Both the position numbers and the translations under genes were made by a program. The notes under the pieces are model-generated. The model was not told the origin of the DNA. It ran no database searches and was given only the letters and a program-made list of their open reading frames with translations. A stretch of DNA of 64,000 bases from Hydrogenophaga sp. NFH-34 (lineage in GTDB: Bacteria; Pseudomonadota; Gammaproteobacteria; Burkholderiales; Burkholderiaceae_C). This document shows positions 1 through 64,000 of this stretch, one piece after another; the stretch's first letter is position 1, and every line of letters begins with the position of its first letter. The stretch covers positions 186,001 through 250,000 of the forward strand of contig NZ_JACBGE010000003.1 in NCBI RefSeq assembly GCF_021401345.1, read 5' to 3'.

Positions 1-485
1 TCGGTCCGCTGGTCAGCGAAGAGCAGCTGTCGCGTGTCGTGAGCTACATGGAGATCGGCCGCTCGGAAGGCGCCACCGCCCATGCGGGCGGCGAACGGCT
101 CCAGGGGGCCGGCCTGGAACGGGGGTACTTCGTGGCACCCACTGTCTTCGCAGACGTGCGAGACGAGATGAAGATCGCGGCAGAGGAAATTTTCGGTCCC
201 GTGATCTCGGTGCTTCCTTTCGACACCACCGAAGAGGCCATCGAGCGCGGCAACAACACGCCCTATGGCCTCGGCGCGGGGGTGTGGACGCGCGACACGA
301 ACAAGGTGCAGCAAGTCACCCGCGGTCTGCGCAGCGGCTCCGTCTGGGTCAATTGCTACGGTCCCATGGATCCGGCCGTTCCGTTCGGCGGCTACAAGAT
401 GAGTGGCTATGGCCGGGAGTCCGGTACGGAGCACATCGAGGAGTTTCTCCAGACCAAGGCGGTTTGGTTCAAGGGCCGGGGTTGA
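1..485 (+). CDS. aldehyde dehydrogenase, C-terminal part (gene starts before the window)
   Basis: The frame is open from the first bases to a TGA at 483-485, leaving about 160 C-terminal residues of an NAD(P)-dependent aldehyde dehydrogenase. The visible part is the end of the catalytic domain and the oligomerisation tail: EEIFGPV at 183-203 and the tail PFGGYKMSGYGRE at about 378-416 are family hallmarks. The catalytic Cys and Glu would lie upstream of the window, so activity cannot be judged here. A GMC-type oxidoreductase begins 9 bases downstream, so the two are probably co-transcribed and could oxidise an alcohol to an aldehyde and then to an acid. The substrate cannot be told from the sequence. 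Confidence 0.93.
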   Translation, partial: GPLVSEEQLSRVVSYMEIGRSEGATAHAGGERLQGAGLERGYFVAPTVFADVRDEMKIAAEEIFGPVISVLPFDTTEEAIERGNNTPYGLGAGVWTRDTNKVQQVTRGLRSGSVWVNCYGPMDPAVPFGGYKMSGYGRESGTEHIEEFLQTKAVWFKGRG

Positions 486-494
486 TCCCGTGGC

Positions 495-2117
495 ATGCGC
501 ATGACCCAGCAATCTCTCTCATTCGACTACATCGTGGTGGGCGCCGGCGCAGCCGGCTGTGTGCTCGCCAACCGCCTGTCTCAGGACCCGCAGGTCCGCG
601 TTGCGCTGATCGAAGCGGGTCCGTCGGACCGGCGATTTCCTCTGAACTGGAAGACCGCCATCCCGATTGGCAACGTCTTCCTGTTGCCCCACGCCAGGTA
701 CAACTGGCAGTACAGTTTTCAAGGCGGGGCCGGTGTCGGCCACCGACAAATTCCCTGCCCGCGGGGCAAGCTGTTTGGCGGCTGCACGTCGGTGAACGGC
801 ACCGTCTACATCCGCGGCCACCGCAACGACTACGACCGCTGGCTCGCCGAAGGCAACGACGGCTGGGGCTTTGACGACGTGCTGCCCTACTTTCTCCGGC
901 ACGAAAACCGGTCTCAGGGTGCATCCCCATGGCACGCTCGGGGGGGTGAACTCGATGTGCAACCGCTGAAAGACCCCCACCGCCTCTCGCACGCTTTTGT
1001 CGAAGCCGCCTGCGAAGCCGGGCACGCTCGCAACGACGACTTCAATGGTGCGATCCAAGATGGCTTCGGCCTCTTCGAGCTCAACCAGCGGAACTCCGTC
1101 CGCCTCAGCAGTTCACGGGCGTTCTTGCACCCTGCATTGTCGCGCCCCAATCTTCATGTCTTCGACCAGTCGACCGCACACCGTGTGCTCTTCGTCGGCA
1201 ACCGTGCCGTGGGTGTCTCCATCCACCGCCACGGGCAGACGCTCGATCTGCGTGCCAGCGAAGAGGTCGTGCTTTCCGGCGGAGCGATCAATTCACCACA
1301 ACTGCTCATGCTATCGGGCGTCGGCGATGCACCCGCCCTGGCGCAGCATGGCATTCCCGTCGTGCACGACCTTCCGGGCGTCGGCCGCAATCTCCAGGAC
1401 CACCCCAGCGCTTCCATCGCGCTGACCAACCCCTCCGCCGAGTCCTATGCATTGACGTGGCGCACCGCTCCCCGTGCCATCGCCGCGCCTTGGCGCTATC
1501 TGCTCGGCGGCAAGGGCATGCTGGCGTCCAATGCCGCGGAAGCCGGGGGGTTCATCCGCACCGACGAGGGCCTGGCCGAACCCGACATCCAGTACACGCT
1601 CATGGTGGGCCTCAAGGAGAGCGCCCGCACATTGCCGCGTCGCCACGGATTCATGTGCCACGTCAGTCTCCTGCGGCCATCCACACGCGGGCAGGTTCGC
1701 CTGCAATCGGCCCTCCCCAACGAGAAGCCCCTCATCGAGCCGGCGTTCCTCGAAGATCCGCGCGACGTGGCCACCCTGATCAAAGGAATGCGCGAGGCGC
1801 GACGCATTCTCGGCATGCCCGCCATCGCCGGGTATATCGGCCAGGAACTGACCCCTGGCGATGCTGCCCTCTCCGACGAAGCCCTCGAAGCCTATATCCG
1901 CAACTCGGTATCCACCATCTACCACCCTGTCGGCACTTGCAAGATGGGCCCCGCAAGCGATCCGATGGCGGTGGTCGATGCCACATTGAAAGTGCACGGC
2001 CTCCAGGGCCTGCGAGTGGCCGATGCCTCCATCATGCCGAACATCGTGGGGGGCAATACCGCAGCACCTTCAATGATGATCGGCGAGCGCGCGGCCGACT
2101 TCATGCGATCCGCCTGA
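495..2117 (+). CDS. GMC family FAD-dependent alcohol dehydrogenase/oxidase
   Basis: This 540-residue protein has the usual length and motif order of choline dehydrogenase-like GMC enzymes. The FAD-binding GAGAAG lies at residues 16-21. The first GMC signature (GKLFGGCTSVNG) is near residue 95 and the second (SGGAINSPQLLMLSG) near residue 260. The C-terminal catalytic pair is visible as His477 in YHPVGT and Asn521 in GGNTAAPS. Family knowledge says such enzymes oxidise primary alcohols; the actual substrate is unknown. It follows the aldehyde dehydrogenase by 9 bases. The start at 495 could instead be the in-frame ATG at 501; neither has a strong ribosome binding site. Codon bias looks somewhat weaker here than further right in the window. 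Confidence 0.9.
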   Translation: MRMTQQSLSFDYIVVGAGAAGCVLANRLSQDPQVRVALIEAGPSDRRFPLNWKTAIPIGNVFLLPHARYNWQYSFQGGAGVGHRQIPCPRGKLFGGCTSVNGTVYIRGHRNDYDRWLAEGNDGWGFDDVLPYFLRHENRSQGASPWHARGGELDVQPLKDPHRLSHAFVEAACEAGHARNDDFNGAIQDGFGLFELNQRNSVRLSSSRAFLHPALSRPNLHVFDQSTAHRVLFVGNRAVGVSIHRHGQTLDLRASEEVVLSGGAINSPQLLMLSGVGDAPALAQHGIPVVHDLPGVGRNLQDHPSASIALTNPSAESYALTWRTAPRAIAAPWRYLLGGKGMLASNAAEAGGFIRTDEGLAEPDIQYTLMVGLKESARTLPRRHGFMCHVSLLRPSTRGQVRLQSALPNEKPLIEPAFLEDPRDVATLIKGMREARRILGMPAIAGYIGQELTPGDAALSDEALEAYIRNSVSTIYHPVGTCKMGPASDPMAVVDATLKVHGLQGLRVADASIMPNIVGGNTAAPSMMIGERAADFMRSA

Positions 2118-2232
2118 CCCCCTGCTTCACCCCCGCCCCCGGTTGCCAACCCACGGTGGGGCCGGCGACTGTCGATTCGGGGCGGCCATGCACCGGCCTG
2201 CCCATGCCTCCGGTGCGAAGCCTCTCAACGCC

Positions 2233-2272
2233 CAAACGAAAGCCCCGGGGATCTTGTCGATACCCCGGGGCT
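2233..2272 (-). terminator. rho-independent terminator of the TRAP binding-protein gene
   Basis: AGCCCCGGGG (2241-2250) pairs perfectly with CCCCGGGGCT (2263-2272) around a 12-base loop. Read on the minus strand the stem is followed by TTTCGTTT, and it lies about 40 bases after the stop of the minus-strand gene ending at 2314. It may also stop transcription arriving from the plus-strand GMC gene. Confidence 0.8.
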
Positions 2273-2313
2273 CGCCAAAGGCATGACGCGCTCGCGCGCC
2301 ATGCCCTGCTGCT

Positions 2314-3357
2314 TCAGGACTTGACGCCCTGCTTTTCGATCAGGCGGCGCGCACTCTGCACCAGCGAACGACCATCCAGCCCGCGCTTTTCCATCTCCTG
2401 AATCCACTCGACTTCCACCGGCGCCGTCTTGCGATAGAACTGCTGCGCGTCTGCACCATCGATCTGGTGGATGGTATTGCCCCGGTCCTGAGCCGCCTTC
2501 TTGCCCACCGGATCGCCGAGCAAGGTTCCGGCGCCCATGCGACCGGACTGCTCCAGGCCCGAGCACCGGTCGATCACCTTGCGCAGATCGTCCGGCATCT
2601 CTTGGTACTTCCGCTTGTTCATCGCCAACACAAAGGCGGCCGTGTAGAGCGAGTTCACGCCAGGCGCGAATTCGGAGTGGAACGGCGCAAGCTCGTGCGC
2701 CTTGATCGGGTACGCGGCATCCCAGGGAATCACCGCGCCATCGATCACGCCCTTGCTCAGCGCATCCGGAATCGCGGGCAGCGGCATGCCGACCGGGGTG
2801 GCCCCCAGATTGCTCAACAGCTTGGTCACGAGTCGGGTGGCACCGCGCACCTTGGAACCCGCGAAGTCTTCGGGGCGCTTGATCAGTTTGTTGCGCATGT
2901 GAATGACGCCGGGGCTGTGCACGTGAAAGGCCAACGCCTGAACCTCGCGGAATTCCGTGGTCGCTTCTTTCTCCATGTACTCCCAGAGCGCCCGCGATGT
3001 GCGTTCCGCGTTGTTCATCATGAACGGCAGCTCGAAGACCTCGATGCGGGGGAAACGCCCCGGTGTGTTGCCCGGCAATGTCCACGCCACGTCGACCACC
3101 CCGTCCCGAGCCTGGTCGAAGAGCTGCGCGGGTGTTCCGCCCATCTGCATTGCCGGATAGGCCTCGAACTTGATGGCGTCGCCCGACTCCTTTTCCACCC
3201 GTTCGATCCATGGCTGAACGATATTGCGCCAGCCCGTCGACTGCTGCGGCAGAAAGGTGTGAAAACGGAGCTTCAAACGCGGCTGGGCAAACCCTGTCAG
3301 CGCAGGTGCTCCCAGGCTGAGGGCACCGGCCTGCAGGATCGTTCTTCGTTGCATCAT
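2314..3357 (-). CDS. TRAP transporter substrate-binding protein (DctP family), orphan
   Basis: A 347-residue periplasmic solute-binding protein of the DctP/TRAP family, which captures carboxylates or related solutes for a DctQM-type sodium-driven importer. It starts with a signal sequence containing a twin arginine (QRRTILQ) followed by a hydrophobic stretch to about residue 24. The body shows typical DctP features such as KFEAYPAMQMGG, the WTLPGNTPGRFPRIEVFELPF region and KVRGATRL. GGAGA lies 7 bases before the ATG at 3357. No DctQ or DctM membrane gene is present in the window, so this is an orphan binding protein here. A perfect GntR-like palindrome overlaps a TATAAT element about 110 bases upstream, suggesting ligand-controlled repression. 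Ligand unknown. Confidence 0.9.
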   Translation of the reverse strand: MMQRRTILQAGALSLGAPALTGFAQPRLKLRFHTFLPQQSTGWRNIVQPWIERVEKESGDAIKFEAYPAMQMGGTPAQLFDQARDGVVDVAWTLPGNTPGRFPRIEVFELPFMMNNAERTSRALWEYMEKEATTEFREVQALAFHVHSPGVIHMRNKLIKRPEDFAGSKVRGATRLVTKLLSNLGATPVGMPLPAIPDALSKGVIDGAVIPWDAAYPIKAHELAPFHSEFAPGVNSLYTAAFVLAMNKRKYQEMPDDLRKVIDRCSGLEQSGRMGAGTLLGDPVGKKAAQDRGNTIHQIDGADAQQFYRKTAPVEVEWIQEMEKRGLDGRSLVQSARRLIEKQGVKS

Positions 3358-3455
3358 GGGACAGTCTCCAAATAGGAATCGATGGGGTTGAGAGAAGCCG
3401 TTCCTCGGGCCACCCCTGCCAGATCGTTGATCGATTGGCTTTCTGGCCCGGGTCT

Positions 3456-3470
3456 ATTGGTTCTACCAAT
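3456..3470 (-). promoter_or_regulatory. GntR-type operator overlapping a -10 element
   Basis: ATTGGT-TCT-ACCAAT is a perfect 6+3+6 palindrome. It matches the TNGTNNNACNA pattern typical of GntR-family (FadR/FCD type) repressors. On the minus strand the perfect -10 hexamer TATAAT (3474 to 3469) overlaps its edge, so a bound repressor would block the promoter of the TRAP binding-protein gene. No GntR gene lies in the window. Confidence 0.65.
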
Positions 3471-3800
3471 TATAGGAATAGCCAATAAAGCACCCTCCCG
3501 GGGTAAACCCTCGGAAGCCCCGCATACCCCACCGTCCATCCGCTGGTTGCTTGCGCCTGAAGTGCACAACCCTTGGCAGTGCACAGCTTCAGGTCGACCC
3601 GAACCAAAGCCCTCGACATCCCCCCATCTCCTGCCTCGCGGCTGTTGTTACAGCGACGTTCAAGCGCGCAGGCGCCCACCGCCCGTGGCATGCATGCAGC
3701 ATCCGGGAATGCACAAACCGCTTGGTCCAAGCCACCTGCCAGCCGGAGCCGCAATGAGCCGGGCCGGCGTTGGCCAGCGGTCGGCCCCACTGCGCGCCCT

Positions 3801-3860
<60 letters not shown>

Positions 3861-3879
3861 GATCAGCCGACTCCGGGAA

Positions 3880-4749
3880 TCAACCCTTGTCCAGCCCCAG
3901 CAGCCGCACCGCGTTGCCCTTGAGGATGCCGGGCATCACTTCGGGTTTGAAGCCGGCCACTTCGAAGTCCTTCATCCAGCGCTCGGGCGTGATCAGCGGA
4001 TAGTCGCTGCCGAACAGCACGCGGTCCTTGAGCAGGGTGTTGGCGTACTGCACGAGTTGCTTGGGGAAATACTTCGGGCTCCAGCCGCTGAGGTCGATCC
4101 ACACGTTGGGCTTGTGCGTGGCCACCGACAGCGCCTCGTCTTGCCACGGGAAGCTGGGGTGCGCCATCACGATCTGCATGTCGGGGAAGTCGATCGCCAC
4201 GTCGTCCAGGTGGATGGGGTTGCTGTATTCCAGCCGCAGGCCGCCGCCGCAGCGCATGCCCGAACCGATGCCGCTGTGGCCGGTGTGGAAGATGGCCGGC
4301 AGCTTGTGCGCATTGATCACTTCGTAGATCGGCCAGGCCATCTTGTCGTAGGGGTGGTAGCCCTGCACCGTCGGATGGAACTTGAAGCCCTTGATGCCTT
4401 CTTCCTGGATCAGGCGCTCAGCCTCGCGTGCGCCCATTTTCCCCTTGTGCGGGTCGATGCTGGCGAAGGCCATCATCATGTCGCTGTTCTCGCGCGCCGC
4501 CTGGGCAATCTCCTCGTTGGGGATGCGACGGCGACCCAGCTTGGACTCGCTGTCGACGGTAAACATCACGAGCCCGATCTTGCGTTCGCGGTAGTAGGCG
4601 ATGGTCTCGGCGATGGTCGGTCGGCGGTTGCTGCCGAAGTACTTGTCGGCCGCGCGGTCGTACTCCTCCCCGTAGTTGTCGAACGGGTTCCAGCAGCTCA
4701 CTTCAGCGTGGGTATGAATGTCGATGGCGATCAGGTTCTGGTGATCCAT
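3880..4749 (-). CDS. amidohydrolase family protein (Amidohydro_2)
   Basis: A 289-residue metal-dependent hydrolase of the amidohydrolase-2 family, which includes decarboxylases and lactonases of aromatic ring-cleavage products. Metal-ligand motifs are visible: D10-I-H12-T-H14 at the N-terminus, the FHTGHSG region, AHPSFPWQDE and the late FGSDYP aspartate. I place the start at 4749, because GGAGA precedes it at good spacing; an upstream in-frame ATG at 4776 has none. It is transcribed divergently from the crotonase of the hydroxycinnamate cluster, and a 19-bp palindrome lies between them, so it is probably controlled together with that cluster. The actual reaction is unknown; retro-aldol, decarboxylase and hydrolase roles are all possible in this family. 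Confidence 0.88.
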   Translation of the reverse strand: MDHQNLIAIDIHTHAEVSCWNPFDNYGEEYDRAADKYFGSNRRPTIAETIAYYRERKIGLVMFTVDSESKLGRRRIPNEEIAQAARENSDMMMAFASIDPHKGKMGAREAERLIQEEGIKGFKFHPTVQGYHPYDKMAWPIYEVINAHKLPAIFHTGHSGIGSGMRCGGGLRLEYSNPIHLDDVAIDFPDMQIVMAHPSFPWQDEALSVATHKPNVWIDLSGWSPKYFPKQLVQYANTLLKDRVLFGSDYPLITPERWMKDFEVAGFKPEVMPGILKGNAVRLLGLDKG

Positions 4750-4809
4750 GGGGGTCTCCGGGACTAGGGTAAACACCGATGCAATCGGTGCCTGCTTTGC
4801 TTGATTTGG

Positions 4810-4828
4810 TTATTGTTTATAACAATAA
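4810..4828. promoter_or_regulatory. perfect 19-bp palindromic operator in divergent promoter region
   Basis: TTATTGTT-TAT-AACAATAA has 8-base arms around a 3-base centre, in an AT-rich patch within GC-rich DNA. On the plus strand TATAAC (4818-4823) and on the minus strand TATAAA (4821 to 4816, with TTGTTG 17 bases upstream) both fall inside it, so one bound dimer could control both divergent promoters. The MarR protein encoded at 16848 is the obvious candidate ligand-responsive repressor, but that link is inference. Confidence 0.7.
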
Positions 4829-4858
4829 TCCCCTCACCCAACAAGCCCGCATTCCCTG

Positions 4859-5653
4859 ATGACCATGACCCCTTCCAACCCGGACCTGCGCCTGCGCCTG
4901 CATGGCGAACAATCGGAAATCGCCATCGTCACGCTCAACCGCGCGGCCAAGCGCAATGCGCTCAACGATGGCCTGATCCTGTCGCTGCGCGACGTGTTCC
5001 AGAACCTGCCCGCCAGCGTGCGCGCCGCCGTGATCCACGGCGAAGGCGATCACTTCAGCGCGGGGCTTGACCTGTCCGAACTCAGCGAACGCGACGCCAG
5101 CGAAGGCGTCTTCCACTCGCGCATGTGGCACGCCGCGCTGGACTGCGTGGAAAAAGGCAACGTTCCGGTGATCGCGGCCCTGCACGGCGCGGTGGTCGGC
5201 GGCGGCCTGGAGCTGGCCAGCGCCTGCCACATCCGTGTGGCCGACGACAGCACTTTCTACGCGCTGCCCGAAGGCACGCGCGGCATCTTCGTCGGTGGCG
5301 GCGGCGCGGTGCGCGTGCCCAAGCTGATCGGCGCCGCCCGCATGACCGACATGATGCTGACCGGCCGCGTCTACAACGCGGTGGACGGCGAGCGCATCGG
5401 CCTGTCGCAGTACGTGGTGCCGCAAGGCACGTCGCTGGACAAGGCCATCGACCTGGCCACCCGCATCGCCGGCAACGCCCGCATGACCAACTTCGCGCTC
5501 ATGCACGCCCTGCCCCGCATCGCCGAACAGCCGGCCGACCACGGCTTCCTGACCGAAGCCATGATGGCCGCGATCGCCCAGTCGGCCCCCGAAGCCAAGG
5601 CCCGCGTGCGCGCTTTCCTGGAAGGCAAGGCGGCCAAGGTCAGCAAGGACTGA
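4859..5653 (+). CDS. crotonase-fold enoyl-CoA hydratase family protein
   Basis: A 264-residue crotonase-superfamily enzyme. The oxyanion-hole segment is seen as FSAGLDLSEL near residue 65. Both catalytic glutamates of the hydratase type appear present: one in GGGLELASAC and one in ALPEGTRGIFVGGGG. It is the first gene of a plus-strand series that continues with feruloyl-CoA synthase, thiolase and a hydroxyacyl-CoA dehydrogenase. Context therefore suggests hydration of feruloyl-CoA or coumaroyl-CoA. Hydratase/lyase (retro-aldol) activity giving vanillin cannot be excluded, but the neighbouring dehydrogenase and thiolase argue for simple hydration followed by beta-oxidation. No strong ribosome binding site is visible; an ATG at 4865 is an alternative start. 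Confidence 0.88.
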   Translation: MTMTPSNPDLRLRLHGEQSEIAIVTLNRAAKRNALNDGLILSLRDVFQNLPASVRAAVIHGEGDHFSAGLDLSELSERDASEGVFHSRMWHAALDCVEKGNVPVIAALHGAVVGGGLELASACHIRVADDSTFYALPEGTRGIFVGGGGAVRVPKLIGAARMTDMMLTGRVYNAVDGERIGLSQYVVPQGTSLDKAIDLATRIAGNARMTNFALMHALPRIAEQPADHGFLTEAMMAAIAQSAPEAKARVRAFLEGKAAKVSKD

Positions 5654-5723
5654 TCTTTCTGTATCCACGAGCCAAGCCGGCGGCAGACCGGCAGCGCCCG
5701 ACACCCGTTGACCCGAGAGAGAC

Positions 5724-7583
5724 ATGAGCACGACAGCGAAATACCGCCCTCTGAAGTTCGGCGTCACGCGCGCCACCCTGCGCGACGGCAGCCCCGGCGT
5801 CCACTATCTGCGCGCCGACCAGGCGCTCGACGCCTTTCCCGAGCGCATCACCGACCGCCTCGTCCACTGGGCCCGCACCGAACCCGGGCGCACGCTGTTC
5901 GCGCGCCGCGTGAAGCAGGCCGATGGCAGCAGCGGTGACTGGAAACACATCAGCTTCGCGCAGGCGCTGGACGCCGCGCGCCGTATCGGTCAGGGTCTGA
6001 TCGACCGGGGTCTGTCGGTCGAGCGCCCAGTGCTCATCCTCAGCGAGAACGACCTCGAACATGCCTTGCTGGCGCTGGGCTGCGTGTACGCCGGCATCCC
6101 CTACTGCCCGACGTCGCCGGCCTATTCGCTCATCAGCCAGGACTTCGACAAGCTCCGCCACGTGGTCAAGACGCTGACCCCGGGCCTGGTCTTCGCCAGC
6201 GACGCCAACCGTTACAGCCGGGCCATGCTCGCCACGCTGGACAGCGACGTCGAACTGGTCGCCACCGAAGGCACGGTGCCTGGTCGGGCCACCACCTCGT
6301 TCGCCGCGCTGCTCGAGACCGAGCCGACCGACGCCGTCGACGCAGCAATGGCCGCCACCGGCCCGGACACCATCACCAAATTCCTGTTCACCTCCGGCTC
6401 GACCAAGATGCCCAAGGCGGTGATCAACACCCAGCGCATGTGGTGCGCCAACCAGCAGCAAATGACGCAGTCAATGCCCGTCCTGGGCGAAGGCAACCTG
6501 GTGCTGGTCGACTGGCTGCCCTGGAACCACACCTTCGGCGGCAACCACAACTTCGGCATGGTGATCTACCACGGTGGCTCCATGTACATCGACGACGGCA
6601 AGCCGACGCCGGCCCTGATCGGGGAAACCCTGCGCAACCTGCGCGAGATCGCGCCCACGGTGTACTTCAATGTGCCCACCGGGTTCGAAGCCATTGCCAA
6701 CGCCATGAAGACCGACGACCTGCTGCGCAAGACGCTGCTGTCGCGGGTGCAGATGTTCTTCTATGCGGGCGCCGCCCTGGCCCAGCCCGTGTGGGACAGC
6801 CTCTTCGAAAGCCAGGAGCGCGAAATCGGCGAGCGCATCGTGATGAGCACCGGCCTGGGCATGACGGAATCGGGCCCGTTCGGCATCTTCGTGACCAACC
6901 CGAACGTGAAGGCCGGCGACCTGGGCCTGCCCACGCCGGGCCTGGACCTCAAGCTGGTGGACATCGACGGCAAGACCGAAGTGCGTTACCGCGGTCCCAA
7001 CATCACCCCGGGATACTGGCGCATGCCGGCCGAAACCGCCGAAGCCTTCGACGAAGAAGGCTTCTTCAAGACCGGCGATGCCGTCAAGTGGATCGACGAG
7101 ACCGACGTGCACCAGGGCCTGAAATTCGACGGTCGCATTGCCGAAGACTTCAAACTCGCCACCGGCACCTTCGTGAGCGTGGGTCCGCTGCGCGCGAAGA
7201 TCATCGCGGCCGGCGCGCCCTATGTGCAGGACGTGGTGCTGACCGGCCTGAACATGAAAGAAGTCGGCGCCATGGTCTTCCCCACGGCCGCCGTGCGCCA
7301 GCTCAGCGGCCTGCCGGCCGATGCCTCGCTGCACGACGTGCTCGACGCGCCGGGTGTGCTGGCCCATTTCCAGACCGTGGTCAACGAACTGGCCCGCTCC
7401 GCCACCGGCAGCGCCAACCGCATTGCGCGCCTGTGCCTGCTGGCCGATCCCCCCACCATCGACCGCGGCGAGATCACCGACAAGGGCTCGATCAACCAGC
7501 GTTCGGTGCTCAGCCACCGGGCCGACACCGTGGCCAAGCTGCACGCTGACGAGTTGCACTACATCCTCAAACCGAACATCTGA
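5724..7583 (+). CDS. fcs: feruloyl-CoA synthase (hydroxycinnamate-CoA ligase)
   Basis: A 619-residue AMP-forming acyl-CoA ligase with the size and sequence character of bacterial feruloyl-CoA synthases. The ATP-binding P-loop FTSGSTKMPK lies at about residues 222-231. The family-typical WLPWNHTFGGNHNFG segment, the STGLGMTESGPFG adenylate motif and the late FKTGDAVKWID and GRIAEDFKLATGTFVSVG motifs follow in order. It would activate ferulate, p-coumarate or caffeate with CoA and ATP in the cytoplasm. GAGAGA lies a few bases before the ATG at 5724. It sits between the crotonase and the thiolase. Substrate range cannot be read from sequence, but family assignment is strong. Confidence 0.92.
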   Translation: MSTTAKYRPLKFGVTRATLRDGSPGVHYLRADQALDAFPERITDRLVHWARTEPGRTLFARRVKQADGSSGDWKHISFAQALDAARRIGQGLIDRGLSVERPVLILSENDLEHALLALGCVYAGIPYCPTSPAYSLISQDFDKLRHVVKTLTPGLVFASDANRYSRAMLATLDSDVELVATEGTVPGRATTSFAALLETEPTDAVDAAMAATGPDTITKFLFTSGSTKMPKAVINTQRMWCANQQQMTQSMPVLGEGNLVLVDWLPWNHTFGGNHNFGMVIYHGGSMYIDDGKPTPALIGETLRNLREIAPTVYFNVPTGFEAIANAMKTDDLLRKTLLSRVQMFFYAGAALAQPVWDSLFESQEREIGERIVMSTGLGMTESGPFGIFVTNPNVKAGDLGLPTPGLDLKLVDIDGKTEVRYRGPNITPGYWRMPAETAEAFDEEGFFKTGDAVKWIDETDVHQGLKFDGRIAEDFKLATGTFVSVGPLRAKIIAAGAPYVQDVVLTGLNMKEVGAMVFPTAAVRQLSGLPADASLHDVLDAPGVLAHFQTVVNELARSATGSANRIARLCLLADPPTIDRGEITDKGSINQRSVLSHRADTVAKLHADELHYILKPNI

Positions 7584-7695
7584 CCCCGCCATCACCGGCA
7601 CGGCCTCCACAGCCATGCCGACAGGCCGGCGGCGCCAGGCCTCTGCACGCGGCGGACACGGCAAAGCGATACGAACGGGTGGAAAGGACCCAGCC

Positions 7696-8946
7696 ATGAC
7701 ACAACGAGGTTTCTTCACAGCATTCGAGGACGTCGTGATCGTCGACGGCGTGCGCACGCCGATGGTCGACTACTGCGGCGCGCTGGGCCACATCTCGCCG
7801 ACCGACCTGGGCATCAAGGCCGCGCGCGCTGCGCTCGCGCGTGCCGGCATCGCCCCGAGCGAGATCGGCTCGGTGGTCACCGGCAACATGGCGCCCGGCG
7901 ACTTCGACCAGTTCTTCCTGCCGCGCCACATCGGCCTGTACGCCGGCGTGCCGGTCGAGGTGCCCGCCATCATGGCGCAGCGCATCTGCGGCACCGGCTT
8001 CGAGCTTTTCCGCCAGGCCGGTGAACACATCCAGGGCGGCGCCTGCGACGCGGCGCTGGTGGTGGGCACGGAAAGCATGACGCGCAACCCCATCGCCGCC
8101 TTCGACCACCGCACCGGCTTCAAGCTGGGCGCGCCGGTCGGCTTCAAGGACTACATGTGGGAAGCGCTCAAGGATCCCGCGGCCGGCATCAACATGATCC
8201 AGACCGCCGAGAACCTGGCCAAGAAGTACGGCATCACGCGCGAAGAAGTCGACACGTTTGCGTCGGCCTCGTTCGCCAAGGCCGTGGCGGCCCAGGAAAG
8301 CGGGTTCCTGGCGGGCGAGATCGTGCCGGTGGTGACCGAGAAGTTCGAGATCGACGGCTACCAGACACGCGGCATCCGGCTGCAGGGCAAGGTCACCGAA
8401 GTGGCGACCGACACCCACCCGCGCCTGTCGCCGGTCGAGGTGCTGGCCAAGCTCAAGCCCGTGTTCGACGGCGGCGTGCAGACCGGCGGCAACAGTTCGG
8501 CCCTGGTCGATGCCGCCGCCGCCTGCGTGGTGAGTTCCGGCGCCTACGCCAAGGCCCAGGGCAAGAAGCCGCTGGCGCGCGTGGTCGGCGCCGCTGCGGT
8601 GGGTGTGCCCCCCGAAATCATGGGCATCGGCCCGGCGCCGGCGATCCGCCTGCTGCTGGAGCGCACCGGCCTGAAGCTGGACGACATCGCCCGCTTCGAG
8701 GTCAACGAAGCCCAGGGCGCCCAGACCCTCGCGGTCGCCAAGGAGCTGGGCATGGACATCAACAAGCTCAACGTCAACGGCGGCGCCATCGCGCTGGGCC
8801 ACCCGCTGGCCACCACCGGTGTGCGCCTGACGCTGACGCTGGCCCGCGAGCTGCAGCGCAGCGGCAAGAAGTACGGCATTTCCAGCGCCTGCGTCGGCGG
8901 TGGCCAGGGCATCGCCCTCCTCATTGAGAACCCGGAAGGAAACTGA
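7696..8946 (+). CDS. acetyl-CoA acetyltransferase-family thiolase
   Basis: A 416-residue thiolase with all three catalytic elements. The nucleophile is Cys98 in RICGTGF, the general base His369 lies in GGAIALGHPL, and Cys399 lies in SACVGGGQG. GGAAAGGA precedes the ATG at 7696. In this cluster it would cleave an aryl-3-ketopropionyl-CoA, such as vanilloyl-acetyl-CoA, with free CoA to give an aroyl-CoA and acetyl-CoA; this substrate is inferred from neighbours, not from sequence. The next gene starts one base after its stop, so the two are clearly one operon. The enzyme could also act in ordinary fatty-acid or acetoacetyl-CoA metabolism. Confidence 0.92.
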   Translation: MTQRGFFTAFEDVVIVDGVRTPMVDYCGALGHISPTDLGIKAARAALARAGIAPSEIGSVVTGNMAPGDFDQFFLPRHIGLYAGVPVEVPAIMAQRICGTGFELFRQAGEHIQGGACDAALVVGTESMTRNPIAAFDHRTGFKLGAPVGFKDYMWEALKDPAAGINMIQTAENLAKKYGITREEVDTFASASFAKAVAAQESGFLAGEIVPVVTEKFEIDGYQTRGIRLQGKVTEVATDTHPRLSPVEVLAKLKPVFDGGVQTGGNSSALVDAAAACVVSSGAYAKAQGKKPLARVVGAAAVGVPPEIMGIGPAPAIRLLLERTGLKLDDIARFEVNEAQGAQTLAVAKELGMDINKLNVNGGAIALGHPLATTGVRLTLTLARELQRSGKKYGISSACVGGGQGIALLIENPEGN

Positions 8947-8947
8947 C

Positions 8948-9712
8948 ATGAACATCCAAGGACAGGCCGCCCTCGTCACCGGCGGCGGCTCCGGCCTCGG
9001 GGAGGCCACCGCCCGCGAACTCGCCCGGCTGGGTGCCAAGGTCGCCGTGCTCGACCTCAACCTCGACAACGCCCAGCGCGTGGCGGGCGAGATCGGCGGC
9101 GTGGCCATCCGCTGCGACGTGAGCAACCCCGAAAGCATGCAAGCCGCCATCGATACGGCGGCCGCGGCCCATGGCCCGGCACGCATCCTGATGCAGATCG
9201 CCGGTATCGGCACGGCCAAGCGCGTGATCGGCAAGGACGGCAACGCCGCACCGCTGGAAGACTTTGCCAAGGTGGTCAACGTCAACCTCATCGGCACCTA
9301 CAACGCTGCGCGCCTGTTCGCCGCAGCCTGCGCCAAGCTCGACCCGATGGAAGACGGCGAGCGCGGCGCGATGGTGTTCACCGCCAGCGTCGCCGCCTTC
9401 GACGGCCAGGTCGGCCAGCAGGCCTACAGCGCGTCCAAGGGCGGCGTGGTCGGCATGACCCTGCCCATGGCACGCGACCTGGCGCAATACGGCATCCGTG
9501 TCTGCACCATCGCGCCCGGCCTGTTCGCCACGCCGCTGATGAAGACCCTGCCCGAGCCGGTGCAGGAATCGCTGGCCAAAAGCATTCCCTTCCCGCAACG
9601 CCTGGGTAAACCCGAAGAGTTTGCCCAACTCGCCACGCATATCGTCAGCAATGGCCACCTCAATGGCGAGGTGATCCGGCTGGATGGCGCGCTGCGAATG
9701 GCTCCCCGGTAA
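8948..9712 (+). CDS. short-chain dehydrogenase, HSD10-like 3-hydroxyacyl-CoA dehydrogenase
   Basis: A 254-residue classical short-chain dehydrogenase. The NAD-binding GGGSGLG lies near residues 12-18, with an acidic VLDLN after the second strand that favours NAD. The catalytic Ser147, Tyr160 and Lys164 (YSASK) are present, followed by the IAPGLFATPLM loop. Sequence character matches type II 3-hydroxyacyl-CoA dehydrogenases (HSD17B10 family). It would oxidise the 3-hydroxyacyl-CoA made by the crotonase to the 3-ketoacyl-CoA used by the thiolase. The ATG at 8948 overlaps no gene and lies one base after the thiolase stop, next to GGAAGGAAA. Its placement directly after a thiolase is a strong sign of a beta-oxidation role. 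Confidence 0.92.
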   Translation: MNIQGQAALVTGGGSGLGEATARELARLGAKVAVLDLNLDNAQRVAGEIGGVAIRCDVSNPESMQAAIDTAAAAHGPARILMQIAGIGTAKRVIGKDGNAAPLEDFAKVVNVNLIGTYNAARLFAAACAKLDPMEDGERGAMVFTASVAAFDGQVGQQAYSASKGGVVGMTLPMARDLAQYGIRVCTIAPGLFATPLMKTLPEPVQESLAKSIPFPQRLGKPEEFAQLATHIVSNGHLNGEVIRLDGALRMAPR

Positions 9713-9823
9713 CCCCCTCCGGCGGCGTCACCGCCTCCGGGGGCGACGCAGGCGGTGTGGCAAAGCCCGCTCCGCTGCGCCCCGGGCCAGCGTGTTTCGC
9801 GCCGATTTTCGATCTGGGTATGT

Positions 9824-10246
9824 ATGTCAAAAACCGTTGTGTATGAAGTCGAAGTGATGTTCGGGGATTGCGATCCCGCCGGCATCGTCTTCTTTCCCAA
9901 TTTCAGCAAGTGGATGGACGCCTCGTCGCTGAACTTTTTCGTCCAGTGCGGTGTGCCGCCCTGGCGCGAGCTGTCCAAGACCACCGGGATCATCGGCACG
10001 CCGCTGCTGGAAATCCACACCAAGTTTATGAAGCCCGCCACCTATGGCGAACGGCTCCAGGTCCACACCAGCGTCACCGAGTGGCGCGAGAAGGTGCTGA
10101 TTCACCGACATGTGGTCATGCGTGGCGACACGGTGCTCTGCGAAGGCACCGAGACCCGCGCGTTCTGCATGCGCGATCCGGCCAACCCGGACCGCATCAA
10201 GGCGATCCCCATTCCCGCCGACATCCGCGCCCTGTGCGGCGGCTGA
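9824..10246 (+). CDS. 4-hydroxybenzoyl-CoA thioesterase family protein
   Basis: A 140-residue single hot-dog domain protein. The N-terminal stretch VMFGDCDPAGIVFFPNF carries the aspartate (DPAG) that is catalytic in Pseudomonas-type 4-hydroxybenzoyl-CoA thioesterases. The length is typical of the family. In this cluster it would release free 4-hydroxybenzoate or vanillate from the aroyl-CoA left by thiolysis, which completes the side-chain pathway. The start at 9824 is chosen because the conserved domain begins there; there is no strong ribosome binding site. A 111-base gap with an imperfect stem (about 9711-9741) separates it from the dehydrogenase gene, so it could have lower or separate expression. 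Confidence 0.88.
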   Translation: MSKTVVYEVEVMFGDCDPAGIVFFPNFSKWMDASSLNFFVQCGVPPWRELSKTTGIIGTPLLEIHTKFMKPATYGERLQVHTSVTEWREKVLIHRHVVMRGDTVLCEGTETRAFCMRDPANPDRIKAIPIPADIRALCGG

Positions 10247-10293
10247 GGCGGCTTTTCCCCGAGTCCGCAACCACCACCCTGGAGACATAGAGC

Positions 10294-11427
10294 ATGAAGA
10301 CTTTCAAGACCCTGATCGCCGTGGCCGTCACGGCGCTGGCAGCCTCCGCTGCCCAAGCCGACGTGAAGATCGGCGTGAGCATCTCGCTGACCGGCCCGGG
10401 CTCCGGCCTGGGCATCCCGATGCAGAACCAGTTCAAGCTGTTCCCGTCCACCATCGCCGGCGAGAAGGTGCAACTGATCATCCTCGATGACGCCACCGAC
10501 CCGGGCAAGGGCGCTGCCAACGCCCGCCGCTTCGTGACCGAAGACAAGGTCGACATGATCATCGGCTCCAGCATCACGGCCGTGGCTGCGGCCATGACCG
10601 ACATCGCGTCGGAAGCCGGCACCGTGCAACTGGCCGGCTCGCCCGTGGGCGTGCCCGCCGGCAAGGACAAGTGGCTGTTCCGCCTGCCCCAGTCCAACAC
10701 CGTGATGGGCCACGCCGTTGTGGAACACATGAAGGAACAGGGCGTCAAGACCATCGGCTTCCTGGGTTACACCGACGCCTACGGCGAACAGTGGCTCAAG
10801 GAAATCACCCCGCTGCTGGACAAGGCCGGCATCAAGATCATCGCCACCGAGCGCTTCGCCCGCACCGACACCAGCGTGACGCCGCAGGCCCTGAAGATCA
10901 CGGCCTCCAACCCCGATGCGGTGCTGATCGTCGCTTCCGGCAGTGGCGCCGCCATGCCGCACATGGCCATGGTCGAGCGCGGCTTCAAGGGCAAGATCTA
11001 CCAGACCCACGCGGCCGCCACCCAGGATCTGATGCGCGTCGGCGGCAAGTCGGTCGAAGGCGCTTTCGTGGTGTCCGGCCCGGCGGTGATTGCCGAGCAA
11101 CTGCCCGACAAGCACCCGTCCAAGCCGGTCGCGATCGACTTCGTGCAGAAGTACGAAAAGGCCTACGGTCCGAACTCGCGCAACCAGTTCGCGGGTCACG
11201 CCTACGACGCCCAGGTGGTGCTGGAGAAGATCCTCCCGGTGGCGTTGAAGAAGGCCAAGCCCGGCACGCCCGAGTTCCGCGCTGCGCTGCGCGACACCAT
11301 GGAAACCATGGGCCGCACCGTGTTCTCGCACGGCGTCATGAACTGGACTCCGGCCGACCACTGGGGCTACACGCTGGAAACCGGCGTGATGCTCAAGGTG
11401 GTCGACGGCAAGTTCAAGGTCGAATAA
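10294..11427 (+). CDS. ABC transporter substrate-binding protein, branched-chain amino acid type
   Basis: A 377-residue periplasmic binding protein of the LivK/Leu-Ile-Val family. A signal peptide is clear (MKTFK followed by a hydrophobic run ending ASAAQA at residue 22), and the mature protein begins DVKIGVSISLTGPGSGLG, typical of this family. GGAGA precedes the ATG. Family members in aromatic clusters bind hydroxycinnamates or benzoates rather than amino acids, for example the CouP type in Rhodopseudomonas. The position between the CoA-pathway enzymes and the permease genes makes an aromatic acid ligand likely, though this is inference. A strong hairpin follows the gene, which would raise its transcript level over the membrane subunits. 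Confidence 0.92.
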   Translation: MKTFKTLIAVAVTALAASAAQADVKIGVSISLTGPGSGLGIPMQNQFKLFPSTIAGEKVQLIILDDATDPGKGAANARRFVTEDKVDMIIGSSITAVAAAMTDIASEAGTVQLAGSPVGVPAGKDKWLFRLPQSNTVMGHAVVEHMKEQGVKTIGFLGYTDAYGEQWLKEITPLLDKAGIKIIATERFARTDTSVTPQALKITASNPDAVLIVASGSGAAMPHMAMVERGFKGKIYQTHAAATQDLMRVGGKSVEGAFVVSGPAVIAEQLPDKHPSKPVAIDFVQKYEKAYGPNSRNQFAGHAYDAQVVLEKILPVALKKAKPGTPEFRAALRDTMETMGRTVFSHGVMNWTPADHWGYTLETGVMLKVVDGKFKVE

Positions 11428-11448
11428 ACCCGCCCCTTCCGGCCCCTG

Positions 11449-11505
11449 CCCGGGCCGGTCATGCGCAGCTCCTGCCTGCCGCGCATGACCGGCCCGGGTT
11501 TCTCC
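11449..11505 (+). terminator. 18-bp perfect stem-loop between binding protein and permease genes
   Basis: CCCGGGCCGGTCATGCGC (11449-11466) is perfectly complementary to 11481-11498 with a 14-base loop, followed by TTTCTCC. It fits a leaky terminator or 3-prime mRNA stabiliser after an abundant binding-protein gene. The next gene starts at 11525, so some read-through is expected. Confidence 0.75.
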
Positions 11506-11524
11506 AGACTGACAAGGCCCTCCC

Positions 11525-12565
11525 ATGGACTCCACGATCGCCAGCATCCTGCTGCTGGACGGCCTGACCAACGGTGCCGTGTACGCCCTGCTCGGGCTGG
11601 CCACGGTGCTCGTCTTCACGGTCACACGCATCATCTTCATTCCCCAGGGGGAGTTCGTCGCCTATGGCGCCCTCACCCTGGCCATCTTCCAGACCGGCAA
11701 GGTGCCGGGCACCGTCTGGCTGCTGCTGTTGCTGGCCAGCGTGGCCGCAGTCATGGAACTGTTCTCGCGCTGGCAGCACCACCGCAGCCTGCCGATCGCC
11801 CTCAAGGCCGCCCTCAAGACCCTGGCCGCGCCGGTGGCCGTGAGCCTGCTGGCGATCTGGGCCGCCCCGCAGCAGTGGCCGCTGCTGGCCCAGGCCGCCA
11901 TGAGCGTGGCCATCGTCACCGTGTATGGTCCGCTGGTCTACCGCGTGGCCTACCAGTCGCTGGAGAGCGCGACCCCGCTGGTGCTGCTGATCGTTTCGGT
12001 GGGCGTGCACTTCGCCCTCACCGGCCTGGGCCTGCTGTTCTTCGGCGCCGAGGGCTTCCGCAACCCCAGCTTCTGGGACGACCGCTTCAACCTCGGCCCG
12101 GTCGCGATCTCGGGCCAGACCATCATCATCGGGTTGACCGCCATCGCGCTGATCGTGCTGCTGTGGCTGTATTTCGAGCGCACGCTGCGCGGCAAGGCGC
12201 TGCGCGCCACCGCGGTCAACCGCACCGGTGCCCGCCTGATGGGCATCTCGACCCACGCCTCCGGCCAGCTCACGCTGACCATGGCGGCCTTCATCGGCGC
12301 GCTCTCGGGCCTGCTGATCGGGCCCACCACCACCGTGTTCTACGACTCGGGCTTCCTGATCGGCCTCAAGGGCTTCGTGGCGGCCGTCGCCGCCGGCCTG
12401 TCGAGCTACCCGGGCGCCCTCATCGCGGCCGCTTTCGTGGGCGTGATCGAGGCTTTCGGCTCTTTCTGGGCCAGCGCCTTCAAGGAAGTGATCGTGTTCA
12501 CACTCATCCTGCCGGTGCTGCTGGTGCGGTCGATCTACGGCCACAACGCCGACGAGGAGCATTGA
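11525..12565 (+). CDS. livH: branched-chain-type ABC transporter permease (LivH family)
   Basis: A 346-residue integral membrane permease. It opens with the [23 protein letters not shown] segment region characteristic of LivH proteins and has about eight to ten hydrophobic stretches. The protein is longer than the usual 290 or so residues because of an extra segment at about residues 55-125. The conserved cytoplasmic loop [16 protein letters not shown], which contacts the ATPase, lies near residue 225. It pairs with the fused LivM-LivG protein that starts 4 bases after its stop. Together with the upstream binding protein it would import the cluster's aromatic acid substrate. Confidence 0.92.
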
Positions 12566-12569
12566 TTCC

Positions 12570-14342
12570 ATGGCCCTGAAACCCCAATCCCTCGGCCTGC
12601 TCGTGCTGGCAGCCGCCGTGCCGCTGGTGGCCGTGCTGCCGCTGCCCGACTTCTGGATCACCCAGCTCAACTACATCGGCATGTACGCCATGACGGCGCT
12701 GGGCCTGGTGCTGCTCACCGGTGTGGGCGGTCTCACCTCTTTCGGCCAGGCGGCCTTCGTGGGCATCGGCGCCTACACCACAGCCTGGCTCACGCTCAAC
12801 CTCGGTGTCTCGCCGTGGATCACGCTGTTCATCGGCATGGTGCTCACCGCTGCCAGCGCGCTCGTGGTCGGCGTGATCACGCTGCGCATGTCGGGCCACT
12901 ACCTGCCGCTGGCCACCATCGCCTGGGGCCTGTCGCTGTACTACCTGATGGGCAACCTGGACGCGCTGGGCAAATACGATGGCCTGCTGGGCATCCAGAG
13001 CCTGAGCATCGGCAACTTCGACATCGGCCAGGGCCGCGCCTTCTTCGTGCTCACCTGGTTCATCCTGCTGGCCTTTGCGGCCGCCTTGCTGCACCTGCTG
13101 GACTCGCGCGCCGGCCGCGCCATCCGCGCCATCAAGAGCGGCCCGCAGATGGCCGAAGCCATGGGCATCAGCACCTTCCGCTACAAGGTCACGATCTTCG
13201 TGCTGGCCGCGCTGTCCGCGTCGGTCGCGGGCTGGCTGCTGGCGCATTTCCAGCGCACCGTGAACCCGTCGGCCTTCGGCCTGAAGATGGGCATCGAGTA
13301 CCTGTTCATGTCGGTGGTCGGTGGCGTCAACTACGTCTGGGGTGCCTTCGTCGGCGCAGGTCTCATCAAGCTGATGGACGACCAATTGCAGGTGCTGCTG
13401 CCGCGGCTGCTCGGCACCAGCGGCAGCTACGAGGTGATCGTGTTCGGCGTCATGCTGGTGCTGGTGCTCAAGTACCTGCCCGACGGCCTGTGGTCCATGG
13501 TCGAAAAGAAGCTGCCCCGCCGTCCGCGCGCCGTCGACTGGCAGCAGGCTGCGCCGTTGCCTGAACGGAACAAACCCGCTCTGGGTGAGCTGGTGCTGGA
13601 CGTGGACCGCATCCGCAAGCAGTTCGGGGGACTGACCGCCGTCAACGACATCAGCTTCCAGATCCGCGCCGGCCAGATCGTTGGCCTGATCGGCCCCAAC
13701 GGTGCCGGCAAATCGACCACCTTCAACCTCATCACCGGGGTGCTCTCGCTCACCAGCGGCACGGTCAGCTACCGGGGCCGCCGCGTCAGCGGTCTGCCAG
13801 CACGCGCCATCGCCCGCGAGGGCGTCTCGCGCACCTTCCAGCACGTCAAGATGATTCCCGACATGACGGTGCTGGAGAACGTGGCGCTGGGCGCCCACAC
13901 CCGGGGCCACAAGGGCGTCGCCGCGGCCATGATCCGCACCAACAGCGACGAGGAGCGGCGTCTGTTCCGCGAAGCGCAGCGCCAGCTCGAACGCATCGGC
14001 ATGGGCGAGTACCTGCACGAACAGGCCGGCAACCTGGCCATGGGTCCGCAGCGCCTGATGGAAATCGCGCGCGCGCTGTGCGCCGACCCGGCCCTGCTGC
14101 TGCTGGACGAACCTGCCGCCGGCCTGCGCCACAAGGAAAAGCAGGCCCTGGCCGGGGTGCTGCGCCAGTTGCGCGACGAAGGCATGAGCATCCTGCTCGT
14201 GGAACACGACATGGACCTGGTCATGCAGGTCTGCGACCACCTCGTGGTGATGGAGTTCGGCACCCTGCTCACGCAAGGCACGCCCGAACAGATCCAGCAA
14301 GACCCGAAGGTGCGCGCCGCCTACCTCGGAACGGAACACTGA
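12570..14342 (+). CDS. fused permease-ATPase of a branched-chain-type ABC transporter (LivM-LivG)
   Basis: A 590-residue fusion of two proteins that are usually separate. Residues 1 to about 315 are a LivM permease with multiple membrane spans and the [13 protein letters not shown] coupling loop. A linker rich in Arg and Pro follows, and residues from about 335 are a LivG ATPase. Walker [10 protein letters not shown] is at 375-383, the signature-like [15 protein letters not shown] and Walker [12 protein letters not shown] follow, and the H-loop is LLVEHDMD. No stop codon or frameshift interrupts the join, so the fusion looks genuine. Its stop overlaps the start of livF by one base. Such fusions are known in some proteobacterial Liv-type systems. 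Confidence 0.92.
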
Positions 14343-15076
14343 TGAACACCCCGATTCTTCACGTCAAGGACCTGCGCGCCGGCTACGGCAAGGCGGAGGT
14401 GCTGCACGGCATCGGCCTGCGCGCCGACAAGGGCAGCGTGATCACCGTGATCGGCCCCAACGGCGCCGGCAAGTCGACCCTGCTCAACACCCTCATGGGC
14501 ATCCTGCCCGGCAAGGGCCTCATCGAGTTCAACGGCCAGGACATCGGCACGCTCACGCTCGAAGAGCGCGTCATGCAAGGCATCGCCCTGGTGCCCGAAA
14601 AACGCGAGCTGTTCGGCTCCATGCCGGTGGAAGACAACCTGCTGCTGGGCGGCTTCCGCCAGATGCGCATCGGCAACGCCCAGTGGCGCGCCCGCCTGGA
14701 CGACGTGTACGACCTCTTTCCGCGCCTGAAAGAGCGGCGCGTGCAGCTGGCCGGCACGCTCTCGGGGGGCGAGCGCCAGATGCTGGCCGTGGGACGCGCG
14801 CTGATGGCCCGCCCCGACCTGCTCATGCTCGACGAACCCAGCCTGGGCCTGGCGCCGCTGATCGTGCGCGAGATCTTCTCCATCATCCAGAGCCTGCGCC
14901 AGACCGGCGTGACCATCGTGCTCGTGGAACAGAATGCGCGCGCCGCGCTGCAGGTGGCCGATCACGGCTACGTGCTCGAAATGGGCGAACTCAGCGCGCA
15001 GGGGCCTGCCGACCAGCTCGCCAACGACCCGCGCGTGATCGAAACCTATCTGGGCAGCGCCCGCAAAAAAGACTGA
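14342..15076 (+). CDS. livF: branched-chain-type ABC transporter ATP-binding protein (LivF family)
   Basis: A 244-residue ATPase, the usual length for LivF. Walker [10 protein letters not shown] is at residues 38-46, the signature LSGGERQMLAVGRAL is canonical, Walker B is LLMLDEPSLGLAP and the H-loop is VLVEQNAR. The ATG at 14342 shares its A with the stop codon of the LivM-LivG fusion (TGATG), so translation is coupled. It is the second ATPase half of the importer. The acyl-CoA dehydrogenase gene starts 5 bases after its stop, tying transport and catabolism into a single transcript. Confidence 0.93.
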   Translation: MNTPILHVKDLRAGYGKAEVLHGIGLRADKGSVITVIGPNGAGKSTLLNTLMGILPGKGLIEFNGQDIGTLTLEERVMQGIALVPEKRELFGSMPVEDNLLLGGFRQMRIGNAQWRARLDDVYDLFPRLKERRVQLAGTLSGGERQMLAVGRALMARPDLLMLDEPSLGLAPLIVREIFSIIQSLRQTGVTIVLVEQNARAALQVADHGYVLEMGELSAQGPADQLANDPRVIETYLGSARKKD

Positions 15077-15081
15077 CCTGC

Positions 15082-16809
15082 ATGAACGCCTTCCAGCCCA
15101 ACGCCGCCGACACCGGCTTCATCCTCCTCGACGTGCTGCGCGCGCCCGAAACGCTCGCAGCCCTGCCCGCCCTGGCCGACAACGCCGACCCCGACCTGAT
15201 CCGCCAGGTCGCCGAAGAGGCGGGCAAGTTCGTGGGTGAGGTGGTGGCCCCGCTCAATCGCGACGGTGACGAAATCGGGGCCCAGTGGAAGGCGGGTGCC
15301 GTGACCATGCCGCCCGGGTTCCGCGACGCCTACCAGGCCTTCTGGCAAGCTGGCTGGCCCGCCTTGTCCTCGGCACCGGAAGACGGCGGGCAGGGCCTGC
15401 CCGCTGCGCTGGAGGCCATGCTCTACGAATGGCTGAGCGCGGCCAACCACGGCTGGACCATGGCGCCCGGTCTGTTGCACGGCGCCTACGAGTGCATCAA
15501 GCACCACGCGTCCGATGCGCTGAAGGCGCAGTTTCTCGCCAAGGTGGCCACCGGCGAATGGCTGGCCACCATGTGCCTGACCGAACCGCACGCCGGCTCC
15601 GACCTCGGCCTGTGCCGCACCAAGGCCGTGCCGCTGGCCAACGACCCCGAGGGCCGCTACGCCCTCAGCGGCACGAAGATCTTCATCTCGGGCGGCGAAC
15701 ACGACCTGACCGACAACATCGTGCACCTGGTGCTCGCGCGCCTGCCCGACGCCCCGCCCGGCCCCAAGGGCCTGTCGCTGTTCCTGGTGCCCAAGTTTTA
15801 CGCCGACGGCACGCGCAGCGCCGTGGTGTGCGAGCGCATCGAAGAAAAGATGGGCCTGCACGGCAGCCCCACCTGCGTGATGCGTTTCGACGAGGCCGCC
15901 GCCTGGATCGTCGGCGAGCCCGGCAAGGGCCTGAACGCCATGTTCGTGATGATGAACGCGGCCCGGCTGCATGTCGGCCTGCAAGGCGTGGGCCTGCTCG
16001 AAGCGGCCTGGCAGAAGGCCGACGCCTATTCGAAGGAACGCCGCCAGATGCGCGCCCCAGGCGGCGCCGCCAAGGCTGGCGAGGCGGACCTGATCGAACA
16101 GCACCCGGCAATGCGCCGCATCCTCGACGCGCAGCGCGCCTGGATCGATGCCGGCCGTGTGATCGCCTACCGCACCGCGCTGGAGCTCGACGTCATCAAG
16201 CACCACAGCGACCCCGCCCGCCAGGCGCGGGCCAACCGCTGGTGCACGCTCGTCACCCCCGTGCTCAAGGCCGCCTGGACCGACCAGGCCTTCCACGGCG
16301 CCAGCGCCTGCCTGCAGGTCTTCGGCGGCCACGGTTTCGTGCGCGAATGGGGCATCGAGCAAATCGTGCGCGACTCGCGCGTGGCCATGATCTACGAAGG
16401 CACCAATGAGATCCAGGCCATCGACCTGCTGCTGCGCAAAACCCTGCCCGACGGCGGCGGCGCGCTGCAAGCCCTGCTGAAGGACCTGTCGGCCGAACTG
16501 CCCGACGGCGACGCCAACTCGGCGCGCGTGCGCGGCGAAATCGACCGCTTCGCCCACTTCGTGCGCGAACAGTTGGTGCCCGCCACCCAGGCCGATGGCG
16601 CCGCAGCCGACCTGCCGCACTGGCTGGCCGACGACTTCCTGCGTGCCACGGCCATGCTGCTGATGGCCTGGGGCTGGGCCCGCATCGCTGCCACACCCGG
16701 CGCCGACACGCCACGCTGGCAGACGGCCCACCAGGGGTTCTGGCGCTGGGTCTGGCCGGAATTCGACATGCGGCTGTCCATGATGGCGCAGACCCTGGCC
16801 AGCGCCTGA
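15082..16809 (+). CDS. acyl-CoA dehydrogenase, large (DmdC/FadE5-like) type
   Basis: A 575-residue flavoprotein of the longer acyl-CoA dehydrogenase type, with a C-terminal extension beyond the usual 380-residue core. CLTEPHAGSDLG and the GTKIFISGGEHD segment mark the flavin and substrate region, and the VAMIYEGTNEIQAIDLL motif carries the expected catalytic glutamate position. In this cluster it could desaturate phenylpropanoyl-CoA compounds such as dihydroferuloyl-CoA to the cinnamoyl-CoA level, feeding reduced analogues into the same route. That substrate is inferred. The start at 15082 follows livF by 5 bases. Related proteins also act on 3-methylmercaptopropionyl-CoA or fatty acyl-CoAs. 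Confidence 0.9.
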   Translation: MNAFQPNAADTGFILLDVLRAPETLAALPALADNADPDLIRQVAEEAGKFVGEVVAPLNRDGDEIGAQWKAGAVTMPPGFRDAYQAFWQAGWPALSSAPEDGGQGLPAALEAMLYEWLSAANHGWTMAPGLLHGAYECIKHHASDALKAQFLAKVATGEWLATMCLTEPHAGSDLGLCRTKAVPLANDPEGRYALSGTKIFISGGEHDLTDNIVHLVLARLPDAPPGPKGLSLFLVPKFYADGTRSAVVCERIEEKMGLHGSPTCVMRFDEAAAWIVGEPGKGLNAMFVMMNAARLHVGLQGVGLLEAAWQKADAYSKERRQMRAPGGAAKAGEADLIEQHPAMRRILDAQRAWIDAGRVIAYRTALELDVIKHHSDPARQARANRWCTLVTPVLKAAWTDQAFHGASACLQVFGGHGFVREWGIEQIVRDSRVAMIYEGTNEIQAIDLLLRKTLPDGGGALQALLKDLSAELPDGDANSARVRGEIDRFAHFVREQLVPATQADGAAADLPHWLADDFLRATAMLLMAWGWARIAATPGADTPRWQTAHQGFWRWVWPEFDMRLSMMAQTLASA

Positions 16810-16847
16810 GCGGCGGTAACGCCGATGCCACCCGTTATGCTTGCGCC

Positions 16848-17369
16848 ATGACCGCCCCATCCGTTGCCAACACCCTGCGCCGCCCCCGGGGCCCGCGCAA
16901 AGCCGCTGTCGCCCCCGAAGCGGTGGTGGCAGAGGCCGGCACCGGTATCGACACGTCCTACCTCGAAACCCTGCTCGGCTACAACGCCCGGCGGGCGGCG
17001 CTGGCGGTCATCACCGTGTTCCTGCGCCGCATGGCCCCCTACGGCCTGCGCCCGGTCGACTTTTCGGTGCTCACCCTGATCGCGCACAACCCGGGCATCA
17101 CCTCGCGCCAGGTCTGTGCGGCGCTGGACATCCTGCCGCCGAATCTGGTCGGCATGATCAAGTCGCTGGACCAGCGTGGCCTGATCGAGCGGCGCCCGCA
17201 CCCCACCGACCGGCGCGCCCAGGGCCTGCACCTCTCGCCCGCCGGCAAGCGGCTGCAGAAGAACGCGCAACTCACCGCAACCCAGCTCGAATCCGATGTG
17301 GGCAGCCGGCTCTCGGACGAAGAGCTCGACACGCTCAAGTCGCTGCTGCGCCGCGTCTACCGCGCCTGA
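16848..17369 (+). CDS. MarR family transcriptional regulator
   Basis: A 173-residue protein with an N-terminal 35-residue polar tail, then a winged helix-turn-helix of the MarR type. The recognition region GITSRQVCAALDILPPNLVGMIKSLDQRGLIERR and the wing HPTDRRAQGLHLSPAGKRL are typical. MarR proteins in hydroxycinnamate clusters (for example CouR and HcaR) are repressors released by aryl-CoA thioesters. By position this is the likely regulator of the cluster, and the 19-bp palindrome at 4810-4828 is its likely target. It is the last gene in the plus-strand series, 38 bases after the acyl-CoA dehydrogenase. It may be transcribed with the operon it controls. Confidence 0.88.
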   Translation: MTAPSVANTLRRPRGPRKAAVAPEAVVAEAGTGIDTSYLETLLGYNARRAALAVITVFLRRMAPYGLRPVDFSVLTLIAHNPGITSRQVCAALDILPPNLVGMIKSLDQRGLIERRPHPTDRRAQGLHLSPAGKRLQKNAQLTATQLESDVGSRLSDEELDTLKSLLRRVYRA

Positions 17370-17438
17370 GTCCACGGCCATGCAATCCGGGAAAGCCCGG
17401 AGCCTTGGCATTGCCGCCACACACGCCATGTCAACGCA

Positions 17439-17455
17439 GCTAGCAAAGTGCTAGC
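17439..17455. promoter_or_regulatory. 17-bp palindrome upstream of the HxlR-type gene
   Basis: GCTAGCA-AAG-TGCTAGC has perfect 7-base arms and a 3-base centre. It lies 78 bases upstream of the HxlR-type start and just upstream of a TATATT that could serve as -10 (17475-17480). An autoregulatory operator is the simplest reading. Confidence 0.55.
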
Positions 17456-17532
17456 GACTGGCGCTGCTTGGTCGTATATTGCATGCAGGCCTGCACCGGA
17501 ACACAAGAAAGCGGGCCGGACAGGAGACATCC

Positions 17533-17883
17533 ATGCATTCCAAAGACCAGGCGGCCGTGAGCCAGTTGTTCAACCTGCTGGAATCGCGCTATGCCATGCG
17601 CGTGATCTGGGCCCTGAGCGACGGGCATCCCCAGACTTTCCGGCTGCTGCAGGACAGTGTGGGCGGCGTCACGCCCAACACCCTCAACACCCGCCTCAAG
17701 CAGTTGCGCGCCGCGCGGCTGCTGGACCACGGCGGCGACGGCTACCGCCTCACCTCGCAAGGGGCCGAGCTCGCGCGGCGGCTGGCCGAAGTGCGGCCCT
17801 TCGCCCACAAGTGGTCGCAGCAGCAGGCCCGCTCCAGCAGCCCTGCCGTGCACGCGGCCCTGGGTGCCCAGGCCCGCGCCTGA
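17533..17883 (+). CDS. HxlR-type winged-helix transcriptional regulator
   Basis: A 116-residue protein built almost entirely of one winged helix of the HxlR/DUF24 type. The pattern LLESRYAMRVIWAL, then GVTPNTLNTRLKQLRAARLLDH and GYRLTSQGAEL follows the family. The N-terminal cysteine common in redox-sensing members is absent, so a thiol switch is not supported. The start at 17533 is firmly set by AGGAGA five bases upstream; an in-frame ATG 54 bases earlier lacks one. It ends 27 bases from the convergent fumarylacetoacetate hydrolase-family gene. Its target is unknown, possibly itself through the palindrome at 17439-17455. Confidence 0.82.
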   Translation: MHSKDQAAVSQLFNLLESRYAMRVIWALSDGHPQTFRLLQDSVGGVTPNTLNTRLKQLRAARLLDHGGDGYRLTSQGAELARRLAEVRPFAHKWSQQQARSSSPAVHAALGAQARA

Positions 17884-17910
17884 CGCCACGCCGGCCGGGC
17901 CAAACAGCGC

Positions 17911-18762
17911 TCAGCGCCCGGGCGTGGGCACCACGGTCTGGCGCTGCTGCCCCAGGCCGGCACCACCCAGCGTGATCACGTCGCCCACCTGCAGGAACAC
18001 CGGCGGTTTCTGCCCCATGCCCACGCCCGGCGGCGTGCCGGTGGGGATCACGTCGCCCGGCTGCAGGGCCATGAACTGGCTGAGGTAGCTGACGATCCGG
18101 GCCACGCCGAAGATCATGGTGCGGGTGCTGCCGGTCTGGCGGCGCTGGCCGTTCACGTCCAGCCACAGGTCCACGGCCTGCGGATCACCCAGTTCATCGG
18201 GCGTGACCAGCCAGGGGCCGATGGGACAGTGGGTGGGGTAGCTCTTGCCCTTGGTCCACTGACCTTCGTACTCGATCTGGTAGGCGCGTTCGGACACGTC
18301 ATTGACCAGGCAGTAGCCCGCCACCACGTCCAGGGCCTCGGCCTCGCTGATCCGGAACGCGGGTTCGCCGATGACCACCCCCAGCTCGACCTCCCAGTCC
18401 AGCTTGGTAGAGCCCGGCGCCAGCCACACCTCGTCGGCCGGGCCGCTGATGGCACCGCTGTGCTTGTTGAACACGATGGGCTGGCCCGGCGCTTTCAGGC
18501 CGGCCTCGGCCGCGTGGTCCGCGTAGTTGAGCCCGATACACACCACGTTGCCCACCGCCCCCACACAGGCGCCCAGGCGCGTGTCGGTCGGCAACGCCGG
18601 CAGCGCGGCCGGGTCCAGCGCGGCCAGACGGCGCATAGAATCGCGTCCCAGCACGGTGCCGGCAATGTCCGGCACCACGCCCGAGAGGTCGCGCAGCGTG
18701 CCGCTGGCATCGATCAGACCGGGTTTTTCAGCGCCGCGAAGGCCATGGCGGATCAGTTTCAT
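17911..18762 (-). CDS. fumarylacetoacetate hydrolase family protein
   Basis: A 283-residue enzyme of the FAH superfamily. Residues CIGLNYADHAAEAG, FNKHSGAISGP and the metal-binding acidic strand LDWEVELGVVIG are present, followed by YCLVNDVSERAYQ and the late GDVIPTGTPPGVGMG. These are shared by fumarylpyruvate hydrolases, 2-hydroxyhepta-diene-dioate isomerases and oxaloacetate tautomerase/decarboxylase-like enzymes, so it probably acts on a 2-oxo or 2-hydroxy dienoic acid. AGGAGA stands 8 bases before the ATG at 18762. It is divergent from grpE and convergent with the HxlR gene. The exact substrate cannot be assigned; a link to aromatic ring-cleavage products is plausible. Confidence 0.9.
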   Translation of the reverse strand: MKLIRHGLRGAEKPGLIDASGTLRDLSGVVPDIAGTVLGRDSMRRLAALDPAALPALPTDTRLGACVGAVGNVVCIGLNYADHAAEAGLKAPGQPIVFNKHSGAISGPADEVWLAPGSTKLDWEVELGVVIGEPAFRISEAEALDVVAGYCLVNDVSERAYQIEYEGQWTKGKSYPTHCPIGPWLVTPDELGDPQAVDLWLDVNGQRRQTGSTRTMIFGVARIVSYLSQFMALQPGDVIPTGTPPGVGMGQKPPVFLQVGDVITLGGAGLGQQRQTVVPTPGR

Positions 18763-18837
18763 CGGGTCGTCTCCTGCGGGTTGGGTTCTCAAAAGCCCGC
18801 ATTGTCGCCCGGCGGGCTGAACGCCTTGCGGCCGCCT

Positions 18838-18865
18838 CTTGAATTCCGTGCCGATGCCCCCAAGT
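18838..18865 (+). promoter_or_regulatory. sigma-32-like heat-shock promoter for grpE
   Basis: CTTGAA (18838-18843), a 14-base spacer and CCCCAAGT (18858-18865) match the sigma-32 pattern CTTGAA-N13/14-CCCCATNT with one mismatch in the second box. It lies about 40 bases upstream of the grpE start, as expected for a heat-shock gene. Confidence 0.7.
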
Positions 18866-18906
18866 AGCGCGCACGGGAGGTTGTCGGCCCTTGCCGGCAC
18901 TCGATC

Positions 18907-19539
18907 ATGTCTGTCTTCAACCGGTGGTTCAAAGCCACCGCACCATCCGAACCGCCCATGAGCCCAGAAAACACGCCAGCCGAGGGAACCACGCCCACCA
19001 TCGATCCGTCCGCCACCGCGCCCCAGGCCGCGGACAGCGCCGCCGAGCCCCAGGCAGCCATCGGTGAAGCCGATGCGCTGGCCGCGCTGACCAACGAGTT
19101 GGCCGACCTGAAGGCGAAGAACGCCGACCTGGCCGACCAGTACCTGCGGGCCAAAGCAGAATCTGAAAACGCCCGCCGCCGCGCCGACGACGAAATCGCC
19201 AAGGCCCGCAAGTTCGCGCTGGAGAGCTTTGCCGAAAGCCTGCTGCCCGTGCTCGACAGCCTCGAAGCCGGCCTGGCCGTGCAGGAAGCGACCGTTCAGC
19301 AGGTGCGCGAAGGTGCCGAAGCCACGCTCAAGCAGTTGCAAAGCGCGCTGGCGCGCAACAAGGTGGTGGCCATCGCGCCCGAGCAGGGCAGCAAATTCGA
19401 TCCGCACCAGCACCAGGCCATCAGCATGGTCCCGGCCGACCAGGAAACCAACACGGTCGTCAATGTGCTGCAAAAGGGCTACCTGATCGCCGAGCGCGTG
19501 TTGCGCCCAGCCCTGGTCACCGTCGCCGCACCCAAATAA
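18907..19539 (+). CDS. grpE: GrpE nucleotide exchange factor
   Basis: A 210-residue GrpE. After an unstructured Ala/Pro-rich N-terminus, residues from about 55 form the long helix ([36 protein letters not shown] region), and the C-terminal beta domain carries [11 protein letters not shown] and [17 protein letters not shown]. GrpE is the dimeric exchange factor that resets DnaK. Start choice is uncertain: 18907 gives 210 residues, while the in-frame ATG at 18958 gives 193, closer to many relatives; neither has a good ribosome binding site. It stands first in grpE-dnaK-dnaJ, directly behind a sigma-32-like promoter. Confidence 0.93.
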
Positions 19540-19593
19540 AAAAGGGGCTTTCGTGGCCGGTCCGCACAGACTGCCCACTTGAAATCCCCAGAG

Positions 19594-19602
19594 TTATCCA
19601 CA
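19594..19602 (+). promoter_or_regulatory. consensus DnaA box upstream of dnaK
   Basis: TTATCCACA is an exact match to the strongest DnaA-binding 9-mer. It lies 45 bases before the dnaK start, beside a CTTGAA (19578-19583) that resembles a sigma-32 -35 element whose -10 partner is poor. Whether DnaA binds here is untested; a chance match is possible. Confidence 0.4.
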
Positions 19603-19646
19603 CCTCTTCAACAATTCAAACATTCCTTTCGCAGGAGCCACACATC

Positions 19647-21593
<1,947 letters not shown>

Positions 21594-21618
21594 TCGGCCG
21601 CCCCGGCTGACCAACCAC

Positions 21619-21646
21619 CGCCGCGTCGGGGCAACCTGACGCGGCG
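21619..21646 (+). other. hairpin between dnaK and dnaJ
   Basis: CGCCGCGTC (21619-21627) pairs perfectly with GACGCGGCG (21638-21646) around a 10-base loop. There is no T-run, so it is more likely an mRNA processing or attenuation element that lowers dnaJ relative to dnaK than a full terminator. Confidence 0.6.
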
Positions 21647-21690
21647 TTCGCGCTCAATCGCAACCCCCTCACGCACCACGCAAGACGACC

Positions 21691-22827
<1,137 letters not shown>

Positions 22828-22873
22828 CCACCTCGCCAGCGCAGCCCCTGGCCGGCTCGCTGGCAACCTCTTG

Positions 22874-22901
22874 AAACCAAGGGTTTTCCCTTGGTTTTTT
22901 T
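22874..22901 (+). terminator. rho-independent terminator after dnaJ
   Basis: AAACCAAGGG pairs perfectly with CCCTTGGTTT around a TTTT loop, and the T-run continues to 22901. It lies 46 bases after the dnaJ stop and is the best terminator in the window. Confidence 0.95.
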
Positions 22902-22967
22902 ACGCCTTCAGACGGCCCGTGCCAATATCGGCGGCCCCCTTCTGGGCTGTCCAGCAGCCGCCTGAAC

Positions 22968-24203
22968 GTGAACACCCCTGCCTCCTCCGGCTCCTCGTCT
23001 TCTTCATTCCGCAGCGGCTGGGCCATCGTGGCGATGGCTCTCGGCGCTTTCGCCATCGGCACCGGTGAGTTCGTCATCATGGGCCTCTTGCCCGAAGTGG
23101 CGCAGAACATCGGGGTCACCATCCCCCAGGCCGGCCACGTGATCAGCGCCTATGCGATGGGCGTCGTGTTCGGAGCGCCCGTGCTGGCCGTGGCCGCAGC
23201 CACCTGGGAACGGCGGACCCTTCTGATGGCCCTGATGCTGGTCTTTGCCCTGGGCAACTTCGCCAGTGCCGCGGCACCTGGTTATGTGTCGCTCAACCTG
23301 CTGCGTTTCGTGGCGGGTATGCCGCATGGCACCTATTTCGGTGTGGCCGCCCTCGTGGCGGCCTCGCTGGCTCCTCCGGGGCAGAGAGCCCGTGCGGTGG
23401 GCCTCGTGATGACCGGCCTGACCGTGGCCACGCTGGCAGGCGTGCCGCTCGCCACCTGGCTCGGCCAGCACTTCGGCTGGCGCAGCGCTTTCGTCCTGGT
23501 CGGCGCGATCGCCCTGCTGGCGGCGGTGATGGTCCGGCAAGCGCTGCCCGTGCTGCCCGCTCCACCAGGCGCCAGCCCGATACGCGAGCTGGGTGCGCTG
23601 CGCAACAAACAGGTGTGGCTGACCCTGGGCATCGGCGCCATCGGTTTTGGCGGCCTGTTTTCGGTGTTCAGCTATGTCAAACCGACCATGCTCGAAGTGG
23701 CTGGCATGCCATTGAATGGCATCCCCATCGTGCTGGCCCTGTTTGGCGTGGGCATGGTGGCGGGCAACGTGCTGGGCTCCAGGCTGGCTGATCGCGCCTT
23801 GATGCCCACCGCTGGCGGCATGCTGGTGTGGGCCATCGCCGTCCTCGTGGCCTACACCTTCACAGCACGCCACCCCGTGGCGGGCGCCATCAACGTGCTC
23901 CTGATCGGCACGATTGTGGCCATCGGCCCCGCCTTGCAGATCCGTTTGATGGATGTGGCTGGCGATGCGCAGGTGCTGGCCGCCGCCCTGCACCACTCGG
24001 CCTTCAACGTCGCCAACGCTCTGGGCGCCTGGCTCGGGGGCCTGGCCATCAGCGCCGGCCTCGGCTGGACATCCACCGGCTGGGTCGGAGCAGCACTGTC
24101 AGCGGGCGGACTGGCCATCTTCTTCTGGGCTGTGGTGGATGCAAAAGGTCGCCATGCCATGGCAACGGCGCCCGGCCCGGTTCGGGTCTCCGGTGGCCAT
24201 TGA
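22968..24203 (+). CDS. MFS transporter, AraJ/drug-efflux type
   Basis: A 411-residue major facilitator with about twelve hydrophobic segments. The N-terminal FAIGTGEFVIMGLLPEVA pattern and the ISAYAMGVVFGAPVLAV helix place it with the AraJ/YdhP-like sugar and drug exporter branch (DHA1 type). The start is a GTG at 22968; no clear ribosome binding site is visible and no ATG fits better. The gene stands alone after the dnaJ terminator and converges on the oxidoreductase gene at 24249. Codon bias looks slightly weaker than in neighbouring genes. Substrate unknown. Confidence 0.88.
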   Translation: MNTPASSGSSSSSFRSGWAIVAMALGAFAIGTGEFVIMGLLPEVAQNIGVTIPQAGHVISAYAMGVVFGAPVLAVAAATWERRTLLMALMLVFALGNFASAAAPGYVSLNLLRFVAGMPHGTYFGVAALVAASLAPPGQRARAVGLVMTGLTVATLAGVPLATWLGQHFGWRSAFVLVGAIALLAAVMVRQALPVLPAPPGASPIRELGALRNKQVWLTLGIGAIGFGGLFSVFSYVKPTMLEVAGMPLNGIPIVLALFGVGMVAGNVLGSRLADRALMPTAGGMLVWAIAVLVAYTFTARHPVAGAINVLLIGTIVAIGPALQIRLMDVAGDAQVLAAALHHSAFNVANALGAWLGGLAISAGLGWTSTGWVGAALSAGGLAIFFWAVVDAKGRHAMATAPGPVRVSGGH

Positions 24204-24248
24204 GCCCGGACAAAGCCCGTTGCGCGCGGGATGGGTGACAGGTCTGAT

Positions 24249-24809
24249 TCAGCCTGCGAAAAATTGGTTCGCTGCGGCGACCGCTGCAGCGTCGGACCGC
24301 ACCGCCTCCGGCGCCCCACCCTTCCCCCACAGCACGCCGGCCATGGACATGTCGAGGAACCTGGCGCACAGCGCGGTCGAATCGATCATGGGTTGCGCCT
24401 TCGCGCGCTCGCCGTTGGTGGTGATGAGCCACAGGCGCTTGCCGCTCATCTGTGCCTTGAAGTCCAGCCCCGGCACGCGCAGCCAGGCGCTCCAGTGATC
24501 CAGGTAGGCCTTGAGCGTGGACGGAAAACTGAACCAGTAGACGGGGGCGACGAAGACAAGATCGGTGCAGGCCAGGGTCTGGTCCAGCAACTGGCGCATC
24601 ACGCTGCCGGTTTCGGGCAGGGGGTAGCTGCCGGCGGTGTGGCGCTGGTCGACGAACTCGGGCATGCCGGCGCGTGCCAGGTGCACCCAGGTCTGGGCGG
24701 CGTCTACAGGCAGATGGGCTGCGGCCTGGCGCGCGAGCCATTCGGTATTGCCCATGTGACCGGGTTCGCGGGTGGAGGCAACGAGGAACAGGTGGTGCGG
24801 TGTGGGCAT
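24249..24809 (-). CDS. NAD(P)H-dependent flavodoxin-fold oxidoreductase
   Basis: A 186-residue protein of the flavodoxin-like NADPH-dependent FMN reductase / quinone reductase group. It begins with a Rossmann-like LFLVASTREPGHMGNTEWLARQ, where the phosphate loop for FMN is expected, and shows DLVFVAPVYWFSFPSTLKAYLDHW, the typical second flavin-binding segment of this family. The start at 24809 is chosen because the conserved strand begins just after it; 22 upstream in-frame codons look non-coding. It probably reduces quinones or flavins in the cytosol. It converges with the MFS gene, 45 bases apart. Physiological substrate unknown. Confidence 0.85.
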   Translation of the reverse strand: MPTPHHLFLVASTREPGHMGNTEWLARQAAAHLPVDAAQTWVHLARAGMPEFVDQRHTAGSYPLPETGSVMRQLLDQTLACTDLVFVAPVYWFSFPSTLKAYLDHWSAWLRVPGLDFKAQMSGKRLWLITTNGERAKAQPMIDSTALCARFLDMSMAGVLWGKGGAPEAVRSDAAAVAAANQFFAG

Positions 24810-24892
24810 GGTGGCTTGGACGGTGTCGTGAGTGCAAAGGAATCCAGATGCCAGCATAGCCCGGCCAGTTCCCAAGCCAGGCTGTCAGGCCA

Positions 24893-25375
24893 TCAGCTCC
24901 GCCGGAAAGAGAATGGCACCCGCAGCCTAAGCCGAGTAGGCTGCCCCGCCTTCGTGATCGGCTCAAAACGCCACTGTTTCACCGCGTCGGTCAGCAACTG
25001 GGCCAGCACCGGGTTGTCATCGGGCCGCGCAGTGGCCGAACCCACGGTGCCATCGCTCTCGATGACGACAGCGACCAGGACATCCCCCTGATGCTCTCGG
25101 GCAATCCAATTCGGGTAATCCGGCGCAATCACCTTGATCGGCACCAGCGGCCGGTCCAGACCCGCCGACCCATGGCGTACCGCCTCCTCCGCCAGGAAAC
25201 GGTCAGCAGCCATATAGGAGCGCCATTCCTCGGCGCCCACGAAGCGGTACCCGGTGCCCAGCGAGCGGCAGGCACCCAGACTCAACGCCATGGCGCAGAA
25301 CGCGACCACCCTGAGCAACGAGAACCCCTTACCCGGCACACGGTGGTGCGCCGCAACCGGCGCGTCAGGCCGCAT
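24893..25375 (-). CDS. TonB C-terminal-domain lipoprotein
   Basis: A 160-residue exported protein. A long signal region ends in a lipobox L33-G34-A35-C36, so the mature protein would be lipid-anchored. The C-terminal half is a TonB-type domain: YPNWIAREHQGDVLVAVVIESDGTVGSA followed by LLTDAVKQWRFEP and RLRVPFSF. Unlike true TonB it has no N-terminal transmembrane anchor coupled to ExbBD and no Pro-rich spacer, so it may be a periplasmic or outer-membrane relative rather than an energy transducer. The ATG at 25375 lies inside the end of the DUF3579 gene (11-base overlap), suggesting coupled translation. Function unknown. Confidence 0.8.
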   Translation of the reverse strand: MRPDAPVAAHHRVPGKGFSLLRVVAFCAMALSLGACRSLGTGYRFVGAEEWRSYMAADRFLAEEAVRHGSAGLDRPLVPIKVIAPDYPNWIAREHQGDVLVAVVIESDGTVGSATARPDDNPVLAQLLTDAVKQWRFEPITKAGQPTRLRLRVPFSFRRS

Positions 25376-25676
25376 CGGCCTGGCCTTCTTCAACCTGCAG
25401 TTCGTTGTCTTTGGCAAAGTTCATGACGAAGTCCCAGGCCATGGGCTCGGCGTCACGCAGGTCGCGGTGGACGATGACGACCTTCACCCCATCGAGCACG
25501 GTGGGCACGCACCAGGGCGAATAGGCGATGTGCCCTCCCAGGGCGGCCTTGGTGCCGCCGGGACGAAACTGGCTCATCACCCCGGCCAGGCGTTCGGCCC
25601 AGTCGGAGGGCCGGAACGTGCGCCCGCTGCGGGTGACGCCCTTGATGAACACCTGTTTCGCTGAGGGGTGGGCCAT
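25365..25676 (-). CDS. DUF3579 domain protein
   Basis: A 103-residue protein of the DUF3579 family, a short beta-proteobacterial family often found near argD. The segment from VFIKGVTRSGRTFRPSDWAERLAGVMSQF to RDLRDAEPMAWDFVMNFAKDNEL covers the whole domain. The start at 25676 gives the usual length; 18 upstream in-frame codons are not conserved-looking. No catalytic residues or membrane segments can be identified. It is divergent from argD across a 325-base gap that holds a palindrome and leader-like hairpins. Function is unknown; association with arginine biosynthesis is by neighbourhood only. Confidence 0.82.
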   Translation of the reverse strand: MAHPSAKQVFIKGVTRSGRTFRPSDWAERLAGVMSQFRPGGTKAALGGHIAYSPWCVPTVLDGVKVVIVHRDLRDAEPMAWDFVMNFAKDNELQVEEGQADAA

Positions 25677-25768
25677 GGGGTGAGAAGCCTTCGGGTAGAG
25701 GGCGCGTGTGGGTCGGTTTCCGACAGGCAACCAAGGGATGAAAGGTCGTTGCGGATGGCAGAATTCTA

Positions 25769-25780
25769 TCTTATATAAGA
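25769..25780. promoter_or_regulatory. 12-bp perfect palindrome TCTTATATAAGA
   Basis: This AT-rich perfect palindrome stands out in GC-rich DNA between DUF3579 and argD. TATAAG-like hexamers fall within it on both strands, so it may combine a -10 element with an operator. The cognate regulator is unknown. Confidence 0.5.
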
Positions 25781-25944
25781 CTTGACCCCGGGTTTTCCCG
25801 AGCCCACTGCAGCCCCGTCATGCCGGTGTCAAGCCAGTATGGCATGGTCATCCTGGCGCTGGGGCCACACCGGCCAACGGGCATGACAGCGATGCGATAA
25901 CAGCAATGATCGTGCCCGGCGCTGCGCCTAAAATCGCCTTTCAA

Positions 25945-25976
25945 CGGCTCAACCTGCGTTGAGCCGCTTTGTTTTT
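25945..25976 (+). terminator. terminator-like hairpin in the argD leader
   Basis: CGGCTCAAC (25945-25953) pairs perfectly with GTTGAGCCG (25958-25966) around CTGC, followed by CTTTGTTTTT. It ends only about 25 bases before the argD ATG. Since no gene precedes it on this strand, it is either an attenuator for argD or the end of a small RNA. Confidence 0.65.
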
Positions 25977-26001
25977 GGCCCTTCCTTCCGGAGATCTTTC
26001 C

Positions 26002-27204
26002 ATGAACGCCGCCGTGTCCACCGCCCCCGCATCCCCCCACGTGATGAACACCTACGGTCGCCTGCCGATCGCGATGTCGCATGGGCGCGGCCTGCGTGTA
26101 TGGGATGTCAACGGCAAGGAATACCTGGACGCGCTGGCCGGTATCGCCGTCAACACCCTGGGCCATGGCCACCCGCGCCTGGTCAAGGCGCTGCAGGACC
26201 AGATCGCCAACATGATCCACTGCTGCAACTACTACCACGTGCCCGGCCAGGAAGCGCTGGCCCAGATGCTGGTGGAGCGCTCGGGCATGAGCAACGTGTT
26301 TTTCTGCTCCACCGGTCTGGAAGCCAACGAAGCCGCGCTGAAGCTGGCGCGCAAGTACGGGCACGACAAGGGCATCGAGCGCCCGGAAATCGTCGTCTAC
26401 GAAAAGGCCTTCCATGGCCGCTCCATCGCCACGCTCAGCGCCACCGGCAACCCCAAGGTGCAGGCCGGCTTCGGCCCCCTGGTGGAAGGTTTCGTCCGCG
26501 TGCCGGCCAACGACATCGCCGCTTTGAAGAAGGCCACGGAAGGCAATCCGAACGTGGTGGCCGTGTTCTTCGAGACCATCCAGGGCGAAGGCGGCATCAA
26601 CCCGATGCGCGTCGAGTACCTGCAGCAACTGCGCCAGCTGTGCGATCAGCGCGACTGGCTGATGATGATCGACGAAGTGCAGTGCGGCATGGGCCGCACC
26701 GGCAAGTGGTTTGCGCACCAGTGGGCCGGGATCGTGCCCGACGTGATGCCGCTGGCCAAGGGTCTGGGCTCGGGCGTGCCGATCGGCGCGGTGGTCGCGG
26801 GCCCCAAGGCGGCGAACATCTTCCAGCCCGGCAACCACGGCACCACCTTCGGCGGCAACCCGCTGGCCATGCGCGCGGGCGTGGAGACCATCCGTATCAT
26901 GGAAGACGAGGAGTTGCTGGCCAATGCAGCCCGTGTCGGCCAGCATCTGCTGACCCGCCTGAGCACCGCCCTGCTGGGCAAGCCGGGCGTGAAGGAAGTG
27001 CGCGGCCAGGGCCTGATGATCGGCATCGAGCTGACCAAGCCTTGCGGCGTGATCACGCAGCGCGCGGCCGACGCCGGTCTGCTGCTGTCGGTCACCGCCG
27101 ACAACGTGATCCGTCTGGTGCCGGCGCTGATCATCAGCATGGCCGAAGCCGACGAAATCCTCGGCAAGCTGCTGCCCCTCATCGACGCCTTCCTCGCGGA
27201 ATAA
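26002..27204 (+). CDS. argD: acetylornithine aminotransferase
   Basis: A 400-residue class III PLP aminotransferase. The start MNAAVST at 26002 has CCGGAGA upstream. Family features are MNTYGRLPIAMSHGRGLRVWD, AGIAVNTLGHGHP, the FCSTGLEANEAALKLAR phosphate-binding region, DEVQCGMGRTG and the PLP lysine Lys253 in PLAKGLGSG. It converts N-acetylglutamate semialdehyde to N-acetylornithine in arginine synthesis and often serves as succinyldiaminopimelate aminotransferase too. argF follows by 89 bases, which supports the arginine assignment. The leader contains a terminator-like hairpin, so transcription may be attenuated. Confidence 0.93.
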   Translation: MNAAVSTAPASPHVMNTYGRLPIAMSHGRGLRVWDVNGKEYLDALAGIAVNTLGHGHPRLVKALQDQIANMIHCCNYYHVPGQEALAQMLVERSGMSNVFFCSTGLEANEAALKLARKYGHDKGIERPEIVVYEKAFHGRSIATLSATGNPKVQAGFGPLVEGFVRVPANDIAALKKATEGNPNVVAVFFETIQGEGGINPMRVEYLQQLRQLCDQRDWLMMIDEVQCGMGRTGKWFAHQWAGIVPDVMPLAKGLGSGVPIGAVVAGPKAANIFQPGNHGTTFGGNPLAMRAGVETIRIMEDEELLANAARVGQHLLTRLSTALLGKPGVKEVRGQGLMIGIELTKPCGVITQRAADAGLLLSVTADNVIRLVPALIISMAEADEILGKLLPLIDAFLAE

Positions 27205-27293
27205 AGCCCCGGGCCGCAGCGGCCCGGTGAAGCCGGCGCCGTGCGGGCATTTCGCCCGGTGCCGCTCCCACCCCTGATCGACGAGTCCTCGCC

Positions 27294-28241
27294 ATGCCCA
27301 TCCGCCACTACCTGCAGTTCAAGGATTTCAGCGCCGACGAATACGGCTATCTGTTGCGCCGCGCCGCGTTCATCAAGGCCAAGTTCAAGGCCGTGGAGAA
27401 GTACCAGCCCTTTGCCGACCCGGACCGCACGCTGGCCATGATCTTCGAGAAGGCCAGCACGCGCACCCGCGTGAGCTTCGAGGCCGGCATGTACCAGATG
27501 GGCGGCTCGGTGGTGCACCTGACCACCGGCGACAGCCAGCTGGGTCGCGCCGAACCCATTGAAGACAGCGCCCGCGTGATCAGCCGCATGGTCGACATCG
27601 TGATGATCCGCACCTTCGGACAGGACAAGATCGAGAAGTTCGCCGAGTACTCGCGCGTGCCCGTCATCAACGGCCTGACCAACGAATTCCACCCCTGCCA
27701 GATCCTGGCCGACCTGTTCACCCTGGTCGAATACCGCCCGGCCGCCAGCGGCAACCCGCTCGACGCCCTCCAAGGCAAGGTGGTCGCCTGGGTCGGCGAC
27801 GGCAACAACATGGCCAACACCTGGCTGCAGGCGGCCGAACTGCTGGGCTTCACCGTGCACGTGAGCACGCCCAGCGGCTACGAAGTCGACACGAAGCTCG
27901 CCGGCATCGGCAACCCGGCTTGCTACAAGGTCTTCAGCGACCCCAAGGAAGCCTGCCGCGGCGCCGACCTGGTGACCACCGACGTGTGGACCAGCATGGG
28001 CTACGAGGCCGAAAACGAAGTCCGCCGCGCGGCGTTCAAGCAGTGGTGCGTGGACGAGGCCATGATGGCCGTGGCCCAGCCCGACGCGCTGTTCATGCAC
28101 TGCCTGCCCGCCCACCGCGGCGAGGAAGTGACCGCCGAGGTCATCGACGGCGCGCAGAGCGTGGTCTGGGACGAGGCCGAGAACCGCATGCACGTGCAGA
28201 AGGCGCTGATGGAATACCTGCTGCTGGGCCGCCTGGCCTGA
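27294..28241 (+). CDS. argF: ornithine carbamoyltransferase
   Basis: A 315-residue anabolic-type ornithine carbamoyltransferase. The carbamoyl phosphate-binding STRTR is at residues 55-59. NEFHPCQILADL and the ornithine-binding Cys motif MHCLPAHRGEEV are canonical. It joins ornithine and carbamoyl phosphate to give citrulline in the cytoplasm. It follows argD; the 89-base gap has a small GC-rich stem (27209-27227) without a T-run, so co-transcription is likely. The next gene begins 18 bases after its stop. Confidence 0.96.
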   Translation: MPIRHYLQFKDFSADEYGYLLRRAAFIKAKFKAVEKYQPFADPDRTLAMIFEKASTRTRVSFEAGMYQMGGSVVHLTTGDSQLGRAEPIEDSARVISRMVDIVMIRTFGQDKIEKFAEYSRVPVINGLTNEFHPCQILADLFTLVEYRPAASGNPLDALQGKVVAWVGDGNNMANTWLQAAELLGFTVHVSTPSGYEVDTKLAGIGNPACYKVFSDPKEACRGADLVTTDVWTSMGYEAENEVRRAAFKQWCVDEAMMAVAQPDALFMHCLPAHRGEEVTAEVIDGAQSVVWDEAENRMHVQKALMEYLLLGRLA

Positions 28242-28259
28242 TGGCATCCGGCGGGTTGC

Positions 28260-28820
28260 ATGGAGCTGATGAACCGCCTGCTGCCCGAGTGGCAATTCGG
28301 TGAGCGGCATGCGCTGGTGCTGGACGGCGTCTCGCCCGCGCAGGCCTACGCCAGCATCGTGCCCGGCCTGAGCGCTGAAGACCCGCTGATCGCCCGCGCC
28401 ATAGCGCTGCGCGAAGTGCCTGGCCGCCTGCTTCGGGCGCTGGGCCTTTCCCGCAACGCCCTGCCCGCCCAGCCCTTCGGCTTCCACAGCTTTCAGTGGC
28501 TCGGCGAAACACCGGGACGCGAGGTCGCGTTCGGCCTGGCCGGCCGCTTCTGGCAACTGGACTACGGCCTGCTCCCCTTGGCCGATGCCGCCGCGTTCAT
28601 GGCCCTGACCGACCAGCCGCGGCTGGTGCTGACCGTTGGCGTGCAACCGCTGGCAGCGCACCGCTGCCAGCTGGTGACCCACACCCGCGTGCACTGCCCC
28701 AGTGCTCTGCAACGGCGTCGTTTTGCGCCCTACTGGTACGCCATCCGTCCGGTCAGCGGCCTCATTCGCCAGCGCCTGCTCCGGCGCATCGCCGCGCTGG
28801 CCCACGCTGCACAGCCGTGA
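28260..28820 (+). CDS. uncharacterised protein, possible START/SRPBCC-like fold
   Basis: A 186-residue protein without signal peptide or membrane segments. I do not recognise a named family with certainty. The middle and end (VAFGLAGRFWQLDYG, then LVTHTRVHCPSALQRRRFAPYWYAIRPVSGLIRQRLLRRIAAL) resemble small uncharacterised proteins often described as SRPBCC or polyketide-cyclase-like ligand-binding folds. Its TGA overlaps the GTG start of the next gene, so the two are translationally coupled. It follows argF by 18 bases but has no evident arginine role. Confidence 0.7.
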   Translation: MELMNRLLPEWQFGERHALVLDGVSPAQAYASIVPGLSAEDPLIARAIALREVPGRLLRALGLSRNALPAQPFGFHSFQWLGETPGREVAFGLAGRFWQLDYGLLPLADAAAFMALTDQPRLVLTVGVQPLAAHRCQLVTHTRVHCPSALQRRRFAPYWYAIRPVSGLIRQRLLRRIAALAHAAQP

Positions 28821-29140
28821 GCGCCTGCACCACCTGCGGCGCCTGCTGCGCCAGCTTCCGCGTCGACTTCTCGGTTTTCGAGACGCAGTCCGAAGGCGGC
28901 ACGGTGCCCGACGGCCTGTGGGTGCCGGTGACCGAGGGCACGGTGCGCCTGCGGGGCACCGACCACGTGCGTCCGCGCTGCGCGGCGCTCTCTGGCAAGG
29001 TCGGCGAAAAGGCCACTTGCGGCATCTACGAGTGGCGCCCCAACCCCTGCCGCGAATTTGAGGAAGGCAGCGACGCCTGCGCTTCCGCACGGCGCCGCCA
29101 CGGGCTGGCGCCGCTGACAGACGCCTCCCCTTTCTTCTGA
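28817..29140 (+). CDS. YkgJ-type cysteine cluster protein
   Basis: A 107-residue protein with the CxxC..CC arrangement of the YkgJ family (C-T-T-C-G-A-C-C at the very N-terminus), followed by a single Cys in RPRCAAL, then TCGIYEWRPNPCREF and a last Cys in DACASAR. The family binds zinc or an Fe-S cluster and is of unknown function. The start is GTG at 28817, overlapping the previous stop as GTGA; an earlier start would be inside the previous gene. It ends 2 bases before the methyltransferase gene, so all three genes are likely one transcript. Confidence 0.85.
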   Translation: MSACTTCGACCASFRVDFSVFETQSEGGTVPDGLWVPVTEGTVRLRGTDHVRPRCAALSGKVGEKATCGIYEWRPNPCREFEEGSDACASARRRHGLAPLTDASPFF

Positions 29141-29142
29141 CC

Positions 29143-30081
29143 ATGCAAGCCCTGCTCGATGCCATTGCCCGGGCCACGCCCGGCCCCGACGCCCAACGCC
29201 TCTTCCACGGCCGCGGCGGCCTGTTCCCTGGCTGCGAGGACTGGGCGCTGGACTGGTTCGCGCCGGTCTGGCTGCTGACCAAGTTCGGCGAGGCGACGGA
29301 CGAAGAGACGCAACGCATCGCCGAGGCGCTCGCCGCGCGGCAGGCGCAACTCGCACCGGAGCTGCCGCTGAACTGGGTGTTCCAGCGCCGCCAGCCCGAC
29401 GGCCCGGTCAGCCGCCCGGTCACCACCCTGATGGCCGGCACGGTGCCCGAACCGCACACCGTCACCGAAGACGGCGCGCGTTACCGCGTGCAGGTGCAAC
29501 GCGGCCAGAACCACGGTCTGTTCCTCGACATGGCCGAAGGCCGGCGCTGGGTGCGCGCCCACGCGCAAAACGCCAAGGTGTTGAACCTGTTTGCCTACAC
29601 CTGCGCCTTTTCTGTCGCCGCGTTGCAAGGCGGTGCGCGGGAGGTCATCAACATCGACATGGCCCAGGGCGCGCTGGCCACCGGCCAGCAGAACCACCCG
29701 CTCAACGGGTTCACCAGTGGCGCCAAATTTCTCGCCCACGACCTGTTCAGCTCCTGGGGCAAGGTCACGCGCATGGGGCCTTACGACCTCGTGGTGGCCG
29801 ACCCGCCGAGCTACCAGAAGGGCAGCTTCGTGGCCAACAAGGACTGGCCCCGCCTGCTGCGCCGCCTGCCGGACCTGCTCAAGCCCGGCGGCCGGGCCCT
29901 GCTCTGTCTGAACGCACCCGAAATCCCCGAGGCGTTCCTGCATGAACACCTGGCGGCCCAAGCCCCCGAGCTGCTGATCGAGCAGCGCCTGCCCAACCCG
30001 CCCGCGTTCGCCGACGCTTCGCCCGACCGCGCGCTCAAGGTGCTGGTGGTGCGCCTGCCGCCGCTCGCACCGGCTCAGTGA
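29143..30081 (+). CDS. class I SAM-dependent methyltransferase, RlmI/YccW-like
   Basis: A 312-residue Rossmann-fold methyltransferase related to 23S rRNA cytosine methyltransferases of the RlmI group, but shorter and lacking the N-terminal PUA domain. The SAM site is NLFAYTCAFSVAALQGGAREVINID, and the catalytic motif IV-like sequence is VVADPPSYQKGSF. The N-terminal 100 residues are less conserved. It probably methylates RNA, but the target is unknown. It is the third gene of a tight series. Its stop region overlaps the convergent Cys-rich membrane peptide gene by 7 bases. Confidence 0.87.
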   Translation: MQALLDAIARATPGPDAQRLFHGRGGLFPGCEDWALDWFAPVWLLTKFGEATDEETQRIAEALAARQAQLAPELPLNWVFQRRQPDGPVSRPVTTLMAGTVPEPHTVTEDGARYRVQVQRGQNHGLFLDMAEGRRWVRAHAQNAKVLNLFAYTCAFSVAALQGGAREVINIDMAQGALATGQQNHPLNGFTSGAKFLAHDLFSSWGKVTRMGPYDLVVADPPSYQKGSFVANKDWPRLLRRLPDLLKPGGRALLCLNAPEIPEAFLHEHLAAQAPELLIEQRLPNPPAFADASPDRALKVLVVRLPPLAPAQ

Positions 30082-30251
30082 CAGCCGCCGCGGTGGCCGC
30101 AGCCCTGACAAGCCCCACAAGCGGGCGATGACGCCGGTGCCGGCGGGTTCGCCAACGACCGCCGCGCGCGCCAGCGCCGCCAGGCCGGGTACAGCAGGTA
30201 CCCCAGCGCGGCCACGACGCACACCCCCACCACCAGGCCCTGCGCGCTCAT
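30075..30251 (-). CDS. FeoB-associated Cys-rich membrane peptide
   Basis: A 58-residue peptide. One transmembrane helix (about residues 5-21) is followed by a basic stretch (RRWRARR) and a Cys-rich tail CGACQGCGHRGGC. Small Cys-rich membrane proteins of this kind are regularly encoded after FeoB and are thought to assist ferrous iron transport, though their role is unproven. Its ATG overlaps the feoB stop (ATGA), so translation is coupled. The last bases overlap the convergent methyltransferase gene. Confidence 0.85.
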   Translation of the reverse strand: MSAQGLVVGVCVVAALGYLLYPAWRRWRARRSLANPPAPASSPACGACQGCGHRGGCH

Positions 30252-32113
30252 GCCGCGCCCCAGGCCAGCGCCAGCCGGTAGGTGAGCCACGACGCGCCGT
30301 ACGCCAAGGCGAACAGATACACGGCAACGACCGCGGCGTGGCGCCAGCCGCCCGCCTCGCGCCGGATCGCAGCCAGCGTGGCCACGCACTGCGGCGCATA
30401 GACAAACCACACCAGCAGCGACAGCGCCGTCGCCAATGACCACTGGCTGCCGATCAGCCCACCCAGCGCGTCGGCGACCTGGTCGCCGCTGGCGCTGAGG
30501 GCGTAAACCGTCCCGAGCGCGGCCACCACCACCTCGCGCGCCGCCATGGCCGGAATCAGCGCCACCACGATGCGCCAGTCGAAACCAAGCGGCGCGAACA
30601 GCGGCGCCAGCAGGTGCCCCAGCCGCCCGGCCCAGCTCACTTCGATGGGCGCCCCGGTGAAGCCAGCGGGCGGCGCCGGGTAGCTCGACAGGAACCAGAG
30701 CAGCACCATCAGCGCCAGGATGACGCCCCCCACCCGCCGCAGGAAGATCGTGGTGCGCTCCCACAGGCCGCGCGCGATGTTGCGCAGATGGGGCAGGCGG
30801 TAAGCCGGCAGTTCCATGAGCAGGGGCGTGCGGGCACCGCCCCCCGTGCGCCGCGAGACGGCGAAGGCCACACCCATCGCGCTCAGGATGCCCAGTGCGT
30901 AAAGGCCGAACAGCACCACCCCCTGCAGGTTGAACACGCCGGCCACGCTGCGCCGGGGCACGAAGGCCCCGATCAGCAGCGCGTACACCGGCAGCCGCGC
31001 CGAGCAGGTCATCAGCGGCGCCACCAGGATGGTGAGCCAGCGGTCGCGCCAGTGCCCGATGGTGCGCGTGGCCATGACGCCCGGCACCGCGCAGGCAAAG
31101 CTCGACAGCAGCGGGATGAACGAGCGGCCCGAAAGCCCCACGGTGCCCATCAGCCGGTCCATCAGGAAGGCCGCGCGCGGCAGATAGCCCGAGTCTTCGA
31201 GCACGAAGATGAACAGAAACAGGATGAGGATCTGCGGCAGAAATACCAGCACGCCCCCGACGCCGGCGATCACGCCGTCGACCAGCAGGCTGCGCAGCGG
31301 CCCGTCGGCCAGGCGCGTGCCCACCCATTCGCCCAGTGCCGCCATGCCGGTGTCCAGCGCCTCCATGGGCCAGGCAGCCCAGGCAAACACCGCCTGGAAC
31401 ATGAGAAAAAGCAGCGCCGCGAGCCCCACATAGCCCCAGACCGGATGCAGCACCCAGCGGTCGACCCGGTCGCTCAGCGCCCAGCGCTGCACCGGGGTGT
31501 GCACCGCATCGGCCAGCAGCGCACGCACCTGGCGGTGCAGTTCGGCCGGATCGGGGATCTGATCGGCCACTCCTTCGGGGTGCGGCGCCACCGCGTGAGC
31601 CAGCACATCGTCAATCTGCGCCAGCAGGGCCTGGGCGCCGTGCCGCTGCACCCCCACGGCCGTGACGACGGGCAGGCCCAGACGCTCGGCCAGGCGGGCG
31701 GTGTCGATGCGCACGCCCTGCGCCGCAGCCACGTCGGCCATGTTGAGCACCAGCAGCATCGGCAGCCCCAGCGCGCGCGCTTCCAGCACCAGCCGCAGAT
31801 GCAACTGCAGATGGGTGGCGTCGACCACGCACACCAGCAGATCGGGCGGCGCCTCGCCCGCCAGGCGACCGGTGAGCAGATCGCGGGTCACCGCTTCGTC
31901 CTGGCTCAGGGGCGCCAAGCTGTAGGTGCCGGGCAGATCGATCACCTGGGCGCGGCGGCCGGCCGGGGTGGTCAGCCACCCGGTCTTGCGCTCGACGGTG
32001 ACGCCGGCGTAGTTGGCCACTTTCTGGCGCGCGCCGGTCAGCCGGTTGAACAGGGCGGTCTTGCCGCAGTTGGGCTGGCCCAGCAAGGCCAGGCGGGGAA
32101 CGGGGGTATCCAT
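30248..32113 (-). CDS. feoB: ferrous iron transporter FeoB
   Basis: A 621-residue FeoB with an N-terminal GTPase and a C-terminal polytopic membrane domain. G1 is GQPNCGKT at residues 12-19, G3 is DLPGT starting at D59, and G4 is NMAD at 124-127. The membrane part has two Gate-like motifs with SSFACAVPGVMATRT and ALIPAMAAREVVVAALGTVY. It is shorter than the 773-residue Escherichia coli protein, mainly in loops, a common form in beta-proteobacteria. The start at 32113 is just after feoA (2-base gap). It imports Fe(II) under low oxygen. Confidence 0.95.
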   Translation of the reverse strand: MDTPVPRLALLGQPNCGKTALFNRLTGARQKVANYAGVTVERKTGWLTTPAGRRAQVIDLPGTYSLAPLSQDEAVTRDLLTGRLAGEAPPDLLVCVVDATHLQLHLRLVLEARALGLPMLLVLNMADVAAAQGVRIDTARLAERLGLPVVTAVGVQRHGAQALLAQIDDVLAHAVAPHPEGVADQIPDPAELHRQVRALLADAVHTPVQRWALSDRVDRWVLHPVWGYVGLAALLFLMFQAVFAWAAWPMEALDTGMAALGEWVGTRLADGPLRSLLVDGVIAGVGGVLVFLPQILILFLFIFVLEDSGYLPRAAFLMDRLMGTVGLSGRSFIPLLSSFACAVPGVMATRTIGHWRDRWLTILVAPLMTCSARLPVYALLIGAFVPRRSVAGVFNLQGVVLFGLYALGILSAMGVAFAVSRRTGGGARTPLLMELPAYRLPHLRNIARGLWERTTIFLRRVGGVILALMVLLWFLSSYPAPPAGFTGAPIEVSWAGRLGHLLAPLFAPLGFDWRIVVALIPAMAAREVVVAALGTVYALSASGDQVADALGGLIGSQWSLATALSLLVWFVYAPQCVATLAAIRREAGGWRHAAVVAVYLFALAYGASWLTYRLALAWGAA

Positions 32114-32115
32114 GG

Positions 32116-32439
32116 TCAGCCCTGCGACGAAGGCACGGGCCGCACCCGCAGCAGGGCGGCTTCGTGCGCCCGCAGGGCAAAAGTGGCCTGCCCCACGCGC
32201 ACCGCCACCGGACCGCCCCGGAGCCAGCCACGCGAGACCACCCGCAAGGTCTCCCCAGGAAGGCACCCGACCTCGGCCAGACGGCGCAGGGTGCCCGCCT
32301 GCGTGCCGTCGGGGTCGGCCGCCAGGCGCACCAGCACGGCCGGCTGGTGCAGCGGCCAGGTATCAAGACCGGTGTCGCTCACCGGCCCGGGGCTCGCCTG
32401 GGCCAGGGGCGCCGGCAGCACCAGCGAGGCATCGGTCAT
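32116..32439 (-). CDS. feoA: FeoA domain protein
   Basis: A 107-residue cytoplasmic SH3-like FeoA. The domain covers about residues 40-95, including RRLAEVGCLPGETLRVVSRG and GPVAVRVGQATFALRAHEAALLRV, with a longer than usual N-terminal tail. FeoA interacts with FeoB and is needed for Fe(II) uptake. GGAGA lies 7 bases before the ATG at 32439. It heads the feoA-feoB-peptide operon, and a possible Fur-like inverted repeat lies 35-53 bases upstream. Confidence 0.92.
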   Translation of the reverse strand: MTDASLVLPAPLAQASPGPVSDTGLDTWPLHQPAVLVRLAADPDGTQAGTLRRLAEVGCLPGETLRVVSRGWLRGGPVAVRVGQATFALRAHEAALLRVRPVPSSQG

Positions 32440-32473
32440 GGGGCATCTCCGGAAAAGGAAAAACCGCACTGTA

Positions 32474-32492
32474 GAGAATGCGATGACTTCTC
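32474..32492. promoter_or_regulatory. possible Fur box upstream of feoA
   Basis: GAGAA-N9-TTCTC lies in a local AT-richer patch 35 bases upstream of feoA, and the minus strand reads AATGAGAAGTCAT, which partly matches the Fur consensus. The match is weak and is supported mainly by position. Confidence 0.35.
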
Positions 32493-32565
32493 ATTTGCGC
32501 CACATCAAGGAAATTCCAACGGGGGCCGGTGCCGGCCCATGCCCTCGCCAGCCGTGTGCCCGGGC

Positions 32566-33042
32566 CTACCCCGGCGGTATCGGCAAAGGCCCCACCGCAC
32601 CCTTGAATTCCTGTAACGAGAAATAGGTGTGCACATGCCGCACGCGCGGCAGGCGGTGCAGCTTGTTCTGCAGCAGCGCGGAATACGCCCCCAGATCGGA
32701 CGCGACGACCACGAGGATGAAGTCCTGCGGCCCCGAGATGCCGTGAAACAGCACCACTTCGGGGATCGCCATCACCGCCTGCTCGAACTCCACCGAACTG
32801 GCTTCGTTCTGGTGGTCGATGGTGACCATCACGAACGCCATCACGCCATAACCCAACCCCTGGCGGCTCAGGCGCGCGTGGTAACCCTGGATGAGCCCGC
32901 TGTCTTCCAGCCGGCGCACGCGCCGCCAGCTCGGCGACTGCGACAGGTGCGCCACGTCGGCCAGCTCGCCCGAGGTCAGGCGGGCGTTGTCCTGCAGGGC
33001 CTGCATCAGCCGGAGATCGGTGGCATCGCGCTCAACGGGCAT
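32566..33042 (-). CDS. Lrp/AsnC family regulator, probable KynR-type
   Basis: A 158-residue Lrp/AsnC protein: a helix-turn-helix at residues 8-60 (LMQALQDNARLTSGELADVAHLSQSPSWRRVRRLEDSGLI) and an effector-binding RAM domain in the second half (FVMVTIDHQ, EVVLFHGISGPQDFILVVVASDL). It is divergent from the aminotransferase-ridA-kynB-kynA genes across 129 bases of AT-rich DNA. In Pseudomonas and Burkholderia an Lrp-type protein, KynR, activates kyn genes in response to kynurenine; the same job is likely here, by position. Confidence 0.9.
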   Translation of the reverse strand: MPVERDATDLRLMQALQDNARLTSGELADVAHLSQSPSWRRVRRLEDSGLIQGYHARLSRQGLGYGVMAFVMVTIDHQNEASSVEFEQAVMAIPEVVLFHGISGPQDFILVVVASDLGAYSALLQNKLHRLPRVRHVHTYFSLQEFKGAVGPLPIPPG

Positions 33043-33171
33043 AAGTTTTCCGTTTCAAGTTGATTTTTGAATGAAATTATTCTTTTTTTGAAGAAATGGC
33101 AAATAGAACTTACCGCTATCGGGCGGGCTTTCTAGAATTTGCGCACTTTCCGATTCTTCGACCTCGACACC

Positions 33172-34389
33172 ATGACGCAGCCTGTCTCTTCCCTGTTCAG
33201 CCACGTGCCCGCCTACGGGGGCGACCCTATCCTCAGCCTGATGGAAGACTTCCAGAAGGATCCGCGCACCGACAAGGTGAGCCTGAGCATCGGCCTGTAC
33301 TTCGACGAAGAGGGTCGCCTGCCGGTGCTCGAATCGGTGCGCCGGGCCGAAACCGCGCTGGCCCAGGCCATCGGGCCACGTTCCTACCTGCCGATGGAAG
33401 GGGCGGCCGACTACCGTGCGGCGGTGCAGAAACTGGTGTTTGGCGCGGCGCACGAAGCGGTGGCCAGCGGCCGCATCGCCACCATCCAGTCGCTCGGCGG
33501 CTCGGGCGCGCTCAAGGTCGGTGCCGACTTCATCCGCCGCTACTTCCCCGAAGCCGGCGTGTGGGTCAGCGACCCGACCTGGGAAAACCACCACGCGCTG
33601 TTCGAAGGCGCGGGTTTTGCCGTCCGCACCTACCCCTACTACGACGCCGCCACCGGCCAGCTCGACGTCGACGCGATGCTGGCCAGCCTGCGCGGCCTGC
33701 CGCGCGGCAGCGTGGTGCTGCTGCACGCCAGCTGCCACAACCCCACCGGCGTGGACCTCACGCGCGGGCAGTGGCAGCAACTGATTCCGGTGCTGATCGA
33801 AGGCGGCCTGATCCCCTTCATCGACATGGCCTACCAGGGCTTCGGCGACGGCCTCGATGACGATGCCTGGGCCGTGCGCGCCCTGGCCGATGCCGGCGCC
33901 CAGTTCTTCGTGGCCAACTCGTTCTCCAAGAACTTCTCGCTCTACGGCGAGCGCTGCGGCGGCCTGAGCGTGGTCTGCAGCGATGCGGCAGCGGCCCAGA
34001 CCGTGCTGGGCCAGCTCAAGGCCACCGTGCGGCGCAACTACTCGTCGCCGCCCACCTATGGCGAACGGGTCATCACCACCGTGCTGCAGTCCGGCGAGTT
34101 GCGCACCCTGTGGGAGCAGGAGCTGGCCGCCATGCGCGAGCGCATCAAGGACATGCGCACCCGCCTGCATGCGGTGCTGCAGGCCCGCTTTGGCGATCAG
34201 CGCGACTTTGGCTACTTCCTGACCCAGCGCGGCATGTTCAGCTACACCGGCCTGAACGAGGTCCAGGTCGACACGCTGCGCGAGCAGCACGGTGTGTACC
34301 TCGTGCGCTCGGGCCGGATGTGCATGTCGGGCCTGTCGCGCCGCAACGTCGAGCGCGTGGCCGAGGCCATGGCCGCGGTGATGAACTGA
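33172..34389 (+). CDS. class I aromatic amino acid aminotransferase (TyrB/AspC type)
   Basis: A 405-residue fold-type I PLP aminotransferase of the aspartate/tyrosine group. It has the typical [23 protein letters not shown] beginning, [20 protein letters not shown] and the PLP lysine Lys253 in [18 protein letters not shown]. The start at 33172 fits the family N-terminus; 11 upstream codons do not. It is the first gene of a plus-strand series leading into kynB and kynA. In place of kynureninase, it could transaminate tryptophan, phenylalanine or tyrosine, or possibly kynurenine; the substrate is not determined by sequence. Confidence 0.92.
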
Positions 34390-34434
34390 GAGCACCCGGC
34401 CCAGGCTGGCATCGGATATGCAAGGAATCTGCCC

Positions 34435-34821
34435 ATGAAAGAAGTGATCGACGTCGGCCTGCCGCCCCTCAAGCAGCCGTTCTCCTGGGCCGTGAAATCG
34501 GCCGGCATGCTGTTCACCGCCCACGGCCCCGTGCGCAGCGACGGCAGCATTGACACCGGCCCGATCGAAGAGCAGGCCCGCCTGACCTTCGCCAACCTGC
34601 AGCGCGCGGTGCAGGCCGCGGGCGGCACACTGGCCGACGTCACGCAGGTGCTGATCTACATGACGGACGTGCAGGACATGCCCGCCATCGACGCCGTGTA
34701 CCGCGAATTCTTCGAAGCGCCCTGGCCCAACCGGTCGAGCGCGGCCGTCGCCGGCCTGGTGGTACCGGGCATGAAGATCGAGATCGTGGCCTACGCCATG
34801 ATTCCCGCGCCCCATGCCTGA
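34435..34821 (+). CDS. RidA family protein
   Basis: A 128-residue protein of the RidA/YjgF/Rid superfamily of imine/enamine deaminases. LKQPFSWAVKSAGMLFTAHGPV and the C-terminal PNRSSAAVAGLVVPGMKIEIVAYAMI are family segments, and the Arg of NRSS is at the position of the catalytic arginine in active members. Trimeric Rid proteins hydrolyse reactive enamines formed by PLP enzymes, and some relatives are 2-aminomuconate deaminases in tryptophan breakdown. The gene lies 45 bases after the aminotransferase and overlaps the start of kynB by 8 bases, which ties it to the kynurenine locus. Confidence 0.9.
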   Translation: MKEVIDVGLPPLKQPFSWAVKSAGMLFTAHGPVRSDGSIDTGPIEEQARLTFANLQRAVQAAGGTLADVTQVLIYMTDVQDMPAIDAVYREFFEAPWPNRSSAAVAGLVVPGMKIEIVAYAMIPAPHA

Positions 34822-35467
34822 GGCCGCCCGCACGATCTGGGACATCTCGCCGCCGGTGCACGCCGGCAGCCCGGTGTTTCCCGGAGACACCCCCTACAGC
34901 CAGACCTGGGGCGCCACCATCGGCCCGGGCTGCCCGGTGAACGTGAGCGCGATCACGCTCTCGCCGCACGTCGGCGCCCACGCCGATGCCCCGCTGCACT
35001 ACGACGCCGACGGTGCGCCCGTGGGGGCGCTTGCACTGGCTCCGTTCCTGGGCCCGTGCCGCGTGATCCACGCCATCGGCTGCGGTGCGCTGATCGCATG
35101 GCAGCACATCGCCCACGCCATCGACACCCGCCCTGCGGCGCTGCCACCGCGTGTGCTGGTGCGCACCTGTGCACGCATGCCGGTCGACCGGTGGGACGAC
35201 GCGCTGACCGCCTACGCGCCCGAGACCGTGGAGCGCCTGGCCGACCTGGGCGTGTTGCTGATCGGCATCGACACCGCCAGCATCGATCCGGCCAGCAGCA
35301 AACAGCTGCCCAGCCACCAGGTGATCCGCCGCCGGGGCCTGCGCGTACTCGAAAACCTCGTGCTCGACGACGTGCCCGAGGGCGACTACGAACTCATCGC
35401 CCTGCCCCTGAAGCTCACCACCGCCGACGCCAGCCCGGTGCGCGCCGTGCTGCGCGCCCTTTCCTGA
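34814..35467 (+). CDS. kynB: arylformamidase / kynurenine formamidase
   Basis: A 217-residue metal-dependent cyclase-fold enzyme of the KynB type. The N-terminal WDISPPVHAGSPVFPGDTPY is characteristic. The metal-binding sequence HVGAHADAPLH supplies His52, His56 and Asp58, with His62 nearby. KynB hydrolyses N-formylkynurenine to kynurenine and formate in tryptophan degradation. Its start overlaps the ridA stop by 8 bases, and kynA begins 12 bases after it. The usual kynU gene between or near them is missing. Confidence 0.94.
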   Translation: MPEAARTIWDISPPVHAGSPVFPGDTPYSQTWGATIGPGCPVNVSAITLSPHVGAHADAPLHYDADGAPVGALALAPFLGPCRVIHAIGCGALIAWQHIAHAIDTRPAALPPRVLVRTCARMPVDRWDDALTAYAPETVERLADLGVLLIGIDTASIDPASSKQLPSHQVIRRRGLRVLENLVLDDVPEGDYELIALPLKLTTADASPVRAVLRALS

Positions 35468-35479
35468 CCCCCGACCGCC

Positions 35480-36319
35480 ATGACCACGCCCGAACACATC
35501 GTCCAAGAAGAAAAGGCGCAGCTCGATTTCAGCCGCGACATGAGCTACGGCGACTACCTGCAGCTCGACGCCATCCTCGAAGCGCAGAAACCCCTGTCGC
35601 CCGCGCACGACGAACTGCTCTTCATCGTGCAGCACCAGACCAGCGAACTGTGGATGAAGCTCATGCTGCACGAGCTCACCGCCGCCATCCGCCACATCGC
35701 CACGGACGACCTCAACCCGGCATTCAAACAGCTGGCACGGGTCAGCCGCATCATGGAACAGCTGGTGCACGCCTGGGACGTGCTGGCCACCATGACGCCG
35801 CCCGAGTACAGCGCCATCCGCCCCTATCTGGGCCGCTCCAGCGGCTTCCAGAGCTTCCAGTACCGCTGCATCGAATTCAGCCTGGGCAACAAAAACGCCG
35901 CCATGCTCAAGCCGCACGAGCACAGCGCCGAACGCCTGGCCCGCGTGCAGACGGCTTACGAGGCCCCCTCTCTGTACGACGAATGCCTGCGCCTGCTGGC
36001 ACGGCGCGGCATCGCGGTGCCGGCGAGCCACACGCAGCGCGACTGGACCCAGCCTTACGCCGACGACGATGGTGTGGAACAGGCCTGGCTGCAGGTCTAC
36101 CGCGACCCCAAGGCGCACTGGGACCTGTACCAATTGGCTGAAGAACTCACCGACCTCGAAGACGCCTTCCGCCTCTGGCGCTTCCGCCACCTGACCACGG
36201 TCGAGCGGGTCATCGGCTTCAAGCGCGGCACCGGTGGCACGGGCGGCGTGAGCTACCTGCGCAAGATGCTCGACGTGGTGCTGTTCCCCGAGATCTGGCG
36301 GCTGCGCACCGCACTCTGA
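35480..36319 (+). CDS. kynA: tryptophan 2,3-dioxygenase
   Basis: A 279-residue haem-dependent tryptophan 2,3-dioxygenase of normal length. [32 protein letters not shown] and the [15 protein letters not shown] segments form the substrate and haem pocket, and the C-terminal [26 protein letters not shown] contains the haem-ligating histidine region. It opens the indole ring of L-tryptophan to N-formylkynurenine, the substrate of KynB immediately upstream. It is the last gene of the locus; a LysR gene follows 23 bases on. Confidence 0.97.
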
Positions 36320-36342
36320 CTCCCGGCAGGCGACGACAGCCG

Positions 36343-37299
36343 ATGAGCCCCCGGCAACTGCGCTACTTCGTCGCCATCGCCCGCTCGGGCAGCATCAGCC
36401 AGGCCGCGGCCGCGCTGCACATCGCCCAGCCCTCGCTGAGCCAGCACATGGCGGCCATCGAGGAGGAACTGGGCGTTCCCCTGCTCAAACGCCACGCCCG
36501 GGGGGTCACCCTCACCCCCGCCGGGCAGCGCCTGTTCGACCGTGCCAGCGCCATCCTGCGCCAGCTCGACCACCTGCCCGACGAGGTCGCGGCGGTGCAG
36601 GGCCTGCCCCGGGGCGAAGTCAGGCTGGGCATGGACGGCTCCATCGCCGCTGTGGTGATCGCGCCGCTGTACCGGGCCATGGAAGCCCGCTATCCCGACG
36701 TGCGGGTGTTTGTCGTCACCGGCCTGTCGCACCAGATGCGCCAGGTGGTCGAGGCCCGCAGCGTCGACCTGGCCCTGATGCCCAACGCCTTCGAGCTGCC
36801 GAGCCTGCTGAGCGAGCCGGTCTACGAAGAGCACTTCTGCCTCTTCGGCGCCCGCGGCAGCTTTGCCCGCGGCCAGCGGCGCATCCGCTTCGACGACATC
36901 GGCGACCGCCCGCTGGTCGCGGCCGATCGCCACCACGACCAGCGCAAACTCATCGAGCGCGTGGCCAACGCCCGCAAACGCAGCCTGAACGTGCGTTACG
37001 AGGTCAACGACGCCGACCTCACCCGCGCCCTGGTGCGCGGCGGCCTGGCCCAGGCCGTGCTGCCCTGCAACGCGTTCGCCGCCGCCGACGGGCGCCACGG
37101 TGTGCAGTCGCTGGACATCACCGACCCGCCGCTCAACCGCATCCAGTCCATTGCCTGGCCCGCCGGCACGCCGCTCACCCCGGCCGCCGACGCGACGCGC
37201 CAGTGTCTGCACGACACCATTTCCGACCTCATCGAACGGCGCGTGCTCCAGGGAAGGCTGCCCCGGATCGACAGGCATAGGTCCGAGCCTATGGATTGA
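36343..37299 (+). CDS. LysR family transcriptional regulator
   Basis: A 318-residue LysR regulator. The N-terminal helix-turn-helix is LRYFVAIARSGSISQAAAALHIAQPSLSQHMAAIEEELGVPLLKRHARGVTLT in pattern, and the C-terminal half is a periplasmic-binding-like effector domain. Normal length. It lies in the same direction between kynA and an FAD dehydrogenase gene; a 9-bp inverted repeat is found between it and that gene. It may control the downstream FAD dehydrogenase, Bug protein and dioxygenase genes, since it stands at their head. Effector unknown. Confidence 0.92.
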   Translation: MSPRQLRYFVAIARSGSISQAAAALHIAQPSLSQHMAAIEEELGVPLLKRHARGVTLTPAGQRLFDRASAILRQLDHLPDEVAAVQGLPRGEVRLGMDGSIAAVVIAPLYRAMEARYPDVRVFVVTGLSHQMRQVVEARSVDLALMPNAFELPSLLSEPVYEEHFCLFGARGSFARGQRRIRFDDIGDRPLVAADRHHDQRKLIERVANARKRSLNVRYEVNDADLTRALVRGGLAQAVLPCNAFAAADGRHGVQSLDITDPPLNRIQSIAWPAGTPLTPAADATRQCLHDTISDLIERRVLQGRLPRIDRHRSEPMD

Positions 37300-37322
37300 A
37301 AGAGCAGATGGTATTGGTGCTC

Positions 37323-37363
37323 GTGACCAGGCACTTTCATACTGCGCTTCACACCCTGGTCAC
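37323..37363 (+). repeat. 9-bp inverted repeat just before the FAD dehydrogenase gene
   Basis: GTGACCAGG (37323-37331) and CCTGGTCAC (37355-37363) are perfect inverted copies, 23 bases apart, ending 6 bases before the start codon. It may form an RNA hairpin over the ribosome binding region or serve as paired half-sites for the LysR regulator. Confidence 0.5.
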
Positions 37364-37369
37364 AGATCC

Positions 37370-38779
37370 ATGCCTGTCCTGAACCCTGAATTCCTGGCCG
37401 CCCTGACCGACGCCGTCGGTCCCGAAGGTCTTTCCTTGGGCAACGCCATCCCGGAACGCCACCATGCCGACTGGAGCGGCACCCCGCCCCAGGCGCCGCT
37501 GGCGCTGCTGCGTCCGGCCAGCACGGCCCAGGTGTCGGCGGTGCTGCGCGCCTGCCACGCCCACCGGGTGCCGGTGGTGCCCCAGGGCGGCCTCACCGGC
37601 CTGGCGGGCGCCGCCGTGCCTTCGGCCGGGGCCGTGGCCCTGTCGCTGGACCGCATGAACGCGATCGAAGCGGTCCATGCCGACGCCCGCACCCTCACCG
37701 TGCAGGCCGGCGCCACCCTGCAGGCGGCGCAGGAAGCGGCCCAGGAAGCCGGCTGCCTGCTGGGCGTCGACCTGGGCGCCCGCGGCTCGTGCCAGATCGG
37801 CGGCACCTTGTCGACCAATGCCGGCGGCAATGGCGTGGTGCAGTTCGGCATGATGCGCGAGCAGACCCTGGGCCTGGAAGTGGTGCTGGCCGATGGCACG
37901 GTGCTGGACATGATGCGCCCGCTGGTCAAGAACAACACCGGCTACGACCTCAAGCAGCACTTCATCGGGGCCGAGGGCACGCTGGGCGTCATCACACGCG
38001 CGCTGCTGCGCCTGCATCCCGCCCCCCGGGCGCGCGCCACCGCGCTCGCGGCCGTGGCCGACTGCGACAGCGCCCTGCGCCTGCTGCGCCGGCTGCAGAC
38101 ACACTGCCCCGGCGGTGTGGCCGCTTTCGAACTGATGTGGCAGGACTTCCTCGACCACGCGCTGCGCTGGACGCGGACCCCGGCGCCGTTGGCGCAGAGC
38201 CACCCCTTGCTGGTGCTCACCGATCTGAGCGGCAACGACGAGCCCGCCCTGACCGAAGCGCTCGAAGCCGTGCTCGGCCAGGCGCTGGAAGAAGGCCTGG
38301 TCCGCGATGCCGTGATCGCACAGTCCCGCGCCCAGGCAGCCAGCCTGTGGCGCCTGCGGGAGGTCACGGCCGAATTCCCGACCCACCTCGCGCCCATCAA
38401 CTTCGACATCAGCCTGCCACTCGACCAGTTGGGCCGCTTCGCCGACCGCTGCGTGGACGCCCTGAGCGAACGCTGGCCCGGGCAGCGCTCGCTGCGCTTC
38501 GGCCACCTCGGCGACGGCAACCTGCACCTGAGCACCGACGCCCGATCGCTCGGTGGCCTGGGCTTCGACGAGGCCGAGCAGGCGGTCGAGGCCATCGTCT
38601 ACGCCCTGGTCGCGCAGGCCGGTGGCAGCATCTCGGCCGAACACGGCATTGGCCTGCACAAAAAGCCCTTCCTGCACGCCAGCCGCAGCCCCGCCGAACT
38701 GGCGGTCATGCGCGCGATCAAGCAGGCCCTCGACCCGCTGCACCTGCTCAACCCGGGCAAGGTGTTCGACCCGGCCTGA
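37370..38779 (+). CDS. FAD-linked 2-hydroxyacid dehydrogenase (GlcD / D-lactate dehydrogenase type)
   Basis: A 469-residue FAD-binding oxidoreductase of the vanillyl-alcohol oxidase/PCMH fold. The FAD phosphate loop is VVPQGGLTGLAGAAVP, and GGTLSTNAGGNGVVQFG, FIGAEGTLGVIT and the C-terminal RFGHLGDGNLH and SISAEHGIGLHKK metal/substrate motifs are all present. Relatives oxidise glycolate, D-lactate or D-2-hydroxyglutarate and pass electrons to the respiratory chain. Start at 37370. The gene is followed by a Bug protein and a dioxygenase, implying oxidation of an imported hydroxy acid, but the substrate is unknown. Confidence 0.92.
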   Translation: MPVLNPEFLAALTDAVGPEGLSLGNAIPERHHADWSGTPPQAPLALLRPASTAQVSAVLRACHAHRVPVVPQGGLTGLAGAAVPSAGAVALSLDRMNAIEAVHADARTLTVQAGATLQAAQEAAQEAGCLLGVDLGARGSCQIGGTLSTNAGGNGVVQFGMMREQTLGLEVVLADGTVLDMMRPLVKNNTGYDLKQHFIGAEGTLGVITRALLRLHPAPRARATALAAVADCDSALRLLRRLQTHCPGGVAAFELMWQDFLDHALRWTRTPAPLAQSHPLLVLTDLSGNDEPALTEALEAVLGQALEEGLVRDAVIAQSRAQAASLWRLREVTAEFPTHLAPINFDISLPLDQLGRFADRCVDALSERWPGQRSLRFGHLGDGNLHLSTDARSLGGLGFDEAEQAVEAIVYALVAQAGGSISAEHGIGLHKKPFLHASRSPAELAVMRAIKQALDPLHLLNPGKVFDPA

Positions 38780-38831
38780 ACCCGTTTCCCTCCCTTCGCC
38801 TTTTCTTCCACTTCCTCCAGGACCCACGAGC

Positions 38832-39815
38832 ATGCAACGACGCACCACCTTCCACGCCCTCCTCGGCCTTGGCGCCGCCGCCCTGCTGGCCACCTCGGCC
38901 GCGCAGGCCGACAGCGGCCCGGCCATCCGCATCCTGGTGGGCTTCCCGGCCGGCGGCAGCAGCGATGCCATTGCGCGCCTGCTGGCACAGGGCCTGCAGC
39001 AGGAACTGGGGCGCAGCGTCATGGTGGAAAACAAACCCGGCGCCGGCGGCCAGATCGCGGCGCAAACGCTCAAGGGCGCCAAACCCGACGGCACGACGCT
39101 GTTCCTCTCCAACAGCCACACGGTCGCCATGATCCCGCTGACGATCAGCAACCCGGGCTTCGACACCGCCAAGGACTTCGCCCCCGTGGCCATGGTGGCG
39201 GTCAACCCCGACGTGTTCGTGCTCAACACCGGCGTGCTGGGCAAACCGAATGCCGGCCTGCGCGACTTTGCCCAGTGGGTCGCGGCCAATCCGGCCAAAG
39301 GCAATGTCGGCGTGCCCGCACCGGCCAGCGCGCCCGACTTTGCCGTCGGCGTGGTGGCCAGGGCGCTCGGCGCCGACCTGAAGTCGGTGCCCTACCGGGG
39401 CGACGCCCCCATCGTGCAGGACGTGATGGCCGGCCAGGTGCCGGCCGGCATCGGCTCGGTGGGCGCCATGCTGCAGCCGGCCAAGGCCGGCAAGCTGCGC
39501 ATCGTCGCCGTCAATGGCACCAGCCGCCTGCCCATCCTGCCCGACGTACCCACCTATGCCGAGCTCGGCATCAAGGGCTACGAAGACATGATCTTCAACG
39601 GCGTCTTCGCCCCGGCCGGCACCCCCGCCCCCGTGATCGACAGCTACAGCGCGGCCATCACCAAGGTGGTGAAGTCGCCCGAGTTTGCCGACAAGCTCGC
39701 CAACCTGGGCATCAGCGCCCACGCCGGCAGCGCCGCCGACCTGAACGCCCGCCTCAAGGCCACGCAGGACTTTTCCGCCACCATGGTCCGCAACGCCGGC
39801 TACAAACCGCAATAA
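38832..39815 (+). CDS. Bug family tripartite tricarboxylate transporter substrate-binding protein
   Basis: A 327-residue periplasmic Bug protein. The signal peptide ends after LATSAAQA, and the mature start IRILVGFPAGGSSDAIARLLA is diagnostic. GAGGQIAAQTLKGAKPDG follows. Bug proteins bind carboxylates, aromatic acids or amides for TctAB-type carriers or for signalling, and are greatly expanded in Burkholderiales, mostly without adjacent membrane genes, as here. It lies between the FAD dehydrogenase (52 bases) and the dioxygenase (10 bases), so it probably binds their substrate or a precursor. Confidence 0.93.
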   Translation: MQRRTTFHALLGLGAAALLATSAAQADSGPAIRILVGFPAGGSSDAIARLLAQGLQQELGRSVMVENKPGAGGQIAAQTLKGAKPDGTTLFLSNSHTVAMIPLTISNPGFDTAKDFAPVAMVAVNPDVFVLNTGVLGKPNAGLRDFAQWVAANPAKGNVGVPAPASAPDFAVGVVARALGADLKSVPYRGDAPIVQDVMAGQVPAGIGSVGAMLQPAKAGKLRIVAVNGTSRLPILPDVPTYAELGIKGYEDMIFNGVFAPAGTPAPVIDSYSAAITKVVKSPEFADKLANLGISAHAGSAADLNARLKATQDFSATMVRNAGYKPQ

Positions 39816-39825
39816 GCCTTCTCCC

Positions 39826-40818
39826 ATGAGTCTCATCCAATCGACCCCGATCACCGGTCCCGCCGCCTGGCGCGGCCCCGACTTCGCCCACGACCACAGC
39901 TGGATCCACCCGATCACGCCCGAGGCCCTCGCCGTGATCGACGCCGCGCTGGCACAGCTCAAGTCGCGCGGCCTGCGCTTTCCCGACTTCACCCGGGACG
40001 ACTTCCCGATCCACGCGCTCGCGCCCGACTTGGCGCGCTACACCGATGAGCTGGAAAACGGCCGCGGCTTTCTGGTGCTGCGGGGTCTGCCGGTGGAACG
40101 CTACAGCGACGAAGACCTCGACGCCATCTACTACGGCCTGGGCCTGCACATGGGCACCCCGGTGCGCCAGAACCCGCGCGGGGACCTGCTGGGCGCCGTG
40201 ATGAACGTCGGCGACGCGACGCAAAAGAGCACGCGGGTCTACGAAACCAACCTCTACCTGCCCTACCACTCGGACCCGTCCGACGTGGTCGCCCTGCTGT
40301 GCGTGCGCAAGGCCCTGCGTGGCGGCCTGAGCAGCCTGGTCAGCGTGGCCGCGATCTACAACGAGATCCTGACCCGGCACCCCGAATACATCGGCCTGTA
40401 CTACCGGCCGATGTATTTCGAGCACCTGTGCGAGCCCCGGCCCAGCCTCTCGCCCATCTTCAGTTACCACGAAGGCAAGCTCAGTTGCCGCTACCTGCGC
40501 CAGTACCTGGAGCTGGGGCATGAAATCATGGAACAGCCGCTCTCGCGGGTGGAAATCGCCGCCCTCGACCTGTTCGACGACGTCATGCACGATCCGAACA
40601 TCCGGCTGGACATGATGCTGGAGCCGGGCGACATCCAGTTCGCCAACAATTACGCCGTGCTGCACTCGCGCACGGGCTTCGAGGACGACCCCGATCCGGC
40701 CCGCTGGCGCAAGATGATCCGTCTGTGGCTCAAGATGGGCAACGCGCGCCCGCTCGCGCCCGAGTTCCCGGGGCGCAACGGCTTCCCCGCCCCGGAGCCC
40801 GCAGCCGCCCTGGCCTGA
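39826..40818 (+). CDS. TauD/TfdA family Fe(II)/2-oxoglutarate dioxygenase
   Basis: A 330-residue protein of the TauD/TfdA superfamily. The iron ligands His148 and Asp150 (YHSDPSD) and the distal His280 (NYAVLHSRTGFED) are intact, with an arginine shortly after for 2-oxoglutarate binding. Such enzymes hydroxylate and cleave taurine, aryloxyalkanoates, gamma-butyrobetaine-like or other compounds. The gene follows the Bug gene by 10 bases. With the FAD dehydrogenase upstream it suggests a pathway for an unidentified imported acid. It ends at a convergent hairpin. Confidence 0.9.
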   Translation: MSLIQSTPITGPAAWRGPDFAHDHSWIHPITPEALAVIDAALAQLKSRGLRFPDFTRDDFPIHALAPDLARYTDELENGRGFLVLRGLPVERYSDEDLDAIYYGLGLHMGTPVRQNPRGDLLGAVMNVGDATQKSTRVYETNLYLPYHSDPSDVVALLCVRKALRGGLSSLVSVAAIYNEILTRHPEYIGLYYRPMYFEHLCEPRPSLSPIFSYHEGKLSCRYLRQYLELGHEIMEQPLSRVEIAALDLFDDVMHDPNIRLDMMLEPGDIQFANNYAVLHSRTGFEDDPDPARWRKMIRLWLKMGNARPLAPEFPGRNGFPAPEPAAALA

Positions 40819-40834
40819 CGGCAGGGCCGCTCAC

Positions 40835-40879
40835 CCGGGCCCGGCAAGTACCAGGGCCTCAGGCGCTCGCCGGGCCCGG
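40835..40879. terminator. bidirectional hairpin between convergent genes
   Basis: CCGGGCCCGGC (40835-40845) and GCCGGGCCCGG (40869-40879) are perfect inverted copies around 23 bases, lying between the stops of two convergent genes. No T-run follows on either side, so it would be a weak or factor-dependent terminator. Confidence 0.55.
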
Positions 40880-40890
40880 CCTCACCGCCC

Positions 40891-41898
40891 TCACTGGGGC
40901 CGGATGTCGTTCTTGCGAATGACCTCGGCCATGGCTTCGGTGTCGGTCCGGATGCGGTGCGCGAGCCCTTCGGGCGCGGTCCCCACCACCTGCCAGCCCT
41001 GGGCCGCGATGCGCTCGCGCACCTCGGGCCGGCGCACGATGTCGGCCAGCAGTTCCGACAGGCGCTGCACATGGGCACGCGGCAGGCTCTGCGGCGCGGC
41101 CACCGCGTTCCAGATCTCGAGGTTGAGGTCTTTCACGCCCGCCTCGCTCAGGCTGGGCACATCGGGCACCACGCTGCTGCGCCCGGCTGACGTCACCCCG
41201 ATCGCCTTGAGCTTGCCGCCCTTGACCTGCGACATGGCCAGCCCCGGCGGCAGCAAGGCCATCTGCACCTGCCCGCCGATGAGGCCGGTGATGACCTGCG
41301 GGTTGCCGGGATACGGCACGTGCATCGGCGCGATGCCCGCCCGCGCCTTGAGCAGTTCCATGCCCAGATGGGCCACGGTGCCGATGCCCGGCGTGCCGTA
41401 GTTCCAGCGGTCGCCGCTCTGCCGCGCCGCCTCGAAAAAGGCCGCACCGCTGGTCGCCGTGCTGGCCGGCACCGCCAGCACCAGGGGCGACACCGCGATC
41501 AGCGACACCGGCTGCAATTCCTTGAGGGGATCGTAGGTGGTGGCCGGGTTGAGGATCTTGGCAATGGTCAGGTTGCCATTGATCATCAGCCCGATGGTGT
41601 GGTCGTCGGTGGCGTGCGCCACGACGGCGGCCCCGATGTTGCCGCCGGCCCCCACCCGGTTCTCCACCACCACCGGCTGACCGAGCGCCTGCGCCAGCGG
41701 ATCGGCCAGCACCCGGGCCGTGAGGTCGGGCGAAGAACCCGCCGGGAATCCCACCACGAGCTTGAGCGGCCGGTTCGGCCAGGGGGCGTTGTCGGCCCAC
41801 GCGCTGGCGCCCGTGGCGGCCAGCGCCAGGGCGGCCGGCAGGGCCAGCAGGCGGCGGCGCAGGGGTTGCGGCAACAGGACGGGTGCGGGGGTTCTCAT
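40891..41898 (-). CDS. Bug family tripartite tricarboxylate transporter substrate-binding protein
   Basis: A 335-residue periplasmic Bug protein, second in this region but only distantly similar to the first. A basic N-terminus and hydrophobic run end near SAWA at about residue 37, and the mature part reads WPNRPLKLVVGFPAGSSPDLTARVLAD, typical of the family. Its start is taken at 41898, where the signal peptide begins. It lies 80 bases after the FAD monooxygenase gene in genome order reversed, being downstream of... the shared minus strand direction; the monooxygenase stop is at 41979 and this gene starts next, so they likely form one transcript. Ligand unknown. Confidence 0.91.
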   Translation of the reverse strand: MRTPAPVLLPQPLRRRLLALPAALALAATGASAWADNAPWPNRPLKLVVGFPAGSSPDLTARVLADPLAQALGQPVVVENRVGAGGNIGAAVVAHATDDHTIGLMINGNLTIAKILNPATTYDPLKELQPVSLIAVSPLVLAVPASTATSGAAFFEAARQSGDRWNYGTPGIGTVAHLGMELLKARAGIAPMHVPYPGNPQVITGLIGGQVQMALLPPGLAMSQVKGGKLKAIGVTSAGRSSVVPDVPSLSEAGVKDLNLEIWNAVAAPQSLPRAHVQRLSELLADIVRRPEVRERIAAQGWQVVGTAPEGLAHRIRTDTEAMAEVIRKNDIRPQ

Positions 41899-41978
41899 GG
41901 GCGTCGTCCTCGGGTGTTTGGCTGCGCCGCCCGTCTCGGGGCCGGCGTCCCGGCAAGCGTAGCAGGCCCGGCCGTCGT

Positions 41979-43208
41979 TCAGGCCAGGGGGTCGGGCGGT
42001 CCGCTGTAAAGCCAGCGATTGTCCATCACGGACTCGCCCAGCGCCGCCATCGCGAGGTTGCGCGCCAGCCGCACGGGCCCCACGGCGTGAAAGATGCTGC
42101 CATTGCGCGCCGAGCGGGCCTGCACCCGCGCATTGCGCGCCCACCGCACCTGCGCATAGCGCGCCAGCAGGGTCGGCCAGTCGACCACGCCGCCCGGGGC
42201 TTCGGCGACCGAGCGCAGGCGCCCGAGGGTCCAGGCATCTTCCAGGGCCATCGCTGCCCCCTGCGCCAGGTACGGACGCAGGGGGTGCGCCGCGTCCCCG
42301 AGCAGGGCCACGCGGCCGCGAGCCTGATCCTGCACGCCGGTCATGGGCGGCCGGTCGTTCAGCGCCCAGAGCTTCCAGTCCTGCACCGAACGCAGCATGT
42401 CCATGAGTTCAAAACAGACCGGACCCAGCGCGCGCCGCAGATCGGCATCGCGCGCCTCGTGGCTCCAGGCCTGCGGATCGCTGCCCGGCGGGCCGCCATG
42501 CCCCTGCCCGAGCACCCCGTGCACCACGGCCACGATGTTGAACCACTCGCCGCGCCGCACCGGGTAATGCACCACGTGCAGGCGCGGCCCCAGCCAGGCG
42601 GTGACCGCGTTGGCGCGCGACAGCGCCGGCACATCGCGCGCGGCGATCATGCCCCGGTAGGCCAGGTGCCCGCTGGCCCGCACCGGCTGCGCACCCAGCA
42701 ACTGGTGGCGCACCCGGCTCCAGAGCCCGTCGGCGCCGATCAGCGCCTCACCGCGGAACTCCGCATCGTTTTCGGCGTGCACGCGCACTTCACCCGGCAG
42801 GGCCTCGTAGGACGCCACGCGCGTGCCGAGCGTGAGACGCACCTCGGGCCGCTGGCGCACGGCGTCGTGCAGCATGGCCAACAGATCGGCACGGTGGATG
42901 GTGGCGTAGGCCTGGCCGTAGCGCGCCCGGAACAGCGGCCCAAGGCGCATGCGCCCGATGCGGTGCCCCCCATGCGCGTCGCGCACCTGCAGCTCTTCGG
43001 GAAAGGCTGCACAGGCGTTGAGCGCCTCGGTCAGGCCCCAGTCCTGCAGCACGCGCACGGCATTCGGGCCCAGCTGGATACCAGCCCCGACCTCGCCGAA
43101 GGCCTCGGCCTGCTCGACCAGTTGCACCACCGAGCCCGAACGGGCCAGGGCCAGCGCGCTGGCCATGCCGCCGATGCCACCACCGGCCACCACGACGTTT
43201 TCTTTCAT
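41979..43208 (-). CDS. FAD-dependent aromatic monooxygenase, salicylate/3-hydroxybenzoate hydroxylase-like
   Basis: A 409-residue group A flavoprotein monooxygenase. The FAD dinucleotide motif GGGIGG lies at residues 9-14. The EVGAGIQLGPNAVRVL segment is characteristic of salicylate and 3-hydroxybenzoate 6-hydroxylase relatives, and the second FAD motif GDAAHPLRPYLAQGAAMALEDA is intact. It would hydroxylate an aromatic or N-heteroaromatic acid using NAD(P)H and oxygen. The Bug protein gene follows on the same strand, suggesting uptake and hydroxylation of the same acid. The exact ring substrate is unknown. Confidence 0.91.
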   Translation of the reverse strand: MKENVVVAGGGIGGMASALALARSGSVVQLVEQAEAFGEVGAGIQLGPNAVRVLQDWGLTEALNACAAFPEELQVRDAHGGHRIGRMRLGPLFRARYGQAYATIHRADLLAMLHDAVRQRPEVRLTLGTRVASYEALPGEVRVHAENDAEFRGEALIGADGLWSRVRHQLLGAQPVRASGHLAYRGMIAARDVPALSRANAVTAWLGPRLHVVHYPVRRGEWFNIVAVVHGVLGQGHGGPPGSDPQAWSHEARDADLRRALGPVCFELMDMLRSVQDWKLWALNDRPPMTGVQDQARGRVALLGDAAHPLRPYLAQGAAMALEDAWTLGRLRSVAEAPGGVVDWPTLLARYAQVRWARNARVQARSARNGSIFHAVGPVRLARNLAMAALGESVMDNRWLYSGPPDPLA

Positions 43209-43244
43209 GAGGCGGCATTGTGCCGACCAAGCGCCGGTGCAGCT

Positions 43245-43269
43245 TGACGGGGATCAGCAAACCCCGTCA
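43245..43269 (-). terminator. hairpin after the VWA-protein gene
   Basis: TGACGGGG (43245-43252) and CCCCGTCA (43262-43269) are perfect inverted copies with a 9-base loop. Located 30 bases beyond the minus-strand VWA gene stop and 36 bases before the monooxygenase start. No T-run, so termination is possible rather than certain. Confidence 0.5.
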
Positions 43270-43298
43270 TCGATGCCGTGGACGACAGCGGTGGAGCG

Positions 43299-44372
43299 CT
43301 ACAGCACCCGCTGGAACCAGAACAGCGACAGCCCGGCCGAGAGCAGCACCAGCACGGCCGCGACCAGGGCCAGCAGGCCGGAAACCTCGGTGTCCTTTTT
43401 TTCGACCGTGAGCCGGGTGCTCAGCGACTCGTACACCTTCTTGAGGTTGTCGGCGGTGCCGGCATAGAAGTATTCGCCCTGGGTGGCACGCGCCACTTCC
43501 TTGAGGCTGTCTTCATCGAGCCGCACGCGCATGGACCAACCTTCGAAGCCGATCACCTCGCCATCGACCGTGCCCACGCCCACGGTGTAGACCTTCACCC
43601 CGCGGTCGGCCGCCATCTTGGCCGCCTCCTGCGTGTCCACCCCCGTGGTGCGCTGGCCATCGGTCAGCAGGATGATGGCGGCCGAGCTGTACGACCCGGG
43701 CGGCACCGGTTCAAACGGTTTGGCCTCGCCCTGGACCGCGGGCTGCTGGTCGATGGGACGGCCCTGCGGACCGAAAGGGTCGTTGCGTCGGCCCCAGGTC
43801 ACGCTGGCGAGGTCCACCTGGCCGGGGAATATCTCCGACAGCGCCACCACGATGGCACTGCCGATGGCGGTGGCGCGCTGCATCTGGAACTTGTCGATGG
43901 CGGCGTGCAGGTCTTCGCGGCTGAGCGTCACCGGCTGGACCACCTGCGCCGAGCCGGCAAAGGCCACGATGCCCACCTTCACATGGCGCGGCAGCTCGGC
44001 CAGAAAGGCCTTGGCCGCGTTCTGCGAGGCCACCAGGCGGTTGGGTTCCACGTCGGTCGCGCGCATGCTGCCGGACACGTCCATCGCCAGGATGATGGTC
44101 TGCTGGGTGGACGGCAGCAGGATGGTGGCCATGGGCCGCGCCGCGGCCAGCAGCATGGCCGCAAAAGCCAGCAACAGCAGCACGGGCGGCACGTGGCGGC
44201 GCCAGTTCCCGCCCCGCCCCATGGCTTCGCGCACGATCGACAGGCTCGCATAACGCAGCGCCGTCTGCCGGCGCCGACGCAGCAGCCACCAGTACAGCAG
44301 CACCAGCACCGGCAGCAGCAGCAACAGCCACAGGAACTGCGGCCAGATAAAGGTGACGGGCAGGTTGTTCAT
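43299..44372 (-). CDS. VWA domain membrane protein (BatA/YfbK-like)
   Basis: A 357-residue protein with two N-terminal transmembrane helices (about residues 8-30 and 62-78), a von Willebrand A domain and a C-terminal membrane helix (about 335-352). The metal-binding MIDAS motif DVSGS is at residues 98-102, and IILLTDGQRTTG is the second MIDAS part. Such proteins work with MoxR ATPases and DUF58 proteins encoded just upstream here, probably in assembling or activating envelope or enzyme complexes. Its start overlaps the DUF58 stop by 4 bases, showing operon structure. Confidence 0.91.
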   Translation of the reverse strand: MNNLPVTFIWPQFLWLLLLLPVLVLLYWWLLRRRRQTALRYASLSIVREAMGRGGNWRRHVPPVLLLLAFAAMLLAAARPMATILLPSTQQTIILAMDVSGSMRATDVEPNRLVASQNAAKAFLAELPRHVKVGIVAFAGSAQVVQPVTLSREDLHAAIDKFQMQRATAIGSAIVVALSEIFPGQVDLASVTWGRRNDPFGPQGRPIDQQPAVQGEAKPFEPVPPGSYSSAAIILLTDGQRTTGVDTQEAAKMAADRGVKVYTVGVGTVDGEVIGFEGWSMRVRLDEDSLKEVARATQGEYFYAGTADNLKKVYESLSTRLTVEKKDTEVSGLLALVAAVLVLLSAGLSLFWFQRVL

Positions 44373-45421
44373 GCAGCGGCCTCCTTTCGCGCGGTGCCGG
44401 TGGCCACGCGCACCGGCACCGGCCCGGTCGAGGCGCCCCGGTGTGCACCGGAACGGCGTTTGCGCAGGTCGACGAAACGCACCACCGCATCGGCCAGATC
44501 GTCGTCGGTGGACAGCTCCAGCGCATCCACGCCGGCACGGGCCAGGCTTTCGCGCAAGACCGCTTCGCGCTGGGCGGCGATGCGGGCGAAGCGCTGGCGA
44601 AAGCCGCGGTCGTGCGTGTCCACCAGCAGCTGTTCGCCGGTTTCGGCATCGCGCAGGGTCAGCAGCCCGAGGTCGGGCAGTTCAAGTTCGAGCGGGTCGA
44701 GCAGGCGCACCGCGACCACGTCGTGCCGGCGCGCCAGTTCACCCAGCGGCTGCTCCCAGCCGGGCTCGCTGATGAAGTCGGACACCACAAACACCGTGCT
44801 GCGCTGGCGCACCGTGTGCGTGGCGGCGCGCAGCAGGTCGGCCAGCCGCGTGGGGCCGTGCGGCGGCGCCTTGCCAGCGGAGACTGCGGGTGCCTCGGGC
44901 CCGAGCATCTGCATCAGGCGCAGCACCTGCCCCCGCCCGCCCCGTGCCGGCAACACGGCGTGCACCGCCGCCTGCCCGCGCCCCCCGTAGAGGGCGGCGC
45001 CGACCCGGTTGCCATGGCGGGTGATGAGCCGCGCCAGCACCCCCACAAAGCCCTGCAGCACCTCGCGCTTGCGCTGCTCACCGGAACCGAAATCGACCGA
45101 GGGGCTGAGGTCGAGCAGGAACCAGGCCGCCATCTCGCGGTCTTCGGTGAACACGCGCACGTGCGGCTGCTGCAGGCGCGCGGTCACGTTCCAGTCGATG
45201 TGGCGCACGTCGTCGTGCAACTGGTATTCGCGCAGGTCGGCCAAGTCCAGCCCGGTGCCGCGCATCAGCGTGCGGTAATCGCCCTGCAACAGGCCGTCGA
45301 GCCGGCGGATCACCGTCCATTCGAGCCGGCGCAGCAGGGCTTCGGTGCGGCCGTTGTCTGCGGCCTGCGGCGGCACGGGCGGCGCGGCGGGAGGGGCCTG
45401 GCGGCGGCGGAACAGCCCCAT
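44369..45421 (-). CDS. DUF58 domain protein
   Basis: A 350-residue protein with the DUF58 signature DDVRHIDWNVTARLQQPHVRVFTEDRE near residues 70-100, followed by a VWA-like fold (LLDLSPSVDFGSGEQRK). No signal peptide. DUF58 proteins are regular partners of MoxR ATPases and VWA proteins; their own activity is unknown. It lies 1 base after the MoxR stop and overlaps the VWA gene start, so the three are coupled. Confidence 0.92.
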   Translation of the reverse strand: MGLFRRRQAPPAAPPVPPQAADNGRTEALLRRLEWTVIRRLDGLLQGDYRTLMRGTGLDLADLREYQLHDDVRHIDWNVTARLQQPHVRVFTEDREMAAWFLLDLSPSVDFGSGEQRKREVLQGFVGVLARLITRHGNRVGAALYGGRGQAAVHAVLPARGGRGQVLRLMQMLGPEAPAVSAGKAPPHGPTRLADLLRAATHTVRQRSTVFVVSDFISEPGWEQPLGELARRHDVVAVRLLDPLELELPDLGLLTLRDAETGEQLLVDTHDRGFRQRFARIAAQREAVLRESLARAGVDALELSTDDDLADAVVRFVDLRKRRSGAHRGASTGPVPVRVATGTARKEAAA

Positions 45422-45422
45422 C

Positions 45423-46424
45423 TCAGGCCGCCTTGCGTTCGGGCGCCAGCGGCTTGGCCGGTGGCAGCACGGTTTTCATGATGCGCGCCACCAGCGCGTC
45501 GCCGTCGAGCCCTTCGGACAGGCCTTCGTAGGACAGCACCACGCGGTGGCGCAGCACGTCGGGCACCAGATCGACCATGTCTTCCGGCAGCGCATAGCTG
45601 CGGCCCCGCAGCAGCGCCAGCGCACGCGCGCCCTCCACCAGCCCGATGGTGGCACGCGGGCTGGCGCCATAGGTGATGAGCCGCGCCATGTCCTTCAGGC
45701 CGTGCCGCTCCGGCGTGCGGGTCGCCGATACGAGGCGCACCGCGTACTGCACCAGCGACGGGTCCACGTACACATCGCGGCACTGGCGCTGCAGGTCGGC
45801 CAGCTGGGCGGTGGTCGCCACCGGTTGCACCTCCAGGCGCGGTCCCGTGACACGTTCGACGATGACGTACTCCTCCTCGTCGGTCGGGTAGTCCACCAGC
45901 ACTTTCATCATGAAGCGGTCCACCTGCGCCTCGGGCAGCGGGTAAGTGCCTTCGGTCTCGATGGGGTTCTGCGTGGCCATGACGAGGAAGGGGTCGGGCA
46001 CCTGGTGCGTTTCGCCGGCGATGGTGACCTGCCGCTCCTGCATCACCTCCAGCAGGGCGCTCTGCACCTTGGCCGGCGCGCGGTTGATTTCGTCGGCCAG
46101 CAGCAGGTTGGCGAACACCGGACCCAGCGCGGTGGCGAACTCGCCCGTCTTCTGGTTGTAGATGCGCGTGCCCACCAGATCGGCCGGCACCAGGTCGGGG
46201 GTGAACTGGATGCGCTTGAAGCGGCCCTGCACCGCCCCCGCCAGGGTCTTGACGGTCAACGTCTTGGCCAGCCCGGGCACCCCCTCGACCAGCAGATGCC
46301 CCTGCGCCAGCATGGCCACCATCACGCGTTCGAGAAAACGGTCCTGGCCCACCACCACGCGCTTGACCTCGTAGAGGATCTGTTCCATGAGTTGCGCGTG
46401 GTCGGGGGAAGTGTGTTCGCTCAT
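45423..46424 (-). CDS. MoxR family AAA+ ATPase
   Basis: A 333-residue MoxR-type AAA+ ATPase. Walker A is the variant GVPGLAKT typical of MoxR, the Walker B region is [23 protein letters not shown], and sensor 1 is [23 protein letters not shown]-like (here EAQVDRF). MoxR proteins act as chaperones that help assemble or insert cofactors in partner complexes with VWA-domain proteins. It is first of the MoxR-DUF58-VWA set and lies 17 bases after a trypsin-like protease gene, so the protease may belong to the same unit. Confidence 0.94.
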   Translation of the reverse strand: [333 protein letters not shown]

Positions 46425-46441
46425 GCAGCGCTCCTGGAGGT

Positions 46442-47353
46442 TCAGAAAGGGGGAAGGCCGGCCGCCGCCGCAGCGCTCTCGATCGGCACGGCAAAACCGA
46501 TGCCGACAAAGGTGCGGTGGCTGGTGGGGTTGAGGATGCCGGTGACGATGCCCACCACCTCGCCGTCCATGGTGACCAGCGGCCCGCCCGAATTGCCGGG
46601 GTTGGCCGCCGCGTCGAACTGGATGAGGTTCTCGATGTCCTGCTGCCCCTCGGGCGCACGGAACGAGCGGCCGAAACCCGAGATCACCCCGGCCGAGGTG
46701 GACGGGCCGATGCCGAAGGGGTAGCCCACCGCCACCACCTGGTCGCCGGGCAGCAGGTCACCGGTGCCCCGCAGCGTGGCCGCGTGCAGGTCGTCGGGCA
46801 GCGTGTGGGCCTGCAGCACGGCCAGGTCGTTCTGGGGTTGCACGGTGGTGACGGTGGCGCCGGATTCGGAGCCGTCGGCAAACACCAGGCGCAGGCGCTC
46901 GGCCGACTGCACCACGTGCAGGTTGGTCAGGATCAGGCCGGTGTCGACGATCACGACCCCGGTGCCGACACTCTGCTCCACCTCTTCACCCTTGCGGTTG
47001 TTCGCGAAGGACTCGACACGCACCACGGCGGGGCGGATCTTGGCCGCAGCGCGCGCGGCCGCCGAAGGCAAGTTCTGCGTGGTGAGGGTGCGCAGGACCG
47101 CGGCGTCGATGTCCTTTTGCGTGAGCGCGCGCGGGCCCTGCGCGCGCTGCCACCAGACACTGGCCGCCAGCAACGCTGCCAGCAGCAGCAGGGCCACCCA
47201 GAGCCCCCGCACATCGGTCAGCCAGCGGCGCCAGCGCCCGCGCACAGGGGCCGGTGCCGCCATCCCATCGGCAGGCACGGCCACGGCCGGCTCCCCGGGA
47301 ACCGGCGCCGGGCCGGAGCGGGCGGAGGGGCTGTAGAGGGCTGGCTTGCGCAT
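46442..47353 (-). CDS. membrane-anchored trypsin-like serine protease without PDZ domain (DegP/HtrA-like)
   Basis: A 303-residue protein. A basic and proline-rich cytoplasmic start is followed by one transmembrane helix (about residues 51-68) and a periplasmic trypsin-like domain. The triad is complete: His146 in TNLHVV, Asp176 in QNDLAVL and Ser255 in GNSGGPL. The chain ends right after the protease fold, so the PDZ domains of DegP and DegS are absent. It lies directly upstream of the MoxR-DUF58-VWA genes on the same strand, 17 bases away. A role in processing or quality control linked to that system is possible but unproven. Confidence 0.9.
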   Translation of the reverse strand: MRKPALYSPSARSGPAPVPGEPAVAVPADGMAAPAPVRGRWRRWLTDVRGLWVALLLLAALLAASVWWQRAQGPRALTQKDIDAAVLRTLTTQNLPSAAARAAAKIRPAVVRVESFANNRKGEEVEQSVGTGVVIVDTGLILTNLHVVQSAERLRLVFADGSESGATVTTVQPQNDLAVLQAHTLPDDLHAATLRGTGDLLPGDQVVAVGYPFGIGPSTSAGVISGFGRSFRAPEGQQDIENLIQFDAAANPGNSGGPLVTMDGEVVGIVTGILNPTSHRTFVGIGFAVPIESAAAAAGLPPF

Positions 47354-47418
47354 GGCAACTCCCTGCAGGGCGCCCGGCGGGCGCGTGGCTCACATCATGC
47401 CGCCTTGCGGCGCTGCGC

Positions 47419-50193
<2,775 letters not shown>

Positions 50194-50327
50194 GGCGGGC
50201 TCCTTTGATCGTGGGGGCGCCCCCGGCGGGCACCATGACCCTATTGTGGACAGCGGCAATGCCTGCGTGCGGCATACGGGTATAGCCCGGCCGCCCCAAC
50301 AGCCAATGCGGGACAATTCACCCCCTG

Positions 50328-51707
50328 ATGAAAGCCCCCGAACTGCTCCTGCCCGCCGGCTCGCTGCACCGCATGCGCGCCGCCTACAACTTCGGCGCCG
50401 ACGCGGTGTACGCCGGCCAGCCGCGCTATTCCCTGCGCGCGCGCAACAACGAATTCCGGCTCGAACAGATCGCCGAGGGCATTGGCGAAGCGCACCGGCG
50501 CGGCAAGAAGTTCTTTGTCACCAGCAACCTGATCGCCCACAACGACAAGCTGCGCACCTACCTGCGCGACCTGCAGCCGGTGGTCGAACTCAGGCCCGAC
50601 GCGCTCATCATGGCCGACGCCGGCCTGATCATGCTGGTGCGCGAGCAGATGGAAAAGGGCCTCTGGCCCGAGGTGCCGATCCACCTTTCGGTGCAAGCCA
50701 ACACCACCAACAGCGCCGCGGTGAAGTTCTGGCAGAAGCAAGGGATCAGCCGCATCATCCTGTCGCGCGAACTCAGCCTGGACGAGGTGCAGGCGATCCG
50801 CAACGACTGCCCGGACATCGAACTCGAAGTCTTCGTGCACGGCGCCCTGTGCATCGCCTACTCCGGCCGCTGCCTGCTGTCGGGCTACTTCAACCGCCGC
50901 GACCCCAACCAGGGCACCTGCACCAACGCCTGCCGCTGGGAATACAAGACCCAGGCCGCCACCACCGACACCGACACCGGCGACGCCGCCCCCGTGGCCA
51001 AGCTCGACGGCTTCAACTTCGCGCAGGAAGACGAGGAAGCCGCGAGCGCGTTTTCCACCACGGGCTCGGGCCAGCGCCACCCGGAGGCCAACAAGGTCTG
51101 GCTGATCGAGGAAGCCGGTCGCCCCGGCGAGCTGATGCCCATCATGGAAGACGAGCACGGCACCTACATCATGAACAGCAAGGACCTGCGCGCGGTCGAG
51201 CACGTGGGCAAGCTGGCCGCCATGGGCATCGACTCGCTCAAGATCGAAGGTCGCACCAAGAGCCACTACTACGTGGCGCGCACCGCGCAGGTCTACCGCC
51301 GCGCCATCGACGACGCCGTGGCCGGCAAGCCCTTCAACCCCGAGCTGCTGCTGGAGCTGGAAGGCCTGTCCAACCGCGGCTACACCGGCGGCCTGATGGA
51401 GCGCCGCCCGGCGCAGGACTACCAGAACTACATCACCGGCCACAGCGAAAGCCACCGCAGCCAGTTCGTGGGCGAGGTGCTGCAGGTGCGCGAAGACGGC
51501 TGGGCCGAGGTGGAAACCAAGAACCGCTTCGCTGTCGGCGACCGGCTGGAAGTCATTCACCCCAGCGGCAACCGCATCGTGCAGCTGGACGCGATGCAGA
51601 ACCAGGACGGCGCCGCCATCGACGTCGCCCAGGGCAGCCCGGTCAAGGTCTGGGTACCGCTGGCCGCGCCCAGCGAAGGCGCACTGATCGCCCGATTGAT
51701 GGCCTGA
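50328..51707 (+). CDS. trhP: U32 peptidase family protein, tRNA hydroxylation protein TrhP
   Basis: A 459-residue U32-family protein matching YegQ/TrhP in length and order. The start reads [29 protein letters not shown]. The central [36 protein letters not shown] carries four cysteines of the type that bind an Fe-S cluster. In Escherichia coli TrhP is needed for 5-hydroxyuridine at the tRNA wobble position using prephenate. It stands alone, divergent from aconitase. Other U32 proteins (RlhA, UbiU) differ in length and motif, so TrhP is the best call. Confidence 0.88.
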
Positions 51708-51734
51708 GCCCCCACGCTCCACCGCTGTGTGGGT

Positions 51735-51758
51735 CGCTGGCTCCCAAGGGGGCCAGCG
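51735..51758. terminator. hairpin between convergent trhP and M48 genes
   Basis: CGCTGGCTCCC pairs with GGGGGCCAGCG through 10 pairs and one G-U wobble, with a very short loop. It lies between two convergent gene ends, so it could stop transcription from both sides. Its sequence also resembles GC-rich intergenic elements common in Comamonadaceae. Confidence 0.5.
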
Positions 51759-51781
51759 GCGGGTCAGCCTGAGCCGCTCGC

Positions 51782-52915
51782 TCAGCGCGCCGCGTCGCGG
51801 AAGAAGCTGATCCGATCGGCGTCCGCCGGGTGCGAGGCGAAGCCCAGGCCCCAGAGCCTGCCTTGCTGCGGTTGCTCGGAAGTGGCTGGCTCTGCACACA
51901 CCACCTCGGTCTCGGCCGGTTCCGGTTGAAGCAGTTCATCGCCACAGCGCTTGAACAGCGCGAAGCGTTCGAACAGCCGGATCATCAGCGCCGGCGACAG
52001 GCCCCCATCGCGCAGCACCGTGGCGGCGTAAGCGTCGGCCTCGCGCTCGGCTTCGCGCGAATAGTGGGCCTGCCCCAGCCACAGCGGCACCGTCGCCAGC
52101 ACCCCGCTGTAGTCGCCCCAGAGCGCCGAAGCGGCAAACCCCAGCACCCCGATCTGTACCAGCATGCGCACCCCGTGCCGGTGCTGCACATGGCCGAGTT
52201 CGTGCGCCAGCACGCCGGCAATCACCTCGGTGTCGTGTTGCAGCAGCCGGGCCATGTCGTCGGTCAGCAGCAGGATGCCGCCCGGCAGTGCCAACGCGTT
52301 GGGGCCGATGTCCTCGCTGTGGCGGATCAGCAGGCGCGCGGGGCGCACGCTCACACCGCGCGCCGCCTGCGCCGCCGTGTGCGCCCGTTGCACCTGCTGC
52401 CAGGCCCGCTCGATCGCCTGCTGCTGGGCCTCGGCGAGTTGGCTGGGCTGCATGAGATCACCCACCTGGGCCAGCACCGCCTCGCCGATCTGGCGCTCGG
52501 CAGCGTCGGGAAAACGGTCGGCGATCACCCGGGCCGCCCACGGCAGCCCCCAGACGTAGCCGCTCGCGCACAGCGCCACCAGCAGGCACAGGCTCAACAC
52601 CACCCCGCGCCAGCTCTGCTGCAGCCGGACAACGGGCGATTCGGACTGGCCCCCGGCACGCACCCAGGCGTCCCAGGCCGCGGCGTCGGTGGACTGGATG
52701 CTGCCCCCGTCGGGCAACAGGGCGATGCGCGGGCCGCGCCGCGTGCGTTCCGGCCATTGCACGCGCCGGGCCTCGATCTGGCGCGGCGCCTCGGCCGCGT
52801 CGATGTGCAGCCAGCCGTCCGTCAACCGGGCCCGCACCGCCTGGGCCCGGTTGCTGCGGCCATCGAAGTAGCGGACGTTCAGCCCCTCGTCCGGTACGGG
52901 TGGTCGGTGCTCCAT
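51782..52915 (-). CDS. M48 family zinc metalloprotease, membrane-anchored
   Basis: A 377-residue protein. An N-terminal 95-residue soluble part, possibly a small beta domain, precedes a transmembrane helix at about 104-124 and then an M48 peptidase domain. The zinc motif HELGH is at residues 238-242, with the third ligand in the EREAD segment at 290-294. Family members are HtpX/BepA-like quality-control proteases. It lies 12 bases after the DUF898 protein gene, a pairing that suggests joint function in membrane protein turnover. Substrates unknown. Confidence 0.9.
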   Translation of the reverse strand: MEHRPPVPDEGLNVRYFDGRSNRAQAVRARLTDGWLHIDAAEAPRQIEARRVQWPERTRRGPRIALLPDGGSIQSTDAAAWDAWVRAGGQSESPVVRLQQSWRGVVLSLCLLVALCASGYVWGLPWAARVIADRFPDAAERQIGEAVLAQVGDLMQPSQLAEAQQQAIERAWQQVQRAHTAAQAARGVSVRPARLLIRHSEDIGPNALALPGGILLLTDDMARLLQHDTEVIAGVLAHELGHVQHRHGVRMLVQIGVLGFAASALWGDYSGVLATVPLWLGQAHYSREAEREADAYAATVLRDGGLSPALMIRLFERFALFKRCGDELLQPEPAETEVVCAEPATSEQPQQGRLWGLGFASHPADADRISFFRDAAR

Positions 52916-52927
52916 GCGCGCGCCAGC

Positions 52928-54091
52928 TCAGAGGCCCATGTCGAGACCGAACAGGTCGCCCGCGGCCTCGCCGGCGGCCTCACCCGGCTGCTCATGTTTC
53001 GCCGCTGCCAGGGCCTCCATGTCGATGACGCTGCGGATGTGCACCGCCTCCAGCCGCAGGCGCGCCACCGCGACCTTGGCAAACGGCCAGTACAGCCCCA
53101 GGGTGAGCGCGATCAGCAGACCGTTCTTGAAACCCAGCAGCAACAAACGGCGAAAGCCAAGCTGGCTGATGAAACGCATCTGCGCATTGCCGGTTTTGGT
53201 CCAGACCAGGTTCTGCAGGCGCGCGGTGAGCCAGGGACCGATCACGAAAAACATCAGCAAGCCGGCTCCGGCAAACAGCATCGGCAGCACGCGGAACAGC
53301 ACCCACAGCACACCGTCCCAGGCGATCCCACCAGCGAAACGGAGCCCGACATACAGCATGCTCAGTCCCACCAGCGCCAGCAGCACCAACAGGGGCTTGA
53401 GCGCGATCAGGTAGAAAGCGCCCAGCCCGGCGCGAAAGTCGGTCTGCAGGCCCGCATAGCTGTAGTGCCGGTGCTGGTAGGCCTTCATGCGCCAGAACAG
53501 CCACGGCAGGGTCAGCAGAAACAGCAGCAGCGCCCCGCCAAAGGCCCCTGCCCACCACGCGGGCGGCGTCGCGTCCGGGTCTTCGGGAAGGGCAAAAGAC
53601 AGCAGCACGAGCGGCAAGGCCGCCAGGAACGACGGCAGTTGCGTCAGATAGGCATCGCGCAGCGAGCCCACGAAGCGAAAACGCAGGCCCCGCCAACTGG
53701 TGTTGCCCAGGCGAAAGGCCAGCGACGAGCGCCACAGCGCCGGCCACAGCGCGGCCAGCGCCACGAACGCCACCAGTCCCGCGATCGCGGAGAAGCTGCT
53801 GGCCCAGTTGTAGAGCACGAACAGCACCCCGACCAGCACCCAGCCCTTGAACATCTGCCGGGCCTCGCCGTGAAAGCCCAGCGGATCGCCATCCACCAGG
53901 GTGTTGGCCCAGAAATAGCGCAGCCGCCGCACCTTGGCCCAGGGCCAATACAGACCCAGGGTGACGAAAAGCAGCAGCAGGTTGACGATCCAGATGCGGA
54001 AGTACTCGCTCCCCGAGCCCGTGAAGGTGATGGGCAGATGCCGCACGGTGGCAGCGCCCGCCGATGGGGCGTGGTTGTTTGGAAAAGGCAT
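52928..54091 (-). CDS. DUF898 (YjgN-like) multi-spanning membrane protein
   Basis: A 387-residue membrane protein of the DUF898/YjgN family with about eight hydrophobic segments. The repeated family motif is visible as LYWPWAKVRRLRYFWANT in the N-terminal half and LYWPFAKVAVARLRLEA in the C-terminal half, showing an internal duplication. The start at 54091 fits the family; upstream codons do not look conserved. The protein function is unknown. It precedes the M48 protease gene by 12 bases, an arrangement seen in other proteobacteria. Confidence 0.9.
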   Translation of the reverse strand: MPFPNNHAPSAGAATVRHLPITFTGSGSEYFRIWIVNLLLLFVTLGLYWPWAKVRRLRYFWANTLVDGDPLGFHGEARQMFKGWVLVGVLFVLYNWASSFSAIAGLVAFVALAALWPALWRSSLAFRLGNTSWRGLRFRFVGSLRDAYLTQLPSFLAALPLVLLSFALPEDPDATPPAWWAGAFGGALLLFLLTLPWLFWRMKAYQHRHYSYAGLQTDFRAGLGAFYLIALKPLLVLLALVGLSMLYVGLRFAGGIAWDGVLWVLFRVLPMLFAGAGLLMFFVIGPWLTARLQNLVWTKTGNAQMRFISQLGFRRLLLLGFKNGLLIALTLGLYWPFAKVAVARLRLEAVHIRSVIDMEALAAAKHEQPGEAAGEAAGDLFGLDMGL

Positions 54092-54192
54092 GTGACAGCA
54101 AGACAGTGGTGACAGAGCGCGCATTGTGCCCGCCAGGAACCCAGGCACGGCCCACGCCCTGCCGCCCACCCCGCACCCCTGTCACCCGGGTC

Positions 54193-54594
54193 TCAGGCCA
54201 TCGCGAGACGCTGCGCTCCGCGTGCCCCCGCCCATTCCAGCTCGGCCATGACCAGCACCACCAGCGCCTGCGCCAGCACCCAGCCCAACCCCAGCCCCGT
54301 CAATGGCAGACCGGCCCCGAAAGCCAGCCAGAGACTGGCGGCGACCCAGGCGAAGTTGCCGGCGGCCAGCAGCCGGACACCGCCCACTGGCGGTTCGGTC
54401 CGGGCCGCGAGCCAGCCGGCGGTGGACGCCGCCACGATCACAATCAGCGCCGTCACTTGCAGCCAGTTGGCGGGAATGCCGGTCCAGGTGGACAACGACC
54501 CGGCCAGCGCCAGGTGGGACAGGCCCAGGCCGATGCCGCAGGCGGCATCGAGCCCAAGCACACGGCGCAGGGTGGACACAGAGACGGTGAACAT
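54193..54594 (-). CDS. small four-helix membrane protein of unknown function
   Basis: A 133-residue protein with four hydrophobic stretches (about residues 15-32, 45-63, 72-95 and 100-118) and short charged loops. No named family recognised. AAGGAG stands 7 bases before the ATG, so the gene is well supported. It is divergent from an MmyB-type XRE regulator, and a perfect 19-bp palindrome lies between their starts, so it is probably the regulator's target. It may contribute to membrane homeostasis or efflux, but nothing in the sequence shows this. Confidence 0.8.
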   Translation of the reverse strand: MFTVSVSTLRRVLGLDAACGIGLGLSHLALAGSLSTWTGIPANWLQVTALIVIVAASTAGWLAARTEPPVGGVRLLAAGNFAWVAASLWLAFGAGLPLTGLGLGWVLAQALVVLVMAELEWAGARGAQRLAMA

Positions 54595-54652
54595 GGTGGA
54601 CTCCTTGAAAAACGATGGGAGCCCGATGCTCCGGCGACCCGGGCATGGCGTC

Positions 54653-54671
54653 CATGACCTGCGAGGTCATG
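54653..54671. promoter_or_regulatory. 19-bp perfect palindromic operator for the XRE regulator
   Basis: CATGACCT-GCG-AGGTCATG has 8-base arms and a 3-base centre. It lies 33 bases before the XRE start and 59 bases before the divergent membrane-protein start, so one site could control both genes. Confidence 0.7.
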
Positions 54672-54703
54672 ACATCGACACGCGGACCGCCTACGATGGC
54701 GGC

Positions 54704-55519
54704 ATGAACGCCCACCCCGCCGTCCGCCGTGTTGCCGTCGGCGATCACCTGCGCCACTGGCGCCAGCAGCGCCGCCTGAGCCAGCAGGATCTGGCCTTCG
54801 ACGCCGGCCTGTCCACACGGCACCTGAGCTGCGTGGAGACCGGCAAGGCCAGCCCCAGCCGCGAACTGGTGCTGCGCCTGTGCGAGCACCTCTCGGTGCC
54901 GCTGCGCGAGCGCAACGCCTGGCTGGTGGCGGCCGGTTTTGCGCCGATGTACCGAGAGCACCGGCTCGACGATCCCCCGCTGCAGGCGGCGCGGCAGGCG
55001 GTGCAGCACATCCTGGACCGCCACGAACCCTGGCCCGCCGTGGCCTTCGACCGGCACTGGAACCTGGTGCTGTCCAACCGCATGGTGGTGCCGCTGCTGG
55101 CCGGCGTCGACCCGGCCCTGCTGGTGCCGCCCGTGAACCTGCTGCGCGTGAGCCTGCACCCGGGCGGCCTGGCGCCACGCATCGCCAACCTGCACCAGTG
55201 GCGCGAACACCTGTTCGCGCGCCTGCAGCAGCAACTGCACACCACCGGCGACGCCGGGCTGGCGGCCCTGCTGCAGGAGCTGCAGGCCTATCCGGACCAG
55301 CCGCCCGAGCAGATCCGCCGCCTGGACGGCGAGCACCCGGGCGTGCTGATGCCTTTCCTGGTGCACACCCCGACCGGCGTGCTGCACCTCATCAGCACCA
55401 CCACGGTGTTCGGCTCGCCCACCGACATCACCCTGCAGGAGCTGGCGATGGAGACTTTTTTCCCGGGCGACGAAGCCTCTGCCCAGGCGCTGCGCACACT
55501 GGCGCAAACGCTGCCCTGA
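54704..55519 (+). CDS. XRE-type regulator with MmyB-like ligand-binding domain
   Basis: A 271-residue protein: an N-terminal helix-turn-helix of the XRE/Cro type (LSQQDLAFDAGLSTRHLSCVETGKASPSRELVLRL, residues about 23-58) and a C-terminal MmyB-like domain (AVAFDRHWNLVLSNRMVVPLL and the LHPGGLAPRIANLHQWREHL region). MmyB-type proteins bind fatty-acid-like ligands and usually regulate an adjacent divergent gene. Here that gene is the small membrane protein across a palindrome. The start at 54704 fits the domain boundary. Confidence 0.9.
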   Translation: MNAHPAVRRVAVGDHLRHWRQQRRLSQQDLAFDAGLSTRHLSCVETGKASPSRELVLRLCEHLSVPLRERNAWLVAAGFAPMYREHRLDDPPLQAARQAVQHILDRHEPWPAVAFDRHWNLVLSNRMVVPLLAGVDPALLVPPVNLLRVSLHPGGLAPRIANLHQWREHLFARLQQQLHTTGDAGLAALLQELQAYPDQPPEQIRRLDGEHPGVLMPFLVHTPTGVLHLISTTTVFGSPTDITLQELAMETFFPGDEASAQALRTLAQTLP

Positions 55520-55589
55520 AGGCGCCACCGCCCGCATGGCATCGCCCTTGCATGCACCGCAGTCAGTCCACCCACCTCCGGAGCCTTCC

Positions 55590-56483
55590 ATGAGCATCCG
55601 TTCCCCGCTGGTTCCCGCCCTCCTCGCCGCGTGGCTGCTGGGTGCCTTGCCCGCCCATGGCGGCCCGGTACTCGAACGCATCCGCTCCGAAGGGACCATC
55701 ACCCTCGCGCACCGCAACGCCTCGGTGCCGTTTTCCTACCTGGACCCGCAAGGGCAGCCCGTCGGTTACGCGCTGGACATCTGCAAACGCCTGGCCCAGG
55801 CGGTGCAACAGAAGCTCGGCCTGAAAACCCTGACCGTGGCCTACCTGCAGGTCACGCCCGCCAACCGGATCGAGGCCGTGGCCCAGGGCCAGGCGCAGAT
55901 GGAATGCGGCTCCACCACCAACAACGCCAGCCGGCGTGAGCAGGTCGCGTTCACCATTCCGCACTACATCACGGGGGCCCGCCTGCTGGTGAAGGCCGAC
56001 AGCCCGGTGGACCGCATCGACCACCCGCAGCTCAAGAAAGTCGTGTCCACCCGCAGCACCACCCCGCTGGCCGCCTTGCGCCAGGCGGTGCGCGTGCGGG
56101 CGCTGCCCCTGACCATCGTCGAGGCCGACGACCACGAACAGGCGGTGGCGATGGTGGAGAAAGGCCAGGCCGACGCCTTCGCCATGGACGACGTGCTGCT
56201 CTACGGCCTGGCCGCCGGCCGCACCGACCCCAAGGCGCTGAAGGTGGTGGGCCAGTTCCTGACCACCGAGCCGCTGGCCATCATGCTGCCCAAGGACGAC
56301 GAGGCGCTCAAAAAGATCGTGGACGACGAAATGCGCCGCCTGATCTACAGCGGCGAAATCCTGGGCATCTACAGCACCTGGTTCGAAAAACCGATTCCCC
56401 CCAACGGCTCGCCCTTGAACCTGCCGGTCAACTACCTGCTGCGCGACTTCTGGAAGTACCCGACCGACAAGGTCCCGTTCTGA
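55590..56483 (+). CDS. ABC transporter substrate-binding protein, glutamate/aspartate (GltI) type
   Basis: A 297-residue periplasmic binding protein of family 3. The signal peptide ends near PAHG (residue 23). TLAHRNASVPFSYLDPQGQPVGYALDICKRLAQAV and MECGSTTNNASRREQVAFTI are typical of GltI-like proteins. CCGGAG precedes the ATG at 55590. No permease or ATPase gene is next to it, so it is an orphan binding protein here and must use a transporter encoded elsewhere or act as a sensor component. It converges with regA, 13 bases apart. Confidence 0.9.
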   Translation: MSIRSPLVPALLAAWLLGALPAHGGPVLERIRSEGTITLAHRNASVPFSYLDPQGQPVGYALDICKRLAQAVQQKLGLKTLTVAYLQVTPANRIEAVAQGQAQMECGSTTNNASRREQVAFTIPHYITGARLLVKADSPVDRIDHPQLKKVVSTRSTTPLAALRQAVRVRALPLTIVEADDHEQAVAMVEKGQADAFAMDDVLLYGLAAGRTDPKALKVVGQFLTTEPLAIMLPKDDEALKKIVDDEMRRLIYSGEILGIYSTWFEKPIPPNGSPLNLPVNYLLRDFWKYPTDKVPF

Positions 56484-56496
56484 AGCGGGCGCGCGC

Positions 56497-57036
56497 TCAG
56501 CTCACCTGCCGCTTGTCGAGCTTGCGCGTGAGGGTGCGCCGGTGCATGCCGAGCCGGCGGGCAGCCTCGGAGATGTTGAAGTCGGTCTCGGCCAGCACCT
56601 GGTGAATGCGCTCCCACTCCAGCGTCTTGATGGAGCTGGTGCGGTTGGTGATCTCGACCTCGGTGTTGCCCGCCTTCTGGGCAAAAGCGGCCTCGATGTC
56701 GTCGGTGTTCGACGGCTTGGCCAGATAGTGGCAGGCGCCGAGCTTGACCGCCTCCACCGCGGTGGCGATGCTGGCAAACCCGGTCAGCACCACGATGAGC
56801 ATGCCGGCGCTGGCACGGTGCAGGGTCTGTACGCAGGCCAGCCCCGACGCCTCGCCCTTGAGCTTGAGGTCGACCACCGCGTAGCCGGGTGTCGAGCGGG
56901 TCAGCAGGTCCTCGACCTCCTGCAGGCTGGTGGCGTGAAGCACCCGGTAGCCGCGCCGCTCGAACGAACGGCGCAGCGTCCGGGCAAAGGCCTCATCGTC
57001 TTCCACCAGCAGCAAACAGCGTTCTTCGTTTTCCAT
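56497..57036 (-). CDS. regA: response regulator RegA/PrrA/ActR family
   Basis: A 179-residue RegA-type regulator. The receiver domain has acidic residues Asp13/Asp14 and the phosphoacceptor Asp56 (VVDLKLKGE), and the conserved LTGFASIATAVEAVKLGACHYLAKP follows. The C-terminal Fis-like helix-turn-helix NISEAARRLGMHRRTLTRKL is characteristic of RegA/PrrA. In other proteobacteria RegA activates redox-responsive genes, including terminal oxidases. It ends the minus-strand block cyoABCD-SURF1-regB-regA, 5 bases after regB. Confidence 0.94.
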   Translation of the reverse strand: MENEERCLLLVEDDEAFARTLRRSFERRGYRVLHATSLQEVEDLLTRSTPGYAVVDLKLKGEASGLACVQTLHRASAGMLIVVLTGFASIATAVEAVKLGACHYLAKPSNTDDIEAAFAQKAGNTEVEITNRTSSIKTLEWERIHQVLAETDFNISEAARRLGMHRRTLTRKLDKRQVS

Positions 57037-57041
57037 GGGTC

Positions 57042-58370
57042 TCAGGCCTTGCCGCCCGACAGGGTGATGGCCGCCAGCGGCAACCGGATGGCGACTTCCG
57101 CGCCGCCTTCGGGACGGTTGCGAACGGTCACACGTCCGCCCAGGGTGCGCGCCACGTTGAACACCAGGAACAGGCCCAGGCCGGCACCCGGACGGTCCTT
57201 GGTCGATTGGTAAGGCGTGCCTGCCTGGGCCAGGATGCCCGGGGCAAAACCCGGACCCCGATCGGTCACCGTCAGGCACAGGGCATCGGCCTCGCGCGTG
57301 ACGGCCAGTTTCACCCAGCCGGGCGAAGCTTCGCGCGCATTGTCGAGCACATTGAAAACCATCTGCTTGAGCGTGGTATCGGAGACCATGGGGATGTCGT
57401 CCCCGAACCCGTTGTCGTAGACGAACTGGTGGAGCGAGCGCGTGTCGCGCCATTCCTGGGCCAGCGCGTCCACGAAAGCCCGCACCGTCGTCTGCGCCGA
57501 CGCTTCGCCGCGGGTTTCCCCCGCCGACAGCAGGATGCCGCTGACGATGTGCTTGCAGCGCTGCACCTGCGCCTGCATCTCGGCGATGTCCTCGCGCAGC
57601 AGCGGCTCATCGGTCAGGCGCGGGTCGTGCTGCCAGTCGCCGAGGATCACGGCCAGGGTCGACAGCGGCGTGCCCAGCTCGTGCGCAGCCCCCGACGCCA
57701 GCAGCCCCATGCGCACGATGTGCTCTTCTTCCACACGCCGCCGGTGCGCCGCCGCCAGGCGCGCATCGCGCTCGCGCAGGTTGCGGTGGATGCGGGTGAT
57801 GAAGACGATCACCAGCGTCGCGTTCAGCAGAAAACACACCAGCAGCCCGAGCGCGTAGACGCTGGAAAACCCTTCGTGTAGATCGAGTGGCAGCGGCAAC
57901 GGCAGGTGGTAACGGGCCAGTGCGCCAAAACACACCGCGGTGATCAGCACCATGGACCAGATGTGCGGCCCACGCAGCAGCACCGCGCCGAGCGTGAGCT
58001 GCAGCAGATACAGGAAGACGAAGGGGTTGGTGATGCCGCCGCTCAGGTAGAGCTGCAGCGTCAGCACCGCCACGTCGACCATGAAAGCCACAAACAGCTC
58101 GGAACTGCGGACATCGTGGCCCAGCCGCCAGCGCAGCAGGCTGGCCACGTTGAACAGCGCCAGGCAGCCCACCACCAGCAGCATCTCGCGCAGCGGCAGG
58201 CTCAGCCCCAGACCGTAATACGCCAGGTCGATGGTGACCACCTGGCCGATCACGGCGATCCAGCGCAGCTGGATCAGCTGTTGCAGGTTCTTGAGGCCCG
58301 CTGCCGCTTCGGCGGAACGGGTCGGGGTGGCAGACCCGGTGTCGGGAGGCTCAGCGCGGGGAACGGTCAT
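57042..58370 (-). CDS. regB: redox-sensing histidine kinase RegB/PrrB
   Basis: A 442-residue membrane kinase with about six N-terminal transmembrane helices. The conserved quinone-binding segment GGITNPF is at residues 111-117, the phosphoacceptor His230 is in GAAHELGTPLSTL, and the redox-active cysteine is Cys272 (QRCKHI). The ATPase part has N- and G-box motifs (NVLDNAREASPG and GAGLGLFLVFNVA). RegB senses the quinone pool and respiration and phosphorylates RegA. The start at 58370 overlaps the SURF1 gene end by 20 bases. Confidence 0.94.
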   Translation of the reverse strand: MTVPRAEPPDTGSATPTRSAEAAAGLKNLQQLIQLRWIAVIGQVVTIDLAYYGLGLSLPLREMLLVVGCLALFNVASLLRWRLGHDVRSSELFVAFMVDVAVLTLQLYLSGGITNPFVFLYLLQLTLGAVLLRGPHIWSMVLITAVCFGALARYHLPLPLPLDLHEGFSSVYALGLLVCFLLNATLVIVFITRIHRNLRERDARLAAAHRRRVEEEHIVRMGLLASGAAHELGTPLSTLAVILGDWQHDPRLTDEPLLREDIAEMQAQVQRCKHIVSGILLSAGETRGEASAQTTVRAFVDALAQEWRDTRSLHQFVYDNGFGDDIPMVSDTTLKQMVFNVLDNAREASPGWVKLAVTREADALCLTVTDRGPGFAPGILAQAGTPYQSTKDRPGAGLGLFLVFNVARTLGGRVTVRNRPEGGAEVAIRLPLAAITLSGGKA

Positions 58371-59142
58371 GGGCAGGCGTGGAGAGAGGCTCGCCCACCG
58401 GGCGACGGCCGCGCTCGTAGCGTGCCACATACCAGGCCGCCCCGGCAACCAGCAACGCCATGCCGTACCAGGTCAGGGCGTAGACCAGGTGGCTGTTGGC
58501 AAATCGGATGACCGTCAGGCCCGGGCGTGGCCAGGCGGTGGCCTGGTCTGCGGGCCGCCGGCCGGGCAGGCCGGCATCGATGAAGAAGGGCGAGGCCCGC
58601 GACAGGCCCTGCCGCTGGCCCATGGCGACCACGTCGCGCGAATACCAGCGCTGGCCGGCCGGGTCATTGCGGCGCAGAAAGCCACCACCCGGCTCGTTCA
58701 TCCGCAGCAGGCCCTGCACCACCACCGCCCCGGCATCGCCCGCGTCGGCGGGCGGGGCCAGCCACTGCGCCCGCTGCGTCTGCGGCACAAAACCGCGATT
58801 GACCCAGACAGCGCTGCCGTCGGCCTGCTGCAGCGGGGTCATGACCCAGAAACCCGGGCCCAGGTCGGTGACGGCCTGGGCCAGCAGCGTGCGCTCGGGC
58901 AGCCAGCGACCGCGCACCTCCACCGGCAGGTACTCGTGTTCGGCCGGATGGACCTGTGGCCACTGGGCCGGCGCGGGCAAGGCCCCCACCGCGGCGTGGA
59001 CGCGCTGGTCCACCCGGTCGATGAGCGCCAGCTTCCAGGCGCGCCGCTGCACCTGCCAGGTACCCAGCGCCAGGAAACCGGCCAGCAGCACCAGACCCAG
59101 CACCGCCAGGACGACCCGGCGCCCGCAGCCCGGCAGCGCCAT
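58351..59142 (-). CDS. SURF1 family oxidase assembly protein
   Basis: A 263-residue SURF1 protein with the expected topology: a transmembrane helix near residues 10-30, a periplasmic beta-rich domain and a second helix near 232-250. FLALGTWQVQRRAWK after the first helix and the late YALTWYGMALLVAGAAWYVAR are typical. SURF1 assists haem insertion and assembly of haem-copper oxidases. It follows cyoD by 2 bases and overlaps regB, so oxidase, assembly factor and redox regulator are on one transcript. No cyoE (haem O synthase) gene is in this block. Confidence 0.92.
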   Translation of the reverse strand: MALPGCGRRVVLAVLGLVLLAGFLALGTWQVQRRAWKLALIDRVDQRVHAAVGALPAPAQWPQVHPAEHEYLPVEVRGRWLPERTLLAQAVTDLGPGFWVMTPLQQADGSAVWVNRGFVPQTQRAQWLAPPADAGDAGAVVVQGLLRMNEPGGGFLRRNDPAGQRWYSRDVVAMGQRQGLSRASPFFIDAGLPGRRPADQATAWPRPGLTVIRFANSHLVYALTWYGMALLVAGAAWYVARYERGRRPVGEPLSTPAHDRSPR

Positions 59143-59144
59143 GC

Positions 59145-59564
59145 TCAGCCGACCCAGGGCGTGCTGGCGGCCCCCAGGCTCTGCGGCAGCGTGGGGTGCT
59201 CCGGCATCATGTTGGTGTTCATGTGGAACATGACCCACAGGGTGCCGGCGATCGCGATGACAACGAAGACCACGGTGAAGATCGTGGAGAGCAGCGTCCA
59301 GCCGCCTTCGACCTTGCCGTTCATGTGCAGGAAGAACACCATGTGGACCAGGATCTGGGCCACGGCCAGCGCGCCCAGCACGAGCACGGCGGTCGGCCGG
59401 TCGGTGATGACCTTGGCCATGACGAGCCAGAACGGGATCGCCGTGAGGATGACCGAAAGCACGAAGCCGGTGGCGTATTCGCGCAGCGTGACGTGCGGCC
59501 CCGCGGCGTGGTGATGGCCGTCATCGTGGGCGTGCGCCGGTGCATGCATGTCGTGTGCGCTCAT
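59145..59564 (-). CDS. cyoD: cytochrome bo quinol oxidase subunit IV
   Basis: A 139-residue protein with a His-rich N-terminal tail and three transmembrane helices, as in CyoD. LREYATGFVLSVILTAIPFWLVM and ILVHMVFFLHMN are family features. It stabilises the oxidase complex. Its ATG at 59564 shares one base with the cyoC stop. The N-terminal HDDGHHHAAGPH stretch is longer than in Escherichia coli and could bind metal, but this is not shown. Confidence 0.94.
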   Translation of the reverse strand: MSAHDMHAPAHAHDDGHHHAAGPHVTLREYATGFVLSVILTAIPFWLVMAKVITDRPTAVLVLGALAVAQILVHMVFFLHMNGKVEGGWTLLSTIFTVVFVVIAIAGTLWVMFHMNTNMMPEHPTLPQSLGAASTPWVG

Positions 59565-60199
59565 CACAGCACTCCCATCAGGTAGACAAAGGTGAAGACG
59601 CCGATCCAGACCACGTCCAGAAAGTGCCAGAACATCGACAGGCACATCAGGCGGCGCTGGTTCTCATGGATCAGGCCGTGTTTGCCGATCTGGACCATCA
59701 GCACCACCAGCCAGATCAGGCCGAAGGTGACGTGCAGACCGTGCGTGCCCACCAGCGTGAAGAAGGCCGACAGGAAGGCGCTGCGCTGCGGGCCGGCGCC
59801 CTCGTGCAGCAGGTGGGCAAACTCGTACAGCTCCAGGCCCAGGAAGCACAGGCCGAACAGGCCGGTGACGGCCAGCCACAGCAGCGTGCCCTTCACGTCG
59901 TTCTTCTGCTTGCGCAGCATCGCGAAACCGAAGGTGATCGACGACAGCAGCAGGAAGGCGGTGTTGATGGCGACCAGCGTGAGGTCGAACAGCTGGGCGC
60001 CGGTCGGGCCGGCGGCGTAGCTGCGGCCGAGCACGCCGTAGGTGGCGAACAGCGCCGCGAAGATGAGGCAGTCGCTCATCAGGTAGAGCCAGAAGCCCAG
60101 CGAGGTGCCGTTTTCCGGATGCGGTTCGTGCGCCAGGTGGTAGGCGCGCGGGCTCAGGGTGGCGCCGCCGGCGCCGGATTGAAGGTGGAGATCAGACAT
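59564..60199 (-). CDS. cyoC: cytochrome bo quinol oxidase subunit III
   Basis: A 211-residue five-helix subunit [62 protein letters not shown] and [26 protein letters not shown] patterns are typical of CyoC. It overlaps cyoB by 8 bases and cyoD by 1, so the subunits are translationally coupled. It supports proton-uptake stability in the oxidase. Confidence 0.96.
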
Positions 60200-62198
60200 G
60201 GGCGGCCCGCAGTTGTTGGGTGCGCAGGTTTTCGGTTTCCGTCACTTCGGAAGCCGGGATGTGGAAGTCGCGCTGGTAGTTGAAGGTGTGCACGATCGCG
60301 GCGATCACCATCGCGGCGAAGGAAGCGCCGGCCAGCAGCCACATGTGCCAGATCAGCGCGAAGCCGAGCACCAGCGACAGGGCCGAGATCACCACGCCCG
60401 CGGCCGTGTTGGCCGGCATGTGGATCGGCTGGAAGCCGGTGAGCGGGCGCTGGTAGCCGTGTTTCTTCATGTCCCACCAGGCGTCGATTTCGTGCACCAC
60501 GGGGGTGAAGGCGAAGTTGTAGTCGGGCGGCGGCGACGAGGTCGCCCACTCCAGCGTGCGGCCGTCCCAGGGGTCTCCGGTCACGTCGCGCAGCTGGTCG
60601 CGTTTGAGGTAGCTGACCACAAGCTGAATCAGGAAGCAGGCGATGCCCAGCGCGATCAGGAAGGCCCCGAAAGCGGCGACCTGGAACCAGATCTGCAGGG
60701 AGGTGTCTTCGAAGTGGTTGGCGCGGCGCGTCACGCCCATCAGGCCCAGCACGTACAGCGGCATGAAGGCCACGTAGAAGCCCACCACCCACAGCCAGAA
60801 CGAACGCACGCCCCAGGTGCGGTCGAGCTTGTAGCCGAAAGCCTTGGGGAACCAGTAGTTCATGCCAGCGAACAGGCCGAACAGCACGCCGCCGATGATC
60901 ACGTTGTGGAAGTGGGCGATCAGGAACAGGCTGTTGTGCAGCACGAAGTCGGCCGGGGGCACGGCCAGCAGCACGCCGGTCATGCCGCCGATGGCGAAGG
61001 TGACCATGAAGGCCACGGTCCACATCATGGGCAGCTCGAAACGGATGCGGCCCTTGTACATGGTGAACAGCCAGTTGAAGATCTTGGCGCCCGTCGGGAT
61101 CGAGATGATCATGGTCGTGATGCCGAAGAAGGCGTTCACGCTCGCGCCCGAGCCCATGGTGAAGAAGTGGTGCAGCCAGACGATGTACGACAGGATGGTG
61201 ATCACCACCGTGGCGTAGACCATCGAGGTGTAGCCGAACAGGCGCTTGCGGCTGTAGGTGGCCACGACTTCGGAGAAGATGCCGAAGCACGGCAGGATCA
61301 GGATGTAGACCTCGGGGTGGCCCCAGATCCAGATCAGGTTCACGTAGAGCATCGGGTTGCCGCCGAAGTCGTTCGTGAAGAAGTTGGTGCCGACATAGCG
61401 GTCCAGGCTCATCAGCACCAGGGCGGCCGTGAGCACCGGGAACGAGGCCACGATCAGCGCGTTGGTGCACAGCGAGGTCCAGGTGAAGACGGGCATCTTC
61501 ATCAGGCTCATGCCGGGCGCGCGCATCTTGATGATGGTCACGATCAGGTTGATGCCGGACAGCGTGGTGCCCACCCCGGCGATCTGCAGCGACCATATGT
61601 AATAGTCCAGCCCCACTCCGGGGTTCTGCGCCCCCAGGTTGGACAGTGCCAGCCAGCCCGAGGTGGAAAACTCGCCCAGGAACAGCGACACCATCACCAG
61701 CACGGCGCCGGCGGTGGTCATCCAGAAACTGAAGTTGTTGAGGAACGGAAAGGCCACGTCGCGCGCACCGATCTGCAGCGGCACGAGGTAGTTCATCAGC
61801 CCGGTGACCAGCGGCATGGCCACGAAGAAGATCATGATCACGCCGTGGGCGGTGAAGATCTGGTCGTAGTGGTGCGGCGGCAGGTAGCCCATGCTGTCAC
61901 CGAAGGCCATGGCCTGCTGCAGCCGCATCATGACCGCGTCGGCGAAGCCGCGCAGCAGCATCACGATGCCCAGGATCATGTACATGATCCCGATCTTCTT
62001 GTGGTCGATGCTGCAGAACCAGTCGCGCCACAGCGGGCCCCACAGGCGGTAGCGGGTCAGCAGGGCCAGGACGCCCACGCCCCCCAGCACGACGGCGATG
62101 AAGGTCCACAGCAGGATGGGCTCGTGCGCCATGGGAACCGAATCCCAGGTAAGCCGGCCCAGGGCCCAGTGGGCCTCGACAGGGGTAACGGATGACAT
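60192..62198 (-). CDS. cyoB: cytochrome bo quinol oxidase subunit I
   Basis: A 668-residue haem-copper oxidase core subunit of normal CyoB length. Haem and copper ligands are all visible: [20 protein letters not shown] (His, Glu, Tyr), the double His in WLHHFFTMG and HFHNVIIGG. It reduces oxygen to water with electrons from quinol and pumps protons. The start at 62198 matches the family N-terminus. It lies 61 bases after cyoA. Confidence 0.98.
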
Positions 62199-62259
62199 GT
62201 TGTTCTCGCTCAGGCAGTCGCCCGGCACCACCGCCCTGCGGTGGTGCTGGGTCGGGGGA

Positions 62260-63324
62260 TCATTGGCGGGTCGTGGCGTAGCGGGCGGTGCGCGAATCGA
62301 GCGCGGCCAGCACCTGGATGGACTCTTCGGCGGTGCAGATGTCCTGCGGCAGGTTCAGCCCCTGCGCCTTGACGTAGGCCTCGCCCCCCAGGGCGTCGAT
62401 GGCCATCATGTGGTGCATGCACATCTTGCCGTCTTCCACACAGCGGTTCAGCACCTTGTCGTACAGGCCGGGCTCGACCGAGGCGAAGCGCTGCACGGGA
62501 TCGCGTTCGCTGGGTTCGGCCAGCTTCACGTAGGTGGCCCGGTCGAGCGCCTGGCCTTCGGTCTTGGCCTTCTGCACCCACTGGTCGAAGTCGGCGTCGC
62601 TCAGGCCATGGAACTTGAACGTCATGCCCGAGAACCCGGCGCCGCTGTAGTGCGAGGACATGCCCTTGTACACACCGGGCTGGTTGATCACGGCGTTCAG
62701 CTCGGTCTGCATGCCCGGCATGGTGTAGATCATGCCCGCCAGGTCCGGCACGTAGAACGCGTTCATGGTCGTGGTGGACGTCAGCTTGAACAGGATCGGG
62801 CGGTTCACCGGTGCGGCCAGTTCGTTGACGGTGGCAATGCCCTGCTCCGGGTAGAAGAACAGCCACTTCCAGTCCATCGCGACCACCTGCACCTCCAGCG
62901 GCTTGACGTCCGGCGACAGCGTCTGGGACGCCGAGATGCGGTCCAGCGGGCGGTACGGGTCGAGCTTGTGGGTGCTGATCCAGGTGATGGCCCCCAACGC
63001 GATGATGATCAGCAGGGGGCCGCTCCAGATCACCAACTCCAGCATGGTGGAGTGGTGCCAGTCGGGCGCGTAATCGGCCTCGGTGTTGGCCGCGTTCGAC
63101 TGCCGGTACTTCCAGGCGAACCAGAGCGTGAGCGTGATGACCGGCACGATGATGACCAGCATCAGCAGCGTGGCCTGCACCACCAGGTGCCCCTGCTGGG
63201 CGGCGATGTCGCCGGCGGGATTGAGAACGACGGCCTTGCTGCAGCCGGTCAGGCCGGCCAGCGCCGCCAGGGCGGCCAGCCACGCGGCCCTGCGGGGCCT
63301 CGGCGGGAGATGCATACGGGACAT
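62260..63324 (-). CDS. cyoA: cytochrome bo quinol oxidase subunit II
   Basis: A 354-residue lipoprotein subunit II. The lipobox LTGC places the lipidated cysteine at residue 28 (start 63324; an alternative ATG at 63315 is possible). Two transmembrane helices and the cupredoxin domain follow, with [19 protein letters not shown], and the copper A ligands of cytochrome c oxidases are absent, as expected for a quinol oxidase. A 70-residue C-terminal extension beyond the cupredoxin fold is present (from [13 protein letters not shown] onward), similar to other CyoA. It heads the cyo block. Confidence 0.96.
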
Positions 63325-63403
63325 GCGGAAGCGGATTTAAGGGTAAACGAGGATGACAAAAAACAATTCGCCGCGAATTTACCCATCTGCTCACGTTTGT
63401 CGA

Positions 63404-63420
63404 TTGGACATTTTGTCCAA
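63404..63420. promoter_or_regulatory. 17-bp perfect palindrome in the cyoA-MFS divergent region
   Basis: TTGGACA-TTT-TGTCCAA has perfect 7-base arms around TTT. On the minus strand it exactly fills the 17 bases between TTGACC (63426 to 63421) and TCGACA (63403 to 63398), which could be -35 and a weak -10 for cyoA. A repressor bound here would block cyo transcription. The regulator is unknown; the pattern is not an FNR box. Confidence 0.55.
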
Positions 63421-63545
63421 GGTCAAGTGCCAGACCACGGTTTTGGGATAGCGCCACGCTAGGTGAAAGCGCACTTGTCGGCCCCCGCGCTTGGGTGTAG
63501 AACCGTGTTGGCATCACGCCACACAACAATCAGGAGACCTTTTTC

Positions 63546-64000
63546 ATGAGCAGTGCCGCCTCTGCCACCTTTGCCTCTGCCGCCTTCGAGGAAAGCCCTG
63601 CTGCCCTGTCCCGTGCCGACACGCACGAGGACGTCACGCCCGGAGAAATCGCTGTCGGGGTGATCATCGGCCGCTCCTCCGAGTATTTCGACTTTTTCGT
63701 CTTCGGCATCGCCTGCGTCCTGGTCTTCCCGGCCTTCCTGTTTCCATTCCTGTCGCCGCTGGAAGGCACGCTGGCCGCTTTTGCGCTGCTGGCCGTGGCC
63801 TTCGTCGTGCGGCCCTTCGGCACGGCGCTGTCGATGGCCGTGCAGCGCCACTGGGGCCGCGGCACCAAGCTGACCCTGGCGCTGTTCCTGCTCGGCATCT
63901 GCACCGTGGGCATGGCCTTCCTGCCCAGCCACGACACCGCCGGCGCCACCGCCATCGTCGCCCTGCTGGTGCTGCGCATCGGCCAGGGCATCGCGCTGGG
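63546..64000 (+). CDS. MHS-family MFS transporter, N-terminal part (runs off the window)
   Basis: An open frame from an ATG at 63546 with AGGAG upstream continues to the window edge, giving 151 residues. After a 35-residue polar N-terminus it reads GVIIGRSSEYFDFFVFGIACVLVFP, which matches the first helix of metabolite:H+ symporters such as ShiA, KgtP and ProP, and then LRIGQGIALG where family members carry RxxQGxxxGGE. It probably imports a carboxylate or osmolyte. It is divergent from cyoA. Confidence 0.88.
   Translation, partial: MSSAASATFASAAFEESPAALSRADTHEDVTPGEIAVGVIIGRSSEYFDFFVFGIACVLVFPAFLFPFLSPLEGTLAAFALLAVAFVVRPFGTALSMAVQRHWGRGTKLTLALFLLGICTVGMAFLPSHDTAGATAIVALLVLRIGQGIAL

Follow-up and report, generated by a model that had tools for sequence, protein, structure and literature searches.

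A probable hydroxycinnamate side-chain-shortening locus of Hydrogenophaga sp. NFH-34 with two proposed pathway endings

The window, i.e., the whole 64,000-nucleotide stretch of Hydrogenophaga sp. NFH-34 DNA that was analyzed, carries at positions 3880-17369 a largely known route for plant hydroxycinnamate import and side-chain shortening, but one in which the last cleavage could be made by either of two sets of enzymes. We consider it probable (about 0.72) that the locus serves the regulated catabolism of p-hydroxycinnamates (p-coumarate, caffeate and ferulate), and that it works by β-oxidation and finishes by either of two endings. The endings alternate, since most of the related clusters examined have at most one of them, and the window has two. 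A literature search found no description of both endings in one cluster, although an earlier one may be in print.

Results

Gene content of the locus

The twelve genes of the locus are intact open reading frames, and all the named families were recovered by open-reading-frame, Pfam and PDB-relative searches, so that the gene series described in an earlier sequence-only reading of this DNA is real. An SDR orthologue with at least 80% identity was found in 49 of the 60 genomes of a genus sample, and the gene order of the window is also met in other genera; hence, the row is not due to chance. The listed families were all there, but an amidohydrolase gene on the minus strand (3880-4776), within the interval of that reading, had been overlooked.

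The AMP-forming CoA ligase (5724-7583, plus strand; PF00501) is a homologue of hydroxycinnamoyl (feruloyl)-CoA synthases, and a homologue lies at the same place in L149, a locus that we took by synteny as the R. palustris cou locus (TRAP genes, ligase, MarR, and a CouP whose residue numbers agree with the published ones). Its best NCBIfam model, PRK12582 (NF009232), gave 702.9 bits against a cut-off of 777, so the name feruloyl-CoA synthase is given by homology. Among the matches listed, none for the ligase, SDR, thioesterase or MarR protein exceeded a curated NCBIfam cut-off. The acetyl-CoA acyltransferase of the thiolytic ending (thiolase; 7696-8946, plus strand; TIGR01930, 368.4 bits, cut-off 240.55) has the two cysteines and the histidine, C98, C399 and H369, that we take to be its active-site residues. 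The HSD10-type SDR (8948-9712, plus strand), a proposed aryl-3-hydroxyacyl-CoA dehydrogenase whose PDB relatives are 3-hydroxyacyl-CoA dehydrogenases (type II), carries YSASK at position 160. The 4-hydroxybenzoyl-CoA-type hotdog thioesterase (9824-10246, plus strand) aligned over residues 1-138 of 140 with its best PDB match, the 4-hydroxybenzoyl-CoA thioesterase 1bvq (E 7.9e-36), including the GDCDPAGIV motif and D17, presumably the catalytic residue. An acyl-CoA dehydrogenase (15082-16809, plus strand; PF00441/PF02770/PF02771 and PDB relatives) might allow the entry of dihydro analogues. Ligase, crotonase, 3-hydroxyacyl-CoA dehydrogenase and β-keto cleavage enzyme are therefore co-clustered, which is the gene content of CoA-dependent β-oxidative hydroxycinnamate deacetylation.

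A CouPSTU-type ABC importer occupies positions 10294-15076. It consists of a CouP-type substrate-binding protein (10294-11427; CouP 4jb0, E 9.7e-100), a permease (11525-12565; an open frame with a homologue near CouP in L149), a permease-ATPase fusion (12570-14342; PF02653 and PF00005) and a second ATPase (14342-15076; an open frame with a homologue in L149), all on the plus strand. The five hydrogen-bonding ferulate contacts of CouP (T102, R197, S222, Q305 and H309) are all kept, as T95, R190, S215, Q298 and H302 of the binding protein, and two of five further near-ligand positions are changed (E50 to M and L122 to G). These contacts, together with the failure of the crotonase in the HCHL model (see below), uphold the earlier proposal of a CoA-dependent β-oxidative route with its own importer.

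A proposed hydrolytic ending

On its sequence, the overlooked amidohydrolase (PF04909, E 4.3e-49), a proposed aryl-β-ketoacyl-CoA hydrolase, groups with CouO and HpeF, enzymes that cut aryl-β-ketoacyl-CoA to the free acid, and this would give the window a hydrolytic ending in addition to the one formed by thiolase and thioesterase. The sequence-only reading had assigned the cleavage to the latter two alone; their genes are present, but the CouO-type hydrolase, divergent beside the crotonase, was missed. The comparison was made through annotated and HpeF-context relatives: identity was 58.7% to the Rhizobium Q54 plasmid gene (locus L143) annotated as 4-hydroxyphenyl-β-ketoacyl-CoA hydrolase, 50% to the counterpart in a Rhodococcus cluster whose genes follow the hpe order, and 75% to a P. 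putida plasmid protein of an hpe-like cluster. In the named loci, which are the best 80 of 575 relatives, its identities (79-98%) were the highest among the cluster genes. The candidate metal ligands H21, H23, H134, H164, H206 and D258 are kept in all the alignment rows that cover them, and the aspartate of the GSD motif is at position 258 in both the window and the Rhodococcus proteins. The work of Otani in 2014 reportedly has D257 as a CouO ligand, and is also said to have proposed CouO as a substitute for thiolase plus thioesterase. Publications describe CouO as the enzyme of aryl-β-ketoacyl-CoA cleavage in RHA1 (PMC4737184) and HpeF as 95% identical to it (PMC9618137).

Distribution of the two endings

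Besides the window and the plasmid locus L143, the locus sample (142 loci) comprised 60 stretches hand-picked for spread and the 80 named loci, which, as the best matches, are biased to near kin. Exclusion of 17 loci for contig ends left 125 complete crotonase-centred loci; the plasmid loci L142 and L144 (amidohydrolase present, no crotonase match), the short loci L002-L061 and L145-L148, L001, and the later-added L209-L213 were left out of the counts. The amidohydrolase alone was found in 43 of the complete loci, the thiolase alone in 39, both in 10 and neither in 33, where neither refers to the set score thresholds within 9.5 kb and says nothing of the genome beyond; 21 of these 33 carry the SDR, which is kept in 101 of the 125, the window among them. 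The thioesterase goes with the thiolase (45/49 thiolase loci vs 19/76 other loci), and 40 of the 43 loci with an amidohydrolase and no thiolase are also without a thioesterase. The gap between ligase and SDR measures 9-178 bases in 44 of 55 measurable thiolase-less loci, and 1.28-1.64 kb in 34 of 41 thiolase-bearing ones.

Fisher tests on 33 SDR loci dereplicated at 75%, in which kinship is ignored, gave p values of 0.033 (amidohydrolase vs thiolase), 0.00025 (thiolase vs thioesterase) and 0.0014 (amidohydrolase vs thioesterase). The tree-based pair test pointed the same way as the counts, but was not significant: for amidohydrolase vs thiolase, 7 pairs were obtained (opposite 2.6, same 0.1, no difference 4.2; median p 0.375), and of the 10 pairs for thiolase vs thioesterase, 4.6 agreed, 0.1 were opposite and 5.4 showed no difference (median p 0.125).

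The crotonase

The crotonase (4859-5653, plus strand; PF00378; best PDB match 3hin, then 4izb/4izc) is a proposed hydroxycinnamoyl-CoA hydratase, or possibly a lyase. It gave 79.7 bits with the HCHL model NF006588, whose cut-off is 276, and it was thus ruled out as a member of that family; a search of the whole genome with the same model gave 33 matches, 0 of them above the cut-off. The residues E118 and E138 are invariant in 18 of 18 aligned homologues. The crotonase family assigned by the sequence-only reading stands, but sequence leaves its hydratase activity unsettled, because the protein shares 61% identity with the L149 crotonase, the presumed R. palustris CouA, and CouA is reported as an aldehyde-forming enzyme in two publications (PMC3610893, PMC7260809). 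A residue signature for lyase vs hydratase was sought and rejected: of 11 candidate columns, 10 are common to all six SDR-bearing sister clusters and one to five of the six, so that the columns mark a clade. When six SDR-less and six SDR-bearing Xanthobacteraceae-type clusters were compared, no crotonase column separated them except clade markers.

Regulator and promoter dyad

A MarR-family regulator (16848-17369, plus strand; PF12802; NF053777, 73.8 bits, below the cut-off of 200) closes the locus. The amidohydrolase and crotonase genes are separated by an 82-bp divergent promoter region (4777-4858) that contains a palindromic, operator-like dyad, GTTAT-N5-ATAAC-N-ATAAT (4809-4829), which is the sole copy with 0 mismatches in the genome and a proposed MarR site. 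The core dyad is present in 44 of 47 divergent amidohydrolase-crotonase gene pairs, and the dyad lies 5′ of the crotonase in 40/52 amidohydrolase-only, 23/43 thiolase-only and 8/11 double loci vs 50/2840 random stretches, whose composition was not matched to intergenic DNA. This dyad probably mediates repression of the two divergent promoters by the MarR protein, which, like CouR, is presumably released by a hydroxycinnamoyl-CoA.

Discussion

From the genes, their families, the conserved residues, the dyad and the distribution of the endings we infer the reactions, the substrate range, the regulation and an intermediate common to both endings. A hydroxycinnamic acid would be taken up by the CouP-type ABC system and activated by the CoA ligase, the crotonase would hydrate the double bond, and the HSD10-type SDR would oxidize the 3-hydroxyl to yield an aryl-β-ketoacyl-CoA. 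The CouO-type amidohydrolase could then hydrolyze it to free hydroxybenzoate and acetyl-CoA, or thiolysis could give aroyl-CoA and acetyl-CoA, with the 4-hydroxybenzoyl-CoA-type thioesterase acting afterwards. The products would be passed to PobA and to protocatechuate 4,5-cleavage enzymes encoded at other places in the genome; a PobA is present (678.4 bits, cut-off 538.7), and the contig of the window carries, ~26 kb upstream, a LigB-family gene with neighbors that we take to be LigC- and LigI-like.

β-Oxidative side-chain removal is the best reading of the locus, and it is already known from Agrobacterium fabrum and Rhodococcus jostii RHA1, so that the pathway is less unusual than had been presented earlier (PMC7797058 and PMC4737184). 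The A. fabrum SpG8-1b region (Atu1415, 1416, 1417, 1421 and HcaR), likened here by description, also has a CoA ligase, an enoyl-CoA hydratase, a dehydrogenase, a β-keto cleavage enzyme (Atu1421, named a β-keto-thiolase) and a MarR repressor, and its intermediates are β-oxidative; a vanillate demethylase and, as second regulator, a GntR protein are described on the A. fabrum side (PMC7797058), whereas thiolase, thioesterase and ABC importer are extra in the window. The Rhizobium Q54 cluster has genes for the same steps (besides the amidohydrolase, crotonase 53% and SDR 55% identical). The cou genes of RHA1 share with the window an amidohydrolase-superfamily ending, a CoA ligase and a MarR regulator that answers p-coumaroyl-CoA, and are described with CouO as the ending (PMC4737184), to which the window adds thiolase and thioesterase; the sequence comparison went through the HpeF-context relative. 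The R. palustris couAB, couPSTU, tarPQM and couR genes share a crotonase, a ligase, an ABC importer whose polar ligand residues are identical, a thioesterase-like gene and a MarR protein, but that route is published as non-β-oxidation (PMC3610893), and L149-L150 have no SDR, thiolase or amidohydrolase at the set thresholds. The HCHL/Ech retro-aldol ferulate route also uses CoA activation and a crotonase-fold enzyme; in contrast, the window crotonase is far under the HCHL cut-off and no protein of the genome passes it. By description only, the piperine enzymes PipUVWX of Rhodococcus ruber shorten another substrate to a free acid in a β-oxidation-like manner with four enzymes that resemble those of RHA1 and A. 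fabrum (PMC12753220), and the 3-phenylpropanoid pathway of Aromatoleum aromaticum β-oxidizes 3-(4-hydroxyphenyl)propanoate (PMC9765128).

The similarity to CouA raises the alternative of a retro-aldol cleavage, in which the crotonase would form hydroxybenzaldehyde and acetyl-CoA, a genomic aldehyde dehydrogenase would finish the reaction, and SDR, thiolase, thioesterase and amidohydrolase would serve other acyl-CoAs. The genome has 20 Aldedh matches, one of them in a gene that ends at window position 485 (L001:12893-14485). No aldehyde dehydrogenase was found within 3880-17369, in agreement with the earlier statement that the cluster has no vanillin dehydrogenase, and an Aldedh match of >250 bits occurs within 9.5 kb of the crotonase in just 2 of the 125 complete loci, including the window; hence it is not a conserved neighbor, and the gene ending at 485 was rejected as a cluster member. 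Furthermore, none of L149-L151 has an SDR, a thiolase or an amidohydrolase at the set thresholds, whereas the window and most complete loci keep the SDR, and a CRISPRi knock-down of rpa1786 (CouA) barely changed growth in one study (PMC12366328). Both crotonase glutamates also speak against it, though CouA-like rows have them too. We regard retro-aldol cleavage as unlikely here.

That the amidohydrolase does another job in aromatic catabolism, as a decarboxylase, lactonase or hydratase, and that its position is incidental, is very improbable: PF04909 is a functionally mixed family and no NCBIfam model matched the protein, but its similarity is at the CouO/HpeF level, its context recurs in separate kinds of cluster, and amidohydrolase loci without thiolase nearly always lack the thioesterase as well. 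The endings could instead be split by substrate, the CouO-type hydrolase acting on 4-hydroxyaryl-β-ketoacyl-CoA, and thiolase and thioesterase on other chains, e.g., those entering via the acyl-CoA dehydrogenase of the same cluster. In 20 of the 60 genus genomes both endings lie no more than 9 kb from the SDR, which suggests that neither is idle; elsewhere, however, each ending is met singly, with ligase, crotonase and SDR unchanged, a pattern compatible with their interchangeable use, and we hold the split to be rather doubtful. It is a refinement of the β-oxidative reading with two endings, and is compatible with it.

Tentatively, and at less than even odds, the end of the β-oxidative pathway may be an exchangeable cassette, the two cassettes of the window cutting the same aryl-β-ketoacyl-CoA in parallel, while a third could return CoA. 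That third type is represented by L081-type relatives, which have a divergent thiolase, a thiolase-like protein and a CoA-transferase in place of the amidohydrolase. We propose that one-step hydrolysis would waste the thioester energy, and that thiolysis would retain aroyl-CoA until the thioesterase acts; if the cassette idea is true, the L081-type cassette could pass the CoA of aroyl-CoA directly to the next incoming hydroxycinnamate.

Lignin supplies hydroxycinnamates as an important feedstock, and the way in which the pathway ends determines its ATP cost, the balance of CoA, and the appearance or absence of a toxic aldehyde. A puzzle is also raised, since reports describe the CouA of R. palustris as a lyase, yet a close relative sits in a β-oxidation cluster. 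The distribution of the endings agrees with CouO as a substitute for thiolase plus thioesterase, which is testable within one genus, and related strains that differ in their ending offer a natural experiment.

Gene content and spread of the cluster

The genome measures 5.18 Mb, and its contig C33 includes the window, in which twelve frames occupy positions 3880-17369. The amidohydrolase is encoded on the minus strand and the rest on the plus strand, in the order crotonase, CoA ligase, thiolase, HSD10-type dehydrogenase (SDR), thioesterase, binding protein, permease, permease-ATPase fusion, ATPase, acyl-CoA dehydrogenase and MarR; a Pfam family check covered 10 of the 12 frames. The families of the beta-oxidative series described in the sequence-only reading are present, but the amidohydrolase (3880-4776) had been overlooked. 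Because an SDR orthologue (at least 80% identity) was found in 49 of the 60 genomes of the genus sample, the cluster is no chance row. Among the best 80 of 575 crotonase relatives, the closest belong to Hydrogenophaga and other Burkholderiales, Comamonadaceae for the most part (own-genome records were possibly excluded).

Other genes lie nearby. An aldehyde dehydrogenase gene with its end at 485 is followed by one for a GMC oxidoreductase (495-2117), and 2314-3357 encodes a lone TRAP binding protein of the DctP type. Upstream of the window on the same contig, L001:1967-12808 apparently holds a further aromatic-catabolic cluster, with genes for a Rieske-type oxygenase, CoA-transferase-like proteins, a binding protein of the tricarboxylate type and GntR/FadR-like regulators, as well as a divergent gene resembling ferredoxin reductases (all named by eye).

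A CouO-type amidohydrolase in the cluster

The amidohydrolase is 58.7% identical to the product of a Rhizobium plasmid gene annotated as 4-hydroxyphenyl-beta-ketoacyl-CoA hydrolase, which is clustered with genes for a ligase, an enoyl-CoA hydratase, an HSD10-type dehydrogenase, an acyl-CoA dehydrogenase and MarR. It shares 50% identity with its counterpart on a Rhodococcus plasmid stretch, where carboxylase genes, a HAD phosphatase, a CoA synthetase and the amidohydrolase follow one another (frames named by eye), the gene order also described for hpe. Identity reaches 75% with an amidohydrolase from a comparable cluster on a P. putida plasmid, where pobA is close by. HpeF and CouO are 95% identical according to PMC9618137, and CouO performs the last step in RHA1, yielding an aromatic acid, according to PMC4737184. 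In an alignment of 64 rows, the candidate metal ligands were intact in all covering rows, two of the 64 being gapped at the last of these positions. An R. opacus plasmid cluster (L142:9992-14012) combines a CouO-like amidohydrolase with a CoA ligase, an SDR and a MaoC-type dehydratase that replaces the crotonase.

Distribution of the two endings

The cluster holds two sets of enzymes that would cut the aryl-beta-ketoacyl-CoA, and the cleavage by thiolase and thioesterase proposed earlier, whose genes are indeed there, is an incomplete account. Genes were counted within 9.5 kb round the crotonase in 142 loci, 125 of them complete by our own rule. The amidohydrolase alone was found in 43 complete loci (40 without thioesterase), the thiolase alone in 39 (36 with thioesterase), both endings in 10, the window among them, and neither within this range in 33, of which 21 carry an SDR. 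The thioesterase accompanied 45 of 49 thiolase loci versus 19 of 76 thiolase-free ones. The gap between ligase and SDR was 9-178 bases in 44 of the 55 measurable thiolase-free loci and 1.28-1.64 kb in 34 of the 41 thiolase-bearing loci, and in 39 of the 53 complete loci carrying the amidohydrolase this gene adjoins and diverges from the crotonase.

These counts are consistent with a joint replacement of thiolase and thioesterase by the CouO type. Against it we count that the Fisher tests on the distribution of endings carry no correction for the tree. In a pair test on a tree built from the crotonases and ligases of 118 loci, independent pairs that differ did so almost always in the expected direction, but most amidohydrolase pairs (4.2 of 7) showed no thiolase difference (median p 0.375), and the test of thiolase versus thioesterase gave a median p of 0.125.

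Within the genus, an amidohydrolase lay at most 9 kb from the SDR in 30 of 60 sampled genomes, several of these genomes being fragmented, and 20 of the 30 had a thiolase orthologue near as well, so that double endings are common in this genus. A thiolase near the SDR without an amidohydrolase match was found in 5 of the 60, and a 70-72% identical thiolase near it, again without such a match, in 4. Two of the 42 amidohydrolase matches in this sample contain an in-frame stop. In one further locus (L081:5717-9846, minus strand) the amidohydrolase's place is taken by a thiolase of the 70-72% type together with two other proteins, one thiolase-like and one of the CoA-transferase family. The latter two were also found in four further loci (L080, L083, L119 and L140), and the thioesterase is absent from L081, L083 and L119 and present in L140. 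It is possible that the L081-type set represents a third ending.

Hydration and oxidation or lyase cleavage

By its score against the model for p-hydroxycinnamoyl-CoA hydratase/lyase (HCHL; 79.7 bits, cut-off 276), the crotonase does not belong to the HCHL family, and none of 33 matches in the whole genome exceeded that cut-off. E118 and E138, which we take to be the catalytic places, are kept in all 18 aligned homologues. The top PDB match is 3hin, a segment of which is 98% identical to a protein from genome G606; this protein is CouA by synteny, because TRAP genes, a ligase, a CouP with residues fitting the published numbering and MarR are its neighbours. The window crotonase is 61% identical to this presumed CouA, and aldehyde formation is reported for CouA in PMC3610893 and PMC7260809. 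At the thresholds used, none of the CouA-type clusters L149-L151 has an SDR, a thiolase or an amidohydrolase, whereas related Xanthobacteraceae-type clusters keep the SDR, and sequence comparison revealed no crotonase distinction between the SDR-less and SDR-bearing ones. Judged by the SDR and the endings, we favour hydration followed by oxidation in the window, and the earlier beta-oxidation reading is supported. Immediately before the crotonase of one CouA-type cluster, a DUF3237 protein is encoded (L149:8861-9331).

Regulation, import and fate of the product

Amidohydrolase and crotonase are separated by 82 bp, and within this stretch lies the dyad GTTAT-N5-ATAAC followed by NATAAT (4809-4829). 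The core dyad was present in 44 of 47 divergent pairs, and upstream of the crotonase in 40/52 amidohydrolase-only, 23/43 thiolase-only and 8/11 double loci; among random stretches of comparable length, whose composition was not matched, 50 of 2840 had it. Of 47 misses, 36 came from the Rhizobium plasmid locus or hand-chosen loci, mostly outside the window's family. A genome search allowing up to two mismatches gave one extra site upstream of the window (L001:1169-1189; C33:173169-173189), some 75 bases before the start of a minus-strand gene for a TRAP binding protein (L001:63-1094). In R. palustris, one TRAP system belongs to the CouR regulon. Since a reversed control pattern gave two hits in the genome, the extra site is at chance level.

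The binding protein matches R. palustris CouP (4jb0; E 9.7e-100). T102, R197, S222, Q305 and H309 hydrogen-bond ferulate in CouP according to PMC3610893; their equivalents are T95, R190, S215, Q298 and H302, and among five more ligand-near positions E50 and L122 differ. The CoA ligase is akin to PRK12582 and scores under the model cut-off, and therefore its substrate is inferred from context. PobA is encoded in the genome (678.4 bits, cut-off 538.7), and three of six VanA_C matches score at least 149 bits. A LigB-family gene lies about 26 kb before the window on the same contig, with neighbours that are presumably LigC- and LigI-like.

The novelty initially claimed for this pathway was overstated. 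The pathway is real and mostly known, and the new part is the presence of two endings in one cluster.
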